A stretch of 64,000 nt of DNA, taken from contig NZ_CP072392.1 of the NCBI RefSeq assembly GCF_017742835.1, positions 63,286-127,285 on the forward strand, given 5' to 3'. The notes under the pieces were generated by a model that was not told where the DNA came from, ran no database searches, and worked only from the letters and a program-made list of their open reading frames with translations. Position numbers and translations under genes: made by a program. Below are positions 1-64,000 of the stretch, piece by piece. Within the stretch, counting starts at the first letter, position 1. Every line of letters begins with the position of its first letter. Source of the DNA: Aquabacter sp. L1I39 (GTDB taxonomy: Bacteria > Pseudomonadota > Alphaproteobacteria > Rhizobiales > Xanthobacteraceae).

Positions 1-602
1 GCGGCTACCACCACGGCAACCTGAAGGAAGCCCTGGTGCGCGCCGCCCTCGACCTGATCGGCGAAAAGGGACCCGGCGGCTTCACCTTCGCGGAGGCGGC
101 GCGGGCGGCCGGCGTGAGCCCCGCCGCGCCCTACCGCCATTTCCGGGATCGCGACGACCTGATGGCCGAGGTGGCCCGGCGCGGCTTTGCTGCCTTCGCC
201 GATGCGCTGGAAGCGGCCTGGGACCGGGGCTGGCCCGATCCGCGCACCGCGCTTGAGCGGCTGGGCCGGGCCTATCTGGCGTTCGCCCGCACCCAGCCGG
301 CCTTCTATGCGGCCATGTTCGAGGCCAACGTGCCCGCCGACGCCACGCCGGAAGTGCGGGCGGAAGGCGACCGCGCCTTCGGCGCCCTGCGCAGCGCAGC
401 GGAAGCGGTGGCGGCAACCTTGCCTTCCCGGCCCCCGGCCATGATGCTGGCGCTTCACATCTGGTCGCTGGCCCATGGCATCGCTGACCTCTTCGGTCGC
501 GGCGACAAGGCGCGCCGCAGCCTGCCCATGTCGCCGGAAGAGCTCTTGGAGGCGGGCGTCTTGGTCTATCTCCAGGGCCTCGGCGCCGGCCCGCGCGACT
601 GA
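1..602 (+). CDS. TetR/AcrR family transcriptional regulator (5' end outside window)
   Basis: The reading frame is open from base 3 and begins with the GYHHGNLKEAL stretch that normally sits a few residues after the start of TetR regulators, so only the extreme N-terminus is missing. A GTG at 36 is internal, not the start. The helix-turn-helix is complete (FTFAEAARAAGVSPAAPYRHF, recognition helix ending YRHF), followed by a helical ligand-binding C-terminal domain of about 140 residues with LALHIWSLAHGIADLF near the end. It most likely represses itself and/or the DUF2852 gene 100 bp downstream, whose promoter region carries a near-perfect palindrome. The ligand cannot be read from the sequence. 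The family call is secure. Confidence 0.9.
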   Translation, partial: GYHHGNLKEALVRAALDLIGEKGPGGFTFAEAARAAGVSPAAPYRHFRDRDDLMAEVARRGFAAFADALEAAWDRGWPDPRTALERLGRAYLAFARTQPAFYAAMFEANVPADATPEVRAEGDRAFGALRSAAEAVAATLPSRPPAMMLALHIWSLAHGIADLFGRGDKARRSLPMSPEELLEAGVLVYLQGLGAGPRD

Positions 603-641
603 AATTTTCGGCCACCAGGCGACGGGTCCGCGCGACGGCCC

Positions 642-647
642 TTGACA
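642..647 (+). promoter_or_regulatory. Possible -35 element upstream of the DUF2852 gene
   Basis: A consensus TTGACA lies here, 62 bases before the chosen GTG start at 709. No good -10 hexamer sits at 17 bases; the nearest is TATGTA at 669-674 with a 21-base spacer, so the promoter is tentative. The palindrome at 672-692 would cover the -10/start region and block transcription when occupied. Confidence 0.35.
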
Positions 648-671
648 GAAAGCGGACTTGGGCCCATCTAT

Positions 672-692
672 GTAAATGTTATTAACATTCAC
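672..692 (+). promoter_or_regulatory. Palindromic operator candidate (TetR type)
   Basis: GTAAATGTTA, one central T, then TAACATTCAC: nine of ten positions of the arms are complementary, with a perfect ATGTTA-T-TAACAT core at 676-688. The site lies between the TetR gene and the DUF2852 gene and overlaps an upstream in-frame ATG (676), which argues that translation starts later, at GTG 709. Binding by the upstream TetR protein is inferred from adjacency. Confidence 0.6.
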
Positions 693-708
693 GCCGAAAG
701 GGTTGGCC

Positions 709-1131
709 GTGACACTCGTATCGAAACTGGATGGCCTCGGCACCGGGGCGTGGATCGCGTTGGCGGTCCTCGGCTTCGTGTTCTGGTGGCCGGCGGGCCT
801 GGCGGTCCTCGCCTTCACCCTCTTCTCCGGGCGCGTGGGCTGCGGACATCGTATGGCCCGCTGGCAGGATAAGATGGACCGCATGTGCGGCGGCGGCCGC
901 GGGCCGGGCCCCTGGGGCTTCGGTGGCCCGCCCTCCTCGGGCAACCGGGCCTTTGACGAATACCGCTCCGAGACGCTGCGGCGCCTCGAGGAGGAGCAGA
1001 AGGAGTTCAAGGACTTCCTGGAGCGGCTGCGGATGGCCAAGGACAAGGCCGAGTTCGACCAGTTCATGGCCGAACGCCGCCGCACCGGCCGCGCCAGCGA
1101 CCAGCCCGAAGCGCCCCAGCCACAGGACTGA
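709..1131 (+). CDS. DUF2852 family membrane protein
   Basis: A protein of 140 residues. One hydrophobic segment near the N-terminus (ALAVLGFVFWWPAGLAVLAF, about residues 18-38) holds the FWWP motif typical of DUF2852. It is followed by a basic, glycine-rich stretch and a charged helical tail (FDEYRSETLRRLEEEQKEFKDF) with strong coiled-coil character. GTG 709 is preferred because GAAAGG at 696-701 is well placed and because ATG 676 lies inside the palindrome at 672-692. The function of DUF2852 proteins is unknown. The gene ends just before a strong terminator and is probably controlled by the neighbouring TetR. Confidence 0.75.
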   Translation: MTLVSKLDGLGTGAWIALAVLGFVFWWPAGLAVLAFTLFSGRVGCGHRMARWQDKMDRMCGGGRGPGPWGFGGPPSSGNRAFDEYRSETLRRLEEEQKEFKDFLERLRMAKDKAEFDQFMAERRRTGRASDQPEAPQPQD

Positions 1132-1150
1132 GGCGCCCGCCTCCTGAACG

Positions 1151-1188
1151 GAAAAGACCGCCGGCCCTCAGGCCGGCGGTTTCTTTTT
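1151..1188 (+). terminator. Bidirectional rho-independent terminator
   Basis: A perfect 10-bp stem (1157-1166 with 1171-1180) around a CTCA loop, followed by TTCTTTTT on the plus strand and preceded by GAAAAG, which reads as a T-rich tract on the minus strand. It can end both the DUF2852 transcript and the convergent oxidoreductase transcript. Confidence 0.9.
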
Positions 1189-1222
1189 GGGCTGGGCCTT
1201 GCTCGCGCGCACCGCCCGCGCG

Positions 1223-4200
1223 TCACTCCGCCGCCTGTGCCTCCGGCCGGGCGGCGGGCGGGGCGCGGAAGCGGGCCAGGAGGTCGGCCTCCTCCGCCTT
1301 GGCGGCGGCCAAGTGACGGACCTTCACATGGCCGTAGCCGCGGATCTTGGCGGGGATGGAGGCGAGCGCCACCGCATAAGCGTGATTGTCGAGGTTCAGC
1401 GCTCCGATCAGCTCCGCCACCAGCTTCTCGTAATCCTTGATGAGGGCCCGCTCCGTCCGGCGCTCCTCGCTCCACCCGAAGATGTCGAGTGGCGTGCCGC
1501 GCAGCGCCTTGAAGCGCGCGAGCCAGGAAAAGCCCTTCATCATGCGCGGCCCGAACCGCATCTTGCGCGGCTCGCCGGTGACCGGATCGGGCTTGGCGAA
1601 GATGGGCGGGGCAAGGTGGAACTCGTAGGAGAGGTCGCCCTCGAAGGCCGCTTCCACCTGGCGCTGGAAGGCGCCGTCGGAGAAGAGCCGGGCCACCTCA
1701 TACTCGTCCTTATAGGCCATGAGCTTGTAGAGATTGCGCACCACGGCCTCAGTGAGGCCGGACCGGCCGGGGGCGCGGGCCGCCTCGGCGGCCTGCACCT
1801 TGTCCACCAGCGCCTTGAAGCGGGCGGCGTAGCGGGCGCTCTGATAGGCCGTGAGGTCAGCCACCCGGCGGGTGATCATCTCGTCCAGCGAGGTGGAGAG
1901 CACCCGGGCCTCGCTGACCGGCGCGGAGGTGCCGATGGCGGCTTCCACGCGGGCCGGATCATGCGCCGCACGCCGGCCCCACAGGAAGGCAGCCTGGTTC
2001 ATGGCCACCGCCTCGCCATTCAGCTCGATGGCCTTGAGAATGGCCTCGGCCGACACGGGCAGGCCGCCGAACTGATAGGCATAGCCCACCATGAAAATGT
2101 TCTGCGCCAGCGAATTGCCGAACAGGCCGGTGGCGAGGCGGCTGGCCTCGATCAGGTGGGTGTTCTCCTCCCCCGCAGTGGCGGCAATGGTGCGCTTGAT
2201 GCGAGCGCTGGGGAGGGAATAGTCGGCATTGCGGGTGAAATCGCCCGGCAACACCTCGTGGGTGTTCACCACCACCAGCGTCTTGCCGGGCTTCACCGAC
2301 GCCAGCACCTTCTTGGTGCCGGCCACCACCAGATCGCCGCCCAGGATAAAGTCGGCCCCGCGCGCGGGAATACGGATGGCGGTGATGTCCTCGGGCGCAT
2401 GGGCGAGGCGGATATGGCTGTAGACCGCCCCGCCCTTCTGGGCGAGGCCGGCCATGTCGATCATCCCACAGGCCTTGCCTTCCAGGTGCGCCGCCATGCC
2501 CAGGATGGCGCCAATGGTCACCACGCCGGTGCCACCCACACCCGTGGCGATGACGCCATAGGTGCCCTCGATGGCGGGCAAGTTGGGCTCCGGGAGCTCA
2601 GGCCAGTCGCCGGCGCCTGCCGCCGCGCCCGCGCTCTTGCGGGGCTTGGCGCCGTGCACCGTCACGAAGGACGGGCAGAAGCCGTTCACGCAGGAGAAGT
2701 CCTTGTTGCAGGAGGACTGGTCGATCTCCCGCTTGCGGCCCCACTCGGTCTCCAGCGGCTGCACGGACACGCAATTGGACTTCACGCCGCAATCGCCGCA
2801 GCCCTCGCAGACGCGCTCATTGATGATGACGCGCTTGTCCGGGTCCGGGAACTGGCCGCGCTTGCGGCGGCGCCGCTTCTCGGAGGCGCAGGTCTGGTCA
2901 TAGATGAGAGCGGTCACGCCGGGCACCGTGGCCAACTCCCGCTGCACCTTGTCCAACTCGTCCCGATGATGGATGGTCAGCCCGTCCGGCCATTTGATCC
3001 CGGCGGGATACTTGTCCGGCTCGTCGGTGACGACGACAACGCGCTGCACGCCCTCCGCCGCCACCTGCTGGGCGATCATGGGCACGTTCAGGTTGCCGTC
3101 ATGTCGCTGGCCGCCGGTCATGGCGACGGCATCGTTGAACAGGATCTTGTAGGTGACGTTCACCTTGGCGGCCACGGAGGCGCGCACCGCCAGATAGCCG
3201 GAATGGTTATAGGTGCCGTCGCCCAGATTCTGGAATACGTGGCCGCGCTTGGAGAAGGGCGCCTCGCCGATCCAGTTGGCGCCTTCCCCGCCCATCTGGG
3301 TGAAGCCCGTGGTCTGGCGGTCCATCCACTGCACCATGTAGTGGCAGCCGATGCCCGCATAGGCGCGCATGCCGTCTGGCACCTTGGTGGAGGTGTTGTG
3401 CGGGCAGCCGGAGCAGAAATAGGGAATGCGGGTGGCCACGTCTCCGGTGGCGGCGAGCACACGCTGGGCCTCCTCCAGCTCCGCCACGCGGGCGGCGATG
3501 TCGGGGATGTCGCCATAGGCCAGAAGCCTCTTGCCGAGCGCGATGGCGATGTCGTTGGGATCGAGCGCACCCTTGACCGGGAACAGCCAGCGGCCCTGCT
3601 CGTCCTTCTTGCCGATGCAGACCGGCTGGTTGGCGGTGCCGTACAACTCCTCGCGCACCTGCACCTCGATGAGGGAGCGCTTCTCCTCCACCACCATGAT
3701 GAGGTCGAGGCCACGGGCGAAATCCTGAAGGCCCTGCGTCTCCAGCGGCCAGGGGCAGGCCACCTTCCAGATGCGGATGCCCAGATCGTTGGCGCGCACC
3801 TCGTCGATCCCCAGCTCGTCGAGGGCGAGGCGCACGTCCAGATAGCTCTTGCCCACGGTGGCGATGCCGATGCGCGGGCGCGCGCCGCCGGACGTGATGA
3901 AGCGGTTGAGCCGATTGGCACGCAGAAAGTGGATGATGGCGTCGCGCTTATATTCCTGGAGGCGCTCTTCCTGCGCGATGGCCGTGTCGCCAAGGCGGAT
4001 GTTGAGGCCGCCGGGCGGCAGTGTAAAGCCGCCGAGATCCGCCAGGCTCACACGGTCGAGGCGCCCATCCACGATGCCGGTGGATTCGATGGTGTCCTTG
4101 ACCGCCTTCAGCCCCACCCAGGCGCCGGAAAAGCGCGACAGCGCCCAGCCATAGAGGCCATAATCGAGGATCTCCTGCACCCCGGCCGGATTGAGGACCG

Positions 4201-4705
4201 GGATCATCACGTCGACGAAATGAAACTCGCTCTGATGGGCGGTGGTGGAGCTTTCGCAGGTATGGTCGTCGCCCATGAGGGCAAGCACGCCGCCATAGGG
4301 CGAGGTGCCCGCATTGTTGGCGTGGCGGAACACGTCGCCGGAGCGGTCGACGCCCGGGCCCTTGCCGTACCAGAGGCCGAAGACGCCGTCATACTTGCCT
4401 TCGCCGCGCAGCTCCGCCTGCTGGGAGCCCCACAGGGCGGTGGCGGCCAAATCCTCGTTCAGCCCGCTCTGGAACAGGATGTCGTTGGCTTTGAGCACCT
4501 TGTCGGCGCGCAGGAACTGCTGGTCGAGGCCGCCCAGCGGCGAGCCGCGATAGCCGCTCACATAACCCGCCGTGTTAAGGCCCGCCCGCCGGTCGCGCTC
4601 CTTCTGCATCAGGGCAAGGCGCACCAGCGCCTGGGTGCCGGAAACGAAGACCTCTTCTTTGGCGAGGTCGTATTTGTCGTCGAGCGAGACAGGCTTCAAT
4701 GCCAT
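1223..4705 (-). CDS. Indolepyruvate:ferredoxin oxidoreductase, fused alpha/beta/gamma type
   Basis: A single polypeptide of 1160 residues that oxidatively decarboxylates aryl- or branched-chain 2-oxo acids to acyl-CoA with ferredoxin as acceptor, a late step of aromatic amino acid breakdown. The N-terminal half carries the 2-oxoacid oxidoreductase alpha region (VSGTQALVRLAL; GYRGSPLGGLD). Around residue 497 is the thiamine diphosphate motif GDGTYNHSG, and near residue 635 a cysteine-rich CEGCGDCGVKSNC segment for an iron-sulfur cluster. The gamma domain begins about residue 715 (GVIATGVGGTGVV). The start is set at ATG 4705 by GGGAGG at 4711-4716. An in-frame extension to 4846 exists, but it would run through the FNR/FixK box at 4767-4780. 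Length and domain order match one-piece proteobacterial IorAB-like enzymes. Confidence 0.93.
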   Translation of the reverse strand: MALKPVSLDDKYDLAKEEVFVSGTQALVRLALMQKERDRRAGLNTAGYVSGYRGSPLGGLDQQFLRADKVLKANDILFQSGLNEDLAATALWGSQQAELRGEGKYDGVFGLWYGKGPGVDRSGDVFRHANNAGTSPYGGVLALMGDDHTCESSTTAHQSEFHFVDVMIPVLNPAGVQEILDYGLYGWALSRFSGAWVGLKAVKDTIESTGIVDGRLDRVSLADLGGFTLPPGGLNIRLGDTAIAQEERLQEYKRDAIIHFLRANRLNRFITSGGARPRIGIATVGKSYLDVRLALDELGIDEVRANDLGIRIWKVACPWPLETQGLQDFARGLDLIMVVEEKRSLIEVQVREELYGTANQPVCIGKKDEQGRWLFPVKGALDPNDIAIALGKRLLAYGDIPDIAARVAELEEAQRVLAATGDVATRIPYFCSGCPHNTSTKVPDGMRAYAGIGCHYMVQWMDRQTTGFTQMGGEGANWIGEAPFSKRGHVFQNLGDGTYNHSGYLAVRASVAAKVNVTYKILFNDAVAMTGGQRHDGNLNVPMIAQQVAAEGVQRVVVVTDEPDKYPAGIKWPDGLTIHHRDELDKVQRELATVPGVTALIYDQTCASEKRRRRKRGQFPDPDKRVIINERVCEGCGDCGVKSNCVSVQPLETEWGRKREIDQSSCNKDFSCVNGFCPSFVTVHGAKPRKSAGAAAGAGDWPELPEPNLPAIEGTYGVIATGVGGTGVVTIGAILGMAAHLEGKACGMIDMAGLAQKGGAVYSHIRLAHAPEDITAIRIPARGADFILGGDLVVAGTKKVLASVKPGKTLVVVNTHEVLPGDFTRNADYSLPSARIKRTIAATAGEENTHLIEASRLATGLFGNSLAQNIFMVGYAYQFGGLPVSAEAILKAIELNGEAVAMNQAAFLWGRRAAHDPARVEAAIGTSAPVSEARVLSTSLDEMITRRVADLTAYQSARYAARFKALVDKVQAAEAARAPGRSGLTEAVVRNLYKLMAYKDEYEVARLFSDGAFQRQVEAAFEGDLSYEFHLAPPIFAKPDPVTGEPRKMRFGPRMMKGFSWLARFKALRGTPLDIFGWSEERRTERALIKDYEKLVAELIGALNLDNHAYAVALASIPAKIRGYGHVKVRHLAAAKAEEADLLARFRAPPAARPEAQAAE

Positions 4706-5087
4706 CAGGGCCTCCCGACGCGGCGCAGTGCCCGCGCCCCCGGCTTCGGCAAGATGCCGCGCCGGCTTGATCCACATCAAAGCTGACACGGACCGCCGCC
4801 CCTCGCAATTTCGTTGTTTGGAAGGGTTGTGAAATGAAATTGCCAAAAATGCAGGCGTGACGCACTTTGGTGCACTGCATCACCTAAAAGGCGTGCAGCG
4901 CAACATTTTACCGGCGCACGTCTGCTAAGGAAGAGCGTTTGCGTCCGCCCACGCGCGGGTGACTTCCCGGCTCTTTTCCCGAACGCCGCCTTATTTGCGG
5001 CTGCTTTGATCAGCACTGGAAAGGCGCCGCAGGGTGATGTCATCGCCGGCGTGTATCGGCGCAGCCCCTGCCTTGATGGAGGGCATG
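4706..5087. other. Divergent intergenic region with regulatory sites
   Basis: About 380 bases between the oxidoreductase start and the Nif11-like gene. It holds the oxidoreductase Shine-Dalgarno, the perfect TTGAT-N4-ATCAA box (4767-4780), an 8-bp inverted repeat with 23-base spacer (4805-4812 with 4836-4843) and a weaker dyad TTTGGTG-N8-CACCTAAA at 4866-4888. No additional gene is supported here. Confidence 0.6.
4767..4780 (-). promoter_or_regulatory. FNR/FixK-type binding site upstream of the indolepyruvate oxidoreductase
   Basis: TTGATCCACATCAA is a perfect match to the TTGAT-N4-ATCAA consensus of FNR/Anr/FixK proteins. Its nearest edge lies 61 bases upstream of ATG 4705. A ferredoxin-dependent, oxygen-sensitive enzyme fits low-oxygen activation. 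A -10 element at the classical distance from the box is not obvious, so the exact promoter is uncertain. Confidence 0.7.
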
Positions 5088-5354
5088 ATGAGCAAGGTGT
5101 CCCAATTCCTTGAGGCCGCCAAGGCGCAGCCGGAGCTGGCCGCCAAGGTGGAAGCCATCGTCGCGGCGGCCGCCGCCGAGCTCGCCATGAAGCTGTCCGC
5201 GCTCTCCCAGGGTACGAGCCATCCCTTCGCGCCGCAGGACGTGTTCGGCGGCCGCCCGTTGGACGACGGCCAGCTTGACCAGGTCGCTGGCGCGGGCTTC
5301 ATGGACGGCGTGAACTATCAGGGCTTCGTGGACCTGATGCTCTCGCGCCGCTGA
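5088..5354 (+). CDS. Nif11-like leader peptide family protein
   Basis: A small protein of 88 residues. Residues 1-25 (SQFLEAAKAQPELAAKVEAI) resemble the Nif11-type leader helix. Residues 58-70 (PLDDGQLDQVAGAG) look like the end of a RiPP leader with a double-glycine-like GA/AG cleavage point. That would leave an 18-residue tail with no cysteine and one serine. ATG 5088 follows GGAGGG at 5078-5083 by four bases; the ATG at 5085 would be too close. No maturase, lanthionine synthetase or peptidase-containing exporter gene is found nearby, so the peptide is an orphan or not a RiPP precursor at all. The family assignment rests on the leader pattern only. Confidence 0.6.
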   Translation: MSKVSQFLEAAKAQPELAAKVEAIVAAAAAELAMKLSALSQGTSHPFAPQDVFGGRPLDDGQLDQVAGAGFMDGVNYQGFVDLMLSRR

Positions 5355-5397
5355 GACCCGAGGGACCGGAGGCCGGGAAGCCCCGGACCGCCCAACC

Positions 5398-6411
5398 TTA
5401 TCCCGGAAGCAGGCGCTCGCTGGCCAGATAGCCGGTCAGCAGCGCCAGCCCGAAGGCCATGACCAGCAGAGCCGCGAGGAGCTCCACCCCCAGCGTGACC
5501 AGGGCCGCGCGCGGGCCTCCCAAGCTTGCAATCCCCACCGCCGCCCTCTTGCCATAGACCGCGAGCGCCGCAATTGCCGAAACGGTAAGGGCGGTGCCCA
5601 CTCCCATGGCGAAGACCGAAATGACGCCGCTCCAGGGCACGCTCTGGGCGAGGGCGAACGTCAACACCAAGATGGCTCCCGAGCAAGGGCGCGCACCGGC
5701 CGAGACAACCGCAATGGCGGCGCGACGCCAGCCCCCGCGTCCATCCAGGAGATGCGGGTCGGGCGCGTGCTTGTCGACGCAGCCGCAGTCCGGACCGTGC
5801 ACATGGTCCGCCGGCACGCCCCTCCACTGCCGCACGAGGCTGCGCCCCTTGGTGAAGGCGAGCCATGCCCCGAACAGGGCGATGCCGCCATAGGCCGCGA
5901 TCTCCACCATGTTCAGGGCCCTGGCCATGGAGACTGCGGTGGCGCCGAACAGCAATGCCAGCACGCCCACGAACAGGATCGCCGCGCAGGCCTGCACCAA
6001 AGCGGAGGCGAAGGCGAGGCCGATGCCGCGCCGCAACGTGCCGCCATCCGCCAGCAGGTAGGAGGAGATCACCGCCTTGCCGTGGCCGGGACCGGCGGCG
6101 TGGAAGATGCCATAGAGAAAAGAGAGCCCCGCCAGAACCTTCACCGCATTGCCATCGGCCTTGGCGGCGCGCACGGCCTGGATGAGGGCGCGGTAGAATT
6201 CCGACTGCTTGGCCAGGATGAAGCCGGTGAAACCCGAGGGGGCCGGCCCCGGCGTGCCCATACCGAAGGGAGACGCCTTCGGTCCCGCCTGCCCGAGGGT
6301 TTGTGCCGCAACGGATCCCGCATGGGCATCCAGGGCAAGAAGGACAGCGATGAGGAGAGCGGCGAGAAGGGGGCCGCGCACGGCCGGGAAGGCCGGTTTC
6401 CTCACGGACAC
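5398..6411 (-). CDS. zevB: NicO-family transition-metal transporter, ZevB-like
   Basis: An inner-membrane protein of 337 residues with an N-terminal hydrophobic segment and about six further membrane helices. The family signature HAAGPGHGKAVISSYLLA lies near residue 105. A cytoplasmic or periplasmic loop rich in His, Cys and Asp (DHVHGPDCGCVDKHAPDPH) probably handles metal. The start overlaps the end of the upstream DUF1007 gene by 10 bases, indicating translational coupling. The DUF1007 + NicO pair matches ZevA/ZevB, a zinc-uptake pair described in Haemophilus; other NicO proteins move nickel or cobalt. The metal cannot be decided from sequence. Confidence 0.75.
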   Translation of the reverse strand: MSVRKPAFPAVRGPLLAALLIAVLLALDAHAGSVAAQTLGQAGPKASPFGMGTPGPAPSGFTGFILAKQSEFYRALIQAVRAAKADGNAVKVLAGLSFLYGIFHAAGPGHGKAVISSYLLADGGTLRRGIGLAFASALVQACAAILFVGVLALLFGATAVSMARALNMVEIAAYGGIALFGAWLAFTKGRSLVRQWRGVPADHVHGPDCGCVDKHAPDPHLLDGRGGWRRAAIAVVSAGARPCSGAILVLTFALAQSVPWSGVISVFAMGVGTALTVSAIAALAVYGKRAAVGIASLGGPRAALVTLGVELLAALLVMAFGLALLTGYLASERLLPG

Positions 6412-7043
6412 CTCACCGTGACCTTATTGGCGAATTGCGCGCCATAGGTGCTTGAGGAGGTGAGATCCGTGAAGAAGCTCTCGGACAATTGCATGGTCTG
6501 CGGCTGGTTCGGCACGATCACCTGCGAGGAGCAGCCCGAGGGCGCTCCCGCGAGGGCCACCGGATCCTTGTCGGCGAAACTGAAAGAAACGAAGTAAGTT
6601 GGGTCGTAAATGTCGAAGCTCATGGTCCCCTTGGACGGTATGGGCTTGACCAACGGCAGGATGAAGTGAAGCGTCAGCGCTTCGTTCTCATAGGTCAGGT
6701 AATAGTCGACCGGATCCTTGAAGGCGAGCTTGGCGGTCGCGTTCTTGGCCTTGACGAAATAGCCATATTCCTTGAGCGAGGTGACATTCACCTCCGCGAG
6801 TGGCTTCAGGACCTTATCTGGATAGGTGCCGTCCTTGTTGCGCTCCAGGCCCTGGAGAGCGAAGGCGGTGAAGGCCTCGTCGAAAGTCCAGTCCTGTTTC
6901 AGCCCGGTGACCATGCCGTCCGGCCCATACATGACCTGCGTCTGCATGGTCACCCAGACATGGGGATGAGCGAGCGCGCTTCCCACCGAGCCGAGAACGG
7001 CCAGCATGGCGCATGCGAGAAGTCGGATCGAACGCGGAATCAT
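6402..7043 (-). CDS. zevA: DUF1007 periplasmic protein, ZevA-like
   Basis: A protein of 213 residues with a clear signal peptide (LLACAMLAVLGSVGSALA) cleaved before HPHVWV, the characteristic mature N-terminus of DUF1007. The free His-Pro-His end is a plausible metal ligand. The start at ATG 7043 has AAAGGTG upstream; an in-frame extension to 7106 is rejected because it would precede the signal peptide with 21 basic residues and run through a hairpin. It forms a two-gene operon with the NicO transporter and probably delivers metal to it. Confidence 0.75.
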   Translation of the reverse strand: MIPRSIRLLACAMLAVLGSVGSALAHPHVWVTMQTQVMYGPDGMVTGLKQDWTFDEAFTAFALQGLERNKDGTYPDKVLKPLAEVNVTSLKEYGYFVKAKNATAKLAFKDPVDYYLTYENEALTLHFILPLVKPIPSKGTMSFDIYDPTYFVSFSFADKDPVALAGAPSGCSSQVIVPNQPQTMQLSESFFTDLTSSSTYGAQFANKVTVRCP

Positions 7044-7059
7044 GGCCACACCTTTCAGA

Positions 7060-7088
7060 CGCCGAACTCCTCGCTTGGCAGTTCGGCG
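7060..7088 (-). promoter_or_regulatory. Hairpin between dnaJ and the DUF1007 gene
   Basis: A perfect 9-bp inverted repeat (CGCCGAACT 7060-7068, AGTTCGGCG 7080-7088) with an 11-base loop lies between the dnaJ stop and the DUF1007 ribosome binding site. There is no T-tract. It could weakly terminate dnaJ transcription, be an operator, or act as a leader hairpin. Confidence 0.4.
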
Positions 7089-7121
7089 GAAGGATGGCGG
7101 ACGCATCTTGGCGGCGACCCC

Positions 7122-8276
7122 TCAGTCCGGGTCGGCCGCGCCCTGGAAGAAATCCTTCATCTTGGCAAAGAAACCGTTGGATTCCGGATGGGTCTCGTTG
7201 GAGCACTCGCGGTCGAATTCCGACAGCAGTTCCTTCTGGCGCTTGGTGAGGTTTTGCGGCGTCTCCACCACCACCTGCACATACATGTCGCCATGGTTGC
7301 GGGTGCGCATCACCGGCATGCCCTTGCCGGACAGACGCAGGCGCTTGCCGGACTGGGTGCCTTCCGGGATCTTCACCTTCGACTTTTCGCCGCCGATGGT
7401 GGGCACTTCCACCGTGCCGCCCAGCGCCGCCGTCACCATGGAAATGGGCGCCCGGCAATAAAGGTCTGCGCCTTCCCGCTGGAAGAAGGGATGGGGCTCG
7501 ATGGACAGGAAGATGTAGAGATCGCCCGCAGGACCGCCCCGCGTGCCGGCTTCGCCCTCGCCGCCCAGGCGAATACGGGTGCCATCCTCCACGCCCGCCG
7601 GAATGTGCACGGTGAGGGTGCGCTCGCGGGTGACGCGGCCGGCACCGCCGCAATTGGGGCAGGGGTCCTCGATCATGCTGCCACGGCCTTGACAGGCGGG
7701 GCAGGTGCGCTCCAGGGTGAAGAAGCCCTGGGCATGGCGGATCTTGCCCGCGCCGCCGCAGGTGCGGCAGGTCTTGGGCTGGGTGCCCGCCTTGGCGCCG
7801 GAGCCCGAGCAGGACTCACACACGATGGAAGTGGGGATCTTGATCTGGGCATCCTTGCCGGCGAAGGCTTCTTCCAGCGTGATATCCATATTGTAGCGCA
7901 GGTCCGCCCCGCGCCCGCGCCCGCCATTGCCCGGCCGGCCGCGCCCGCCGCCCATCTGGCCGCCGAACAGATCGTCGAAGATGTCGGCGAAGGTGGAGGC
8001 GAAGTCGGCGCCAAATCCCGGCCCACCCGGCCCGCCGCCCCCCATGCCATTTTCGAAGGCGGCATGGCCGAAGCGGTCATAGGCGGCGCGCTTCTGCGGG
8101 TCCTTCAGGACCTCATAGGCCTCGTTGACTTCCTTGAAGCGGATCTCGGCCTCGCCGTCGCCCTGGTTGCGATCGGGGTGCCATTTCATGGCGAGCTTGC
8201 GGTAGGAGGCCTTCAGCACCGTTTCATCGGCACCGCGGTCGCATCCCAGAACTTCGTAATAATCGCGCTTCGACAT
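7122..8276 (-). CDS. dnaJ: Chaperone protein DnaJ
   Basis: A Hsp40 co-chaperone of 384 residues that stimulates DnaK ATPase and delivers unfolded clients. The J domain occupies residues 1-70 with HPD at 33-35. A Gly/Phe-rich stretch ([15 protein letters not shown]) follows, then four CxxCxGxG zinc-binding repeats ([32 protein letters not shown]), then the C-terminal substrate-binding domains. This is the complete type I architecture. It lies 200 bp downstream of dnaK on the same strand, the usual order. Confidence 0.98.
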
Positions 8277-8404
8277 GGCTCGTTACATCCGCCGCCCCGG
8301 TCCGGTAGGGGGCCCCTGAAGCGTCATGTGCGGCACCACGCCCCTTCCGCCCCGGCGAGCCGCGGGCACATGGTCCGAGGGGCGGGCAACAGGTGCCCCG
8401 ATAC

Positions 8405-8430
8405 AAGACCCCCGGGGCAAGCCCCGGGGG
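8405..8430 (-). terminator. GC-rich hairpin downstream of dnaK
   Basis: CCCCCGGGGC at 8409-8418 pairs with GCCCCGGGGG at 8421-8430, leaving a very small loop. Read on the minus strand it lies about 50 bases after the dnaK stop and is followed by TCTTGTAT, a poor T-tract. It may partly terminate or stabilise the dnaK message ahead of dnaJ. Confidence 0.45.
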
Positions 8431-8476
8431 ATCGGTGGTTCACGCTCCCATCCCTTGCGGGATGAGGAGGCAAGGA

Positions 8477-10375
<1,899 letters not shown>

Positions 10376-10508
10376 ATACTTCTCCTTGTCGGCAGACCGG
10401 CCGGGCCTTTGCAGCGCCCACAAAAGGATGCCCGCGAGCCCCTCCCGCGGCTGTCCGCCGGTCCCCGTTGAATTGGGGTACGTCACGTTTCCGTGGCGTT
10501 CGAGGCCG

Positions 10509-10537
10509 ATATAGGAGGGGTGTCGGACCGCCGCAAG
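10509..10537 (-). promoter_or_regulatory. Sigma-32 (RpoH) type heat-shock promoter of dnaK
   Basis: Read on the minus strand, CTTG (10537-10534) is followed after 18 bases by CCTATAT (10515-10509), a close match to the alphaproteobacterial RpoH pattern of CTTG and a CCTATAT-like -10 about 17-18 bases apart. Transcription would start near 10503, giving a leader of about 128 bases. No CIRCE inverted repeat was seen, consistent with RpoH rather than HrcA control. Confidence 0.75.
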
Positions 10538-10587
10538 GCGTGCAAGATGGCGCGCATTAGCTTTTTCAAGAATCCGCGAGGGTCCTC

Positions 10588-11229
10588 ATGCGCGCGACGT
10601 CATCCATCGGCGAGAATCCGCGGGTCGCTTTGCTGCTCGTGGACCTCCAGGTGGACTTCCTGCCCGGCGGAAGCCTTGCGGTCGCAGGCGGCGACGAAGT
10701 TGTCCCTTTGGCGAATCGGGTCGCCTCAACTTTCCGTAACGTCATCCTGACCCAGGACTGGCACCCGGCGGGCCATGTGTCCTTTGCGACGTCCCATCCG
10801 GGCCGCGCCCCCTTCGAGGTGATCGATCTCCCCTACGGCCCCCAAGTGCTGTGGCCGGACCATTGCGTCCAGGGAACTGCTGGGGCCGCCTTTGCCCCCG
10901 GCCTCGACGTCCCCCACGCCCATATGATCGTGCGCAAGGGTGTGCACGCGGGCATCGACAGCTATTCCACCTTCTATGAAGCTGACCGCGTGACCCCAAC
11001 CGGTTTGACTGGGGCGCTGCGCGACCGTGGGATCGACCACGTCTGCCTGATGGGTTTGGCGACGGACTTCTGCGTCGCCTGGTCCGCCGTCGACGCCGCC
11101 CGCCACCGCTTCCGCACGCAGGTGATCCTGGACGGATGCCGGGCGATCGACGCGAATGGCTCGCTCGCCCGCGCGCAGGCCGACATGGCCGCGGCGGGCG
11201 TCGAATTGATCGGGCTCGCCGACCTTTAG
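10588..11229 (+). CDS. pncA: Nicotinamidase (isochorismatase superfamily)
   Basis: A protein of 213 residues that deamidates nicotinamide to nicotinate for NAD salvage. The catalytic triad is visible as D19 (LLVDLQVDF), K117 (IVRKGVH) and C162 (ATDFCVAWS). Metal ligands D57, H59 (QDWHPAGH) and H70 also match nicotinamidases. The conserved LWPDHCVQGT and GIDSYSTF segments are present. It is transcribed divergently from dnaK and stops 13 bases before the end of the convergent DUF1236 gene. Confidence 0.93.
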   Translation: MRATSSIGENPRVALLLVDLQVDFLPGGSLAVAGGDEVVPLANRVASTFRNVILTQDWHPAGHVSFATSHPGRAPFEVIDLPYGPQVLWPDHCVQGTAGAAFAPGLDVPHAHMIVRKGVHAGIDSYSTFYEADRVTPTGLTGALRDRGIDHVCLMGLATDFCVAWSAVDAARHRFRTQVILDGCRAIDANGSLARAQADMAAAGVELIGLADL

Positions 11230-11242
11230 CGGGAAAACCTGG

Positions 11243-11602
11243 TCAGCGGATCACCTGGATGATGCGGCGGCTTTCCGGCTCCACCAGAACCGTGCCCTGA
11301 TCCTGCAGGACCACGTAGCGATAGGCGGGCGCATTGAAGCCGCCATAGTCCTGCATGGTGTCGAAAACCTGCAACTGCACCGTTTCGGGCATCACGGCAC
11401 CGACCACGGGCGTATAGCCGCTCGACACCACGACCGCAGGCGCGGCGCTGACCACGTAGCGCTGCACCAGAGCGCCCCGAGCGGGGGTGACGACCACAGC
11501 CTGCGGCTCTGTCACCACGACGGGGGCCACCTGTGCGCGTGCGCCGACGGTGCCGGCCAGGAGAAGGGCCGCGCATACCGGACCAGTGAGACGAAGCATC
11601 AT
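11243..11602 (-). CDS. DUF1236 exported protein
   Basis: A protein of 119 residues with a signal peptide (CAALLLAGTVGARAQ) and a valine-rich mature region. Its C-terminus (YRYVVLQDQGTVLVEPESRRIIQVI) matches the DUF1236 domain, common in Rhizobiales and of unknown function. The start at ATG 11602 follows AAGGAG; an in-frame frame continuing to 12109 overlaps the AlkB-like gene and lacks any supporting motif. Confidence 0.75.
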   Translation of the reverse strand: MMLRLTGPVCAALLLAGTVGARAQVAPVVVTEPQAVVVTPARGALVQRYVVSAAPAVVVSSGYTPVVGAVMPETVQLQVFDTMQDYGGFNAPAYRYVVLQDQGTVLVEPESRRIIQVIR

Positions 11603-11749
11603 GTTGAGAACTCCTTGTGTCTCCCCAGCGCCTTTCCAGCTCCCTTGCAACGCGCCTCGCCCGCGCAGCGTTCCTATGAGAACCACAAACCCTTCCGGGC
11701 AGGCCGGGCATGGGTCATTGTGCCGGACGCACACCACGGGAAGGATCGG

Positions 11750-12367
11750 ATGCAGAAGCTCGAACTTGCTCCCGGCTGCCTGTGGTGGCCGGGCCGTCTG
11801 GATCGCTGCCAGCAGGAGGCGCTTCTGTCGCAGGTCGAAAGCGGGCTGGCTCAGGCGCCCCTTTTTACGCCGCGCATGCCGCGCACCGGGCAACCCTTCA
11901 GCGTGCGAATGAGCAATTTCGGCCCGCTCGGGTGGGTTTCGGACGTGGACGGCTATCGCTACCAGACCTTCCATCCCGACACCCGGCAACCCTGGCCTGC
12001 CTTGCCCGCAGCGCTGACCGAGCTGTGGCACACGCTGTCCGGCGTGCCCTATCCACCGGAAGCCTGCCTTATCAACTGGTATGGTCCCGAGGCCCGCATG
12101 GGGCTTCACCAGGATAAGGATGAACAGGACCTCACCGCCCCCGTCCTGTCCCTCTCCCTCGGGGACACCGCCCTGTTCCGGGTTGGCGGGACCGAGCGGC
12201 GCACGCCCACGCGCTCGATCCGTCTCGCCTCAGGCGACGCGGTCCTTCTCAGCGGACCGGGACGGCTGGCTTATCACGGGATCGACCGCATCCTTCCGGG
12301 CACCTCGACCCTCATCAGCCGGCCCGGTCGCTTCAACCTGACGCTAAGGCGGGTCACGCCGCCCTGA
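11750..12367 (+). CDS. AlkB-family Fe(II)/2-oxoglutarate-dependent dioxygenase
   Basis: A protein of 205 residues of the oxidative nucleic-acid demethylase family. The iron ligands are visible as HQDKDE (H and D of the HxD motif) and a distal His in RLAYHGIDRI. 2-oxoglutarate is bound by the arginine of GRFNLTLRRV. The substrate-lid region FSVRMSNFGPLGWVSD and NWYGPEARMGLHQD match AlkB. ATG 11750 is chosen because GGGAAGGA lies just upstream; the frame is open earlier but without homology. It probably repairs alkylated bases. Confidence 0.9.
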   Translation: MQKLELAPGCLWWPGRLDRCQQEALLSQVESGLAQAPLFTPRMPRTGQPFSVRMSNFGPLGWVSDVDGYRYQTFHPDTRQPWPALPAALTELWHTLSGVPYPPEACLINWYGPEARMGLHQDKDEQDLTAPVLSLSLGDTALFRVGGTERRTPTRSIRLASGDAVLLSGPGRLAYHGIDRILPGTSTLISRPGRFNLTLRRVTPP

Positions 12368-12438
12368 CCACCGCCCTCGCCGCCATGGTTCCGCCCGGAT
12401 TGGTTCTAAAGAGGGACATAGCCCTTCTGGAGATGCAC

Positions 12439-13377
12439 ATGCGCTTACCGCTCATTCTCGCCACCCTCCTGCTGTCGGGCGGGATCGCAGGGGCTGCCGA
12501 CGTGACGTTTCCCAAGGGAAGCTCTTTCGGATTGGTACCCCCTGTCGGCATGGTGGAGAGCAATACCTTCGCGGGCTTCGAGGATCCCACCATCGGCGCG
12601 GCCATTCTCATGGTGGAGATGCCGGCGGTGGCCTACAGTCAGGTGGAGGCGGGATTCACCGACGCGGCTCTCGCCTCCAAGGGCATCACCGTGGATGCAC
12701 GAGGCACGCTGCCTTTGGCCTTGCCGGACGCGAAGACGCTGTTCGTCACGGGCAAGCAGCATGTGGGCACGGTTTCCGCCCGCAAATGGATTCTCCTGGC
12801 CGGCACGTCCCAGGCGACGGTGCTCGTCACCATCCAGGTCGCGGACGAAAACGCCGGAAAGCTCACCGACGAAACCGTGCGCAAGACGCTGGAGACCCTC
12901 GCTTATCGCACCCCTCCAACCCCTCAGGAGCAGATGGCCGAGCTGCCGTTCCGCTTCACCGACATGGCCGGGTTCCGGCCGGTGAAAGTGATCGGCAATA
13001 CGGCGGTCGTCCTCACCGATGGGCCGAAGGACGTGATCGAGAACGCCGACCAGGCGATCTTCGTCGCCGGCGTCGCTCCCGGCGCGCCCCGGGAGGAGGA
13101 GCGGCGCCAATTTGCCCTGCGCGCCCTGTCCTCGGTGACCGGCGTCAAGGACATGCGTATCGAACGTGCGGAGCCGCTGCGGATCGGTGGAATGCCGGGC
13201 TTTGAGATTCTCGCCAACGCAAAGGATGCGGCGGGCGATGCGGACGTGAAGGTCATTCAGTGGCTGCGCTTTGGTCCTTCGGCCCATCTGCGGATGGTGG
13301 CCATTGTGCGGACCAAGGACTTCACCGACGAATATGGCCGGCTGCGCGCCTTGCGAGACGGCATGGAGCCGCGCTGA
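12439..13377 (+). CDS. Exported protein of unknown function
   Basis: A protein of 312 residues with a signal peptide (LPLILATLLLSGGIAGAA). The mature part has repeated beta-rich stretches (FGLVPPVGMVES, FTDMAGFRPVKVIGNTAVVLTDG), but no catalytic motif or metal site was recognised. The start at ATG 12439 is favoured over 12385 and 12433 by CTGGAG at 12427-12432. It stands alone between AlkB and the acyl-CoA block, with 70 bases upstream and about 420 downstream. It resembles conserved hypothetical alphaproteobacterial periplasmic proteins; no function is claimed. Confidence 0.7.
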   Translation: MRLPLILATLLLSGGIAGAADVTFPKGSSFGLVPPVGMVESNTFAGFEDPTIGAAILMVEMPAVAYSQVEAGFTDAALASKGITVDARGTLPLALPDAKTLFVTGKQHVGTVSARKWILLAGTSQATVLVTIQVADENAGKLTDETVRKTLETLAYRTPPTPQEQMAELPFRFTDMAGFRPVKVIGNTAVVLTDGPKDVIENADQAIFVAGVAPGAPREEERRQFALRALSSVTGVKDMRIERAEPLRIGGMPGFEILANAKDAAGDADVKVIQWLRFGPSAHLRMVAIVRTKDFTDEYGRLRALRDGMEPR

Positions 13378-13798
13378 CGTCGCTCGTGCGATTGCCAGGA
13401 ACGGACGTCCCACACCTTCCGGGATGGTCGAGGCCGCAGCGGAGCGCCTGCGTCTAACGAACAGGGTTTGTACGGCCGCCACCTAGCGCCGCCAGCGTCT
13501 GTTGATGAGCCACCTGTACCGTCCAGGAAGGCAATAAGGCCGTCGCAGGACCGGGGGCGATCCACCGCGCAGGGGCCGTTGACAGCGAATTTTAATTCGA
13601 GTGTATTAAATTCGCTCTGCCGATGAGCGGACGCGCTTCGCGACACCTGCTCTCCGGCGCGGCATGCCCGTTTGTCGCCGCCTCCCGCACGCGCCCAACA
13701 GGCCCGCCATGCTGGCATCGCCAGTGGAGCCAAAGGCCAGTCCCCAGAAGACCCCCGGCCATACGTCCCGAGAAACGCCAACCTAAAGACGCCAAGCC
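13378..13798. other. Intergenic region upstream of the acyl-CoA operon
   Basis: About 420 bases. The first 180 show nothing recognisable. Bases 13579-13615 hold a TTGACA hexamer and an AT-rich dyad, and the rest would be a leader of roughly 180 bases without clear structure. Open frames here lack any family resemblance. Confidence 0.5.
13579..13615 (+). promoter_or_regulatory. Promoter with overlapping palindrome for the acyl-CoA operon
   Basis: TTGACA at 13579-13584 is followed by GTATTA/TATTAA at 13603-13609 (18-19 base spacer). Between and over them lies a strong dyad: GCGAATTT (13585-13592) with AAATTCGC (13608-13615), and inside it TTTAAT-N8-ATTAAA (13591-13610). A repressor bound here would block the promoter. 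The TetR protein encoded at 20072 is a candidate because its own upstream region also has an AATTAA/TTAATT dyad. Confidence 0.5.
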
Positions 13799-15913
13799 AT
13801 GAGCCTTGCCCCTTCGGTCATCGAGACCGCGTCCCTGGAGCCTCTGTTCCGCCCCCGCTCGGTCGCCATTATCGGCGCCTCGGCCACACCGGGAAAGATC
13901 GGCGCCGTTCCGGTGGCCATGCTGCGCGAATACGACTTTTCGGGCGCGGTCTATCCGGTCAATCCCAAGGGCGGCCGCATCAGCGGCTATGAGGCGGTGC
14001 CCTCTCTCGCCGCCATCGGCGGCCCGGTGGACCTCGCCATCATCGCCATTCCCGCCTCGGGCGTGCTGGAGGCGCTGGAAGAGTGCGCGGCGCGCGGCAC
14101 CAAGGCGGCCGTGGTGTTCAGCTCCGGCTTTGCCGAAGTGGGCGGGGCAGGGGAGGACGCGCAGGCGGCGCTGACAGCCCTGGCGCGGCGCTCCGGCATG
14201 CGCATCATCGGGCCGAACGCGCTGGGCGTCGCCAATCTGGAGACGGGCCTCGTCGCCAGCTTCTGCCCCTTCTTCAAGCCGCGCTTTCCCTCCGGCGGGT
14301 CCATCGGCCTCGTCAGCCAGTCCGGCGCCTTCGGCGGCTATGTGGCGAACCTGGCCCAGGACCGGGGCCTGTCCTTTTCCACCTGGATCACCACCGGCAA
14401 CGAGGCGGATGTGGAGGTGGCGGACGGCATCGCCTATCTCGCCGCCGATCCCGCCACGCGGGTGATCCTGGTCTATATGGAAGGCGCGCGGAACGGCCCG
14501 CGCCTGGTGGCCGCCCTGGGGCAGGCGCGTGAGGCGGGCAAGCCCGTCATCGTGCTGAAAGTGGGGCGCACCGAGGCGGGTGCGGCCGCCGCCGCCTCCC
14601 ACACCGCCTCGCTGGCGGGGGCAGATGCGGTCTATGACGCGGTGCTGCGCCAGTGCGGCGCCCATCGCGCCCGCACCATCGCCGAATGGTTCGACCTCGG
14701 CTATGCCTATGCGGTGGGCCGTCCGCCCCGCAATACCGCCATCGGCCTCATCACAGTCTCGGGCGGTGTCGGCGTGATGATGGCGGACGAGGCGGTCTCC
14801 GGCGGGCTCGACCCGACGCCCTTGGGCGAAGAGGCCCAGGCCCGCATCCGCGAAATCATCCCCTTCGCCGGCACGCGCAATCCCGTGGATGTCACCGGCC
14901 AGATGCTGGGCGAGCTGGACCGTTTCGGCGACATGGTGGAGGTGGTGCTGGCCGAGGCGGATTTCGGCAGCATCGTCGCCTTCAATGCCGGCGCCGGCCA
15001 CCGGGAGGACAACGGCTTCCGCATCCAGAAGGTCTGGCAGGAGGTGCGCGCCCGCCATCCGGACGCTTTCCTGGCCATTTCCGGCGCAACGCCTCCCGCC
15101 GTGCGCGCCGCCTATGAGGCGGATGGCTGCCTCGTCTTCACCGAGCCGGATGCCGCCGTGCGCACCGCCGCCGCCATGGCGCAGCTGTCCGCCCCGCGCC
15201 CGGCGCGCACCCCGCCCGCCCCCATGGCACCCCTGGCCCTGCCGGCAGGCACGCTGAACGAGCATGACGCCCTGGCGGTCCTCGCCGCTGCCGGCCTCCC
15301 GGTGCCGGGCGCGCGGACAGCTGCCACACCGGAGGCGGCGGCCGAAGCGGCGCGGGAGATCGGCTTCCCCGTGGTGGTGAAGGTGCTGTCGGCCGACATC
15401 CTGCACAAGTCAGACATTGGCGGCGTCGCACTCAACCTCGGCGATGCCGAGGCGGTGAAGCGCGCGGCCGAAGAGGTCATGGCCCGCGCCCGCGCCGCCA
15501 TGCCCGGCGCGCGGATCGAGGGCTGCCTCGTCGCGCCCATGGTGCCGTTCAAGGGGGCGGTGGAGACCATATTGGGCGTGCAGGTGGATCCCGTCTTCGG
15601 CCCCATGGTGATGTTCGGCCTTGGCGGCGTTCTGGTGGAGGTGCTGCACGACGTGGCGCTGAAGCGCGCGCCTTTTGGCCTGGAGGAGGCCCGTGAGATG
15701 ATCGCCTCCATCAAGGGCGCGGCCATCCTTCAGGGCGTGCGCGGCGCGCCGCCTGCGGACATCGACGCGCTGGCCCACGCGCTCAGCGACCTCTCCCGCT
15801 TCGCCGCCGCTCACCAGGACCAATTGGTGACGCTGGACATCAACCCCTTCCTGGTCCGTCCCGCCGGCCAAGGGGCCGTGGCGCTCGACGCCGTCATCAC
15901 AACGAGGATCTGA
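13799..15913 (+). CDS. Acyl-CoA synthetase, NDP-forming (acetate--CoA ligase family)
   Basis: A protein of 704 residues that makes an acyl-CoA from the acid, CoA and ATP with release of ADP. The N-terminal CoA-binding Rossmann domain (SVAIIGASATPGKIGAVPVAML) is followed by two flavodoxin-like succinyl-CoA-ligase domains (GPNALGVANLETGL, ISQSGAF-like LVSQSGAFGGYV, GTRNPVDVTGQM). A C-terminal ATP-grasp domain from about residue 480 contains FPVVVKVLSADILHKSDIGGVALNL. This is the fused alpha-beta arrangement. It is first in an operon with an MDR oxidoreductase and an enoyl-CoA hydratase, suggesting activation of a carboxylic acid for beta-oxidation-like degradation. The substrate is unknown. Confidence 0.9.
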   Translation: MSLAPSVIETASLEPLFRPRSVAIIGASATPGKIGAVPVAMLREYDFSGAVYPVNPKGGRISGYEAVPSLAAIGGPVDLAIIAIPASGVLEALEECAARGTKAAVVFSSGFAEVGGAGEDAQAALTALARRSGMRIIGPNALGVANLETGLVASFCPFFKPRFPSGGSIGLVSQSGAFGGYVANLAQDRGLSFSTWITTGNEADVEVADGIAYLAADPATRVILVYMEGARNGPRLVAALGQAREAGKPVIVLKVGRTEAGAAAAASHTASLAGADAVYDAVLRQCGAHRARTIAEWFDLGYAYAVGRPPRNTAIGLITVSGGVGVMMADEAVSGGLDPTPLGEEAQARIREIIPFAGTRNPVDVTGQMLGELDRFGDMVEVVLAEADFGSIVAFNAGAGHREDNGFRIQKVWQEVRARHPDAFLAISGATPPAVRAAYEADGCLVFTEPDAAVRTAAAMAQLSAPRPARTPPAPMAPLALPAGTLNEHDALAVLAAAGLPVPGARTAATPEAAAEAAREIGFPVVVKVLSADILHKSDIGGVALNLGDAEAVKRAAEEVMARARAAMPGARIEGCLVAPMVPFKGAVETILGVQVDPVFGPMVMFGLGGVLVEVLHDVALKRAPFGLEEAREMIASIKGAAILQGVRGAPPADIDALAHALSDLSRFAAAHQDQLVTLDINPFLVRPAGQGAVALDAVITTRI

Positions 15914-15916
15914 GCC

Positions 15917-16906
15917 ATGACGGCATATGAAACCGTGGATGCGCTGGTTTGCTCCGCCCATGGGGAGCCCGCCGGCCTGTCACTGGGTTCGCTGGCGCTG
16001 CGCGCGCTCAAGGACAACGAGGTGGAGATCGAGGTGGAGGCCGCCGGCATCTCCTATGTGGACGTGCTGATGGTGCGCAATCTCCACCAGAACAAGCACG
16101 CCACGCCCTTCGCCGCCGGCATGGAGGTGGTGGGGCGGGTGCGAAGCGTCGGCTCGGGCGTATCCCATGTGAAGCCGGACGACCGCGTGGCCTCCCTCCT
16201 TTATGACGGCGGCCACGCCCGCCGCGCCATCGCCGCCGCCAGCGAGACCTTCCTCTTGCCGGCGGCCTGTGACCCCGTGCGCACCGCCGCGTGGCTTTCG
16301 GTGGCGCTGACGGCCGAGATCGCCCTCACCGATCGGGCCGCCCTGACGGCCGGAGAAGCGGTGCTGGTGGGTGGCGCGGCCGGCGGGGTGGGCCTCTGCG
16401 CGGTGCAACTTGCCCATTGGCATGGCGCCCGCGTCATCGCCGCCGCCAGTGATGAGGCCCGCTGCGACCTGGCGCGCCAGGCCGGCGCGGATGCCGCGCT
16501 CGTCTATGGGGATGGCTTCCGCGAGCGCTGCCAGGGCCTCAATGGTGGCCGCGACGTGAATGTCATCATCGACCCGGTGGGTGGTGCCTTCGCCGAGGCC
16601 GCCGCCAACCTCCTGGACTGGGACGGGCGCTATGTGGTGATCGGCTTCGCCGGCGGCGGCATCCCCTCCTTTGCCGCCAACCGCCTGCTGGTGAAGAACC
16701 GCGCCGTGCTGGGCATGGTGCTGGGCTTCTATCGCTGGCAGCGCCCGGCCGTCCTGGCGGCGGCGGCGGAACGGGTCTTCCACGCGCTGGCGGACGGAGC
16801 CCTTGATGCGCCGGTGACGGTGGTGCAGGGCCTGGCCGGCGTGCCGGCGGTGATGGAGGAGATTGCCGGGCGGCGGTTCCTCGGCAAGGCGGTGGTCGTG
16901 CCCTGA
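15917..16906 (+). CDS. Zinc-binding-dehydrogenase family (MDR) oxidoreductase, quinone reductase-like
   Basis: A protein of 329 residues with the medium-chain reductase fold: an N-terminal GroES-like domain (AAGISYVDVLMVRN, FAAGMEVVGRVRSVG) and a Rossmann domain with VLVGGAAGGVGLCAVQLA as nucleotide-binding loop. No structural zinc cysteine cluster is visible, as in NADPH:quinone reductases and enoyl reductases. Three bases separate it from the upstream synthetase stop, and an enoyl-CoA hydratase follows, so it may reduce an enoyl- or quinone-like intermediate of the same pathway. Confidence 0.85.
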   Translation: MTAYETVDALVCSAHGEPAGLSLGSLALRALKDNEVEIEVEAAGISYVDVLMVRNLHQNKHATPFAAGMEVVGRVRSVGSGVSHVKPDDRVASLLYDGGHARRAIAAASETFLLPAACDPVRTAAWLSVALTAEIALTDRAALTAGEAVLVGGAAGGVGLCAVQLAHWHGARVIAAASDEARCDLARQAGADAALVYGDGFRERCQGLNGGRDVNVIIDPVGGAFAEAAANLLDWDGRYVVIGFAGGGIPSFAANRLLVKNRAVLGMVLGFYRWQRPAVLAAAAERVFHALADGALDAPVTVVQGLAGVPAVMEEIAGRRFLGKAVVVP

Positions 16907-16935
16907 GCGGGTTTGGACGAGAAGGGGAAGTGCGG

Positions 16936-17715
16936 ATGAGTGGGACAGAGGCCGTTCTCGTGGAGGATCGCGGCGCGGTGCGCCTTCTCACCCTCAACCA
17001 GCCGGAACGGCGCAATGCGCTGTCCCCGCTTGTGCGGGAAGCGCTGCATGATGCCCTCGCCCCCGCCATGGCGGACCCGCAGGTGCGGGCCGTCGTCATC
17101 ACCGGCGCGGGCGGTACCTTCTGCGCAGGGGGCGATCTTTCTGCCATGACACCGGGCGCCGGCCTTGCCGGGCGTGACCGGGTGGAGCGGCTTCAGCGCA
17201 TCGGCCGCCTGCTGCTGGGCGGCCCGAAAGTGGTGATCGCGGCGGTGGAGGGCCACGCGGTGGGCGCGGGCCTTGCCCTTGCCGCTGCCTGCGACCTGGT
17301 GGTGGCGGCCAGCGATGCCCGTTTCACCAGCGCCTTCGACAAGGTGGGCCTGATGCCGGATCTCGGCGCGCTCTGGACCTTGCCGTGGCGCATCGGCATG
17401 GGCGCCACCCGGCGCTTCGTCTTTGCCGGTGAGGCGGTGACGGGGGATGAGGCGCGCGCAATGGGCCTAGCTGATTTCGTCAGCTCGCCAGGGGGGGCCC
17501 TTGATCTGGCTCTGGAGCGGGCCGCCGCCATCGCCGCGGGTCCGACGCGTGCGTTCGCGCTGGCAAAATCCATGCTGGCCATGCACCCGAGCACCCTCGA
17601 CCCCTTCTTGCGGGCGGAAGCGGACGCGCAAGGCCTGCTCTTTACCTCGGAAGACTTCGCCGAGGGCCGCGCCGCCTTCCTGGAGAAGCGCAAGGCGAGC
17701 TTTTCTGGCTTCTGA
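16936..17715 (+). CDS. Enoyl-CoA hydratase/isomerase family protein
   Basis: A crotonase-fold protein of 259 residues. The oxyanion-hole segments are VITGAGGTFCAGGDLSAM and EGHAVGAGLALAAACDLVVA, and FDKVGLMPDLGALWTLP covers the active-site acid region. ATG 16936 is favoured over GTG 16930 because the purine-rich AGGGGAAG at 16923-16930 is then correctly spaced. It is the last gene of the three-gene operon, ending at a strong terminator. The C-terminus has the usual trimerisation helix (FTSEDFAEGRAAFLEKRK). Confidence 0.9.
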   Translation: MSGTEAVLVEDRGAVRLLTLNQPERRNALSPLVREALHDALAPAMADPQVRAVVITGAGGTFCAGGDLSAMTPGAGLAGRDRVERLQRIGRLLLGGPKVVIAAVEGHAVGAGLALAAACDLVVAASDARFTSAFDKVGLMPDLGALWTLPWRIGMGATRRFVFAGEAVTGDEARAMGLADFVSSPGGALDLALERAAAIAAGPTRAFALAKSMLAMHPSTLDPFLRAEADAQGLLFTSEDFAEGRAAFLEKRKASFSGF

Positions 17716-17735
17716 CCAGCTCTTCCGCTGAAAGA

Positions 17736-17769
17736 AAAAGGCCGGCGCAGTCACCCGCGCCGGCCTTTT
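17736..17769 (+). terminator. Bidirectional terminator between convergent acyl-CoA operons
   Basis: A perfect 13-bp stem, AAAAGGCCGGCGC (17736-17748) with GCGCCGGCCTTTT (17757-17769), loop of 8 bases. The A-run on one side and T-run on the other allow function in both directions, serving the hydratase (plus) and dehydrogenase (minus) transcripts. Confidence 0.93.
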
Positions 17770-17784
17770 GGTTGGTCGCGGGGC

Positions 17785-18948
17785 TCAGGCCGCCTCTTCC
17801 CTCAGCACCTGGCGGGCAATGTTGATCTGCTGGATCTGCGAGGTGCCCTCGAAGATGCGGAACAAGCGCACATCCCGATAGAGCCGCGCCACCGCCTGCT
17901 CCTCCAAATAGCCCTGGCCGCCGAACATCTGCACCACCCTGTCGGCCACCCGTCCTACCACCTCGCTGGCGAACAGTTTGGCGCAGGCGATCTCCACATG
18001 GGGGATTGGGCCGACATCGAACTGCCGGGCGCATTGCAGCACCAGGGCGCGGGCGGCCGCGATCTCCGCCTGGCTCTCGCCCAGGAGCACCTGCATGGCC
18101 TGGAAGGAGCCAATGGGCTGGCCGAACTGTCGGCGGCTGGAGAGATAGGCCTTCGCCTCCTCCATGAGCCGCAGGGATTGTCCGACGCAGGTGGCGGCCA
18201 CATGGGTGCGGGCATGGTTGATGCCGCGCAGCGCCTTCTTCAGGCCGTTCCCCTCCTCGCCGCCGAGCAAGGCGGACGCCGGCACTCGCACGCCGTCGAG
18301 GTGCACCTCGCCCACATGGGAGCCGCGCTGGCCCATCATGCGGTCATGGGGCGGGGTGGACAGGCCGTCCACGCCCCGCTCCACCAGGAAGCAGGACAGG
18401 CCCTTGCCGCCGGAGGACGCATCCCCCGTGCGCGCGACGATCATGAAGAGATCGGCGTCCGGCGCGTTGGTGATGTAGCGCTTGTGTCCGGTGAGGACAT
18501 AGGTGTCCCCCTCTTTCACCGCCACCGTCTCCACCGCCCCGGCATCGCTGCCCGCCGCCTCCTCTGTCAGACAGAAGGCGCCGGTGATGGCCCCTGATGC
18601 CATGCCGGGCAGATAGCGGTCGCGCTGGTCTTGCGTGCCATAGTCCAGCACCACCTGGGAGGTGAGCCCGATGGTGGTGGAAAAGCGCGAGCGATAAACC
18701 GCCGAAGCCTGGGTGAACTCGAAGGTGAGCCGCACCTGCTGCTCCATGCTCCAGCCGAGCCCGCCATAAGCGGGCGGCAAGGTGATGCCGAACAGACCGA
18801 GCCGGCGCATGCCGTCCACCACCGCATCCGGGATGGCGTCGTCCCGCTCCACCTGTCGCTCGGCGGGGCGCAGCACGTCCCGCGTGAAGGCCCGCACCTT
18901 TGCCAGATAGGCCTCGAAATCCGGCTGACCGGCCACCGACCCGTCCAT
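17785..18948 (-). CDS. Acyl-CoA dehydrogenase
   Basis: A flavoprotein of 387 residues that introduces a double bond into an acyl-CoA and passes electrons to ETF. The N-terminal helical domain, the FAD-binding middle segment (AFCLTEEAAGSDAGAVETVAV, LTGHKRYITNAPDADLFMIV) and the C-terminal signature (MFGGQGYLEEQAVARLYRDV, then IFEGTSQIQQINIAR) are all present. The Glu of FEGTSQI is in the usual catalytic position. It lies one base downstream of the binding-protein gene and is convergent with the synthetase operon, so it probably serves the same pathway. Confidence 0.93.
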   Translation of the reverse strand: MDGSVAGQPDFEAYLAKVRAFTRDVLRPAERQVERDDAIPDAVVDGMRRLGLFGITLPPAYGGLGWSMEQQVRLTFEFTQASAVYRSRFSTTIGLTSQVVLDYGTQDQRDRYLPGMASGAITGAFCLTEEAAGSDAGAVETVAVKEGDTYVLTGHKRYITNAPDADLFMIVARTGDASSGGKGLSCFLVERGVDGLSTPPHDRMMGQRGSHVGEVHLDGVRVPASALLGGEEGNGLKKALRGINHARTHVAATCVGQSLRLMEEAKAYLSSRRQFGQPIGSFQAMQVLLGESQAEIAAARALVLQCARQFDVGPIPHVEIACAKLFASEVVGRVADRVVQMFGGQGYLEEQAVARLYRDVRLFRIFEGTSQIQQINIARQVLREEAA

Positions 18949-18949
18949 G

Positions 18950-19948
18950 TCACTGCACCTTGATGTTGGCCTTGGAGATCACGTCCGCCCAATTGGCCTT
19001 GTCCTTTTCCAGGAAGGCGCCGAGTTCGGCGGGGGTGGAGGGGGTGACGGTGGCGCCGAGCGGCTTGAGGCGCGCCACCACTTCGGGCTTGGCAAGCCCG
19101 GCCTGGAGCGCCTTGGCGAGGCAATCCACCGTCTTGGGCGGCGTGCCCGCGGGTGCCAGGAGCGCAAGATAGGTGACCACGTTGAAGCCGGGGCTCACCG
19201 TCTCGGCCACGGTGGGCACGTCAGGGAGCGCGTCGGAGCGCGTGTCGGAGGTGATGGCGAGGGCCTTCAGCTTGCCTTCCTTCACCAGGGGCAGCGCCAG
19301 CGTCATGGTCAAGGCCATGGCCTGGATGCGCCCGCCCAGGAGATCCTGCACCGCCTGGGGCTGGCCGGAATAGGGCACGTGGAGCATGTCGATGCCGGTC
19401 TTCACCTTCAGCATCTCCATGGCCAGGTGCGGCGAGGAGCCGGTGCCGGCCGAACCGAAATCCACCTTGCCGGGATTGGCCTTCGCATAGGCGATGAGGT
19501 CCTGCATGGTCTTGGCCGGAAAGTCCGGCGGCACCACGATGAGGTTCGGCACCACGCCGATCATGCCCACGGGCGCGAAAGACGTGATCGCATCGAAGGG
19601 CTGCTTGGCATAGATGGACGGATTGATGGTGTGGGCGGCGGAGGCAACGATCAGGGTGCGCCCGTCGGGCGCCGCACGGGCGACCGCCGCCGTGCCGATA
19701 TTGCTGCCGGCGCCGGGCTTGTTCTCCACGATCACATTGTGGCCGATGCTGGTCCGCAGGTCGTCCGCCACCACGCGCCCGATCAGGTCCACCACGCCGC
19801 CGGGCGCATAGGGCACCACCAGGGTCACGGTGTCGGTGGTGCAGGCCTCAGCCGCTTTCACGGGCGATGCCGGTGAGATAGTGATGGCGAGCGCGGCCAA
19901 GGCCGCGGCTGCCAGTGCGCGGCGCGTGAAGGTCTGGTCTGTCGTCAT
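18950..19948 (-). CDS. Tripartite tricarboxylate transporter substrate-binding protein (TctC/Bug family)
   Basis: A periplasmic binding protein of 332 residues with a signal peptide (LAALAITISPASPVKAAEA). Bug-family features are VTLVVPYAPGGVVDLIGR near the mature N-terminus, VIVENKPGAGSNIGTAAVARAAPDG, and HLAMEMLKVKTGIDMLHVPY. The membrane partners TctA and TctB are absent from the window, so it is an orphan receptor, as is common for Bug proteins. Co-transcription with acyl-CoA dehydrogenase suggests that its ligand is the carboxylic acid processed by the neighbouring enzymes. Confidence 0.9.
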   Translation of the reverse strand: MTTDQTFTRRALAAAALAALAITISPASPVKAAEACTTDTVTLVVPYAPGGVVDLIGRVVADDLRTSIGHNVIVENKPGAGSNIGTAAVARAAPDGRTLIVASAAHTINPSIYAKQPFDAITSFAPVGMIGVVPNLIVVPPDFPAKTMQDLIAYAKANPGKVDFGSAGTGSSPHLAMEMLKVKTGIDMLHVPYSGQPQAVQDLLGGRIQAMALTMTLALPLVKEGKLKALAITSDTRSDALPDVPTVAETVSPGFNVVTYLALLAPAGTPPKTVDCLAKALQAGLAKPEVVARLKPLGATVTPSTPAELGAFLEKDKANWADVISKANIKVQ

Positions 19949-20014
19949 GCTGCTTTCCTCCCCGGTCTGCTTCGTCCCGCCGGTTTTCTGGGCTCCGGCT
20001 TTGGGCTGGGGAGA

Positions 20015-20036
20015 AATTAATTCATATGCTTTAATT
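20015..20036 (+). promoter_or_regulatory. AT-rich operator candidate between tctC-like and tetR genes
   Basis: AATTAA (20015-20020) and TTAATT (20031-20036) form an inverted repeat around a 10-base spacer containing CATATG; TTAATTCA also occurs twice as a direct repeat 14 bases apart. The site lies in the divergent promoter region of the TctC-like gene and the TetR gene. It shares the TTAATTC word with the dyad at 13585-13615. Confidence 0.5.
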
Positions 20037-20071
20037 CAACAACCGATTTTCACCACCCCTGCGAACGGGCC

Positions 20072-20848
20072 ATGGACATGAGCGAAAGCAAGGCACCGGC
20101 GCCTGCCCGGGGACGCCCACCGGGATCAGGGCGCGGCCGCCCCGCCGGAACCGTGCGTCCCCGCCCCGTCGATGGCGAGCCGGCGGTGGAGAGCGACCGC
20201 ACGACACGCGAGCATCTGCTGGAGACGGCCGAACGCCTGTTCGCCCGCAACGGCATAGACGGCACCTCCATGCGCGAGATCAACCGCGCGGCGGACCAGC
20301 AGAATGCCTCGGCCATCCATTACTATTTCGGCTCGAAGGAGGCCCTGGTCACAGCCATCCTCGACCAGCGCATGTCGGCGGTGAACGAAGCCCGCATGAA
20401 CGTGCTGGACGCCCTTGAGGCCGCCGGAATGGCGGGGAACCTGCGGCGGGTGACGGAGGCTTTCATCCTGCCCTTGGCGGCGCAGACCAATGACGGGACA
20501 GGATCCAACAATTATATCGGCTTCCTGGCCCAGTTCTATGCCAGCCACCAGTTCGACATCTGGACCATCGCACGGGACCGGCATGATGAGAGTCTCTCGC
20601 GGGTGGTGAGCCTCATCCACCGCATCCTGCCCGCCTTGCCCCGTTCGCTGGTGCGAGACCGCGTCTCCATCGCGCTGCGCCAGGCCATCTATGCCCTGGC
20701 GGATTTCGAGCGCGACAGCGCCGCCGGCCGCAGCCCCATGGTGCTGGGACGCGACGGCTTCATCGCCAATCTGGTGGACATGACGGAAGGAGCGCTATCG
20801 GCTCCGCTTTCGGAGGCGACGCGCCGGGCGCTGGAACGACCGGCCTGA
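20072..20848 (+). CDS. TetR/AcrR family transcriptional regulator
   Basis: A protein of 258 residues. A basic, Pro/Gly/Arg-rich N-terminal extension of about 45 residues precedes the TetR helix-turn-helix (LLETAERLFARNGIDGTSMR, then SAIHYYFGSKEALVTAIL). The C-terminal domain is helical with a conserved-looking YIGFLAQFYASHQF segment. It is divergent from the TctC-like/acyl-CoA dehydrogenase operon and likely regulates it, and perhaps the synthetase operon, in response to an acyl-CoA. The ligand is inferred from context only. Confidence 0.9.
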   Translation: MDMSESKAPAPARGRPPGSGRGRPAGTVRPRPVDGEPAVESDRTTREHLLETAERLFARNGIDGTSMREINRAADQQNASAIHYYFGSKEALVTAILDQRMSAVNEARMNVLDALEAAGMAGNLRRVTEAFILPLAAQTNDGTGSNNYIGFLAQFYASHQFDIWTIARDRHDESLSRVVSLIHRILPALPRSLVRDRVSIALRQAIYALADFERDSAAGRSPMVLGRDGFIANLVDMTEGALSAPLSEATRRALERPA

Positions 20849-20881
20849 CGAAGGGGAGGCTCTCTCTGTCCGGCCCGGTTC

Positions 20882-21751
20882 CTAAACCGCGCGGCCGGCG
20901 CCGGCGGCCGGCTTGGCGCCCTGATGGGACATCTGCTTGGCCTTGGCGATACGGCCGTTGACCGCGTAGGACAGGCCCACGATCACCGCCACCGTCGCCA
21001 CATAGGCGATGACCTGCATGCCCGTCGGCTCGGCGCGATAACCGACCAGCGTGCGCAGGACCCGGCCCACCGCGCTGTCATCCGCCAGCAGCCAGGTGCT
21101 GTTCCAGACGGGGTCCGCGAGGCTCTGGATGAAGCCTGAATCCTGCAGGATGCCCACGGCCTGGGCCGACAAGCCGGCGGCCAGCAGGGTGATGAGGATG
21201 GTGGTGGTCTTGAACAGGTGCTTGACCGGAATGGCCACGAGCCCGCGATAGAGCACATAGGACACCGCAGCGCCGGCGAGGATCCCCAGCGCAAAACCGA
21301 GCGCCACATTGGCCGCTGTCTCGCCGCCGCTGACGGTGAGGCCATACATGAACAGGACAATCTCAACGCCCTCGCGCAGCACCGCCATGCCGACGACGAT
21401 GCCCAGCGCCGCGATGGGGCGCCGGCCCTCTTTCACGTCGCGGCCGACCGCCTTCATTTCCATGACCATTTCGCGGCCATGGCTGGCCATCCACACCACC
21501 GTCCAGACCAGCATCACCACCGCCACGGAAAGGATGGCGGCGTTCAGCAATTCCTGGCCCGAGCCGTCGAAGAGATTGGCGATGCGTTCGGCGAACAGCG
21601 CGATAAGGGCAGAGCCGACCACGCCGCCGGCGATGCCGAGGCTGATCACTAATCCGCGCCCGCGAATGCCTTCGGACGCCGCCAGCATGACGCCCACGAT
21701 CAGGCCCGCCTCCAGCACCTCGCGAAACACGATGATCAACGCTGCCAACAT
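20882..21751 (-). CDS. efeU: FTR1-family high-affinity iron permease (EfeU-like)
   Basis: A membrane protein of 289 residues with seven predicted helices. Both REXXE iron-binding motifs are present: FREVLEAG at residues 9-16 in the first helix and LREGVEIVLF near residue 125. These are the signatures of yeast Ftr1 and bacterial EfeU. The start follows AGAGGAT. It is transcribed divergently from the imelysin/multicopper oxidase genes, with 580 bases of regulatory DNA between. It probably imports Fe(III) produced by periplasmic oxidation. Confidence 0.93.
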   Translation of the reverse strand: MLAALIIVFREVLEAGLIVGVMLAASEGIRGRGLVISLGIAGGVVGSALIALFAERIANLFDGSGQELLNAAILSVAVVMLVWTVVWMASHGREMVMEMKAVGRDVKEGRRPIAALGIVVGMAVLREGVEIVLFMYGLTVSGGETAANVALGFALGILAGAAVSYVLYRGLVAIPVKHLFKTTTILITLLAAGLSAQAVGILQDSGFIQSLADPVWNSTWLLADDSAVGRVLRTLVGYRAEPTGMQVIAYVATVAVIVGLSYAVNGRIAKAKQMSHQGAKPAAGAGRAV

Positions 21752-21850
21752 GGGCCGATCCTCTCGTGAACGGTCTGGCAGGGCGGAAAGCGGGGATGGG
21801 CGCTACGGCCTCCTCACCCCTCGTTCTGGCCACCGCCAGCTGCACTTAGA

Positions 21851-21865
21851 TTAGAAATATTCAAA
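21851..21865 (-). promoter_or_regulatory. Irr/ICE-like box upstream of efeU
   Basis: TTAGAAATATTCAAA matches the core of the rhizobial iron control element (TTTAGAA-N3-TTCTAAA) in TTAGAA, the three-base spacer, TTC and the final AA. It lies about 100 bases upstream of the permease start. Control by Irr is inferred from the match and the iron-uptake context. Confidence 0.45.
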
Positions 21866-21912
21866 GTGACAATGTCTTGTTCTCTACTGTCTGCTACACC
21901 CGATCAACGGCG

Positions 21913-21941
21913 CTGTCACTTGGTGGCACGGCGATTATAAT
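21913..21941 (+). promoter_or_regulatory. Sigma-70-like promoter candidate in the iron intergenic region
   Basis: CTGTCA (21913-21918) and a perfect TATAAT (21936-21941) with a 17-base spacer point towards the imelysin operon. Transcription would begin near 21948, giving a leader of about 380 bases, which is long; a closer promoter may also exist. Confidence 0.4.
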
Positions 21942-22189
21942 GATTCCAAAGAGGCGACATCGCAACAATCTGATTCCAAACCTTTCCTTAGGTCAGTCAC
22001 GCCCACCACCGCATCCGTTCATTACCCTAAGTATAATTTCGTATAGCTGCCCACGTGGATGGCACAGCCGTCCCGGAGCTGAGTGATATGCAGCAAACCC
22101 GTGCAGGCATTGGGCTGCATTGCCCAATCGTTCCGCAACGCTCGGCATTTGCCGCCGTGCGCGAGGCCGGAAGGAGGCTCAAATTCAAT

Positions 22190-22204
22190 ATGGAATAATT
22201 CCAT
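22190..22204 (+). promoter_or_regulatory. Perfect palindrome upstream of the imelysin operon
   Basis: ATGGAAT-A-ATTCCAT, 7-bp perfect arms, about 130 bases before the imelysin start. Its centre is GAA-N3-TTC, as in the box at 21851-21865, so one iron-responsive regulator may bind both. Confidence 0.45.
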
Positions 22205-22331
22205 CATTTCCTTCCGACCTTGTGACGGCCCAGTTCGGAGCGCTAGTTTGCGGTCGGATTTGCGGCGCCGTCTGCGGAACAGCGAGTTGCTGTTTGCGCC
22301 CTGCGCAAGTCTAGCCGAGGAGAAGACAGTT

Positions 22332-23639
22332 ATGCGCGCGAAGTTTGCCGCCGCCGCACTCGCCCTTGCCGTGGGGCTCGGGGGCTCCATTGCCCCCGTT
22401 GCGGCCGAGACCAAGCCCGCCGCCACGCAGGCCGCCGGGCCGAAGGCGCGGGACGTGATCGTGAGCTACGCCAACCAGGCGGAAGCCATGTACACGAACT
22501 CCTATCTGGCCGCGAAGGAGATGCAGACCGCCATCGAGGCGCTCATCGCCAATCCCAGCGCGCAGACCCAACAGGCCGCCAAGGACGCCTGGAAGAAGGC
22601 CCGCGATCCCTATCAGATCACCGAGGCCTTCCGGTTCGGCAACAAGATCGTCGACGAGTGGGAAGGCAATGTGAATGCTTGGCCGCTGGACGAAGGCCTG
22701 ATCGACTATCTCGACAAGTCGCGCGGCACCTCCTCCGACGAAAACCCCCTCTATGCGGCCAATGTCATCGCCAGCAAGACCATCCGCATCGGCAAGAAGA
22801 CCGTGGACGTGAGCAAGATCACGCCCAAGCTCCTGCACGACCTCAACTCCGCCGCCGGCGTAGAATCCAACGTGGCGAGCGGCTGGCACGCCATCGAATT
22901 CCTCCTCTGGGGTAAGGACTTGCACGGCACCGAACGCGGCGCCGGCGAGCGGCCCTGGACCGACTACGACACCAAGGCCTGCACCGGCGGCAATTGCGAG
23001 CGCCGCGCGCAATATCTGAAGGTCGCCACCCAGACGCTGGTGGACGACCTGAAGGAAATGGCCGACGACTGGGGCGCCAAGGGCAAGGCCCGCGCCGCCC
23101 TCCTGAAGAAGAAGGACAAGGCCGGCCTCGCCGTCATCTTCACTGGCCTCGGCTCGCTCTCTTATGGCGAACTGGCCGGCGAGCGCATGAAGCTCGGCCT
23201 GCTGCTGCACGATCCCGAGGAGGAGCATGACTGCTTCTCCGACAACACCCACAACTCGCATTATTATGACGAGGTGGGCATCCAGGACGTCTATTACGGC
23301 CGCTTCACCCGTATCGACGGCACCACTTTCTCCGGCCCCTCGGTGGCGGACTTGGTGCGCGCCAAGGATGCCAAGATCGCCGACGAGATCGACGCAAAGA
23401 TGGCTGCCGCGCTCGCTGCGTTGAAGGCCATCAAGGACACCGCCGACAGCGGCGAGATGTTCTACGACATGATGCTCGCGGAAGGGAATGCGAAGGGCAA
23501 CAAGCTGATCCAGGACGGCGTCGACGCCCTGGTGGCCCAGGCCCACGCCATTGAGCGCGGCGTCGCGGCCCTCAAGATCCAGATCAAGGTGGAAGGCTCC
23601 GAGAGCCTCGACAACCCCGAGGCCGCCAAGAAGAAGTGA
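22332..23639 (+). CDS. Imelysin-family periplasmic iron-uptake protein (EfeO/IrpA-like)
   Basis: An exported protein of 435 residues with a signal peptide (AAAALALAVGLGGSIAPVAA). The imelysin (M75) domain spans nearly the whole mature protein. The conserved GWHAIEFLLWG segment near residue 190 carries the family HxxE motif, implicated in metal binding. Unlike E. coli EfeO it has no cupredoxin domain. The start at ATG 22332 follows GAGGAGAAG and is the only position that places a signal peptide first. It heads a five-gene plus-strand cluster facing away from the FTR1 permease and probably captures iron for it. Confidence 0.9.
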   Translation: MRAKFAAAALALAVGLGGSIAPVAAETKPAATQAAGPKARDVIVSYANQAEAMYTNSYLAAKEMQTAIEALIANPSAQTQQAAKDAWKKARDPYQITEAFRFGNKIVDEWEGNVNAWPLDEGLIDYLDKSRGTSSDENPLYAANVIASKTIRIGKKTVDVSKITPKLLHDLNSAAGVESNVASGWHAIEFLLWGKDLHGTERGAGERPWTDYDTKACTGGNCERRAQYLKVATQTLVDDLKEMADDWGAKGKARAALLKKKDKAGLAVIFTGLGSLSYGELAGERMKLGLLLHDPEEEHDCFSDNTHNSHYYDEVGIQDVYYGRFTRIDGTTFSGPSVADLVRAKDAKIADEIDAKMAAALAALKAIKDTADSGEMFYDMMLAEGNAKGNKLIQDGVDALVAQAHAIERGVAALKIQIKVEGSESLDNPEAAKKK

Positions 23640-23673
23640 CGGCACGGATCAAGGACGGGCCGCATCGGCCCAA

Positions 23674-23700
23674 GGCCGGGACCCCGCGCGGGCCCCGGCT
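23674..23700 (+). other. GC-rich hairpin between imelysin and multicopper oxidase genes
   Basis: GCCGGG at 23675-23680 pairs with CCCGGC at 23694-23699 with further GC pairing inside. There is no T-tract. It may reduce or stabilise the transcript between the first gene and the rest of the operon. Confidence 0.35.
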
Positions 23701-23737
23701 ACCCGCCCGGCGGCGGGTCAGGCAAGGAGCTTGAGGA

Positions 23738-25207
23738 ATGATTTCAAGGCGCGGCATGCTGCTCGGCGGCGCGGCGATGGGCTTGGTGGCGGCTGCCCCT
23801 TCGGCCATCGGACAGGTGCCCTCGGTGGATACCTTGCCGCCCACTGCCCCGGTCAAGCGCATCGCGCTCACCGCGCGCGAGATCGAGACCCGGCTGCTGG
23901 GGCCGGACAAGCCCGCTACCAAGCATTTCTGCGCCTATGACGGCGAGCCCTTCAAGATCTTCCGGTTTGAGCGCGGCACGCGTCTCGCGGTGGATTTCGA
24001 GAACCTTTTGCCCGACCCGACCACTGTGCACTGGCACGGCATCAGGGTGCCCAACCTCTCCGACGGCGTCGCCCCCCTCACCCAGGAGGTGATCGCCCCC
24101 GGCGGACGCTTCAGCTACAATGTGCCGCTGCCCGATGGCGGCTTTTATTTCTTCCATCCGCATTGCGACGAGACCGGTCAGGTGGGACGTGGCCTGTTCG
24201 CGCTGCTGATCGTCGACGACCCTCAGGAGCGCAAGGTACATTTCGACGCCGAGTGTTTCATCGTGGTGAAGGACTGGCGCCTCGGCGAGGATGGCCAGTG
24301 GATCGAGATGAGCACGGACGAGGGCGCCGCCACCGCGGGCACGTTCGGCACCGTTCGGGCCACCAATGGCTCGGTCATCCCGCCCCGCGTGGAGGTGCCA
24401 GCCTATGGTGACGTGCGGGTGCGCGCCATCGTCGCCGATGCCACCCGTGTCATTGACCTCGGCACCGATCATGACGATGCCGCCCTGATCGCGGTGGACG
24501 GACAGGCGCTTCTTCCGCCCGCATTGACGGACCATCTGCCCGACGGCATCTGGCGCATGGGGCCGGCCATGCGGGCCGACCTGCAGGTGCGCATGCCGGG
24601 GCCGGGACAAGAGGTGAAGGTCTATGACTATCGCTCCAGCGAGCCCTATCTCCTGACCACCCTCGTGGCGGTGGACAAGGGGCTGAAGAAGACCCCCTTC
24701 AAGCCCAAGGCCCTCCCCGCCTCCACGGCACCCATGCCGGACCTCAAGAGCCCCAAGACGCTCGACTTCCTGGTGCAGGTCTCGGCGGGCGCTACCGCGA
24801 TCGGCGTACCGCTGCCGGATGACGACCCACTCGCCAAGGCGCTGGTGGATTCGCTCTGCGTGGGCGCCAAAACCCATTGGGCCATCAGCCGGGATTCCTG
24901 GGCCACCGGCGAGGCGTTGCGCCTGCCACCGCCGCTGAGCCAGCTGAGCGCCGGGACCACCTATGTGGTCAATTGCACCAATGTCACCAAGCATGTGCAT
25001 CCCATGCACCTGCATGGCCATGTGTTCCGCGTCCTGTCCTCGTCCAAAAAGACGGGCATGCCGCAATATCTTGCCGACACCGTGATCGTGGAGCCCAACG
25101 AGACCGTGAAGTTCGCCTTCAAGGCGACCAGCGGCAACTGGGTGTTCCACTGCCACATCCTCGAGCACATGGACACCGGCCTCATGGGCTGGTTCCGGGT
25201 GAGCTGA
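23738..25207 (+). CDS. Multicopper oxidase (probable periplasmic ferroxidase)
   Basis: A protein of 489 residues with a twin-arginine-like N-terminus (SRRGMLLGGAAMGLVAAAPS), consistent with export of a folded copper enzyme. All four copper motifs are present: HWHG and FHPHCDETGQ in the first cupredoxin domain, and HPMHLHGHVFRV and VFHCHILEHMDTGLMGW at the C-terminus. The residue ten positions after the type 1 cysteine is Leu, not Met, as in high-potential oxidases and yeast Fet3. The gene lies between an imelysin and a di-haem oxidoreductase and opposite FTR1, so ferrous iron oxidation coupled to uptake is the best inference. A general laccase or copper-detoxifying role is the alternative. 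Confidence 0.9.
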   Translation: MISRRGMLLGGAAMGLVAAAPSAIGQVPSVDTLPPTAPVKRIALTAREIETRLLGPDKPATKHFCAYDGEPFKIFRFERGTRLAVDFENLLPDPTTVHWHGIRVPNLSDGVAPLTQEVIAPGGRFSYNVPLPDGGFYFFHPHCDETGQVGRGLFALLIVDDPQERKVHFDAECFIVVKDWRLGEDGQWIEMSTDEGAATAGTFGTVRATNGSVIPPRVEVPAYGDVRVRAIVADATRVIDLGTDHDDAALIAVDGQALLPPALTDHLPDGIWRMGPAMRADLQVRMPGPGQEVKVYDYRSSEPYLLTTLVAVDKGLKKTPFKPKALPASTAPMPDLKSPKTLDFLVQVSAGATAIGVPLPDDDPLAKALVDSLCVGAKTHWAISRDSWATGEALRLPPPLSQLSAGTTYVVNCTNVTKHVHPMHLHGHVFRVLSSSKKTGMPQYLADTVIVEPNETVKFAFKATSGNWVFHCHILEHMDTGLMGWFRVS

Positions 25208-26457
25208 TGGGGAGGCACAAAGGGCGCGTCGCCTGGACCACCGGGCTGCTCCTGGCGGTTACGGCCATGGGTGCGCAAGCGCTGGACAAGCTGGACCTGG
25301 CCATTGGCAAGGCCCTGTTTGACCGTGCCTGGGTGCAGGCGCCCGCCTCCACCAAGGGCGATGACGGGCTGGGGCCCCTCTACGATGCCCGCTCCTGCGC
25401 GGCCTGCCATCCCCGCGACGGCCGCGCGGCCATGGTGGTAAACGCCAAGGGCGAGCTGGAAGGGCGTGGCGCGGTCCTGGTCCTGGGCCAGCCAGGCGGG
25501 GGCGGCGATCCGGTGTATGGGCGGCGCCTCCAGATCGACGCCATTCCGGGGCTGCGGCCTGAAGGCATTCTGGCTGTAAGGTGGGAGACACAATCGGATG
25601 GCCGCGCCCGTCCTGTCCCGGCGCCCACGGATCTGGGCTACGGGCCCTTGGCCCCGGCCACCGGCATGTCGCTTCGCATCGCGCCCGATCTGAGGGGCCG
25701 CGGCCTGCTGGAGCAGGTGCCGGACGAAGCCATCCTCGCCATCGCGGCCGAGCAGGCGCGGGGGCCAGATAGGGTGAAGGGCACGGCACGCCGGATCACG
25801 CTGGCCGACGGCACCTCCACCCTCGGCCGCTATGGTTGGAAGGCCAACCAGCCCACCATCGCGGCGCAGTCCTCGGAAGCCTTCTTCCTCGACCTCGGCC
25901 TGTCCACCCCGCTGCATCCCGAGCCCTGGGGCGATTGCACCGAAGCACAGCCGGCCTGCCGCAATGCGCCCCACGGCATCGAGGCGGAGGGGCAGCTCGA
26001 AATCCCAAGCGCGCTGCTCGACCGGGTGGTGGCCTATGTGGCCGCCTTGCCAGCCCCCCCTGCCGAGCGCGACCCGAAGGGCGCCGCCCATGATGGCAAG
26101 GGCGCCGCGCTGTTCGCCGCGACCGGCTGCGCCACCTGCCACCGCCCAGCTTTGCCCACCCGGGATGGCGGCAGCGCACCGCTCTTCACAGACCTCCTGC
26201 TGCATGACATGGGGCCCGGCCTCGCCGACACCTTGCCCGATCCCGGCGCCGCGCCTGCCCAGTGGCGAACGGCACCCCTTGCCGGCATATCCGATGCCCT
26301 GGCGCGGAAAACGGGACTTCTCCATGACGGCCGGGCCGCCGGAATTGCCGAGGCGATCACCTGGCATGATGGCGAGGCGCGCTCCGCGGCAGAGCGCTTC
26401 ACGGCCTTGAGCCCGGCGCAAAAGGCCGCTCTCATCGCCTATGTCTCGCGCCTGTGA
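25207..26457 (+). CDS. Di-haem c-type cytochrome oxidoreductase (DHOR family)
   Basis: A periplasmic protein of 416 residues with an N-terminal signal (TTGLLLAVTAMGAQA). Two haem c attachment motifs are present, CAACH at residues 64-68 and CATCH at 308-312. Other family features are GLGPLYDARSCAACH, the GRYGWKANQPTIAAQS segment, and LLHDMGPGLAD and LLHDGRA near the end. ATG 25207 overlaps the oxidase stop by one base (TGATG), so translation is coupled. DHOR genes commonly sit between two imelysin genes. Here it could shuttle electrons from Fe(II) or the copper enzyme, but its role is not established. Confidence 0.88.
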   Translation: MGRHKGRVAWTTGLLLAVTAMGAQALDKLDLAIGKALFDRAWVQAPASTKGDDGLGPLYDARSCAACHPRDGRAAMVVNAKGELEGRGAVLVLGQPGGGGDPVYGRRLQIDAIPGLRPEGILAVRWETQSDGRARPVPAPTDLGYGPLAPATGMSLRIAPDLRGRGLLEQVPDEAILAIAAEQARGPDRVKGTARRITLADGTSTLGRYGWKANQPTIAAQSSEAFFLDLGLSTPLHPEPWGDCTEAQPACRNAPHGIEAEGQLEIPSALLDRVVAYVAALPAPPAERDPKGAAHDGKGAALFAATGCATCHRPALPTRDGGSAPLFTDLLLHDMGPGLADTLPDPGAAPAQWRTAPLAGISDALARKTGLLHDGRAAGIAEAITWHDGEARSAAERFTALSPAQKAALIAYVSRL

Positions 26458-26533
26458 GCGGGGCAAGGCATGGTAAGACAAAAGGCCCGGCGGGCGTGAG
26501 CGAAACGAGGGCCAGGTGCGGGAGCATGGACCA

Positions 26534-27613
26534 ATGACGAGCAGATTGACCCGGCTGGCCCTTATGGCTCTCGCCTGGACCGGCGTCGTAGCGGGAACGC
26601 CCGCCCAGGCCGAATCTCCGGCGTTCGATTCCGTCGCGATCATCGAGACCTGGCTGCTGCCCCGCTATGATGCCCTCGGCGCCTCGACGAGCGCCCAGTC
26701 CGATGCCTGGACGGCTTTCTGCGCCAAGCCCGCGGAGGCGGGGCTCCCCGCCCTCAAGCATGCCTTCACAAAAGCTGCCGACACTTGGACGGCGGTGGAA
26801 TTCGTCACCTTCGGACCGGCCAGCCAGGACTTGCGGCCGGATCGGTTCAACTTCTTCCCGGACCGGCGCAATGCTATTTCCCGCGCCATGGCCGAGGTTC
26901 TGGCGGATCCGGATGCGGCCCGCTTCGCCCAGGAGCGTTTCGCCAAATCCAGCGCCGCCGCCCAGGGCTTCCCCGCCCTGGAGCGCCTGCTGTTCGAGGA
27001 TGGCGCAGGTGCCCAATTGACCGCCGGCCCCGAGGCGGCGCGCCGCTGCACCTATGCCAGCGCCATCGCCCTGAACCTTGCCACCATGGCCAAAGAGATT
27101 CGCACCGCCTGGGGAGATCGCACTGCCGGCGTCCTTGCGGCCATTGTGTCGGGCAAGGGCGATCCGGCCTTGTTCCCGGACGTGGGCGCCATTCCCGGGA
27201 TGATCCTCACGGACCTCTCCGGCGCCTATCAGCGTGTCACCGACACCAAGATCCTCCCTGTCCTCGGCCCAAATCCCGACGGGGCCAAACCTACGGTGGC
27301 CGACAGCTGGCGCGCCGGGCGCTCGGGCCAGGTGGTGAAGGTGATGATCCAGAGCGCCGACGCGCTGCTTCAGGAAGTGGCCAAACAGATGCCAAGCCGC
27401 CCCCAATGGGTGGTGAACAAGGCTGCCACGGCTGCCGACAAGGCGGCCGCAGACTTCCCGGCCGATCTCGGCGCCGCCGCCCAGAGCGCCGCCAGCGCCA
27501 ACAGGATTCTCGCCGACATCAAGACCTTCAAGGCGGCCCAGCTCACGGTCTACCGTCCGGTCGCGTCCTATTTCGGCATCTCGCTGGGCTTCAATGCCCT
27601 GGACGGAGACTGA
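26534..27613 (+). CDS. Second imelysin-family protein
   Basis: An exported protein of 359 residues (signal LALMALAWTGVVAGTPAQA). The imelysin fold is recognisable from WTAVEFVTFGPASQDLRPDRFNFFPDRRNAI near residue 80 and the terminal VASYFGISLGFNALDGD. It is shorter than and only distantly related to the first imelysin; the GWHAIEF motif is replaced by AVEFVTFGP, so its metal chemistry may differ. ATG 26534 is chosen because it begins a good signal peptide; GTG 26516 is an alternative. It lies 76 bases downstream of the di-haem gene. Confidence 0.85.
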   Translation: MTSRLTRLALMALAWTGVVAGTPAQAESPAFDSVAIIETWLLPRYDALGASTSAQSDAWTAFCAKPAEAGLPALKHAFTKAADTWTAVEFVTFGPASQDLRPDRFNFFPDRRNAISRAMAEVLADPDAARFAQERFAKSSAAAQGFPALERLLFEDGAGAQLTAGPEAARRCTYASAIALNLATMAKEIRTAWGDRTAGVLAAIVSGKGDPALFPDVGAIPGMILTDLSGAYQRVTDTKILPVLGPNPDGAKPTVADSWRAGRSGQVVKVMIQSADALLQEVAKQMPSRPQWVVNKAATAADKAAADFPADLGAAAQSAASANRILADIKTFKAAQLTVYRPVASYFGISLGFNALDGD

Positions 27614-27627
27614 AGGAGGCCCGAAGG

Positions 27628-28755
27628 ATGGCTCTGACCCGCCGCGCCTTTCTCGCCGGCACCACCGCCGGCCTCGTCCTCGCGCCCGCTTTTGCCATGG
27701 CACAAAGCCAGCTCCACGCGCAGGCCCACGCCCTCGACGAAGGCTGGATGACCACTGCGGGCATCGGCCAAGGATTCGGTGCCTTCGCCTTGGGCGCGGC
27801 CTTTGAAGCCCAGGAACGGGCGCCCTCCGTCGCCCGACTGCACGGCATCGAGGCGAGTCCGCGCGGACCCCTGGCGGTGGCAGTGGGCCGGAGGCCGGGC
27901 CATGTGGCCGTGGTGTTCGACCGCACGCACGGCGGCCCGGTCGCCGAATTCGCGCCCGGCACGGGTCGCGTCTTCTCCGGCCATGGCCGTTTTTCTCCCG
28001 ATGGCACGCGGTTCCTGACCAACGAGATCGAGCGGGGCGTCGCGGATGGCCCCACCCGCACAATGGGGCGCGGCATCGTGGCCGTGCGGGCCGTGGCAGG
28101 CGGGTTCGAAATCGTGGACGAATGGCGCACGGGCGGCGATGGGCCCCACGACCTCATGCGCAACGGCCCCCATTTGGTGGTGGCCAATGGCGGCATCGAG
28201 CCCAACACGCCCGAAGCGCTTGATGCCGAGGTCACCGGCAGCAGCATCACCCTGCTCGATCCCGACACCGGCGCGGCACGTGGCGAGGGGCAGCTTTCCA
28301 CCGAGCTGGCCAGCCTGTCGCTCCGGCATCTCGCCCGCGACGAGGCCGGCAGCATTGTGGTGGCGGCACAGGATCTGCTGAAGGACGGGGTGTCCCGTCC
28401 GCTCCTCTTCTCCATCGGAGCGGAAGGCGCACTGACCCCATTCGAGGCCCCGGAGGGCGAGCTTCTGGCCCTGCGCGGCTATGTGGGCTCGGTGGCGTTC
28501 GACGCTTCCGGCGCCTTCATCGCCTGCTCCAGCCCGCGCGGCGGGCGCATCGCCATCTGGCGGCGGGACGGGCGCTATATGGGCGCGGTGCCGCTGGTGG
28601 ATGGCTGCGGCCTGGCGGGGACCGCGCAGGCGGGACGCTTCCTCGCCACCAGCGGCTATGGCGAGGTGATCCTCATCGCTGTGGACGAAAGCGTGGGCAT
28701 CATCGACCGCCGCACCGGCGGTCCCCGCTTCGACAACCATATGGTGCGGGCCTGA
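27628..28755 (+). CDS. DUF1513 domain protein (beta-propeller-like, exported)
   Basis: A protein of 375 residues beginning with a Tat-like signal (LTRRAFLAGTTAGLVLAPAFA). The body is made of repeated short beta motifs (GHVAVVFDRTHG, GHGRFSPDGTRFLTNE, ITLLDPDTG, SVAFDASGAFIACSSPRGG) suggesting a seven-bladed propeller, as expected for DUF1513. AAGGAGG at 27613-27619 or GAAGG just upstream serves ATG 27628. It is the last gene of the imelysin operon; DUF1513 proteins regularly accompany imelysin and DHOR genes, but their function is unknown. Confidence 0.85.
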   Translation: MALTRRAFLAGTTAGLVLAPAFAMAQSQLHAQAHALDEGWMTTAGIGQGFGAFALGAAFEAQERAPSVARLHGIEASPRGPLAVAVGRRPGHVAVVFDRTHGGPVAEFAPGTGRVFSGHGRFSPDGTRFLTNEIERGVADGPTRTMGRGIVAVRAVAGGFEIVDEWRTGGDGPHDLMRNGPHLVVANGGIEPNTPEALDAEVTGSSITLLDPDTGAARGEGQLSTELASLSLRHLARDEAGSIVVAAQDLLKDGVSRPLLFSIGAEGALTPFEAPEGELLALRGYVGSVAFDASGAFIACSSPRGGRIAIWRRDGRYMGAVPLVDGCGLAGTAQAGRFLATSGYGEVILIAVDESVGIIDRRTGGPRFDNHMVRA

Positions 28756-28788
28756 CCGGAGCCCGGCCGCTCGCTCCTCGACGGGTGG

Positions 28789-29913
28789 TCAGGTGACGCA
28801 GCCGCGCCCGTCCACTGGCCACACCTCTTCCACCTGTTCGCCGCGCACCGCGACCATCCAGTCATATTGGGCGACGGTCGGGTCGCAATGGGACGGCACA
28901 AGGCGCAGCCGCTCTCCCAGCGCCGGCGCCGCCACGCCTTCGGCCGCCTCGATCCGCCCTTGCTCGTCGCTCGCCTTGGTGAAGGAGAGGTCGGGTCGCC
29001 CGGCCACGGCGGGCGGGCCGCAATCCAGGTTCAGTGCCTTCGCTCCGGCATCCACATAGGCCAGCCCCGGCGCGGGCGTGCGCAGCACCCCCGCGAGCAC
29101 GAACAGGCTCTGGGCAAAGGGCCGGTAGGGCGCGCCGTCGGCGTCGAGATTGCGGGCATAATCCACGTCCATGAAGACGTAGGAGCCGGGCTGGATCTCG
29201 TCCAGGAGCCCACTGGCCAGGTCCGCCTCGAAGCTCCCCGTACCCCCGCCCGTCACCAGCGGACAGGGCAGGCCGGCGGCGCGGATACGGGCGCGGGCCT
29301 CCGCCGCCCGCTCCCCGGCCTGATGGGCGGCGCGGGCGCGCTCGGCGGCGCCGCGCAGATGCTGCATGGGACCGTTATAGGCCTGGATGCCCCGAAGCTG
29401 GAGGCCCGCCGCGCTGTGGATCGCCTCGGCCAGCGGCAACAGCGCCTCGGGCGTCTGAAGACCCATGCGCGCATCCCCGGCGTCGATCTCGATGAGGATG
29501 TGGAACGTCACCCCTGCCGCCCGCGCCGCATCCGACAGCAGGGCCACATGGGTCAGGTCGCTGGCGAGCGTCGTCACCCGGACTTTGCCCGCGAGTGTGG
29601 CGAGACGCTCCAGCTTGCGCGCGCCCACCACGTGATTGGAGACCAAGAGGTCCTCCACCCCGCTCGGCAGCAGTGCCTCGGCCTCCGAGACCTTCTGGCA
29701 GCACAGGCCCACCGCGCCGGCGGCAAGCTGGCGGCGGGCGATAGCGACGCTCTTATGGGTCTTGCCGTGGGGGCGCAGCGCCACGCCCGCGGCCCTGGCC
29801 CGCGCCGCCATGAGGGCGATATTGGCCTCCAGGGCGTCGAGGTCCACCATCAAAGCGGGGGTATCGATCTCGGTGAACACATCGCCGGAGCGGGCAGGCA
29901 CGGGGGACGTCAC
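28789..29913 (-). CDS. DSD1-family PLP enzyme (D-threonine aldolase/3-hydroxyaspartate aldolase-like)
   Basis: A fold-type III PLP enzyme of 374 residues. The alanine-racemase-like barrel starts with TEIDTPALMVDLDALEANI; the PLP lysine is K51 in RPHGKTHKS. The C-terminal metal site HCD (VPSHCDPTVAQYD) is the zinc-binding pair of D-serine dehydratase and D-threonine aldolase. GTG 29913 is preferred because AAGGAAG lies at the right distance and family proteins begin close to TEIDTPA; a longer frame to 29991 has no support. Its neighbour is a TetR gene on the same strand. The exact substrate among D-threonine, D-serine or 3-hydroxyaspartate is open. Confidence 0.82.
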   Translation of the reverse strand: MTSPVPARSGDVFTEIDTPALMVDLDALEANIALMAARARAAGVALRPHGKTHKSVAIARRQLAAGAVGLCCQKVSEAEALLPSGVEDLLVSNHVVGARKLERLATLAGKVRVTTLASDLTHVALLSDAARAAGVTFHILIEIDAGDARMGLQTPEALLPLAEAIHSAAGLQLRGIQAYNGPMQHLRGAAERARAAHQAGERAAEARARIRAAGLPCPLVTGGGTGSFEADLASGLLDEIQPGSYVFMDVDYARNLDADGAPYRPFAQSLFVLAGVLRTPAPGLAYVDAGAKALNLDCGPPAVAGRPDLSFTKASDEQGRIEAAEGVAAPALGERLRLVPSHCDPTVAQYDWMVAVRGEQVEEVWPVDGRGCVT

Positions 29914-30010
29914 GGGCAGCTTCCTTGCAGGCCGCCGAAGAACAAGCGGCGGGCACCCTTTGTAGCAGGAACCGGCAGCGGGCACAGGCATGCCGGCCGG
30001 CTGTCTCGCC

Positions 30011-30859
30011 TCAGGTCTCGGCGGCGGTGACCTGTGCCGTACGGCGAGCCTGGAGTTCCGAGCGCGCCTCGGCGAGCACCGTCTTCAGCACCGCCGGCGA
30101 TCCCGTCATGAACTGGCGCACGGCATCCGCAATGACATCGTCCAGGGCTTCGGGCGTCGGTGTCCCATAAACAAACTTGCGGATGGCGATGTAGAAGACG
30201 CGCCCGTGCAGGCCCCAGAGGAGCTCCTCTTCCCGCTCCGTGACCGGAATCTCATCAGGTCCCGGCAAGCGCAGTTCGTGGCGCAGTTCGTGGCATGCGG
30301 GCACTACGATCAGCTTCTTGACGATGGCCAGGTAGCGCTTGGTGATGTCGAACGACTTCAGCCCGGAAAAGACGAAGATGCGGACCCAGTGGAAGTCGAA
30401 CACGCGCTGGGCATATTCCAGATAGAACTGGGTCAGGCGCTGTTCCACCGTGCGGCTGCGGTCGCGGATCAAGCCCTCCCAGTCCGGGCTCCAGCGGCTG
30501 AGATAGACGTGCTCATAGACCCGCTCGATGAGCGCTTCCTTGCTGGGAAAGTGCCGGTAGATGGCCGAATGGGTGATGCCCATGCGCTTGGCCAGCTCGC
30601 GCGTCTGGCCCTCGAATCCGTGCTCGGCGAAGAAGCGCACCGCCTCTTCCAGGATGGCCATCTCCCGGTCCGGCGCCCGCATGTTGCGCCGGCGCGGGCT
30701 TGCGCCCGATGAACGAACCCGGGCTGCGGGGCGGGCCGGGGCGACAGGCACGGACGGTTCATCTTGCGGCAAGAATGGCCTCCCCTTGGGCGCCGCGGGC
30801 TCAGAACCCGAGCCGGCGAAGGGCCGACCAGATTCATCCTGGGATAACGCATAAGGCAA
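30011..30859 (-). CDS. TetR family transcriptional regulator of the molybdenum hydroxylase operon
   Basis: A protein of 282 residues with a proline-rich N-terminal tail of about 60 residues, then the helix-turn-helix (ILEEAVRFFAEHGFEGQTRE, MGITHSAIYRHFPSKEALI). The aromatic-rich effector domain (FYLEYAQRVFDFHWVRIFVF) is long. It is divergent from the CoxM-type gene, and two identical GACCAAGTGGTC palindromes lie between them. Those resemble the RutR operator, but the effector domain is not obviously RutR. It most likely represses the divergent operon until a substrate binds. ATG choice is uncertain; a start at residue 60 is possible. Confidence 0.88.
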   Translation of the reverse strand: MPYALSQDESGRPFAGSGSEPAAPKGRPFLPQDEPSVPVAPARPAARVRSSGASPRRRNMRAPDREMAILEEAVRFFAEHGFEGQTRELAKRMGITHSAIYRHFPSKEALIERVYEHVYLSRWSPDWEGLIRDRSRTVEQRLTQFYLEYAQRVFDFHWVRIFVFSGLKSFDITKRYLAIVKKLIVVPACHELRHELRLPGPDEIPVTEREEELLWGLHGRVFYIAIRKFVYGTPTPEALDDVIADAVRQFMTGSPAVLKTVLAEARSELQARRTAQVTAAET

Positions 30860-30863
30860 AAGT

Positions 30864-30875
30864 GACCAAGTGGTC
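30864..30875 (+). promoter_or_regulatory. RutR-like operator 1
   Basis: GACCAAGTGGTC, a 12-bp palindrome (GACCA-AG-TGGTC), five bases upstream of the TetR start and 20 bases before the TTGACA of the divergent promoter. It matches the core GACCA-N2-TGGTC of the E. coli RutR site. Confidence 0.75.
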
Positions 30876-30883
30876 TTTTCACA

Positions 30884-30911
30884 TTGACACAGGTCAAATC
30901 CCGCGCATAAG
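30884..30911 (+). promoter_or_regulatory. Promoter of the molybdenum hydroxylase/Liv operon
   Basis: TTGACA (30884-30889), a 16-base spacer and CATAAG (30906-30911). Transcription would begin near 30918, inside the second operator (30916-30927), so repressor binding would block initiation. The -35 is also part of TTGACACAGGTCAA, a 5-bp dyad that fits the degenerate FNR consensus, although its position is not typical for activation. Confidence 0.6.
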
Positions 30912-30915
30912 TTAA

Positions 30916-30927
30916 GACCAAGTGGTC
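30916..30927 (+). promoter_or_regulatory. RutR-like operator 2
   Basis: A second exact copy of GACCAAGTGGTC, 52 bases (about five helical turns) from the first, lying on the predicted start of transcription. Confidence 0.75.
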
Positions 30928-30968
30928 ACAAATAGACCGCACTGGAAACGCCGCCCGAGGTTACCCGC

Positions 30969-31832
30969 GTGAAAGCTCGCGCCTTCACCTATGTCCGCGC
31001 CCGCTCCCTGGAGGAGGCCGTTACCCGCTTCGGCGAGGCGGACGGCGAGGCGAGCTATATTTCCGGCGGGCAGAGCCTGGTGCCGGCGCTGGCGCTGCGC
31101 CTCCAGGCACCAGCCGTGATCATCGACTTGGCGGGTATCGCCACCCTGCGCGGCGTGATGCTGGAAGACGGCGCCTTGCGCATCGGCGCGCTCACGCGCC
31201 ATGCGGACGTGCTGACCCATCCCCTTATCGGCGCCCATGCCCCGCTTCTGCGGGAAGCCGCGCCCCATGTGGCCCATCCGGCCATCCGCAATCGCGGCAC
31301 CATCGGCGGCAATATCGCGCTGGCGGATCCGGCTTCCGAATTCCCCGCCATGCTTCTGGCCATAGACGCGCGGGTGGAGATTTTCGGGCCAGCCGGTTTC
31401 AGGCAGGTGCCCGCCGATGACTATTTCCTCGACCTCTACCAGACCGCGGCCGAGCCCGGCGAAATCGTCACCGCCATCCTGGTGCCCCCTGCGCCTCCCG
31501 GTACCGTCATCGCGATGGACGAGCTGGCCCGTCGGCGTGGCGACTATGCCATGGTCGGTGCCGGCCTCCAGGGCCGCTTCTCGACCGACAGGACGGTGGA
31601 AGCGCTTCGCATCGCCTTCTTCAGCGTGGGCGCGACGCCGGTGCGCGCGAAAGGCGCCGAGACGGCGGTCATCGGGAATGCCCTCGACGCCGTCGCCATC
31701 GCCAAGGCCCAACGCGCCCTCGATGACGATCTCGACCCCATGGATGACGAGGAGGTGCCCGCCGCCATGCGCCGCCATCTGGCGCGGGTGCTGCTCGGCC
31801 GCCTTCTCCAGCGCATGAGGGACAAGACATGA
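30969..31832 (+). CDS. FAD-binding medium subunit of a xanthine/CO dehydrogenase-family enzyme
   Basis: A CoxM/XdhB-type flavoprotein subunit of 287 residues. FAD motifs are YISGGQSLVPALALRL near residue 40 and IRNRGTIGGNIALADPASE near residue 105. It mediates electron flow from the 2Fe-2S subunit to the external acceptor. Its TGA overlaps the ATG of the next gene by four bases. It is the first gene of a nine-gene run through the Liv transporter and CoxG. Confidence 0.92.
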   Translation: MKARAFTYVRARSLEEAVTRFGEADGEASYISGGQSLVPALALRLQAPAVIIDLAGIATLRGVMLEDGALRIGALTRHADVLTHPLIGAHAPLLREAAPHVAHPAIRNRGTIGGNIALADPASEFPAMLLAIDARVEIFGPAGFRQVPADDYFLDLYQTAAEPGEIVTAILVPPAPPGTVIAMDELARRRGDYAMVGAGLQGRFSTDRTVEALRIAFFSVGATPVRAKGAETAVIGNALDAVAIAKAQRALDDDLDPMDDEEVPAAMRRHLARVLLGRLLQRMRDKT

Positions 31833-32356
31833 CCGCGCCCGTCCCCGTCTCTCTGATCGTCAACGGCACTGAGGTCTCCCGCCTCGTCGCGCCACGCACG
31901 ACCCTTGCCGACTTCCTGCGCTTCGATCTGGAGCTGACCGGCACCCATACCGGCTGCGAGATGGGTGCATGCGGCGCCTGTCTTGTGATGATGGATGGAG
32001 AGGCCGTGCACGCCTGCCTGGTCTTTGCCGTGCAGGCGGTAGGCTCTCGCATCGAGACGGTGGAAGGCCTCGCAGAGCGTGGCGCCATCGCCGATCTCCA
32101 GGCCGCCTTTCACGTCCGCAACGCGCTGCAATGCGGCTTCTGTACCCCCGGCATGCTGGTCACCGCCCATGCGCTGCTGGAGCGCGTGGACGAAGTGCCC
32201 AGCCGGGAGGAGATCCGCGACGCGCTCTCCGGCAATTACTGCCGCTGCACGGGCTATGAAGCGATCGTCGATGCAGTGACGGCGGCGGCGCAGACGCGAT
32301 GCTGTGGTGGCGCCCGACCGGCGGATGCCCTCCAGGACGAAGGAGTGCAGCCGTGA
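31829..32356 (+). CDS. 2Fe-2S small subunit of a xanthine/CO dehydrogenase-family enzyme
   Basis: A CoxS-type protein of 175 residues. The plant-type 2Fe-2S cluster cysteines are seen in CEMGACGACLVMMDGEAVHAC, in the N-terminal half. The second cluster, in the C-terminal helical domain, uses LQCGFCTPGM and NYCRCTGYEAI. Overlaps of four bases on each side (ATGA upstream, GTGA downstream) show a tightly coupled trimeric enzyme. Confidence 0.95.
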   Translation: MTAPVPVSLIVNGTEVSRLVAPRTTLADFLRFDLELTGTHTGCEMGACGACLVMMDGEAVHACLVFAVQAVGSRIETVEGLAERGAIADLQAAFHVRNALQCGFCTPGMLVTAHALLERVDEVPSREEIRDALSGNYCRCTGYEAIVDAVTAAAQTRCCGGARPADALQDEGVQP

Positions 32357-34761
32357 ACGCGCCCTTCTCCCCCGCCGCACACACGGCTCCCGGCCACGAC
32401 AGCCCCCACGGGGCGGCCTCCGGCCATGTAGGCGCCCGCATGCCCCGCCCCAATGCCAAGCGCCTGCTCGCCGGGCGGGGGCGCTATGTGACCGACATCA
32501 CCTTGCCGCGCATGCTGCACGCGGCATTCGTGCGCTGCCCCTTCGCCCATGCGCGCATTTTCTCCGTGAATGCGGACGCCGCCCGCGCCGCCCCCGGCGT
32601 GCGGCTCGTGGCGACCGGGGCGGATCTGGCCCGCATCTGCACGCCCTGGGTGGGCACGCTCGACCATTTCAAGGGCATGAAGTCCCCGCCCCAGCTTCCC
32701 TTGCCCGTCGACATCGCGGTCTGGGCCGGTCAGGCGGTGGTGGCGGTGGTGGCCGACACCCGCGCCCTGGCGGAAGATGCCGCCGAGCTGGTGGAGATCG
32801 AATTCGAGGAACTGCCCGCCGTCACCGATCTGGACATGGCGCAGGAGCCGGGCGGCGCGAAGGTCAGCGCTGTGCTGCCGGACAATATGTGCTTCCGCGC
32901 CGGCCTCGACAACGGCAACGTGGACGAGCTGTTCGCCAGCGCCGCCCATGTGGTGGAAGGCGACTTCACCTTCGGCCGCCACACCGGCGTGACGCTGGAA
33001 CCCCGCGCGATCATCGCCGACTATGATCCGAGCGAGGAACGACTCACCGTCCATCACGCCACCCAGACGCCCTACCAGTTCCAGGACCTCTATTCCCGCC
33101 ATTACGGCATCCCGGAATCCCGTGTGCGTGTGGTGGCGCCGGACGTGGGCGGCTCCTTCGGCATCAAGCTCCATGTCTATCACGAGGACATGGCGGTGGT
33201 GGGCCTGTCCATCCTGTTGGGCCGGCCGGTGAAGTTCGCCGCCGACCGTACGGAGGCGTTCGTCTCCGACATCCATGCCCGCGACCATCGGGTGAAAGCC
33301 CGCGCGGCGGTCGGCGCGGATGGCACGCTGCTCGCCTTCCAGGTGGAGGACGAGACCGCCATCGGCGCCTTCTCCACCTATCCCCGCACCAGCGCGGTGG
33401 AGGGCAACCAGGTCATCCGCCTCATCGGCGCGCCCTATCGGCTGAAAGGCTATCAAGCCGACCTGAAGGTGCTGTTCCAGAACAAGGTGCAGACCAGCCA
33501 GTATCGCGCGGTGGGCCATCCCATCGCCTGCGCGGTCACCGAGCGGCTGGTGGATCTGGCGGCGGAAAAAACCGGGCTCGACCCCTTCGCCATCCGTGCC
33601 CGCAATCTCATTCCGGACGATGCCTATCCCTGCACGTCCGCCACCGGCTATCAGTTCGAGCGCCTGTCCCACGAGGCGTGCCTTTCAAAGCTGAAAGCGC
33701 TCATGGACTATGACCGCCTGCGTGCCGATCAGGCCGAGGCGCGGGCACGGGGGGTGCACCGGGGCATCGGGATTGCCGCCTTCGTGGAGATCACCAATCC
33801 GAGCCCGGCCTTCTATGGGGTGGGCGGCGCCCGCATTTCGGCGCAGGACGGGGCGATCCTGAAGATCACGCCGTCCGGCGAGGTGCGCTGCCTCATCTCG
33901 GTCACCGAGCAGGGCCAGGGCACGGAAGCCATTATCGGCCAGATCGTCGCCGATCATCTGGGGGTGCCGCAGACGGCGATCCGCGTCATCACGGGCGACA
34001 CGGAAGTCACCCCCCATGGCGGCGCCACCTGGGCCTGCCGGGGGGCTGGCATTGGCGGCGAAACCGCCCTCCAGGCAGCGAAGAAGCTGAAAGGTCAGGT
34101 GCTCGCTCTGGCAGGCACCATCCTCCAGGCCAATGGCGAAGACCTCGACCTGAGGGATGGCGAGGTAGTGGACCGCGCCAACGGGCAACCCCGCATCTCC
34201 CTGGCCGAAGTGGCCCGCATCGCCTATTTCCGCTCCGACACCTTGCCGAAGGGCACGGACGCGCAGCTCACCGCCGCCCACCACTTCGCCCCGCAGGGCT
34301 ATCCCTTCGCCTTCACCAACGGCATCCATGGCAGCCATGTGGAAGTCGACGTGGAAACCGGGCTGGTCAAGATCCTCAAGCACTTCGTGGTGGAGGATTG
34401 CGGCCGCATCATCAATCCGCTGCTGGTGGAAGAGCAGGTGCGCGGCGGCGTTGTGCAGGGGCTCGGCGCGGCCTTCTTCGAGGAATGCCGCTATGACGAG
34501 GCCGGCCAGCTGACCAATGGCTCGCTGGCGGATTATCTCGTGCCCATGTCGTGCGAGATGCCCGACATTCTCATCGACCATGTGGAAACGCCCACCGCCG
34601 ACACGGAATTGGGCGCCAAGGGCTGCGGGGAGGCGGGCACGGCCGCCGCCTCGGCCGCCGCGCTCAATGCGGTCAATGACGCGCTTTCCCCCTTCGGCGC
34701 GGCCATCAGCCAGATCCCCATGACGCCGGCTCGCCTGCTGAAGGCACTGGGCACCATCTAG
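32353..34761 (+). CDS. Molybdopterin-binding large subunit of a xanthine/CO dehydrogenase-family enzyme
   Basis: The catalytic subunit, 802 residues. Molybdopterin-contacting motifs include DVGGSFGIKL near residue 265 and the GCGEAG segment near the C-terminus, whose Glu is the catalytic base of the family. At the active-site loop it reads QYRAVGHP, which is neither the CSFR loop of true (form I) CO dehydrogenase nor the canonical AYRGAGRP of form II. It is therefore an aldehyde, xanthine or N-heterocycle hydroxylase of unknown substrate, not a CO oxidiser. GTG 32353 follows AAGGAG and overlaps the previous stop by four bases. Confidence 0.92.
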   Translation: MNAPFSPAAHTAPGHDSPHGAASGHVGARMPRPNAKRLLAGRGRYVTDITLPRMLHAAFVRCPFAHARIFSVNADAARAAPGVRLVATGADLARICTPWVGTLDHFKGMKSPPQLPLPVDIAVWAGQAVVAVVADTRALAEDAAELVEIEFEELPAVTDLDMAQEPGGAKVSAVLPDNMCFRAGLDNGNVDELFASAAHVVEGDFTFGRHTGVTLEPRAIIADYDPSEERLTVHHATQTPYQFQDLYSRHYGIPESRVRVVAPDVGGSFGIKLHVYHEDMAVVGLSILLGRPVKFAADRTEAFVSDIHARDHRVKARAAVGADGTLLAFQVEDETAIGAFSTYPRTSAVEGNQVIRLIGAPYRLKGYQADLKVLFQNKVQTSQYRAVGHPIACAVTERLVDLAAEKTGLDPFAIRARNLIPDDAYPCTSATGYQFERLSHEACLSKLKALMDYDRLRADQAEARARGVHRGIGIAAFVEITNPSPAFYGVGGARISAQDGAILKITPSGEVRCLISVTEQGQGTEAIIGQIVADHLGVPQTAIRVITGDTEVTPHGGATWACRGAGIGGETALQAAKKLKGQVLALAGTILQANGEDLDLRDGEVVDRANGQPRISLAEVARIAYFRSDTLPKGTDAQLTAAHHFAPQGYPFAFTNGIHGSHVEVDVETGLVKILKHFVVEDCGRIINPLLVEEQVRGGVVQGLGAAFFEECRYDEAGQLTNGSLADYLVPMSCEMPDILIDHVETPTADTELGAKGCGEAGTAAASAAALNAVNDALSPFGAAISQIPMTPARLLKALGTI

Positions 34762-34831
34762 ACCTCAACCAAATCGACTGACGCCAAAGCTCGACCAAAG
34801 CGAACCAAAACAAGAGTTTCGGGAGGATTTC

Positions 34832-36079
34832 ATGACCATGCGCAAGGACTTGTTCCGATCTGGCGTATCCCGCCGCACCATGCTCGGCGGCATGGCCGCC
34901 GGCGTCGGCCTCCTCGCCGCTCCCGCGCTGGTGCGGGCGCAGGCGGAGACCATTCGCATCGGCTTTCCCGTGCCCCTCACCGGCCCCTTCGGCGCCGAAG
35001 CGAAGGACCAGGTGAAGTGCGCCGAACTCGCCGTGCAGCAGGTGAATGCCAAGGGCGGCATTGCCGGGCGCAAGGTGGAATTGCTGGTGCGCGACGACAA
35101 GCTCAATGCCGGCGAGGCGGCCACCCGCACGCTGGAGCTGATCGAGAAGGACAAGGTGCACGCCATTGTCGGCTCGCTCTCCAGCGCCGTGCAGCTGGCC
35201 GTGAATGAGGTCACCCGCGCCCGTGGCGTGATCTATGTCTCCATCAGCCAGTCCGACACCATCAACGAGGTGAAGGACTTCTCCCGCTATACTTTCCACG
35301 AGGCGCTCAACCCGCACATGACCACGGCGGCGGTGGCGGAGAAGACCTTCAAGAAGGGCTCCAAGGTCGCCTATCTCGTCGCCGACTATGCCTATGGCCA
35401 CGAAATGCTGCGCGGCTTCAAGCGCGCCGCCGCCGCCATCGGCGCGGAGACGGTGGGCGAGATCCTGCACCCCATCGGCGCGTCCGACTATTCCACCTTG
35501 ATGCCGCGCATACGGTCCATGAAGCCGGACATCCTGTGCATCTGCAATTTCGGCCGCGACCAGGCCAATGCCATCAAGCAGGCCACCGAGTTCGGGCTCA
35601 AGCAGTCCATGCGCATCGTGGTGCCGGTCATCCTTTACAATCAGCGCCTGGCGCTGGGGCCCGACGCCTTCGAGGGCGTGGTGGGCGGCGCCAATTATTA
35701 TTGGGGCCTGGAGAAGACCGTCCCCTCGGCCAAGGCGTTCAATGACGCTTACAAGGCCACCCATGGCGGCGCCTATCCCAGCGATTACGGCGCCTATGGT
35801 TATACGGGCGTCGCCTCGCTCCTGCTCGCCATGGCGCAAGCGGGGGGGTCGGACACCGACAAGGTGGTCGCGGCCCTGGAGAACCTGAAATACGACGTGG
35901 CCAAGGGGCCGCAATTCTATCGCAAGTGCGACCACCAGTCGGTGCAGTCGGTGCTGGTGCTGGAATCCAAGAAGAAGGCCGACATGGCCAACGACCAGGA
36001 CCTCTTCGCCATCATCGCGGATGTCCCCGGCTCGGAGACCATGCTGCGCAGCTGCGGCGAGCTTGGCTTCCCCACCTGA
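34832..36079 (+). CDS. ABC transporter substrate-binding protein, branched-chain amino acid (LivK) type
   Basis: A periplasmic receptor of 415 residues with a Tat-like signal (SRRTMLGGMAAGVGLLAAPALVRA). The type I binding-protein fold is seen in TIRIGFPVPLTGPFGAEA, QVNAKGGIAGRKVELLVRDD and VHAIVGSLSSAVQLAV. GGGAGGA precedes ATG 34832. It follows the hydroxylase genes by 70 bases and precedes all four transporter genes, so it probably binds the substrate of the hydroxylase rather than an amino acid. Confidence 0.9.
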   Translation: MTMRKDLFRSGVSRRTMLGGMAAGVGLLAAPALVRAQAETIRIGFPVPLTGPFGAEAKDQVKCAELAVQQVNAKGGIAGRKVELLVRDDKLNAGEAATRTLELIEKDKVHAIVGSLSSAVQLAVNEVTRARGVIYVSISQSDTINEVKDFSRYTFHEALNPHMTTAAVAEKTFKKGSKVAYLVADYAYGHEMLRGFKRAAAAIGAETVGEILHPIGASDYSTLMPRIRSMKPDILCICNFGRDQANAIKQATEFGLKQSMRIVVPVILYNQRLALGPDAFEGVVGGANYYWGLEKTVPSAKAFNDAYKATHGGAYPSDYGAYGYTGVASLLLAMAQAGGSDTDKVVAALENLKYDVAKGPQFYRKCDHQSVQSVLVLESKKKADMANDQDLFAIIADVPGSETMLRSCGELGFPT

Positions 36080-36205
36080 CCACCCGGCGGGGCGACCCGC
36101 CGCAGTCCTATGCGCCGCTGGCCGGTCCTGGGTGCAGCCAGGGCGCGTCCGGCGGCGGTCCGGTCCCCAGCCTGCCGGCGGCCGCCCGCCCCAAAGGAAC
36201 GCCCG

Positions 36206-37078
36206 ATGGACCTCGAACTCATTCTCATGCAGCTCTTTTCCGGCGTGGCGCTCGGCGCGATCCTGATCATGGTCGCGCTCGGCCTCACCATCATCTTCGG
36301 CATGCTGGGCATCGTGAATTTCGCCCATGGGGCGCTGTTCATGGTGGGCGCCTATGCGGGGCTCTACATCGCCGAGCGCACCGGCAGCTTCTGGTGGGCG
36401 CTGGTGCTGGCGCCGCTGCTGGTGGGCGTCTTCGGCATGCTCATCGAGCGCTTCCTCATCCGCCCGCTCTACAAGCGCTCCATCGACGATCCGCTGCTTC
36501 TCACCTTCGGTCTCGGCTATGTGCTGGTGGAAGCCGTGCGCATCATCTTCGGGACGGACGGCGTGCCCTTCTCCACCCCTTCGGCGCTGACCGGCGTGGT
36601 GGATCTGGGTGTCGGCTATTTCCCCATCTATCGCCTCTTTGTGGTGGGCCTCGTGGCGGTGATCCTCATCGCGCTGTGGCTGGGCCTGGAGAAGACCAAG
36701 TTCGGCCTCATCGTGCGGGCCGGCGCCCGTGACCCGCTCATCATGCGGGTGCTGGGCGTGGACATATCCCGCCTGTGGCTCGCGGTGTTCGGCCTCGGCG
36801 TGGCGCTGACCGCGCTTGGCGGCGTGCTGGCCGCCCCCATGCGCAACGTGAACCCCGAAATGGGCGCGCTGGTGCTGGCGGAAGCCTTCGTGGTCACCGT
36901 CATCGGCGGCATGGGATCGCTGCTCGGCGCGGTGGTCGCGGGACTTGGCATCGGCATCGCGGTGAGCATGACGGCGTTGTTCGCGCCGGAAATGGCCACC
37001 ATCGTCATGTTCGGCCTCATGGCCCTCGTCCTGCTGGTGCGTCCGCAGGGCCTGTTCGGACGCCCCGTGGGCGCGTGA
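36206..37078 (+). CDS. livH: ABC transporter permease, LivH family
   Basis: A membrane permease of 290 residues with about eight hydrophobic segments. The family features GLTIIFGMLGIVNFAHGALFMVGAY near the N-terminus and FVVTVIGGMGSLLGAVVAGLGIG near the C-terminus are clear. ATG 36206 follows AAAGGA. It heads the four-gene LivHMGF set. Confidence 0.92.
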   Translation: MDLELILMQLFSGVALGAILIMVALGLTIIFGMLGIVNFAHGALFMVGAYAGLYIAERTGSFWWALVLAPLLVGVFGMLIERFLIRPLYKRSIDDPLLLTFGLGYVLVEAVRIIFGTDGVPFSTPSALTGVVDLGVGYFPIYRLFVVGLVAVILIALWLGLEKTKFGLIVRAGARDPLIMRVLGVDISRLWLAVFGLGVALTALGGVLAAPMRNVNPEMGALVLAEAFVVTVIGGMGSLLGAVVAGLGIGIAVSMTALFAPEMATIVMFGLMALVLLVRPQGLFGRPVGA

Positions 37079-37092
37079 AGGAGACCGCACCC

Positions 37093-38094
37093 GTGACCTC
37101 CCCTCCCGTGACCTCCCCGTCCTTGGCCGTGCCGGCGCAAGGCGGCAAGGGCGACCTGCGCACCACCTTAAGCGCCTGGCGCGTGCCGCTCTCTGTTCTG
37201 GCCTTGTGCGTGCTGCCCTGGGTTCTGCCCTCACAGGCCCTGGCCGTGAACGTGCTCATCTATGGCCTGTTCGCGGTCGGCTATAACCTGCTGTTCGGCT
37301 ATACCGGCCTCCTGTCCTTCGGCCATGCGGCCTTCTTCGGTGGTGGCGCCTACCTGACCGGCATGGTCATGGTGCATCTGGGCCTCGGCTGGTTCCCGGC
37401 CATGGTGCTGGGCGTCTTGGGCTCCGGCGTACTGGCGGCGGTGATGGGTTCTCTCTCCATCCGCACGCGCGGCATCTACTTTTCCATGGTAACTCTGGCT
37501 TTGTCCCAGCTCGTCTACTACGTGGCGCTCCAGGCCACCGCCTGGACGGGCGGAGAGAACGGCCTGCGCGGCTTCACCGTATCGAAGATCAACGTGCTGG
37601 GCCTCACCATCGATTTCCTGGACCCGGTGAAGAAATACTATGTGCTGATGGTCTTCACGGCGCTGGCGCTGTGGTTCGTCTCGCGCCTCCTCAACTCACC
37701 CTTCGGCGCGGTGATCGAGGCCATCCGCGAGAACGAGACCAGGGCGCGGGCCTGCGGCTATGATGTGGAGCGCACCAAGCTCATCGCCTTCATCGTGTCC
37801 GGCCTCATCTGCGGGCTGGCGGGCGCCATGTCGGCCATGCACCTCGCCATCGTGCCGCTGGACAGCCTGCACTATCACACGTCGGGCCTCGTTGTGATGA
37901 TGACCATGCTGGGCGGCGCCGGCAGCTTCTTCGGGCCGTTCGTGGGCGCGCTGGTGTTCCTCCTGATCGAGGACGTGGCGTCCACCTGGACCTCCCACTG
38001 GCAGCTCATCGCCGGGCTCATCTTTATCTTCTTCGTGCTGTTCCTACCCAAGGGCCTGTGGGGCACCTTCCTCGCCTGGAGGACGCAGCGATGA
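37093..38094 (+). CDS. livM: ABC transporter permease, LivM family
   Basis: The second permease, 333 residues. Family motifs are AVGYNLLFGYTGLLSFGHAAFFGGGAY and RENETRARACGYDVERTKLIAF, the latter in the coupling loop. GTG 37093 is chosen because AAGGAG at 37078-37083 is correctly spaced; an upstream GTG at 37075 overlaps the livH stop and is an alternative that would add six residues. The end overlaps livG by four bases (ATGA). Confidence 0.9.
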   Translation: MTSPPVTSPSLAVPAQGGKGDLRTTLSAWRVPLSVLALCVLPWVLPSQALAVNVLIYGLFAVGYNLLFGYTGLLSFGHAAFFGGGAYLTGMVMVHLGLGWFPAMVLGVLGSGVLAAVMGSLSIRTRGIYFSMVTLALSQLVYYVALQATAWTGGENGLRGFTVSKINVLGLTIDFLDPVKKYYVLMVFTALALWFVSRLLNSPFGAVIEAIRENETRARACGYDVERTKLIAFIVSGLICGLAGAMSAMHLAIVPLDSLHYHTSGLVVMMTMLGGAGSFFGPFVGALVFLLIEDVASTWTSHWQLIAGLIFIFFVLFLPKGLWGTFLAWRTQR

Positions 38095-38832
38095 GCACGC
38101 CTTTGCTCAGCGTCGATAATATCGGCCGCACCTTTGGGGGCTTCGTGGCGCTGGCGGGCATTTCCGCCACCTTCGAGGCCAACAAGGTCACCGCCATCAT
38201 CGGCCCCAACGGCGCCGGCAAGAGCACCTTCTTCAACGTGCTCTCGGGCGTGCTGCCGCCCTCCACCGGCTCCATTCGCTATAAGGGCCAGGAGATCTCC
38301 GGGCTGAAGCAGCATCGCTTCGCCCATCTGGGCATTGCCCGCTCCTACCAGATCACCAACATCTTTCCCGAGCTGACGGTGCACGAGAATGTGCGGGTGG
38401 CTGCCCAAGCCTTCGCCGCCCGCTACGACCTGTTCTTCAACCGCACCGCCTATCCTGAGCTCGACGAGAAGGCGGACCGGGCGCTGGCGGCGGTGGGGCT
38501 GTCCAGCCGGCAGACCCGCATCGCCAAGTCCCTGGCCCATGGCGAGCAGCGGGCCTTGGAGATTGCCATCGCCTTGGTGGCCGATCCCGAACTCCTCCTC
38601 CTCGACGAGCCGACCGCCGGCATGGGCCCGGAGGAGACCAAGGACATGGTCGCCCTCATCGAGCGCCTCGCCCGCGAGCGCACCGTGCTTCTGGTGGAGC
38701 ACAAGATGAAGATGATCCTCGGCCTGTCCGATCGCATCCTGGTGCTCCATCACGGCCGGCTGATTGCAGACGGCACGCCCCAATCCATCCAGACGGACCC
38801 GGAAGTCCGTCGCGTCTATCTGGGTCAGAACG

Positions 38833-38846
<14 letters not shown>
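38091..38846 (+). CDS. livG: ABC transporter ATP-binding protein, LivG family
   Basis: A nucleotide-binding subunit of 251 residues. Walker A is GPNGAGKSTFFN, the signature reads LAHGEQRALEIAIAL (HGEQ in place of SGGQ, usual for LivG), Walker B is LLLLDEPTAGM and the switch His is in LLVEHKMKMIL. It overlaps livM by four bases and livF by 14. Confidence 0.93.
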
Positions 38847-39543
<697 letters not shown>

Positions 39544-39636
39544 GGCGCGGCATCGCGCGCCGGACCAATTTCCAAACGGCCGCCGCGCGCTTAACCTCGT
39601 GCCGCAGGACCTTGAGGAAACAAGAGGAGAGCTGAG

Positions 39637-40104
39637 ATGGAAATCGTCGGCGAATATCGCATCGCCGCGCCCCGGCAGCAGGTCTGGGCGGCGATCCTCG
39701 ACCCGGAGATGCTCAAGCGCTGCATTCCCGGCTGCAAGGAACTGGAAGCCACGGGCGAGAACGCCTATGCGGCCAAGGTGCAGATCAAGGTGGGACCGGT
39801 CTCGGCCACCTTCTCCGGCACCGTGGAACTGACCGACATGGACCCGCCCTCCGGCTGCCGCATCGCAGGCCAGGGGAATGGCGGAGTGGCGGGCTTTGCC
39901 AAGGGCGAAGCGGTGGTCAAGCTCGCGGAAGATGGCGAGGAGACGATCCTGACCTACACCGCTGACGCGCAGATCGGCGGCAAGCTCGCCGCGCTCGGCG
40001 GGCGCCTCATCCAGGCCACCGCCCGCAAGCTGGCGGACCAGTTCTTCTCCAGCTTCACCGCCGCCCTGGCGGGCGAGGAGGCACCGGCGGCCGAAGCTTC
40101 CTGA
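39637..40104 (+). CDS. coxG: CoxG-like SRPBCC-family protein
   Basis: A protein of 155 residues of the carbon monoxide dehydrogenase subunit G family: GEYRIAAPRQQVWAAILDPEMLKRCIPGC at the start and GKLAALGGRLIQATARKLADQFF at the end. In Oligotropha, CoxG helps anchor the hydroxylase to the membrane. The short C-terminal tail here (LAGEEAPAAEAS) lacks a membrane segment. It closes the operon and is followed by a strong hairpin. Its presence ties the Liv genes to the hydroxylase. Confidence 0.88.
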   Translation: MEIVGEYRIAAPRQQVWAAILDPEMLKRCIPGCKELEATGENAYAAKVQIKVGPVSATFSGTVELTDMDPPSGCRIAGQGNGGVAGFAKGEAVVKLAEDGEETILTYTADAQIGGKLAALGGRLIQATARKLADQFFSSFTAALAGEEAPAAEAS

Positions 40105-40117
40105 CCAGAGCAGGTCC

Positions 40118-40152
40118 GGCGCGCGGAGAGGCCCGCCCGCGCGCCGCATTTT
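40118..40152 (+). terminator. Terminator of the hydroxylase/Liv/CoxG operon
   Basis: GGCGCGCGG (40118-40126) pairs perfectly with CCGCGCGCC (40137-40145) around a 10-base loop, followed after GCA by TTTT. It lies between coxG and the lacI-type gene. Confidence 0.75.
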
Positions 40153-40201
40153 CCCCGCCTGCGAAGCCCGTTATGGTCGCTCCGTCAGGCGGGAGCGAAG
40201 A

Positions 40202-41206
40202 ATGGCGCGGGTGACCTTGGCGGACGTGGCGCGGGTGGCGGGCGTGGACATGTCCACCGCCTCGCGGGTGCTGCGCGGCGAGGCCGCCCAAAGGGTGCGC
40301 GAAGAGACGCGCGAGCGTATCCTCAAGGTGGCACGGGAACTGAACTACCGCGCCAATCCGCTGGCGCGGGGCCTGCGCACCGCACGCACCTCCACCCTCG
40401 GCATCGTGGTCCCGCAACTGGACAATCCGGTCTTCGCCTCGGCCATTCGCGGGGCGGAGATGGCGGCGGCCGCGCTCGGCTATTCGCTGCTGATTTCCCA
40501 TCGCGAGCCCGGCGCCACCGCCACCACCATCGCCAAGATCTCCCAGACCAACCGGGTGGACGGCCTGCTGGTGGCGAGCCTTGACGATGACGAGGTGCTG
40601 CGCACAGACCTCAACGCCGCTCAGGTGCCCTTCGTACTCATGAACCGCGTGCTGCCCGGCGCGCCCTTGTCCGTGGTGCTGGACAGCCGCGCGGCGGCAC
40701 GCAAGGCCGTGGACCATCTGGTGGCGCTGGGCCACCGGCGCATCGCGCACCTGGCCGGCCGGGAGGGCGGCTTCAATGCCCGCCAGCGCCTGGATGGCTA
40801 TCGCGATGGCCTGGCGGCGGCGGGTATTGTCTTCGATCCGGCATTGGTAGCCGTGGCCGGCTACACGGCGGAAGGCGGCGCGGCGGCCATGTCGGCCCTT
40901 CTGCCGCAGAGGCCCAGCGCGGTGCTGGCGGCAACCCTCGTCTCGGCGGCGGGCGCCATGGCCCGGCTCCACGAAGCCGGATTGCGCATTCCAGACGATG
41001 TCTCGGTTGTGGGGCTGCACGATGCCCCGGTGGCGGCCATGCTCTATCCGGCGCTCACCTGCGTTGCCATGCCCACCGAGGAGATGGGGCGCGTCGCCGC
41101 CACCGCCCTCATCCGCGCCCTGAATGGGGAAGAGCCCCAGCCCGTCCCGCCCCTGCCACCGGGAGCGCTGGTGGTCCGCGCATCCACCGGCCCGGCGCGG
41201 ACCTGA
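40202..41206 (+). CDS. LacI family transcriptional regulator
   Basis: A protein of 334 residues. The N-terminal helix-turn-helix VTLADVARVAGVDMSTASRV and the hinge helix (NYRANPLARGLRTART) are followed by a sugar-binding periplasmic-protein-like core (LGIVVPQLDNPVFASAIRGAEM). The minor-groove hinge reads NPLARGL where family members typically have an NXXARXL pattern. A LacI-type 20-bp palindrome lies 60 bases after its stop, in front of the downstream polyol operon, which it almost certainly controls. The effector is probably the imported sugar or a phosphorylated product. Confidence 0.93.
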   Translation: MARVTLADVARVAGVDMSTASRVLRGEAAQRVREETRERILKVARELNYRANPLARGLRTARTSTLGIVVPQLDNPVFASAIRGAEMAAAALGYSLLISHREPGATATTIAKISQTNRVDGLLVASLDDDEVLRTDLNAAQVPFVLMNRVLPGAPLSVVLDSRAAARKAVDHLVALGHRRIAHLAGREGGFNARQRLDGYRDGLAAAGIVFDPALVAVAGYTAEGGAAAMSALLPQRPSAVLAATLVSAAGAMARLHEAGLRIPDDVSVVGLHDAPVAAMLYPALTCVAMPTEEMGRVAATALIRALNGEEPQPVPPLPPGALVVRASTGPART

Positions 41207-41256
41207 GCCCCACTCCCGATTTTTCCAAATGCCGCGCTTGACGACCCGGAGGAAGT

Positions 41257-41286
41257 CTGACAGCTTTGAACAAACGATTGTTCAAT
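41257..41286 (+). promoter_or_regulatory. Promoter and LacI-type operator of the polyol operon
   Basis: The operator at 41266-41285 is TTGAACAAACGATTGTTCAA: 8-bp perfect arms around ACGA with a central CG, the hallmark of LacI-family sites. CTGACA (41257-41262) and TTCAAT (41281-41286), 18 bases apart, are the likely -35 and -10, so a bound repressor would cover the promoter. Confidence 0.75.
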
Positions 41287-41360
41287 AAGAAAAGGGAGGA
41301 TGCGAGGATGGGGCTCTCACCGGGCTTGCCGCTTCACGCCTCCCGTCGCGAGAGGTGCAT

Positions 41361-42854
41361 ATGACCGGCCCAGCCATCGCCGAAGCGCAAGCGGACGACC
41401 ACACTCCCCAAGCCGGCACCGCCGCCCTCGCGCAGGCGCTCGCCGCCATCGTGGGCGCCGACCATGTGATCGCCGATGCGGACGGCCGGCGCGCTTATGC
41501 CCATGATCGGCTGCCTTTCGCTAATTTCCGGGAACGGACCGGCCGTCTCGCCGGGGTCCTGCCGCGCCTCGTGGTGCGCCCCGGTTCGGCGGAGGAAGTG
41601 GCGGCCCTTGTGCGCCACGCCCGTGCCGAGAAGATCCAGCTCATCCCCTATGGCAACGGCTCCGGCGTGCTGGGCGGGGCGATCCCGCTCGCGCAGGAAG
41701 TCATGGTGGACCTGCGCCGGCTCGACCGGATCGTTTCGGTCGACCCCATCAATGCGGTCGCAACCGTGGAAGCGGGGATGAATGGCGCGGCCTTCGAGGC
41801 GGCGCTCAATGCCGAAGGCTTCACCTGCGGGCACCTGCCGCAATCCATCGAGATTTCCACCGTGGGCGGCTGGGCCGCCTGCCGGGGCGGCGGGCAGGCC
41901 TCTTCCCGCTATGGCAAGATCGAGGACATCGTGGTGGGCCTGAAGGCCGTGCTGCCGGACGGCCGCAAGCTGGAGATCGCTCCGCTTCCCCGCCGCTCCG
42001 TCGGCCCTTCGCTGCGCGACCTCCTGGTGGGCAGCGAGGGCACGCTCGGCATCATCACCGAACTGTCCCTGCGCATTTGGAAGAAGCCCGAGGTGGAGCG
42101 CGGCGTGGTGCTGGCCTTCCCCTCCCTCGATGCCGCCTGGACCGCCGCGCGGCGCATCATGCAGGCGGAACTGCGCCCCACCATCGCCCGCATCTATGAC
42201 GGGGCCGAAAGCGCCGAGCGCACCGAGGGGCTTGAGGTGTTCCGCACCAAACCCATTCTCGCGGTGATGGTCTTCTCCGGCGCCGAGCCCATGGTCACCA
42301 CCGAGCAGGACATGGCGCTGGCCATCTGCACCGAGGAAGGCGGCCAGGTCGCCCCCGACGGGCCATTCCACCATTGGAAGGCCAATCGCTACGTGGCCTT
42401 CTCCCAAAAATGGCAAGCGGCGGGCTATTTCAACGACACCATCGAGGTGACGGGAAACTGGTCCGCCCTTCCGGGCCTCTATGCGGCCATCGCGGCAGCG
42501 GTGCGGGAAATCTACCCGCAGATCCATTTCGGCGCCCACTGGTCGCACATCTATCCCGAGGGCGCCTGCCAATACATGACCATCCGCCTGCCGCCCATGG
42601 ACCAGGTACAGGCCCTTCCCCTCCATGCGCGGCTGTGGGACACCATTGAGGGGCTGACCCTCGACCATGGCGGCTCCATCGCCCACCATCACGGGGTCGG
42701 CGTGTTCCGCAATCCCTGGCTCGCCCGCGAGCTGGGCGCTGGCCTTGATGTCCTCCAGGCCATCAAGGATGCCCTCGACCCGGACAATCTCATGAATCCC
42801 GGCAAGCTCGGCCTGCGTCCCGCGCCCTCCGCCGTGGACGTGCGCCATGACTGA
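41361..42854 (+). CDS. FAD-linked oxidase, alkyldihydroxyacetonephosphate synthase/GlcD-like
   Basis: A VAO-type flavoprotein of 497 residues. The FAD-binding domain shows LVVRPGSAEEVAALVRHA, PYGNGSGVLGGAIP, and the AGPS-like GHLPQSIEISTVGGWAA with GSEGTLGIITELSLRI. The C-terminal domain ends with GGSIAHHHGVG, containing the HHH segment of the AGPS active site, and DPDNLMNPGKLGL. ATG 41361 follows CGAGAGG. As first gene of a sugar/polyol operon it more likely oxidises a polyol, hydroxy acid or glycerol derivative than makes ether lipids. Confidence 0.85.
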   Translation: MTGPAIAEAQADDHTPQAGTAALAQALAAIVGADHVIADADGRRAYAHDRLPFANFRERTGRLAGVLPRLVVRPGSAEEVAALVRHARAEKIQLIPYGNGSGVLGGAIPLAQEVMVDLRRLDRIVSVDPINAVATVEAGMNGAAFEAALNAEGFTCGHLPQSIEISTVGGWAACRGGGQASSRYGKIEDIVVGLKAVLPDGRKLEIAPLPRRSVGPSLRDLLVGSEGTLGIITELSLRIWKKPEVERGVVLAFPSLDAAWTAARRIMQAELRPTIARIYDGAESAERTEGLEVFRTKPILAVMVFSGAEPMVTTEQDMALAICTEEGGQVAPDGPFHHWKANRYVAFSQKWQAAGYFNDTIEVTGNWSALPGLYAAIAAAVREIYPQIHFGAHWSHIYPEGACQYMTIRLPPMDQVQALPLHARLWDTIEGLTLDHGGSIAHHHGVGVFRNPWLARELGAGLDVLQAIKDALDPDNLMNPGKLGLRPAPSAVDVRHD

Positions 42855-42886
42855 TCTCTACCCCTCCGCTGGCGGGGAGCGCCGCC

Positions 42887-44401
42887 GTGGCACCTAGCTT
42901 GCTCGTTGGCATCGATCTGGGCGCCGGATCGCTGAAGACCTCGGTCATCCGACTGGATGGCGCGCTGGCCGGGGAGGCGTCCGCGCCCGTGGTCACGCAC
43001 GCCCCCCATCCCGGCTGGAGCGAGCAGGATCCGCACGACTGGTGGGCCGCCGTCTGCCGCACGGTGCCGCAGGCGCTGGCGGCAGCAGACGCCGATGCGG
43101 GCGACGTCGCTGCCATCTCCTTTTCCGCCGGCGCCCATACCCAGGTACTAGAGGATGCGGATGGCCGCGTGATCCGCCCCGCCATCCTGTGGAACGACCA
43201 GCGCTCAGGCGCGGAGACGCAGGACCTGCGGGCGCAGGCGGATGCCCGCATCCTGGAAATCGGCGCCAACCGCGCCAATCCCACCTGGACCTTGCCGCAG
43301 ATGCTGTGGCTGCGCCGCCATGAGCCGGAGGCGTTCGGGCGTGTGAAGCGGCTCTATGTGGCCAAGGACTGGCTGCGCTCCCGCCTCACCGGCACCTGGG
43401 AAACCGACCCTATCGACGCGGTCGGCACCCTCATGGCGGATGCGCGGACCAAGGACTGGTCAGCCGAACTGTGCGCCATGATCGGCTGGCCGATGGAGAC
43501 CTTGCCGCCCATCGTCACGCCCACCACGGTGGTGGGCGAGGTGACGGCCGAGGCCGCCCGCGCCTGCGGCCTGAAGGCCGGCACCCCCGTGGTGTGCGGC
43601 ACCTCGGACACGGCGGCGGAGACCTATGGCGCCGGCATGGTGCGCGAAGGTCTCGGCGTGGTGAAGCTCGCCACGGCCGCAACCGTGAGCGTGCTCACCC
43701 CCGCCGCGCGGCCGGACTTCACGGTCATCAACTATCCCCATGTCATTCTCGACCATTGGTATGTGATCGCCGCCACCAATTCTTGCGCCTCCGCGCACAA
43801 ATGGCTGCGCGATACCTTCTTCAAGCGGCCGGGCGAAGATGGCACCGCGGTCTTCAACGAGATGGACCGGCTGGCCGCTGCTGTCGCTGAGGGAGCCGAG
43901 GGCCTCTTCTTCCATCCCTATCTGAACGGTGAGCGCAGCCCCCATTGGGACCCGCTGCTACGCGCCGATTTTGTCGGCATCGGCTTCAATCACGGCCCCG
44001 GCCATTTCGTGCGCGCGCTCTATGAGGGCATCGCCTATTCGCTGAAGGACTGCCTGCTCGCCCTCAACGCCAAGGGCCTCGACTTCTCCACCGCCCGCCT
44101 CACCGGCGGTGGCGCCCGCAGCGCCCTGTGGCGCCAGATCGTGGCGGATGTGCTGAATGTGGAGGTGGAACTGCCGGCGGTGGCGGAGGCCTCCTTCGGC
44201 GCCGCGCTCATCGCCGGCGTCGGGGTGGGCGCCTACGAGGACGAGCGGGCGGCGGCGGAGGTGGTCCACATCGTCTCCCGCGCGGTGCCCGATCCGGCGC
44301 GGGCCGCGCGCTACCGTGAGGGCCACGGGCTTTATTGCGAAATCCAGGCGGCGCTGGCGCCGCTCAACCACAAGATCCACGCCTTCGTGCGCGGACGCTG
44401 A
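42887..44401 (+). CDS. FGGY-family carbohydrate kinase (xylulokinase-like)
   Basis: A sugar kinase of 504 residues. Domain I opens with LLVGIDLGAGSLKTSVI (phosphate 1), with SFSAGAHTQVLEDADGRVIRPAILWND nearby. The substrate region is VCGTSDTAAETYGAGM; the second FGGY signature appears as YEGIAYSLKDCLLAL and LTGGGARSALWRQIVADVL. GTG 42887 follows a GGGGAG stretch and places the phosphate-1 motif at residue 5. It is closest in pattern to xylulokinases and glycerol/polyol kinases; the substrate is unknown but is presumably delivered by the ABC importer encoded next. Confidence 0.9.
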   Translation: MAPSLLVGIDLGAGSLKTSVIRLDGALAGEASAPVVTHAPHPGWSEQDPHDWWAAVCRTVPQALAAADADAGDVAAISFSAGAHTQVLEDADGRVIRPAILWNDQRSGAETQDLRAQADARILEIGANRANPTWTLPQMLWLRRHEPEAFGRVKRLYVAKDWLRSRLTGTWETDPIDAVGTLMADARTKDWSAELCAMIGWPMETLPPIVTPTTVVGEVTAEAARACGLKAGTPVVCGTSDTAAETYGAGMVREGLGVVKLATAATVSVLTPAARPDFTVINYPHVILDHWYVIAATNSCASAHKWLRDTFFKRPGEDGTAVFNEMDRLAAAVAEGAEGLFFHPYLNGERSPHWDPLLRADFVGIGFNHGPGHFVRALYEGIAYSLKDCLLALNAKGLDFSTARLTGGGARSALWRQIVADVLNVEVELPAVAEASFGAALIAGVGVGAYEDERAAAEVVHIVSRAVPDPARAARYREGHGLYCEIQAALAPLNHKIHAFVRGR

Positions 44402-44428
44402 CGCCAAAGGCGTCGCAGGGAGAGGAAA

Positions 44429-45523
44429 ATGGCCGAGGTCAGGCTGAAGCAGGTCCGCAAGGCCTATGGCACCACGGTGGCGGTGCATGGGGTGGACCTG
44501 GACATCCGCGACGGCGAATTCGTGGTCTTCCTTGGCCCCTCCGGCTGCGGCAAGTCCACCACGCTGCGCATGGTGGCGGGCCTGGAGGAGATCACCACCG
44601 GCACGGTCGAGATCGGCGGGCGGGATGTGACCCGGCTTGAGCCCAAGGACCGGAACATCGCCATGGTGTTCCAGAACTATGCGCTCTACCCGCACAAGAC
44701 CATCTACGAGAACCTCGCCTTCGGCCTGCGCATGCGCAAGATGGACAAGGCCGAGATCGACCGGCGGGTGAAGTCCGCCTCGGCCATGCTGGGCCTCGAT
44801 CCCTATCTGGAGCGCAAGCCCAAGCAGCTCTCCGGCGGGCAGATGCAGCGCGTGGCGCTGGGCCGGGCCCTGGTGCGCGATCCCGACGTGTTCCTGCTGG
44901 ACGAGCCGCTCTCCAATCTCGACGCCAAGCTGCGGGTGCGCATGCGCGAGGAGATCGCCCGCCTGCACCGGGAGGTGGGCACCTCCATGATCTATGTGAC
45001 CCATGACCAGGTGGAGGCCATGACACTGGCCGACCGCATCCTCATCATGCGCGACGGCCATGTGCAGCAGGTGGGAGCGCCGCTGGAGGTCTATGACCGC
45101 CCCGCCAACCTGTTCGTCGCCGGCTTCATCGGCTCGCCCGAAATGAACCTCGCCGAGGGCCGGATCATGGGCGGCGCCCTGCGCTGCGGTGGGCTGACGG
45201 TGACCCTGCCGCCGGACGTGGAGGTGAAGGAGGGAACCGAAGTGGTGCTCGGCGTGCGACCCGAGCATGTGACCCTCGCCGAGGGCCCGGCCGCGCGCCC
45301 CTTCCAGGTGGCGGTGATCGAGCAATTGGGCGCGCAGACACTCTGCATCGGCGACGTGGACGGGGTCCGCCTCAAGGTGCTCATGGACCGCTCCGACGCG
45401 ATCCGCCACGGCACCACGCTGCCGGTGCAGTTCCGCCCCGAGCGGCTGCACGTTTTCCAGAAGGACACCGGGGCCCGGCTGAACCGGGACGGCGCCCGGC
45501 AGGGCCAAAGGCCCGCCGCCTGA
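44429..45523 (+). CDS. Sugar ABC transporter ATP-binding protein (MalK/UgpC type)
   Basis: An ATPase subunit of 364 residues. Walker A GPSGCGKSTTLR, signature LSGGQMQRVALGRAL, Walker B VFLLDEPLSNLD and switch YVTHDQVEAMTLADR are all typical of the CUT1 class. The C-terminal OB-fold regulatory domain (LGVRPEHVTLAEGPAARPFQVAV) is present. GAGAGG lies before ATG 44429. It partners the two permeases and binding protein downstream. Confidence 0.95.
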   Translation: MAEVRLKQVRKAYGTTVAVHGVDLDIRDGEFVVFLGPSGCGKSTTLRMVAGLEEITTGTVEIGGRDVTRLEPKDRNIAMVFQNYALYPHKTIYENLAFGLRMRKMDKAEIDRRVKSASAMLGLDPYLERKPKQLSGGQMQRVALGRALVRDPDVFLLDEPLSNLDAKLRVRMREEIARLHREVGTSMIYVTHDQVEAMTLADRILIMRDGHVQQVGAPLEVYDRPANLFVAGFIGSPEMNLAEGRIMGGALRCGGLTVTLPPDVEVKEGTEVVLGVRPEHVTLAEGPAARPFQVAVIEQLGAQTLCIGDVDGVRLKVLMDRSDAIRHGTTLPVQFRPERLHVFQKDTGARLNRDGARQGQRPAA

Positions 45524-45587
45524 ACACGACCACACGCACAAAAATCATCGCGTCCGGATAACAGGACGGAACTGGGAGGAGAGGGCC

Positions 45588-46916
45588 ATGGACGAGAACA
45601 GGACCGGCGGCGTCTCGCGCCGCACCCTTCTGAAGGGATCGGGGGCATTGGCCGCCGGCATCGCGGCGGGTGGCATCGCCGCCCCCTCGATCGTGCGGGC
45701 GCAGAGCACGAAGACCATCCGCTTCCTCAATGCGGAAACCTCCATCGACAGCATTCGCGCGCTGAAGGTGGCGGGCGCCGAATATGAGAAGCTCACCGGC
45801 ACCAAGGTAGTGGTGGATTCGGTGCCGCTGGACAGCATCTTCACCAAGGTGACCACCTCGCTGCGCGGCGGCACCCCCTATGACATCGCCACCTTCGCCT
45901 TTGTCGGCCATGTGCTGATCCTGGCGAGCGAGGGGCACTTGATGCCGCTCAATTCACTCACCGACAAGTATAAGTGGGGACCGAACATCCTCTTCCCGCT
46001 GGATGGGAAGGTCTACTGGTACCCCTACGATTACAACCTGGCCTGGATCTATTACCGCAAGGACCTGTACGAGAAGAACAAGCTGGAGGTGCCGAAGACC
46101 TGGGACGTGTTCCTGAAGAACACGCAGACGCTCAACACCGACGGCATGTCGGGCGCGCTCTATCCCATCGGCTCCAACGGCGCCACCAACTGGCTGTCCC
46201 CGGGCTTCATGTGGGCGGAAGGGGTGCAGCTGTTCGACGACAAGTGGAACATCATCTTCGACAATGCCGACATGGCGCCCCGCGCCGCGCGCTATCTGGA
46301 TTTCTTCGGCGAGCTCTACAAGACCATGCCGTCGGGCGCCAGCCAGGTGAGCTTCGGCGAAGTCTTGTCCAACTTCACCTCCGGCAAGGTGGCTCATTCC
46401 GCCTATGCGGGGCGCATGATCGAGACGCTGGAGCGCAACAATCCCGCGCTCGCCGACAAGTACGGCATCATGCCCTACATGGATTCGGCCGGTAAGCACC
46501 AGGCGGTCAACCACGGCTATGACGGCTGGGTGGTACTGAAGACGCCGCAATCGCACGAAGCCATGAAGTTCATGGCCTGGTTCACCGAGAACCAGTACAT
46601 CAACTTCCTGCACACCGCCCCGCTGCACTTCCAGCCGCCGCGCCTCGATGTCTATGAGGATGCCCGCTGGCGCGCCCATCCCCTCATCGAGAAGCACAAT
46701 GCGGCGGTGGAGATGATGCGGTCCTTCCTGACCGACAAGAACATGATCCTCACCTCCATCGACACGCAGGGCCCGTCCCCGAGCCTGAAGCCCGGCAAGA
46801 TCTTCGAAGCCTTCGTCTTCCCGGAGATGCTGCAGAACAAGCTTCTGAAGGGCATGTCGTCGGCCGAGTGCGTCAAGACCGCGGGCGAGCGGATGCGACA
46901 GGTGATCGCCTCCTGA
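45588..46916 (+). CDS. Sugar ABC transporter substrate-binding protein
   Basis: A periplasmic binding protein of 442 residues with a Tat-like signal (SRRTLLKGSGALAAGIAAGG). The CUT1 receptor pattern is visible in GAEYEKLTGTKVVVDSVPLD, GGTPYDIATFAFVG and WIYYRKDLYEKNKLEVPKTWD. GGGAGGAGAGGG precedes ATG 45588. Aromatic residues (YWYPYDYNLAW) suggest a sugar or polyol ligand. Confidence 0.92.
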   Translation: MDENRTGGVSRRTLLKGSGALAAGIAAGGIAAPSIVRAQSTKTIRFLNAETSIDSIRALKVAGAEYEKLTGTKVVVDSVPLDSIFTKVTTSLRGGTPYDIATFAFVGHVLILASEGHLMPLNSLTDKYKWGPNILFPLDGKVYWYPYDYNLAWIYYRKDLYEKNKLEVPKTWDVFLKNTQTLNTDGMSGALYPIGSNGATNWLSPGFMWAEGVQLFDDKWNIIFDNADMAPRAARYLDFFGELYKTMPSGASQVSFGEVLSNFTSGKVAHSAYAGRMIETLERNNPALADKYGIMPYMDSAGKHQAVNHGYDGWVVLKTPQSHEAMKFMAWFTENQYINFLHTAPLHFQPPRLDVYEDARWRAHPLIEKHNAAVEMMRSFLTDKNMILTSIDTQGPSPSLKPGKIFEAFVFPEMLQNKLLKGMSSAECVKTAGERMRQVIAS

Positions 46917-47041
46917 TACCGCGGGGCCGGGCGGGCCCTGCCCTGACACCATGGCCCGCCCGGCACCCCTCGAAGCGCTCCGGCGTCCCGTTCCCACGGG
47001 CCGGAGCGCGCTGCGCAATTCCCGAAGCAGAGGCGCCGCAG

Positions 47042-47902
47042 GTGAGCTCCAAGGCGACGATCTATTCCTTCCTGTTCATGGGCCTCGCGGTCACGGCGCT
47101 GCTCATCGTGGCGCCCGTGGTCTATGCGGTGTCGCTGAGCTTCTACCAGATGGATTCCTTCGTCGGCGCGCCGCGCTTCGTGGGCTTCGACAATTATGTC
47201 CGCATGCTCTCCCAGTGGATCTTCTGGCGGGCGCTCATCAACGGCTTCATCTATTCCTTCGGCACCATCGTCCTGCAGGTAGTGCTGGGCATCGGCTTCG
47301 CGCTGGTGCTGAACCAGGTCTTTCCCGGCCGCAACATCGTACGGGGCCTGTCCATCCTGCCCTATCTGCTGCCCACCGTGGTGGTGGTGCTGACCTTCAA
47401 ATGGATGGTGGACGGTTCCATCGGCGTGCTCACCAAGGTGATCGCGGCCCTCGGCCTGCCGCCGGTGCAATGGTTCGAGAGCCCCGGCGCCGCCATGGCC
47501 TCCGTCATCCTGGTGAGCGTGTGGATGTGGACGCCCTTCGTCACCACCACCTTCCTCGCCGCCCTCCAGACCGTCCCTTCCTCCCTCTACGAAGCCGCCA
47601 AGGTGGACGGCACCAATGCGGTGCAGCGCTTCTTCCACATCACCCTGCCCATGCTGAAGCCGATCCTGACCGTGATCGTGCTGCTGCGGGCGGTGTGGAT
47701 GTTCAACAAGTTCGACGTCATCTGGCTGCTCACCCAAGGCGGCCCAGTCGGCTCCACCGAGCACCTGGCCATCCTGTCCTACAAGCAGGCCTTCGGGCAG
47801 TTCGACATTGGTGGCGGGGCGGCGGTGGCGACCATTTCCTTCGCCATCCTCTCGGTGGCGGTCTTCATCTATTTCCGCCTGTTCCCGCTCGATACGGAGT
47901 GA
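47042..47902 (+). CDS. Sugar ABC transporter permease 1 (MalF/UgpA type)
   Basis: A membrane protein of 286 residues with six helices. The EAA coupling loop reads YEAAKVDGTNAVQRFFHITLPML. The GTG start at 47042 follows AGAGG and places the first helix (FLFMGLAVTALLIVAPVVYAV) near the N-terminus; ATG 47078 would cut into that helix. It is followed after six bases by the second permease. Confidence 0.88.
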   Translation: MSSKATIYSFLFMGLAVTALLIVAPVVYAVSLSFYQMDSFVGAPRFVGFDNYVRMLSQWIFWRALINGFIYSFGTIVLQVVLGIGFALVLNQVFPGRNIVRGLSILPYLLPTVVVVLTFKWMVDGSIGVLTKVIAALGLPPVQWFESPGAAMASVILVSVWMWTPFVTTTFLAALQTVPSSLYEAAKVDGTNAVQRFFHITLPMLKPILTVIVLLRAVWMFNKFDVIWLLTQGGPVGSTEHLAILSYKQAFGQFDIGGGAAVATISFAILSVAVFIYFRLFPLDTE

Positions 47903-47908
47903 GATCTG

Positions 47909-48748
47909 ATGTCCACCTCGCTCCCCCGCTCCCGCTCCGGCCGCATCGCGCTCTACCTCGCCGCGCTCGTCATCGCGGTCTATTCCGCCTTCCCCATCTA
48001 TTGGATGGTGGTGTCCTCCACCCGCGCGCCGCAGGCCCTGATCAATTCCACCTCGTTGATGCCGGGGCCGTTCACGCTCGAATACTATACCAACCTCCTG
48101 GAACTGACCGACTATCCCAGCCAGTTCATGAATTCGCTGCTGGTGGCTTTGGTGACCGTGGCGGTGACCATGGTCTTCTCCGTGATGATCGCCTATGCGG
48201 TCACGCGCCACCGCATCCGGGGCAAGGGGCTGATCGTGGGGGCCATGCTCTATGCCTACATGTTCCCGCCGCTGCTCATCGCCATCCCCCTCTTCTCCAT
48301 CTTTGCCAAGATCGGGCTCGGCGACACGCTGACCTCCGTCATCGTCTCGCACCTCACCCTCACCTTGCCGCTGGGCGTTTGGTTCCTGTGGGGCTTCTTC
48401 AAGAGCATGCCGTTCGAGCTGGAGGAGGCGGCCATGGTGGATGGCTGCACAAGGCTCGGCGCCTTCCTGCGCGTTGTGCTGCCGCTCTCGCTGCCAGGCC
48501 TCATCACGGTCGCCATCTTCTCCTTCCTCCTGTCCTGGACCGACTACACCTATGCGTTAATCATGATCGGCTCGGACGCCAACAAGACCGTCCCGGTGGG
48601 CCTTGCCTCCATGGTCGGCTCGTTCGACCTGCGCTGGGGGGAGATCATGGCCGGTTCCACCCTCATCGCGCTGCCGTTGTTCGGCGCCTTCGCGCTGCTG
48701 AGCCAATACTTCATCCAGGGCCTCGGGGCCGGCGCGGTGAAGGGCTGA
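47909..48748 (+). CDS. Sugar ABC transporter permease 2 (MalG/UgpE type)
   Basis: A membrane protein of 279 residues with six helices. The EAA loop is LEEAAMVDGCTRLGAFLRVVLPLSLPG. The N-terminus (IALYLAALVIAVYSAFPIYWMVVSS) and the C-terminal QYFIQGLGAGAVKG are standard for MalG-type proteins. Confidence 0.93.
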   Translation: MSTSLPRSRSGRIALYLAALVIAVYSAFPIYWMVVSSTRAPQALINSTSLMPGPFTLEYYTNLLELTDYPSQFMNSLLVALVTVAVTMVFSVMIAYAVTRHRIRGKGLIVGAMLYAYMFPPLLIAIPLFSIFAKIGLGDTLTSVIVSHLTLTLPLGVWFLWGFFKSMPFELEEAAMVDGCTRLGAFLRVVLPLSLPGLITVAIFSFLLSWTDYTYALIMIGSDANKTVPVGLASMVGSFDLRWGEIMAGSTLIALPLFGAFALLSQYFIQGLGAGAVKG

Positions 48749-48777
48749 CGCCGCCCTCCAAGAAGGACAAGAAGACC

Positions 48778-49554
48778 ATGGATTTCGGGCTTGCCGGCAA
48801 GGTTGCCCTCGTCACCGGCGCCGCGCGCGGCATCGGCCGGGCGGAGGCGGAAGCGCTGGCGGCGGAAGGCGCCGCCATCATCGTCAACGACATCGACAAA
48901 GAGGGCGCGGAAGATTTCGCGAAAGCCCTGCGCGCCGCCGGCAACCGTGCCGCGACCGCACCGGGCGATGCCTCCGACGAGGCCGCCGCCCGCGCCGTCA
49001 TCGCGCAGGCGGCCGATGCGTTCGGGCGGCTGGATATTCTCATCAACAATGCGGGCGCGGGCGGGCGCCATATCGGCCGCAAGGCCGAGGACCTCGATGT
49101 GGACGATTTCGACATCATCGTGCGCACCCATTTGCGCAGCACCTTCCTGTGCGCCAAGCACGCCATCCCGGTCATGCGGGCAGGTGGCTTCGGGCGCATC
49201 GTCAACACCTCCTCCATGAATGTCACCGGCGGCGGGCGGCCGGGGGTGACCAACTATTCCGCCGCCAAGGCCGGCGTGCTCGGCTTCACCCGCACCCTCG
49301 CCAAGGAGGTGGGCGGCGACGGCATCACGGTGAACGCCATCGCGCCGGGCTATGTGGCCACCGATTTCATCGCCACCTTTTCCCCGGAGAAGCGGGCGGT
49401 CATAACGGGACAAAATCCCATCGGCCGGTTCTGCGCGCCGCAGGAAGTGGGCGCCCTCGTCGCCTTCCTGTGCTCCGTGCAGGCGGCCTTCATCAATGGC
49501 GCCCTCATCTGCATGGACGGGGGCAAGCGGGACTTTCACTGGGGGGATGCATGA
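48778..49554 (+). CDS. SDR-family NAD(P)-dependent oxidoreductase
   Basis: A short-chain dehydrogenase of 258 residues. The cofactor motif is TGAARGIG; D at NDIDKEG after the second strand suggests NAD(H). NNAG is at about residue 90. Catalytic Ser is in NTSSMNV and the YxxxK motif is YSAAKAG. It probably oxidises a polyol or hydroxyl group of the imported substrate. Its TGA overlaps the next ATG by four bases. Confidence 0.93.
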   Translation: MDFGLAGKVALVTGAARGIGRAEAEALAAEGAAIIVNDIDKEGAEDFAKALRAAGNRAATAPGDASDEAAARAVIAQAADAFGRLDILINNAGAGGRHIGRKAEDLDVDDFDIIVRTHLRSTFLCAKHAIPVMRAGGFGRIVNTSSMNVTGGGRPGVTNYSAAKAGVLGFTRTLAKEVGGDGITVNAIAPGYVATDFIATFSPEKRAVITGQNPIGRFCAPQEVGALVAFLCSVQAAFINGALICMDGGKRDFHWGDA

Positions 49555-50627
49555 GCCTTCGCGCCTTCGGAGCACCGAGCCGCTACATCCAGGGGCCGGA
49601 CGCCCTGTCCGAGCTGGGGCCGCTGGTGCGTCTCCATGGCCGGCGCCCCTTCATCGTGGCCGATGCGGTGGTGACGGAATTGCTGGGCGCCCGGCTGCGG
49701 CGGGAGCTGGCGGGCACCGAGCAGGCCGTCTTCGCCACCTTCTCCGGCGAGTGCACGGCGGCCGAAATCGAGACACTGGCGAGCACCGCCCGGCGGGCCA
49801 AGGCGGACGTCATCATCGGGGTCGGCGGCGGCAAAGCCATCGACACCGCCAAGGGCGTGCGCATGGCGCTTAAGGCACCCATCATCATCGTGCCCACCAT
49901 TGCCTCCAATGACAGCCCCACCTCGCGCCTCGCCGTGCTCTACACGGCCGACCATGTGCTGAGCGAAGTGCGGCTCATGAGCGCCAATCCGGATGCGGTG
50001 CTGGTGGACACCTCCATCATCGTCCAGGCGCCCGCGCGCTTCTTCATCGCCGGCATCGGCGATGCGCTGTCGAAGAAGTTCGAGGTGGAGCAGTGCGCCA
50101 ATGCGGGCGGGCTGAACTTCTTCAAGGCGCGGCCCACCGAGCTTTCGGTCGCCATCGCCGATGCCTGCTACCGCACCATCCGCCGCGACGGCCTCGCCGC
50201 CGTGGAGGCTGTCACGCGCAAGACCGCGGACGGGGCGGTGGAGAGCGTGGTGGAGGCGACCATCCTCCTGTCGGGCCTTGCCTTCGAGAGCGGCGGCCTG
50301 TCCATCGCCCATTCGCTCACCCGTGGCTTTTCCGCCGTGCCGGAGATCGCCCGCGCGCTCCATGGCGAGCAGGTGGCGCTGGGGCTCCTGGTGCAAGTGG
50401 TGGCGGAAGGGCGGGAAAGCGCGTTTCTGGACGATCTCCTCGCCTTCTATGCCCGGCTCGATTTGCCCCGCGCCTTGTCGGATTTCGGAGTGGAGGGGGA
50501 TGACGTGATCGACCGCGTGGTCACCTTGTCCTGGGAAACCGCGCCCTATATCCGCAACTTCGTCCAGCCCGTGTCGCCGCAGATCCTGGCGGAGGGCTTC
50601 CGCACCCTTCAGCGCATGCGGGGATAG
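49551..50627 (+). CDS. Iron-type alcohol dehydrogenase, glycerol dehydrogenase-like
   Basis: A protein of 358 residues of the GldA-like branch. NAD binding: VIIGVGGGKAIDTAKGV. Metal ligands are likely D in GIGDALSKKFE, H in SIAHSLTRGF and H in ALHGEQVALGLL. The SPTSRLAVLYT segment is typical of glycerol dehydrogenases. It ends the operon at a hairpin that begins at the stop codon. Coupled with the SDR it could interconvert glycerol-, tetritol- or pentitol-type compounds. Confidence 0.9.
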   Translation: MSLRAFGAPSRYIQGPDALSELGPLVRLHGRRPFIVADAVVTELLGARLRRELAGTEQAVFATFSGECTAAEIETLASTARRAKADVIIGVGGGKAIDTAKGVRMALKAPIIIVPTIASNDSPTSRLAVLYTADHVLSEVRLMSANPDAVLVDTSIIVQAPARFFIAGIGDALSKKFEVEQCANAGGLNFFKARPTELSVAIADACYRTIRRDGLAAVEAVTRKTADGAVESVVEATILLSGLAFESGGLSIAHSLTRGFSAVPEIARALHGEQVALGLLVQVVAEGRESAFLDDLLAFYARLDLPRALSDFGVEGDDVIDRVVTLSWETAPYIRNFVQPVSPQILAEGFRTLQRMRG

Positions 50628-50650
50628 GCGGCGCCCCCGCCTATCTTGTG
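50624..50650 (+). terminator. Hairpin at the end of the polyol operon
   Basis: ATAGGCGG (50624-50631) pairs perfectly with CCGCCTAT (50637-50644), loop CGCCC, overlapping the TAG stop of the dehydrogenase gene. The following CTTGTG is only weakly T-rich. Confidence 0.55.
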
Positions 50651-50801
50651 CGGGAAAGCCACAGGCTGGGGAAAACCGCGCCTGCGACAAGCGTGAACGT
50701 CGCGTCCAAACCTCCCATTAACGGGCGCTCCTTACGACTGGAGTGAACGTTGCCGGCCGTCACCATCGGTCGAAGGGTCTTGCAAAGGGTCTTGGACGCA
50801 C

Positions 50802-53774
50802 ATGTCATCCTGGAATCGCCCGCCCGATCCCCATGCTTCCGTCTTCTCCCCGTCCGCAAGCAGCGGCGGGTCGAGCAGTCTGGCGCGGTCGCCCTGGATC
50901 GAGCCGGAGCAGGTGCCGAGCTGGCTGCGCCCCTTCACCCTGGACGCCAATACCCGTTTCACGCGCACCCCCGACGTGTTCCTGCGCCGCAAGGGCGAGC
51001 TGCAATCCTCCGCGGCGGCGCTTGCACCGCTTGCGGCCGCCGAGCCCGTGCCGGTCGCGCCCGCGCCCGACCTCCTGCCCGAGCCGCAGGCGCAAGCCGC
51101 GCCGGAACCGGAATCCCTCGGCGACTGGACCCTGCCGGAGGCGCCCTCCTTCCCCGCCGCCGCCCTGACGGCGGACCTCGACGATGATGATGTCCTCATC
51201 GACTGGACCGGAGAAAGCTGGGCCGCGCGCCTGGCCGCCGAGCGGGGCGCCCAGGCGCCTGCCGCCCAGAACATGGCACCCGCTGACCCGCAATGTGGCG
51301 CCGCGCTTGCGCCCGCCCCCAACGAACCCATGGTGCTGCGGCGGCGCCTGGCGGAGGCCCTTGCCGCCGACGCCGCGCGCGAGGGCACGGCTGCGGCACT
51401 CCCCGCAGCAGAGGATCCTGCCCCTCTTCCCGAGCGGTGCACCATTGAGGCGGCACTCGCCCCAGCGGCGGCCGATGCCGGGGAGGTGGCCCCTTCATTG
51501 TCCGCGCCCGAATCGCCCGCCGCCGCGTCGGCTGAACCGACCTTGGCCGGCACGCCCCTGAATGCGCCGGAGACGCAGACCGACGCGGCGCCGTCCGAAC
51601 AGTCCACCCCGCTGCCGGACGCCGCCGCAGCCGAGACCGACCAGACCGTGGCCATTTCCGAGGAAGCCTTGTCCATCGCCCCCACCGCACACCCCTCGAT
51701 GGACGACCTGCCCGCCAGCATCCTCCGCCTCGGCCGCCTCATCGTCCTTCATCCGGTGGTGCCGGCCCCCGCCTGCGAGCAGGACCTGCGCGCGCCCGAG
51801 CCTGAGCCCGAGGTTGCCTCGGCCGGGGATGCCGCCGCTCCCACCGTGACCTTCTCCGCCATTCCCGTGCCCCCGCTCGGCGCGGCCGGCACCTTCACCG
51901 CCACCTTCGGCTGGCCCCTGTTCGCCACCGCCTCCCTCGCCCCCGCCGCCGCTCCGGAGGCGGACGCCGCGCCCGTCGCGGATCGGACCGTGCCCGCCGA
52001 GGGCGCCGAAGCGGGCGCGGTGGAAATGGCACAAGAGGAGCGGATCGCATCTGCCGCCGAGGAGGCCACGGAAGCCGCCACGGTGGAGGCGAACGCGCCC
52101 TTGCCGGTGGTCGAGACCCTCGCCTGCGAGCCCGATGCACAAGCCCTGCCGACGCCCGAGCCCGACGCGCCTGCGGCGCCCCCGGTCCTGCCCTCCCTGC
52201 CCGCGCCTGCCCTGCCGGTGCTCCCGCTCGTCGCCGCCTCCGGCCTGATGCACGAGGGCTATGAGCTTCCCGCCCTCGACCTCCTGTCCGAGCCGCCCCC
52301 GGTGGAGCCGGCCCTCGAACTCTCCGAGGAGGCGCTCGACCGCAATTCCGCCGCCCTCCAGCAGACCCTGCGCGACTTCGGCGTGCGCGGCGAGGTGATC
52401 GACGCCAATCCCGGCCCGGTGGTGACGCTCTACGAATTCGAGCCGGCCCCTGGCACCAAGTCTTCCCGCGTTATCGGCCTGTCCGCGGACATTGCCCGGT
52501 CCATGAGCGCGGTCTCGGCCCGCGTCGCGGTGGTGGAAGGGCGCAACGTCATCGGCATCGAGCTGCCCAACCAGCGCCGAGAAACGGTCTGGCTGCGCGA
52601 GCTTCTCGCCGCCCATGCCTTCACGGATGCCCGCGCGCGCCTCGGCCTGTGCCTGGGCAAGACCATCGGCGGCGAGCCGGTGATCGTGGACCTTGCCCGC
52701 ATGCCCCATCTGCTGGTGGCCGGCACCACCGGCTCGGGCAAGTCGGTGGCCATCAACACCATGATCCTGTCCCTGCTCTACCGGCTCACCCCCGAGCAGT
52801 GCCGGCTGATCATGATCGACCCCAAGATGCTGGAGCTCTCGGTCTATGAGGGCATCCCCCATCTGCTCACCCCTGTGGTCACCGATCCCAAGAAGGCGAT
52901 CATCGCCCTGCAATGGGCGGTGCGGGAGATGGAGGATCGCTATCGCAAGATGTCGCGCCTGAAGGTGCGCAACATCGAGGGCTTCAACGCGCGTGTGGCG
53001 GAAGCCCGCGCCAAGGGCGAGGTGATTACCTCCGTGGTCCAGACCGGCTTCGACAAGGAGACCGGCGAGATGACCTACGAGGAGGTCACCATGGACCTCG
53101 CCTCGCTGCCTTACATCGTAATCATCGTCGACGAGATGGCCGACCTGATGATGGTGGCCGGCAAGGACATCGAAGGCGCCATCCAGCGCCTCGCCCAGAT
53201 GGCCCGCGCCGCCGGCATCCATCTGGTGATGGCCACCCAGCGTCCCTCGGTGGATGTGATCACCGGCACCATCAAGGCCAATTTCCCCACCCGGATCTCC
53301 TTCCAGGTGACCTCCAAGATCGACAGCCGCACCATCCTCGGCGAGATGGGCGCAGAGACGCTGCTGGGCCAGGGCGACATGCTCTATATGGCCAATGGTG
53401 GCCGCATCACCCGCGTGCATGGGCCCTTCGTCTCTGACGCGGAGGTGGAGCACGTGGTGGCCCACCTGAAGGCGCAGGGGCGGCCGGAATATCTGGAGGC
53501 TGTCACCTCCGACGAGGTGGACGAGGAAGAAGAGGTCGAGGACGTGGCGGTGTTCGACAAGAGCCCGCTGGCAGAGGACGGGTCCGACCATTACGAGCAG
53601 GCGGTGGCCATCGTGCTGCGCGACCGCAAGGCCTCCACCTCCTACATCCAGCGCCGCCTCCAGATCGGTTACAACAAGGCGGCCAGCCTGATGGAGCGCA
53701 TGGAGAACGAGGGCATCGTCGGCCCCGCCAACCATGCGGGCAAGCGTGAGATCCTGTCCGGCCGCCCGTCCTGA
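50802..53774 (+). CDS. ftsK: FtsK/SpoIIIE-family DNA translocase without membrane domain
   Basis: A protein of 990 residues. The first ~490 are Ala/Pro/Glu-rich low-complexity linker with no hydrophobic helix, unlike the four-helix membrane anchor of standard FtsK. The alpha domain follows ([21 protein letters not shown]), then the RecA-like motor: Walker A GTTGSGKS at 641-648, Walker [11 protein letters not shown] ending near 781, and [20 protein letters not shown]. The C-terminal gamma domain ([21 protein letters not shown]) would read KOPS-type DNA signs. It may be the second, soluble FtsK paralogue seen in some alphaproteobacteria; a membrane-anchored copy should exist elsewhere. Confidence 0.9.
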
Positions 53775-53788
53775 CGCCTGAAGCGGAA

Positions 53789-53812
53789 CCGCCCCGGGGG
53801 CGGCGCGTTTCC
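53789..53812 (+). terminator. Terminator-like hairpin after the ftsK-like gene
   Basis: CCGCCCC (53789-53795) pairs with the GGGGCGG ending at 53803, followed by CGCGTTT. Short, GC-rich and with a weak T-tract. Confidence 0.5.
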
Positions 53813-53816
53813 CTCC

Positions 53817-53844
53817 CGTGCCCTTGATGGGAATCAAGGGCACG
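53817..53844 (+). promoter_or_regulatory. FNR/FixK-type box inside a 12-bp perfect inverted repeat
   Basis: TTGATGGGAATCAA at 53824-53837 is a perfect TTGAT-N4-ATCAA box. The complementarity extends to 12 bp per arm (53817-53828 with 53833-53844) with loop GGGA. Its centre is 93.5 bases before the ATG at 53924; a class II start would fall near 53872, with CACCAT (53860-53865) as a weak -10. It probably drives the host-attachment family gene under low oxygen. Confidence 0.7.
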
Positions 53845-53923
53845 CACGCCTGCCGCGCGCACCATCGCCGGCAGGATCATCGCCGCCGGTCGCCTCTGGC
53901 GATGAGCGATGACGGAGGGTGTC

Positions 53924-54370
53924 ATGACCAAGATCACCGTTCCCTGGAAGGGTTGGGTTTTCCTATGCGACGGCGCCAAGGCGCTGGTGCTGGAAAATGC
54001 GGGAGACGCCGCCCATCTCGACCTGAAGACCATAGACGTGGCCGTGCAACCCGTTCCGCCCACGCGGGCGCTCGGCACCGACAGGCCGGGCCGTGTCCAT
54101 GAATCCGCCGGTGTCTCCCGCAGTGCAGTCGCCGAGACCGACCTTCATGCAGAGGCGGAAGCCGAATTCGTGAAGGAGGCCGTCGACCATCTTGAGAAGG
54201 CGGCGGAGAGCCACGGGGTGAAGCACATCGTGGTGGTCGCCCCGCCCCGCGCCCTCGGCATTGTGCGCGACCATATGGGGGCAAGCCTCAAGGCGCGCGT
54301 GCAGGGGGAGGTGGCCAAGGATCTCATGAACCTTCCCGTCGGAGAGATCGAAAAGCATCTGGTGGCCTGA
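53924..54370 (+). CDS. Host attachment family protein (RNA-release-factor-like baeRF fold)
   Basis: A protein of 148 residues. The pattern WVFLCDGAKALVLENAGD, AETDLHAEAEAEFVKEAVDHLEKA, HIVVVAPPRALGIVRDHM and EVAKDLMNLPVGEIEKHL matches the family annotated as required for attachment to host cells. ATG 53924 follows GGAGGG (53914-53919) by four bases. The true function is not clear; relatives are often under oxygen-responsive control, which fits the FNR/FixK box upstream. It is followed closely by the DUF3775 gene. Confidence 0.85.
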   Translation: MTKITVPWKGWVFLCDGAKALVLENAGDAAHLDLKTIDVAVQPVPPTRALGTDRPGRVHESAGVSRSAVAETDLHAEAEAEFVKEAVDHLEKAAESHGVKHIVVVAPPRALGIVRDHMGASLKARVQGEVAKDLMNLPVGEIEKHLVA

Positions 54371-54400
54371 TCGCCCCACATCACTGTCCGGAGACCGCAC

Positions 54401-54820
54401 ATGGCCGACGCGCCTGAACTGTCGATCCCGCTGGAAGCGGTCTGCTTCATCATCATCAAGGCGCGGGAGTTCGACGCCAAGGACGTGGTGACCGATCCCG
54501 ACGACGGCTCCAATGCCAGTGATGACGGAATGGCGGCGGTGCTGGAGGACCATGGCGACGATCCCACTCGCGCCGAGATCGTCGGCCATATCCGCGCGCT
54601 GAACGAGGACGAGCAGATCGAACTGGTGGCGCTCACTTGGCTCGGCCGGGGCGATGGTACGCTGTCCGACTGGGACGCCCTCAAGGCGCAGGCGGCGGAC
54701 GCCCGCAACGGGCGCACGGCCAGCTATCTCCTGGGCATGCCGCTTCTGGCGGATTACCTGGCGGACGGCCTCTCCCAGTTCGACCTGACCTGCCAGGACT
54801 TTGAGATGGACCGGCTTTAA
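54401..54820 (+). CDS. DUF3775 domain protein
   Basis: A protein of 139 residues, acidic and cytoplasmic. The pattern LSIPLEAVCFIIIKAREFDAK, HIRALNEDEQIELVALTWLGRGD and YLLGMPLLADYLADGL matches DUF3775, function unknown. It lies 30 bases downstream of the host-attachment gene and probably shares its FNR/FixK-controlled transcript. Confidence 0.8.
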   Translation: MADAPELSIPLEAVCFIIIKAREFDAKDVVTDPDDGSNASDDGMAAVLEDHGDDPTRAEIVGHIRALNEDEQIELVALTWLGRGDGTLSDWDALKAQAADARNGRTASYLLGMPLLADYLADGLSQFDLTCQDFEMDRL

Positions 54821-54951
54821 GGCCGGTCTCGCTGAGGGGCCGCCGCCCCCGATTGCCCATTTGCCTCCCCGCCCGCCCCGTGACTAGATGGCGTCAAAGA
54901 GCATGGCCGCCTTGAATTCGGCGCTGTAGGGACGAGACCGGGGGCAATGGT

Positions 54952-56409
54952 ATGGGGTTCGTGTTCAGGCAGGTGCGGCGCCTGCTGGTGCTGCTTGTCG
55001 TCCTCACCGCCTTGGCCCTAGTCGGCCGTGGGTTCCTGGCGCGCATGGAGCCGCCGCTCGAGGCCTGGCACACGTTTGCTCCCACCGAACTCACGCGCGA
55101 TGAGCTCGGCAGGGCGGACTGGCCCGCCTACCTCGCCCGCGAGGCCAAACTGATGGAGGAGATCCGCACCCATGTGGCGGATCGGCTCTCCCCGGCAGCG
55201 CGGGTGCCTGGCAATCGCTATTTCGCCGACAGCCCCATCTATCCGCCCCGCTTCGCGCAGGACTGGAACCGGTCCTTCGTGATCGAGCCGCGAGGCCCGG
55301 TGAAGGGCGTGGCCGTGTTTCTCCATGGGCTGACGGATTCGCCCTACAGCCTGCGCCATTTTGCGAACCTCTATGCCCAGCGCGGCTTCGTCGCCCTCGG
55401 CATCCGCCTGCCAGCCCATGGCACGACGCCCGCCGCGCTGAAGAGCGCGGAGTGGGAGGACTTCATGGCGGCCACCCGCCTCGTCATGCGCGAGGCGAAG
55501 CGGCGGGCGGGCGGCACGCTGCCCGTGCATGTGGCCGGCTATTCCAATGGGGCGGCGCTCGCGCTCATGTATGCGCTCGATGCGCTCGATGATCCCACGC
55601 TGGTGAAGCCCGCCCGGCTGGTGCTGGTGTCGCCGATGGTGGGCGTGACCCCCTATGCCCGCTTCGCGCCGCTCGCCGGATGGCCGGCGGTGGTGCCCTA
55701 TTTCGCGCAGTCGGCGTGGCTCTCCATCCTGCCGGAATTCAACCCGTTCAAGTACAATTCCTTCCCGGTGAATGGCGGCTACCAGTCCTGGCGCCTCACG
55801 CAGGCGCTGCGCGACAACATCACCCGTCACCTGAAGGCGGGCCGCCTGGAAGGACTGCCCCCCGTCCTCACCTTCCAGTCGCTGCTCGACCATACGGTGG
55901 TGGCGCGGGACATGGTGGACGGGCTCTATGGCCACCTGCCGGCCAATGGCAGCGAGCTGATGCTGTTCGACGTGAACCGCCTCGCCCAGCTCAACAATTT
56001 CCTGAGCGTGATCGCGCTCGACGCGGCGGAGACCTTGCTGCCGCCGGGACCACGCCCCTATCGCACCACCATCATCACCAACAGCGCGCCCGACACCCTC
56101 ATCGCATCCGCCCGCATCACCGAGGCCGGACAGACCACCGCACGCGCCGAACCGCTGGGGCTCGCCTTCCCGCCGGAAGTCTATTCGCTCTCCCACATCG
56201 CCGTGCCCTTCCCGCTCCAGGACGGGCTCTATGGGCTCCAGCCGGAGCCGGGCGATGATTTCGGCATCTCGCTCGGCACCGCCGCCGGGCGCGGGGAGTT
56301 CAGCGCCCTCACCATTCCACTCATCATGGTGATGCGCATGTCCTCCAACCCCTTCTTCCCTTACGTGCTCCAGAAGGTGGGGGAAGGTCTGCCGCCGGCT
56401 CAGCCTTAA
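54952..56409 (+). CDS. Membrane-anchored alpha/beta hydrolase (lysophospholipase-like)
   Basis: A protein of 485 residues with an N-terminal hydrophobic helix ([18 protein letters not shown]) that anchors or exports it. The alpha/beta-hydrolase core starts with [19 protein letters not shown]; the nucleophile is S198 in GYSNG. The catalytic acid is probably in [13 protein letters not shown] and the His in LSHIAVPF. The region around residues 240-290 is an extended lid. It overlaps the convergent nickel-transport operon by four bases at the end. Substrate unknown. Confidence 0.85.
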
Positions 56410-57149
56410 GGAGTCTCGACGGGTGCGCCATGGCTGTGGCCAGCATCGAGGCCGTGAATGTGGAAATCCTCCCGCGTCACCGCGTGGCGATGGATGAGCG
56501 CCTCCGAAAGCTGGCCCGACTTGAGCGCCACGGCGCGGGTGGCCAAGCGCTCCAGCACCGAGCGGTCGTGGGAGACCAGGATCATCGCCGTGTCGAGGCC
56601 GGAGAGCACCTCCAGCATGCGGGCATGGTTGGCCTCGTCCAGCGCATTGGTGGGTTCGTCCAGCAGCAGCACCTGGGGGCGCATGGCGAGCACGGCGGCA
56701 AGCGACACGAGGCGCTTTTCGCCGCCCGAGAGGCGGTGCGTCACCCGGTCCGCGAGGTGAAGAAGGCCCAGTCGGTCGAGGCAGGCGCGCGCTTCCCCCG
56801 CCGCCGCCGCGCGGTCGAGGCCCAGATTGAGCGGGCCGAAAGCCACATCGTCGAGCACGGTGGGGCAGAAGAGCTGGTCGTCGGGATCCTGGAACAGAAA
56901 GGCGGCGCGGGCGCGCACCTCGCGAAAATCCTTCTCCCCGCGCCGCTCCCGGCCAAAGGCGTGGATGCGGCCGGAGGTAGGCCGCTCCAGGCCCACGAGG
57001 GTGCGCAGCAAGGTGGTCTTTCCCGCCCCGTTCGGCCCCACCAGCGCCAGCCGCTCCCCCGCATGAAGCTGAAAATCCACCGCGCGCAGGACAACGGCCT
57101 CGCCCCGGCGGACCGTCACCTGATCGAGGCTGAGGAGCGGTGGGCTCAT
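56406..57149 (-). CDS. nikO: Nickel ECF transporter ATP-binding protein NikO
   Basis: An ATPase of 247 residues: Walker [16 protein letters not shown]-loop [20 protein letters not shown] (characteristic of ECF ATPases), signature [12 protein letters not shown], Walker [13 protein letters not shown], switch [11 protein letters not shown]. The start at ATG 57149 overlaps the nikQ stop by four bases. The C-terminal His-rich tail ([12 protein letters not shown]) may bind metal. Confidence 0.92.
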
Positions 57150-57904
57150 ATCAGATGCTCCAGCACCAGGAGGACCGCGAGGACGGCGCCAACGGCGACC
57201 CCGAAGGCGCGGTCCGCCGGGCCGAAGGCAAAGGCCGAGAGCGGGGCCGGGAAACGGCCGTCGAAGCCGCGGCAACGCATGGCCTCGTGCACCCGCTCGG
57301 CCCGCTCCAGCGCCCGCACCAGCACCATGCCGCACAATTGGCCGAGGCTGCGCCAGGTGTGCAGGCTTGTGCGCGGTACGAAGGCGCGCGCCCGCATGGC
57401 CTCCCGCAGGCGGCCCGTTTCCGCGCGGATGACGGCCACGTAGCGCACCATCATCAGGAAGAGATGCACCAGCGCCTCCGGCGCGCCGAGACGCGCCGCC
57501 GCCTGCCCCACACGCACCGGCTCCAGCGTGCCGATGAGCGCGAAGATACAGGCCGCGCAGGCATTCACCTTCACCACGATCAGGAGCGCCCGTGCGAGGC
57601 CCTCGCGGCTGGCGGAAAGGCCGCCCAGTTCCAGCACCGGGACACCGGGCGTGGTGAATGGCAGCAGCACCAGCAGCACCACCATGAAGCCTTCCAGGTG
57701 GGCGAGGCGGCGGGTGAGCGCGGACGGGCCGAGCCCGCAGACCAGCGCCAGCCCCAAGGCGGCCAGCAAGGCAACGGCGGCGATCGGAAGGTGGTTGAGC
57801 GAGATGACGACGAGAACGCTGGCGAAGGCGGCCACGAGCCGAGTGCGGGGATCGAGTTCCGAAACCACAGTCGGCGCAGCGGCCTCGGTGTCCGCCAAGC
57901 TCAT
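57146..57904 (-). CDS. nikQ: Nickel ECF transporter transmembrane protein NikQ
   Basis: A CbiQ-type membrane protein of 252 residues with about five helices. The two ATPase-coupling motifs appear as [13 protein letters not shown] and [13 protein letters not shown]; the first has Ala for the usual Gly. The first strand [17 protein letters not shown] matches CbiQ. ATG 57904 overlaps the nikL stop by four bases. Confidence 0.9.
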
Positions 57905-58587
57905 TTTCCGGCTCCGGACCGCCGCCGGGCCGAGACCCACAAGGCCGTTCCGGCCAGGCCCACGATCATGCCGATGCCGCCCATCACGTCATTGAAGCGT
58001 ACCCGGCCTTCCGCCGCCTCATAGGCTTCCAGCAGCGGGCGGATCTGGCGGGCCACCGCCCGGTCCGCTGCTGCGTCCACCAGCCCGGCCAGGACGGCGG
58101 TATCGGGCGCGCAGGCGGTGGAGGGCGTAGGCGCGGAGGCAGGGGGAGCCGGCGCTCCCAACCCGGCCGCCGGCGCAGAGGGAGCAGGGGCAGCGGCAAG
58201 GGCGGACGCTGGGTCTGGGGCAGGGGCTGGGGACGCTGGCGCAGCCTCGGCTGGGCCAAAGCGATCAGCCGCCAGCAGCGCTTCAGCGACATGCCCGTCG
58301 CCGGCATTCACCACCACCTCCAGCGCCTGGGGCACGGACGGCCGGAAGGAGAAGCCGCCTTCCGCATCGGTGACGGTCCGTGCCAGATCGGCGCCACCCG
58401 GCGTGCGGAAGATCACCTGGGCCCCCTGCGGCCGCCCACCGCCGATGAAGAAGGCGTAGCCAGTAACGGCGCCATCCTCCACGGTGGCGAAGACCTTCAG
58501 ACGATGGGCCAATGCAGGCGCCACCCCGAGCACCACCAGCACCAGGGCCGCGCAGAGGGCGCGGAAGGCCGGGAAGGCGGCGTTCAC
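57901..58587 (-). CDS. nikL: Periplasmic/membrane nickel-transport accessory protein NikL
   Basis: A protein of 228 residues with a signal sequence ([17 protein letters not shown]) cleaved before [12 protein letters not shown], a free His-starting end resembling NikL proteins. A domain with [11 protein letters not shown] follows, then an Ala/Pro linker, and a single C-terminal helix ([20 protein letters not shown]). GTG 58587 is chosen because GAGGGA (58594-58599) sits six bases upstream and avoids overlap with nikM; ATG 58608 is the alternative. Confidence 0.8.
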
Positions 58588-58597
58588 CGGACATCCC

Positions 58598-59290
58598 TCA
58601 TGGGGCATCCCCGCGAGACGCGAGCACGCTGCCGGACGGCACCGGGGACGGCGCCTCAGCCCCCCTGTCCTCGGCGACCGGGAGGGGCTGTTCGAGGAAG
58701 ACCTCCGGCTTGACGGTCTTCAGGAAGGCCACCGCGAAGCCGGTGACCGCGCCCTCGCCCAGCATCAAGGGCACGTAGGTGAGGAGTATGATACGCGCCG
58801 AGGGCACGAATTCGGAACCGGAGAGCGCCAGGGACAATGCCACAAGCCCGGCTGTCCCGGCCACCGCCGCCGCCGCGCAGGCGCCGCCCACCAGGCCGGC
58901 GAGGCCCGGCCGCGCCCGGCGGACGGCGGGCCGCAGAAGAAGGCCGAAGAGAATGCCGGGGCCGGCAATGTTCACCGCATTCACCCCGAGCGTGGTGAGC
59001 CCGCCAAATCCGAACAGCACCGCCTGGAGCGCCAGCCCCGCCACCACCGCCGGCAAGGTCGCCCAACCGATCATCAGCCCCATGAGGCCGGACAGCAGCA
59101 GATGCACGCTGGAGGGGCCCACCGGCACCGCCACCAGCGAGACGCAGAAGAAGGCGGCGGAGAGCAGCGCCACCTTGGGTATGTCCTCTTCCCGCAAGCG
59201 CCGCAGCGCCACCGCAAGCCCCGCCACCGCAAGCCCGCCGCCCCCCGCGAGGACCGGGAGCGAGAGCACGCCGTCGGGGATATGCGCCAT
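58598..59290 (-). CDS. nikM: Nickel ECF transporter substrate-capture protein NikM
   Basis: A CbiM-type membrane protein of 230 residues. It starts MAHIPDGVLS: the small second residue favours Met removal, leaving Ala-His with His at position 2, as in the N-terminal metal site of this family. Other motifs include VPVGPSSVHLLLSGLMGLMIG (the second His ligand, here the H of SVHLLL) and LTTLGVNAVNIAGPG. It lies ten bases from nikL and seven from nikK. Confidence 0.92.
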   Translation of the reverse strand: MAHIPDGVLSLPVLAGGGGLAVAGLAVALRRLREEDIPKVALLSAAFFCVSLVAVPVGPSSVHLLLSGLMGLMIGWATLPAVVAGLALQAVLFGFGGLTTLGVNAVNIAGPGILFGLLLRPAVRRARPGLAGLVGGACAAAAVAGTAGLVALSLALSGSEFVPSARIILLTYVPLMLGEGAVTGFAVAFLKTVKPEVFLEQPLPVAEDRGAEAPSPVPSGSVLASRGDAP

Positions 59291-59297
59291 GGCGGGC

Positions 59298-60104
59298 CTA
59301 TTTCGCTGTGGTGGGCGCCGCAGGTGCGGCAGGGGCGGGCGGGGCGCTCATGTCGGTTGCCTTCACCCAGATCAGGGCGCCCAGCTCCACAGCTGCCGGT
59401 TTGCCGTCTGGGCCCTTCATGGGCTTGTCGCCATCCACCAGGGCGGCGAAGCCCCACCAGCCGGCGCGCGGCATGGCATAGGAGAAGACGCCGTTCTGAT
59501 CGGCCTTGATGACCTGGGTAATGAAGGCCTCGTTGGGCGCCTTGACCGAGCCGTCATTGACATATTCCACCTCAATCTCGGCGAAGGGCACGGGCTTGCC
59601 GTCCTTGCGCACGAGGCCGCGGAAGAGGTTGCCGGTCCAAAGGCCGGTGGGCCGCACCAGCGGCTCGATCTCCACCGGCAGGCCGACTTTGGCATCCCAG
59701 CCCTCGCCGGAGGCGAAGCCGTCCACGAACACTTTGGCATAGTGGACGATGTACTTGTTCTCCGCCGGCTCCCAATAGGGCTGGGGCTCCACGAAGAAAA
59801 GCGCGCCGCCGGGCGCCTTGAGGTCATAGGCCAGCCGCCAAGCCTGCTTGCCGTTCACCGTCTGGCTAGCGATCTTGGGCAACAGGTCGGTGACGCCAGC
59901 GGCGGTCTTCACACCCACCCGCTTGGGGCGGGCCATGTCCATGGCCGGGCCGCCCTCCATGGGATGGGTGAAGACCAGGTCCACGGTCACGGGGCCGCCA
60001 TCGGGCAGCACGTCCGCAGAGGGCAGGATCTCCTGGAAATGGGCGAAGGCCGCCCCGGTCCCCAGACAGAGCGCCATTGCCGCGCCGAGCACCCGCCGTG
60101 CCAT
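59298..60104 (-). CDS. nikK: DUF4198 periplasmic nickel-uptake protein NikK
   Basis: A protein of 268 residues with a signal peptide (LGAAMALCLGTGAAFA) cleaved before HFQEILPSADVLPDGG; His-led mature ends are usual for DUF4198. The domain pattern DLVFTHPMEGGPAMDM and AGWWGFAALVDGDKP matches. A C-terminal Ala/Pro tail ends the protein. NikK is thought to be a periplasmic helper of NikMLQO. It is first in the operon, behind the 6-N16-6 repeat. Confidence 0.85.
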   Translation of the reverse strand: MARRVLGAAMALCLGTGAAFAHFQEILPSADVLPDGGPVTVDLVFTHPMEGGPAMDMARPKRVGVKTAAGVTDLLPKIASQTVNGKQAWRLAYDLKAPGGALFFVEPQPYWEPAENKYIVHYAKVFVDGFASGEGWDAKVGLPVEIEPLVRPTGLWTGNLFRGLVRKDGKPVPFAEIEVEYVNDGSVKAPNEAFITQVIKADQNGVFSYAMPRAGWWGFAALVDGDKPMKGPDGKPAAVELGALIWVKATDMSAPPAPAAPAAPTTAK

Positions 60105-60120
60105 ATCAGGCTCCCCAAAC

Positions 60121-60148
60121 GATGATCATACGTTTTTGTAAAATCATC
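60121..60148 (-). promoter_or_regulatory. NikR-like operator of the nickel operon
   Basis: GATGAT (60121-60126) and ATCATC (60143-60148) form an inverted repeat with exactly 16 bases between, the geometry of NikR sites (GTATGA-N16-TCATAC). ATCATAC also appears twice as a direct repeat at 60125-60131 and 60146-60152. The site is 17 bases upstream of the nikK start. No B12 riboswitch is present, which favours nickel over cobalt. Confidence 0.65.
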
Positions 60149-60207
60149 ATACTAGGGACGCAAGGGGACAGGCGGCACTTTTCGCGCCGCCGCCCAATGG
60201 CCCCCAA

Positions 60208-61014
60208 TCAAGTGCGGTAGTCGGGCTCCTCGCGATCGAGAGTGCGCCTCATGCTGGCGAGGTGAAGGCGGGCGGATTCGGGATCGCCTTCCCGCATCTG
60301 GCGTGCGGCGGCGGCGGCAATCTCCGGCTTCACCGGAATGACCGGACGGCCAGTGCCCAGCGCCAGGCACTGCACCTCGCAGGCCCGCTCAAGATAATAG
60401 AGATCGTCCCATGCCTCGGCGATGTTGGGACCCAGCACCATCACGCCGTGATGCTTCATGAAGACGATGTCCGCATCCCCCACCGAAGCGGCGATGCGGT
60501 CGCCTTCGGTGGCGTCCAGGGCAAGGCCGTTATAGTCCTCGTCCACGACGACGCGGCCGTAGAATTTCAGCGCCGTCTGGCCGGCATAGATGAGGGGATC
60601 GCCGGCGGTCATGCTGAGCGCGGTGGCGTAGGGCATGTGGGTGTGAAAGGCGACCTTGGCGCGCGGCACGTTCTTGTGCAGGCGGGCATGGATGTAGAAG
60701 GCGGTCGCCTCCGGCACGCCTTCCCCGGAGAGCACATTGCCGTGGAAGTCGCACACCAGGAGGTGGGAGGCCTTCAGTTCCGCGAAGGCATAGCCATAGG
60801 GATTGACCAGGAACAGGTCGTCATAGCCGGGAACGACGGCGGAGAAGTGGTTGCAGATGCCCTCATGCATGCCGAGGCGGGCCGCAAAACGGAAGCAGGC
60901 GGCAAGCTCCACCCGTGCATTCCAGACGGTCTCGCTGTCGAGATCGGGGCGATTGGGCACCATTGCGGGGGCGGCGTCGGGCGCGTGGGCGTCCTTGTTC
61001 AGGGCATGGGCCAT
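60208..61014 (-). CDS. Class II aldolase/adducin family protein
   Basis: A protein of 268 residues. The zinc-site histidines are in AFHTHMPYATAL (HTH) and KHHGVMVLG. The core begins NARVELAACFRFAARLGMHEGICNHFSA, and LVCDFHGNVLSGEGVPEATAFYIHARLH follows the family pattern. Its ATG directly follows the TGA of the TetR gene (TGAATG), so translation is coupled. It probably cleaves or epimerises a sugar-acid-like compound produced by the pathway of this operon. The C-terminus has SARLHLASMRRTLDREEPDY, often found in aldolase-like decarboxylases. Confidence 0.85.
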   Translation of the reverse strand: MAHALNKDAHAPDAAPAMVPNRPDLDSETVWNARVELAACFRFAARLGMHEGICNHFSAVVPGYDDLFLVNPYGYAFAELKASHLLVCDFHGNVLSGEGVPEATAFYIHARLHKNVPRAKVAFHTHMPYATALSMTAGDPLIYAGQTALKFYGRVVVDEDYNGLALDATEGDRIAASVGDADIVFMKHHGVMVLGPNIAEAWDDLYYLERACEVQCLALGTGRPVIPVKPEIAAAAARQMREGDPESARLHLASMRRTLDREEPDYRT

Positions 61015-61827
61015 TCAGGTCTCCTCCTTCTTCTTGCGGCGCGGGGTGGATTTCGTCTCCGGCGCATCCTGCGGTGCGGCGGGCAGCGGCTTTTCCGCCC
61101 CGGAGGTGAGATAGGCGAGCACCATGTCCACGATATGCGCCTTGCGCCGCGCAATGTTCTCCGGCCGTTTCAGGTCGCGGTCGAAGATCATGGACAGGGT
61201 ATATTTGTTGGACAGGTAGAAATAGCCGAGGCCGGACATGGAGATATAGAGCTCCACCGGATCGATGCCGGCGCGAAACACCCCTTGCCGCTCCCCCTCC
61301 GCCAGGATGGTCTGGATTGAATCCGACAGGCGATTATAGAGCGAGCGGATGATGGGCGACTTGGTGATGTGCTTACCGCGATAGAGGTTTTCCGTGTTGA
61401 GCATGACGATCACGTCCGGCTCGTCCACGAAAGTCTGGAAAGTGGTCTCGCACAGGCGCCGCATGGCCTCCACCGGGTCGAGGCCGGTCAGCGGCACGTC
61501 GCCCTGGCGGCGGCGCAGGGTCTCATAGGTGCGCTCCAGCACCCGGACATAGAGCTCTTCCTTGGACCGGAAGTGGTGGTAGAGCAGGTTCTTGCTCACC
61601 TTGGCCCGAGCGATGATGGCATCCACCCGCGCCCCGTCATAGCTGCGCCGGGCGAACTCCGCCTGGGCGGCGGCAAGAATCCGTTCCTGGGTCTGGATGG
61701 TGTCGCGCTTGCGCACCGGTTCCCCGGAGGTCGCGGCCGGCTTGCGCTTTCCCTTAGACGGGCGCTCGGCCTCGGGGAGGTCCGACGGCGTGTCTGGCGG
61801 CTCTTGGGGCATGGCGACGTCCGGCAT
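61015..61827 (-). CDS. TetR family regulator within the catabolic operon
   Basis: A protein of 270 residues with a basic/proline-rich N-terminal tail of about 40 residues, then the helix-turn-helix (ILAAAQAEFARRSYDGARVD, VSKNLLYHHFRSKEELY) and an effector domain (TFQTFVDEPDVIVMLNTENLYRG). A Lys-rich tail (RRKKKEET) closes it. GGAG precedes the ATG. It is embedded between a sugar isomerase and an aldolase on the same strand, so it probably autoregulates this operon. Confidence 0.9.
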   Translation of the reverse strand: MPDVAMPQEPPDTPSDLPEAERPSKGKRKPAATSGEPVRKRDTIQTQERILAAAQAEFARRSYDGARVDAIIARAKVSKNLLYHHFRSKEELYVRVLERTYETLRRRQGDVPLTGLDPVEAMRRLCETTFQTFVDEPDVIVMLNTENLYRGKHITKSPIIRSLYNRLSDSIQTILAEGERQGVFRAGIDPVELYISMSGLGYFYLSNKYTLSMIFDRDLKRPENIARRKAHIVDMVLAYLTSGAEKPLPAAPQDAPETKSTPRRKKKEET

Positions 61828-61844
61828 GGTTCAACTCCGCGCCA

Positions 61845-62687
61845 TCATACCGGCATTGGTCGGGGTGCAACCAAGGGTGCGCACCGTTCCACACAGATGC
61901 GTGCGGTTTCCGCGCCATCGCGCTGCCACCAGTCCAGGCGGGAGAAGATCTCCACCTCGAACGGCCCATCATAGCCGATCTCGTCCAGCACCCGGCGGAA
62001 GCCGGCCAAGTCGATCACCCCGTCCCCCACCATGCCCCGATCCTGGTAGAGGTCGCGGGTGGGCACCAGCCAGTCGCACAGATGGAAGGTGAGGATGCGC
62101 TCCGGCCCTGCCCGGCGCAGGCCGTCGGGGAAATCCGGGTCCCACCAGCAATGATAGACATCCGCCACCAGCCCCGTCCCGGCGCCGAGCTCGTCCATCA
62201 GGTCCAGGCAGGCGCGGGTGGTGTTGAGGCAGGACCGCTCGGCCGCATACATGGGATGGAGCGGCTCCAACCCCAGATCCACGCCGCAGGCGCGGGCATG
62301 AGGCAGCAAGGTGTGCAGCGCATCGGCCACGCGGGCGCGGGCGGCGGACAGGTGCTTCTCGCACGTGGCGAGCCCGCCGGGCACCACCACCAGGCACTTG
62401 GCGCCGATCTCGGCGGCGGCGTCCAGCCGGCGGCGGTTCTCGTCGAGCGCGGCGGAAAAAGCCGTCGTGTCGGTCAGGTTGACCCAGGCGGTGGTGCACA
62501 GGCAAGGCACAAACAGACCGGCATCGCGGATGAGCCGCGCGGCGGCCGGCGCGCCGATGCCCTCCAGATATCGCGTCCACACGCCAATGCCACCGACCCC
62601 CAATCGGGCATAGACATCCACCGCCTGCGCCAGGGTCAGGTCGCGGGTGGTGATCTGGTTGATGGCGAAGCGCGAGAGCGCAGTCAT
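61845..62687 (-). CDS. Sugar phosphate isomerase/epimerase family protein (AP endonuclease 2 TIM barrel)
   Basis: A TIM-barrel protein of 280 residues. Typical segments are RFAINQITTRDLTLAQAVDVYARLGVGGIG, CLVVVPGGLATCEKHLSAARARV, GVDLGLEPLHPMYAA (a metal-binding Glu), VADVYHCWWDPDF (Asp, His) and FEVEIFSRLDWW near the end. These acidic and His ligands match xylose-isomerase-like enzymes. ATG 62687 overlaps the hydantoinase stop by four bases. Confidence 0.85.
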   Translation of the reverse strand: MTALSRFAINQITTRDLTLAQAVDVYARLGVGGIGVWTRYLEGIGAPAAARLIRDAGLFVPCLCTTAWVNLTDTTAFSAALDENRRRLDAAAEIGAKCLVVVPGGLATCEKHLSAARARVADALHTLLPHARACGVDLGLEPLHPMYAAERSCLNTTRACLDLMDELGAGTGLVADVYHCWWDPDFPDGLRRAGPERILTFHLCDWLVPTRDLYQDRGMVGDGVIDLAGFRRVLDEIGYDGPFEVEIFSRLDWWQRDGAETARICVERCAPLVAPRPMPV

Positions 62688-64000
62688 GCCTGCGCCCCGC
62701 GCCGGGCGCTGCGCAATGCCTTGGTCCGCACCTCGTCCACGCGACCGTCGGCGATGACGACGGCGAATCCCTCGCGGGCAAAGGCCTCGCTCACCTTGCC
62801 GTCGATCACGTCTTCCAGCACACGGGCAGGATCGCGCTCCAGCGGGTCGCCATAGCCGCCGCCGCCCGCCTGTTCATGGCGCAGCACCGCACCGCGATGG
62901 ACGGTGCGCGTCACCTTGCTGGCGAGAAGCTCCACCGTGCCAGTCTCGTTCAAGAGGTTGCGGGAGGGCGCGCCGGGCCCGCCGCCGAACAGGCCATAGG
63001 GTTGGTTCAGATAGCGGTCGGCGCGCAGTTGCATCACCGCCTCCTCGGCCAGCAGGCGATACTGGCGCACGACGCCGAGCCCGCCCCGGTTGTGGCCGGC
63101 CCCACACGAATCGGCCCGCAGGGCATATTCCTCGATCATGAGGGGATAGGTTGCCTCCATGATCTCAACCGGCATGTTGGACATGTTCTGGGAGGGATTG
63201 GTGACGGCGTCGATGCCATCCTTGGTGGCTCTGCCCCCGAGCGCGCCATTGATCATGTCCACAACGATGAAGGGCTCGCGCGTCGCCTTGTCGTAGCCGC
63301 CGAGGCAGACCACCGAATTGCCCCCCTCCCCGGCCGCGCAGACCCGCTCGGGGACGATGGCCGCCAGGGCGCCCAGCACCGTGTCCACCACACGGTAGCC
63401 GGTGAGCGCGCGGGCGGCGACGGGCGCGGGGAATTCCGGATTGAGCAGCGAACCCTTGGGCGCGCTCACATCGATGCAGCGATAGACGCCCGCATTGTTG
63501 GGCACGTCCGGATCCAGCACGCAGCGCACCGCCAGATAAGTGGCGGACTTCACGAAGGACAAGGTCGAGTTGATGGCGCCCTTCACCTGCGGCGCCGAGC
63601 CCTCGAAGTCCACGCCGATCTGGTCGCCCGCCACGGTAATGGTCACATGGATGGGAATGGGCGCCTCGTCGAAGCCATCGCCGTCAATGTAATCGGTGAA
63701 GCTGTAGCGCCCGTCCGGCCAGCGGGCGAAGGCGCGGCGGGTCAGGCGCTCGCCATAATCCAGGAACTCGGCCAGGAAGCGTTCCACCATCTCGATGCCG
63801 TAGCGGCCGGTGAGACGCAGGAACTCGCGCTCACCCAGCGCGCAGGTGGCGAGCTGCGCCTCCAGATCGCCGATTACCAGATCCGGCAGACGCACATTCT
63901 TGGAGATGATGTCGAACAAGGTCTTGTTGCGCACCCCCTTGTCGAACAGCTTCAAGGGCGGAATGCGCAGCCCCTCCTGGAAGATCTCCGTGGAATCCGA
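62684..64000 (-). CDS. Hydantoinase B/oxoprolinase family protein (5' end outside window)
   Basis: A frame open to the right edge. It begins within the window as STEIFQEGLRIPPLKLFDKG, which is internal family sequence, so the true start lies beyond 64000; the TTG at 63955 is not the start. About 439 residues are visible. HyuB motifs include FDEAPIPIHVTITVAGDQIGVDFEGSAPQVKGAINST and GGYDKATREPFIVVDM. The HyuA partner would be expected further right on this strand. Proteins of this family hydrolyse hydantoin- or 5-oxoproline-like rings with ATP; related genes also act as acetone- or acetophenone-carboxylase subunits. The substrate is unknown. Confidence 0.9.
   Translation of the reverse strand, partial: SDSTEIFQEGLRIPPLKLFDKGVRNKTLFDIISKNVRLPDLVIGDLEAQLATCALGEREFLRLTGRYGIEMVERFLAEFLDYGERLTRRAFARWPDGRYSFTDYIDGDGFDEAPIPIHVTITVAGDQIGVDFEGSAPQVKGAINSTLSFVKSATYLAVRCVLDPDVPNNAGVYRCIDVSAPKGSLLNPEFPAPVAARALTGYRVVDTVLGALAAIVPERVCAAGEGGNSVVCLGGYDKATREPFIVVDMINGALGGRATKDGIDAVTNPSQNMSNMPVEIMEATYPLMIEEYALRADSCGAGHNRGGLGVVRQYRLLAEEAVMQLRADRYLNQPYGLFGGGPGAPSRNLLNETGTVELLASKVTRTVHRGAVLRHEQAGGGGYGDPLERDPARVLEDVIDGKVSEAFAREGFAVVIADGRVDEVRTKALRSARRGAQA

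Follow-up and report, generated by a model that had tools for sequence, protein, structure and literature searches.

A multicopper oxidase within an imelysin operon divergent from an FTR1 permease in Aquabacter: a possible bacterial analogue of yeast Fet3-Ftr1

Introduction

Does an FTR1-type iron permease that is divergent from a periplasmic operon containing a multicopper oxidase (MCO) form, together with that operon, one system for the oxidation and uptake of iron? The locus that raises this question lies in a 64-kb stretch of DNA (the window) from the 5.39 Mb genome of Aquabacter sp. L1I39. Its unusual features are a Tat-type MCO placed between an imelysin and a di-haem oxidoreductase (DHOR), plus the divergent FTR1 gene. 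No description of an imelysin/DHOR/MCO operon facing FTR1 was found in the open-licence PMC literature. We suggest that the locus, built on the known imelysin/DHOR/imelysin/DUF1513 operon, could oxidise iron in the periplasm and import it under the control of Irr, an interpretation from sequence that we hold to be evenly poised between right and wrong.

Results

The locus consists of the following genes.

20882-21751, minus strand: FTR1/EfeU-type iron permease (PF03239, 106.6 bits against a cut-off of 25.3)
22332-23639, plus strand: imelysin 1, ICMP type (PF09375, 281.9 bits)
23738-25207, plus strand: MCO (PF07732, 100.3 bits; PF07731, 97.2 bits)
25207-26457, plus strand: DHOR (PF06537, 176.1 bits)
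26534-27613, plus strand: imelysin 2, IPPA type (PF09375, 117.4 bits)
27628-28755, plus strand: DUF1513 protein (PF07433, 267.2 bits)

All six ORFs are intact and in profile searches each matched its family at or near the coordinates first given, so the gene content described in the initial annotation stands; the gene bounds given there were roughly right, although in several cases the longest ORF extends upstream of the true start. From imelysin 1 to DUF1513, the distances between the genes of the operon are 98, -1, 76 and 14 nt. No Rfam families or tRNAs (0) were found within the window.

The imelysin/DHOR/imelysin/DUF1513 part is a common alphaproteobacterial operon that is already known. 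Imelysin 1 carries GxHxxE (GWHAIE) and, as read from its sequence, a Sec-type signal without a lipobox; its best solved relative is 7xrx, an insulin-cleaving metalloproteinase outer membrane protein (371.9 bits), which makes it ICMP-like and not EfeO-like as had been proposed. In imelysin 2 the motif is GFPALE at residue 145, a GxxxxE form in which the His is lost, and its sole solved relative is the imelysin-like protein 3pf0; HxxE is thus confined to the first imelysin, as noted earlier. The DHOR has two CxxCH motifs (residues 64 and 308) and is compact, lacking the GGxxT...F segment that DHORs usually carry at the N-terminus. The DUF1513 protein has a Tat-type signal and its fold is a beta-propeller, probably with seven blades, according to an AlphaFold model (mean pLDDT 88.4) that in a Foldseek search matched generic propellers, with no function indicated.

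An ICMP-type imelysin, DHOR, an IPPA-type imelysin and DUF1513 stand here in the order of the PA4370-PA4373 operon of Pseudomonas aeruginosa, in which we take the DUF1111 protein to be a DHOR. As described in the available part of the source (Xu et al. 2011, PMC3143127), that operon is iron-regulated through Fur; it resembles ours in its ICMP-type imelysin, DUF1111 di-haem protein and IPPA-type imelysin (GxxxxE) and in what is here a predicted regulation by iron. Our locus differs in the MCO that separates imelysin from DHOR, in the divergent FTR1, in boxes that look more like Irr than Fur sites and in the missing lipobox of imelysin 1. The iron control of our operon is predicted from the Irr/ICE-like boxes in its sequence. 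Outside the own family the MCO was absent from 26 of 28 imelysin loci, and the DHOR adjoined the imelysin in 26/28, only two of these having the MCO. Four of the five periplasmic parts therefore make up an ordinary operon, with the MCO insertion as an unusual addition. For the same reason we rejected the DHOR as a substitute for EfeB, and the proposal that copper oxidase and di-haem protein replace the peroxidase is not supported.

The permease has both REXXE motifs (REVLE at residue 10, REGVE at residue 126) and the divergent orientation first reported. It is a permease of the EfeU/FTR1 kind, though its score against the NCBIfam EfeU equivalog (140.3 bits) is under the cut-off of 255. In the available parts of PMC9174327 and PMC3577903, the EfeUOB/FepABC systems likewise combine an FTR1/EfeU permease with a periplasmic imelysin-fold protein; they differ in the Cupredoxin_1 domain of EfeO and in the DyP peroxidase EfeB, neither of which was found in our genome, and in the families of their imelysins. 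The whole genome contains only two imelysins, ICMP-like and IPPA-like, so that no EfeO (cupredoxin plus M75) or EfeM-type imelysin was found, and the view that the locus is built from EfeUO modules was ruled out because both imelysins resemble other families. The absence of EfeB noted at first was borne out by 0 matches to the DyP N-terminal domain PF04261 anywhere in the genome (3/14 control genomes gave matches). Cupredoxin_1 was not detected in the whole genome, nor was a P19-like PF10634 protein of FtrABCD/P19 systems found there (the control was positive in 1/14 genomes). That the usual redox partners of FTR1 (DyP, Cupredoxin_1 and P19) were undetected in the genome was counted for an oxidase-permease reading.

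Eleven other FTR1 loci were found in the same family, and in 7 of the 8 tested a Cupredoxin_1 protein adjoins FTR1. A copper-protein partner is thus usual, with the linked MCO as the candidate here; the search for a cupredoxin partner covered the Cupredoxin_1 family. The dipartite pairs (L154-L160) have an FTR1 about 50% identical to ours and an adjoining copper-protein partner, but that partner is one cupredoxin of 110-133 aa, whereas here there is none and the MCO operon faces FTR1.

Wherever the contigs reach far enough, Aquabacter, Azorhizobium and Xanthobacter have the six genes in this order, indicating that the arrangement is not due to chance. The flanking TetR and BhcC genes are common only to the nearest relative (L033) and were for this reason ruled out as parts of the system. 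The oxidase is kept in orthologous loci of close relatives: among the sampled genomes of the family, searched from the imelysin side, all six with the imelysin have an adjoining MCO (19 named loci with the MCO were left out because the MCO had been their query). In quick trees, a single clade of linked MCOs (p-AU 0.17) and a single clade of MCO-linked loci for imelysin 1 (p-AU 0.68) were not rejected; with seven unlinked MCOs among the linked ones, we do not take these trees to prove that the gain happened only once.

The MCO insertion also occurs without adjacent FTR1: four other alphaproteobacterial families show this, as do two members of the own family. Eight outgroup loci have the MCO linked to the operon and no FTR1 within the fetched stretch, and a search at E 1e-20 through the whole genome of the relative G022, which keeps the MCO operon, brought up no FTR1. 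Retention of the MCO does not, then, need FTR1, and it is conceivable that the MCO serves the imelysin/DHOR module only, where it would reduce O2 as the last step or act as an accessory in iron oxidation, FTR1 having been independently recruited and co-regulated with no hand-over between them. Favouring this explanation too, the N-terminal DHOR segment is present in 0/28 MCO-linked DHORs versus 24/24 unlinked DHORs read (23 by a loosened pattern, an earlier stricter one having given 12/24, and L076 by eye), which points to a relation between MCO and DHOR. However, FTR1 is divergent in 18/18 clade loci long enough to reveal it, an iron-type box accompanies it in 12/18, and the genome yielded none of the other known partners of FTR1; we consider the explanation unlikely, though it deserves real weight.

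The MCO has a Tat-type signal (SRRGML) and the complete copper-ligand motifs of a four-copper oxidase (HWH, HPH, HPMHLH, HCH...H). Its best solved relatives are 6vow, 6vox and 4f7k, with 6vow as the nearest fold. Both sequence and fold place it among bacterial laccase/CueO-like enzymes, as would be expected if it were a copper-protective (cuprous) oxidase or a laccase present in an iron operon by chance. We judge this quite improbable, for the MCO lies far under the curated cut-offs for CueO (124.7 of 525 bits) and CopA (121.4 of 479 bits), and there is no Met in its sequence between residues 333 and 423 (i.e. 334-422), where CueO has its Met-rich loop. Moreover, it sits between imelysin and DHOR in linked loci, and in the Aquabacter/Azorhizobium/Xanthobacter clade it lies beside FTR1 and iron-type boxes.

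A ferroxidase activity of the MCO is predicted from sequence. The residue four before the T1 His, a position that we take to be Asp in Fet3p (D409 equivalent), is Thr in 26/26 readable linked MCOs; in the 65 readable unlinked MCOs it is Thr in 51 and Ser in 14. In the available part of PMC9174327, the Fet3-type acidic Fe(II) site near T1 comprises E185, D283 and D409, and the D409-equivalent Thr, the one of these three positions that was mapped, departs from it. The T1 axial position is Leu in our MCO and in all 18 readable MCOs of the clade, versus Met in 8/8 linked MCOs outside it, and the Leu may reflect one event on one branch. We dropped it as a sign of Fet3-like chemistry because it also occurs in 17/65 readable unlinked MCOs and in the solved 6vow/6vox. 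The model of the MCO (mean pLDDT 76.9, low at residues 349-397) is moderate and gives no basis for arguments on active-site geometry. The stop of the MCO overlaps the start of the DHOR by 1 nt in this genome, and by 1-8 nt in 18/22 loci examined, as counted with script-chosen starts and with one genome counted twice.

The following elements were read in the intergenic region.

21851-21865, no strand: second ICE-like box TTAGAAATATTCAAA, 0 mismatches to TTNGAANNNTTCNAA
21914-21919, minus strand: putative FTR1 -35 (GTGACA), in a conserved TGACA block upstream of FTR1
21935-21949, no strand: ICE-like box of the FTR1 promoter, TTATAATGATTCCAA on the plus strand, one core mismatch
22191-22203, no strand: palindrome TGGAATAATTCCA, Irr/ICE-like box of the imelysin operon
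22219-22248, plus strand: putative operon promoter, CTTGTG - 18 - CTAGTT

The core of the operon-side box is present in 18/18 clade loci, compared to a shuffle mean of 0.65 of 18, and lies 116-155 nt upstream of the imelysin start (191 nt in L036); CTTG follows exactly 16 nt after it in 18/18 loci (L036 read from the printed sequence). The strict pattern has two sites in the genome, this box and one between cysteine desulfurase/sufB/sufC genes and a divergent ORF. Upstream of FTR1-less operons the palindrome matched in 2/34 cases, scattered, and in 0 with CTTG at the 16-nt spacing. The FTR1-side box lies 19 nt upstream of TGACA and recurs at this spacing with at most one mismatch in 12/18 loci, a count taken as the best of a range of offsets without a shuffle control; it fails in 6/18, in one case because the spacing is off by one base. 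A consensus promoter scan found neither the operon nor the FTR1 promoter. An IrrA gene is present (219.8 bits against a cut-off of 150), with GCPFHD and HYH.

Both divergent units apparently share iron control. The conserved gene block and the iron-type boxes at both promoters support this control and the linkage at the level of sequence, in agreement with the initial view that FTR1 and the MCO operon belong together. The least probable explanation is that the unit oxidises and detoxifies periplasmic Fe(II) in iron-replete cells and is repressed by Irr under iron limitation, for although Irr is described as a repressor of genes under iron depletion (PMC3413700, available part) and the box at 21851-21865 is downstream of the putative FTR1 promoter, in a repressor-like place unlike the other two boxes, the operon-side box is upstream of the putative -35, its centre at about -58 being a place for activation, and FTR1 belongs to an importer family.

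Discussion

Gene content, order and conservation, the MCO-DHOR overlap and the promoter palindromes are direct observations, around which the proposed iron-oxidation and import unit may be pictured as follows. The imelysins would bind iron and hand it on. The MCO, co-made with the DHOR, would oxidise Fe(II) directly; alternatively, it would take the electrons that the DHOR removes from Fe(II) and pass them to O2. DUF1513 may be a scaffold or docking propeller, and FTR1, judging from its family, would move the resulting Fe(III) into the cytoplasm. Irr would bind the boxes upstream of both promoters and switch both units at low haem/iron, most likely on because of the box position.

From its sequence, the locus may be to bacteria what Fet3-Ftr1, the iron oxidase-permease pair, is to yeast. 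According to the available parts of PMC9174327 and PMC3832793, Fet3-Ftr1 likewise joins an FTR1 permease to a four-copper oxidase, under what is here apparently a shared iron control; our locus differs in the Tat-type signal of its MCO and in the kinship of this enzyme with laccases and CueO, in having Thr in place of the Asp that precedes the T1 His, and in its additional imelysin/DHOR/DUF1513 parts. Counted against the oxidase-permease reading were this Thr, the MCO being kept without FTR1, the null promoter scan, the downstream ICE-like box (21851-21865) and the FTR1-side boxes failing in 6/18.

More tentatively, as something possible rather than probable, we suggest that an oxidase-dependent bacterial iron importer arose here stepwise and independently of Fet3-Ftr1. 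The MCO would first have entered the imelysin-DHOR operon and taken over part of the redox role of the DHOR. FTR1 and the Irr boxes would then have been added on the Xanthobacter/Azorhizobium/Aquabacter branch, where the T1 site of the MCO has Leu and not Met. Together, imelysin, DHOR and MCO would act as one electron and iron relay loading FTR1 with freshly oxidised Fe(III).

This lineage has added a copper oxidase and an iron permease to an imelysin/DHOR operon, apparently under one iron-responsive control. The locus makes testable the question of what imelysins and the DHOR do in iron uptake, namely whether the operon oxidises periplasmic iron and with which electron acceptor. The genera of the clade are culturable soil bacteria known for nitrogen fixation. 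If our reading is true, they would offer a bacterial case that parallels the ferroxidase and permease of fungi.

Organization of the locus

The genome consists of one contig of 5,388,224 bases, and Aquabacter sp. P-9 is its nearest named relative by both the multicopper oxidase (MCO, 95%) and imelysin 1 (98%). The six genes listed in the initial annotation were confirmed as open frames with clear families, and the 580 nt separating FTR1 from imelysin 1 were read for conserved boxes.

20882–21751 (−): FTR1, iron permease (PF03239)
22332–28755 (+): operon of imelysin 1, MCO, DHOR, imelysin 2 (imelysins both Peptidase_M75, PF09375) and DUF1513 (PF07433)
23738–25207 (+): MCO (PF07732/PF07731)
25207–26457 (+): di-haem oxidoreductase, DHOR (PF06537)
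22191–22203: perfect palindrome TGGAATAATTCCA in the FTR1–imelysin 1 intergenic region
21851–21865: second box TTAGAAATATTCAAA, 3' of the predicted FTR1 promoter

FTR1 carries both REXXE motifs (REVLE and REGVE) and DHOR two CxxCH motifs, and the imelysins are indeed unlike, with HxxE in the first only (GWHAIE vs GFPALE). The gaps along the operon are 98, −1, 76 and 14 nt. As read from the sequence, MCO and DUF1513 have Tat-type N-termini (SRRGML and TRRAFL), and both imelysins and DHOR have Sec-like starts lacking a lipobox cysteine. The window contained no tRNA and no Rfam family at the gathering threshold. A TetR gene (20072–20848) and a BhcC-like aldolase gene (28789–29991) flank the unit, an arrangement shared, among the loci read, with locus L033 only.

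A known operon with one added gene

The closest PDB relative of imelysin 1 is the insulin-cleaving (ICMP) protein 7xrx (371.9 bits) and that of imelysin 2 is the imelysin-like protein 3pf0, which we take to be the IPPA structure; the proposal that the locus was built from EfeUO modules was thus wrong. We also take PA4373 of Pseudomonas aeruginosa to be a DUF1513 protein. Xu et al. 2011 (PMC3143127) set out four families, imelysin (ICMP), IrpA, IPPA and EfeO, note that IPPA members lack the motif histidine, and describe the P. aeruginosa PA4370–PA4373 operon as Fur-regulated, with an ICMP, a DUF1111 protein termed an EfeB homologue, and PA4372 of the IPPA family; on that description, its two imelysins are kin of imelysins 1 and 2 here. 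The core of imelysin 1, DHOR, imelysin 2 and DUF1513 is an already known operon.

We compared 28 imelysin 1 loci outside Xanthobacteraceae (11 from the order and 17 from the class, leaving out L092, a weak class match at 30% identity, and a fragment from genome G043). Some of these stretches end early. DHOR lay alongside imelysin 1 in 26 of the loci, and 22 each had imelysin 2 and DUF1513; MCO lay between imelysin 1 and DHOR in two, and FTR1 was found in none. Because of these counts, what had been regarded as a five-component chain is really four common parts and one addition, the MCO. Since DHOR ordinarily accompanies imelysin 1, its role as a replacement for EfeB, standing in for the peroxidase, was rejected. 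The absence of EfeB itself held, as no DyP N-terminal domain was found in the genome, which has only two imelysins.

Spread and origin of the MCO insertion

Imelysin 1 was present in 18 of 61 relatives, and MCO adjoined it in all six of these that belong to Xanthobacteraceae, so the oxidase is not missing from the orthologous loci of the close relatives sampled. Across 385 genomes sampled from the class, a profile of linked MCOs (those between imelysin 1 and DHOR) matched 69 at E 1e-60. Among the best 30 of these matches, our genome and the six highest-scoring others (G097, G323 and G400 of one genus, G111, G184 and G302) were flanked by imelysin 1 and DHOR, and the 23 lower-scoring ones had no such flanks within about 1.5 kb or less; the profile was built partly from G097 and G111, so the ranking is not independent. 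A phylum-wide sample of 398 genomes gave 23 matches at E 1e-110, linked in our genome, G022 and G097 and unlinked in the other 20. The linked arrangement was found in Xanthobacteraceae and four other families (f63, f77, f149 and f35).

Monophyly of the linked MCOs was not rejected (p-AU 0.17), with seven unlinked MCOs nested within them in the tree, nor was a single origin of imelysin 1 (p-AU 0.68); the trees are compatible with a single origin of the arrangement. An N-terminal GGxxT...F segment was found in 0 of 28 linked DHORs read vs 24 of 24 unlinked ones, which come from L064–L091 (12 by the first pattern, 23 by a looser, post hoc pattern, and L076 by eye). In 18 of 22 loci the MCO and DHOR genes overlap, by 1–8 nt. 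Because L036 and L060 represent the same genome, the segment and overlap counts include one duplicate.

Individual loci varied. In G184 (L127), imelysin 2 and DUF1513 were undetected on a 10.5-kb contig. The operon of G400 (L126) holds a tandem pair of imelysin-2-like matches (6573–8286). The operon-linked MCO of G002 (L062, 7234–8496, −) lacks about 85 residues carrying the HPxHxHG copper ligands, reflecting a broken gene or an assembly fault.

FTR1 in the Aquabacter/Azorhizobium/Xanthobacter clade

With the MCO as query, named genomes yielded 27 loci, 19 of which (L033–L051) belonged to Aquabacter, Azorhizobium, Xanthobacter or metagenome kin and were 63–95% identical to it; the remaining eight were distant and without the neighbours. 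FTR1 was divergent from imelysin 1 in all 16 of L033–L051 with enough sequence (the contig stops before FTR1 in L034, L037 and L047; L037 and L049 end within the block) and, with the window and G014 (L061), in 18/18. For the eight linked loci that do not belong to the clade (L062, L063, L077, L086 and L125–L128), the fetched stretches contained no FTR1, and the Pfam-identified flanking genes were unrelated. G022 had no FTR1 anywhere in its genome at E 1e-20, and G002 had only a distant one elsewhere.

In Xanthobacteraceae, 11 further FTR1 relatives were found; the adjoining small ORF, checked in eight, encoded Cupredoxin_1 (110–133 aa) in seven. In L154–L160 each FTR1 is paired with such a small protein, apparently a simple two-gene FTR1 system. 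Neither Cupredoxin_1 nor P19 was found in our genome.

Boxes, promoters and putative control by Irr

The core [AG]GAAnnnTTC[CT] occurs once per locus in 18/18 clade loci, 116–155 nt ahead of the imelysin start (191 nt in L036, where the start may be misplaced), and after dinucleotide shuffling in a mean of 0.65 and a maximum of 3 of the 18 loci, the clade loci being related and hence not independent trials. It was upstream of 2 of 34 operons without adjacent FTR1, at scattered positions. The strict pattern TRGAAYNRTTCYA matches the genome at two sites, the palindrome at 22191–22203 and one (L095, 4190–4202; G000:C1:5026689–5026701) with cysteine desulfurase/sufB/sufC genes on one side and a divergent ORF on the other. 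A backwards-read control pattern has ten sites, so there is no over-representation of the palindrome as such.

The alphaproteobacterial promoter consensus is CTTGAC/CTATAT. On the operon side, CTTG lies 16 nt past the box in 18/18 loci (L036 by eye), followed at a −10-like distance by a CTA-containing hexamer in 12/18 by reading. Upstream of FTR1, 12/18 loci carry a GAAnnnTTC box (one mismatch allowed) 19 nt ahead of a conserved TGACA, a count from a best-of search without shuffle control; the spacing is 20 in L038, and L039, L041, L048, L049 and L050 do not fit. A simple promoter scan recovered neither predicted promoter.

By their resemblance to the ICE consensus, the boxes are putative Irr sites. 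An IrrA gene is present in the genome (219.8 bits against a cut-off of 150), with HYH and GCPFHD, the latter presumably the haem regulatory motif of Irr. According to a review (PMC7762939), Irr of the IrrA kind, Xanthobacter included, has an HXH and a haem regulatory motif, and ICE location sets activation or repression. Because the boxes are centred at an estimated −58 or so from the predicted promoters, activation is the better guess; however, the location of TTAGAAATATTCAAA, downstream of the predicted FTR1 promoter, is one that suits repression.

Substrate of the MCO

The copper-ligand motifs of the MCO are complete, and by motif its predicted copper-oxidase chemistry is secure. The protein's scores fall well short of the cut-offs for CueO and CopA, and Met is absent between residues 333 and 423; by fold it is closest to 6vow, Thermus laccase, Pediococcus laccases and CueO. 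Fet3p has Asp four residues before the T1 His, whereas all 26 readable linked MCOs have Thr. By context alone, namely the imelysin operon, FTR1 and the iron-type boxes, iron is favoured as the substrate. No description of this MCO/FTR1/imelysin unit was found in open-licence papers. Although the parts list of the initial annotation, with EfeUO modules and a DHOR substitute, was wrong, its central idea, an oxidase linked with a permease in the handling of iron, was right.
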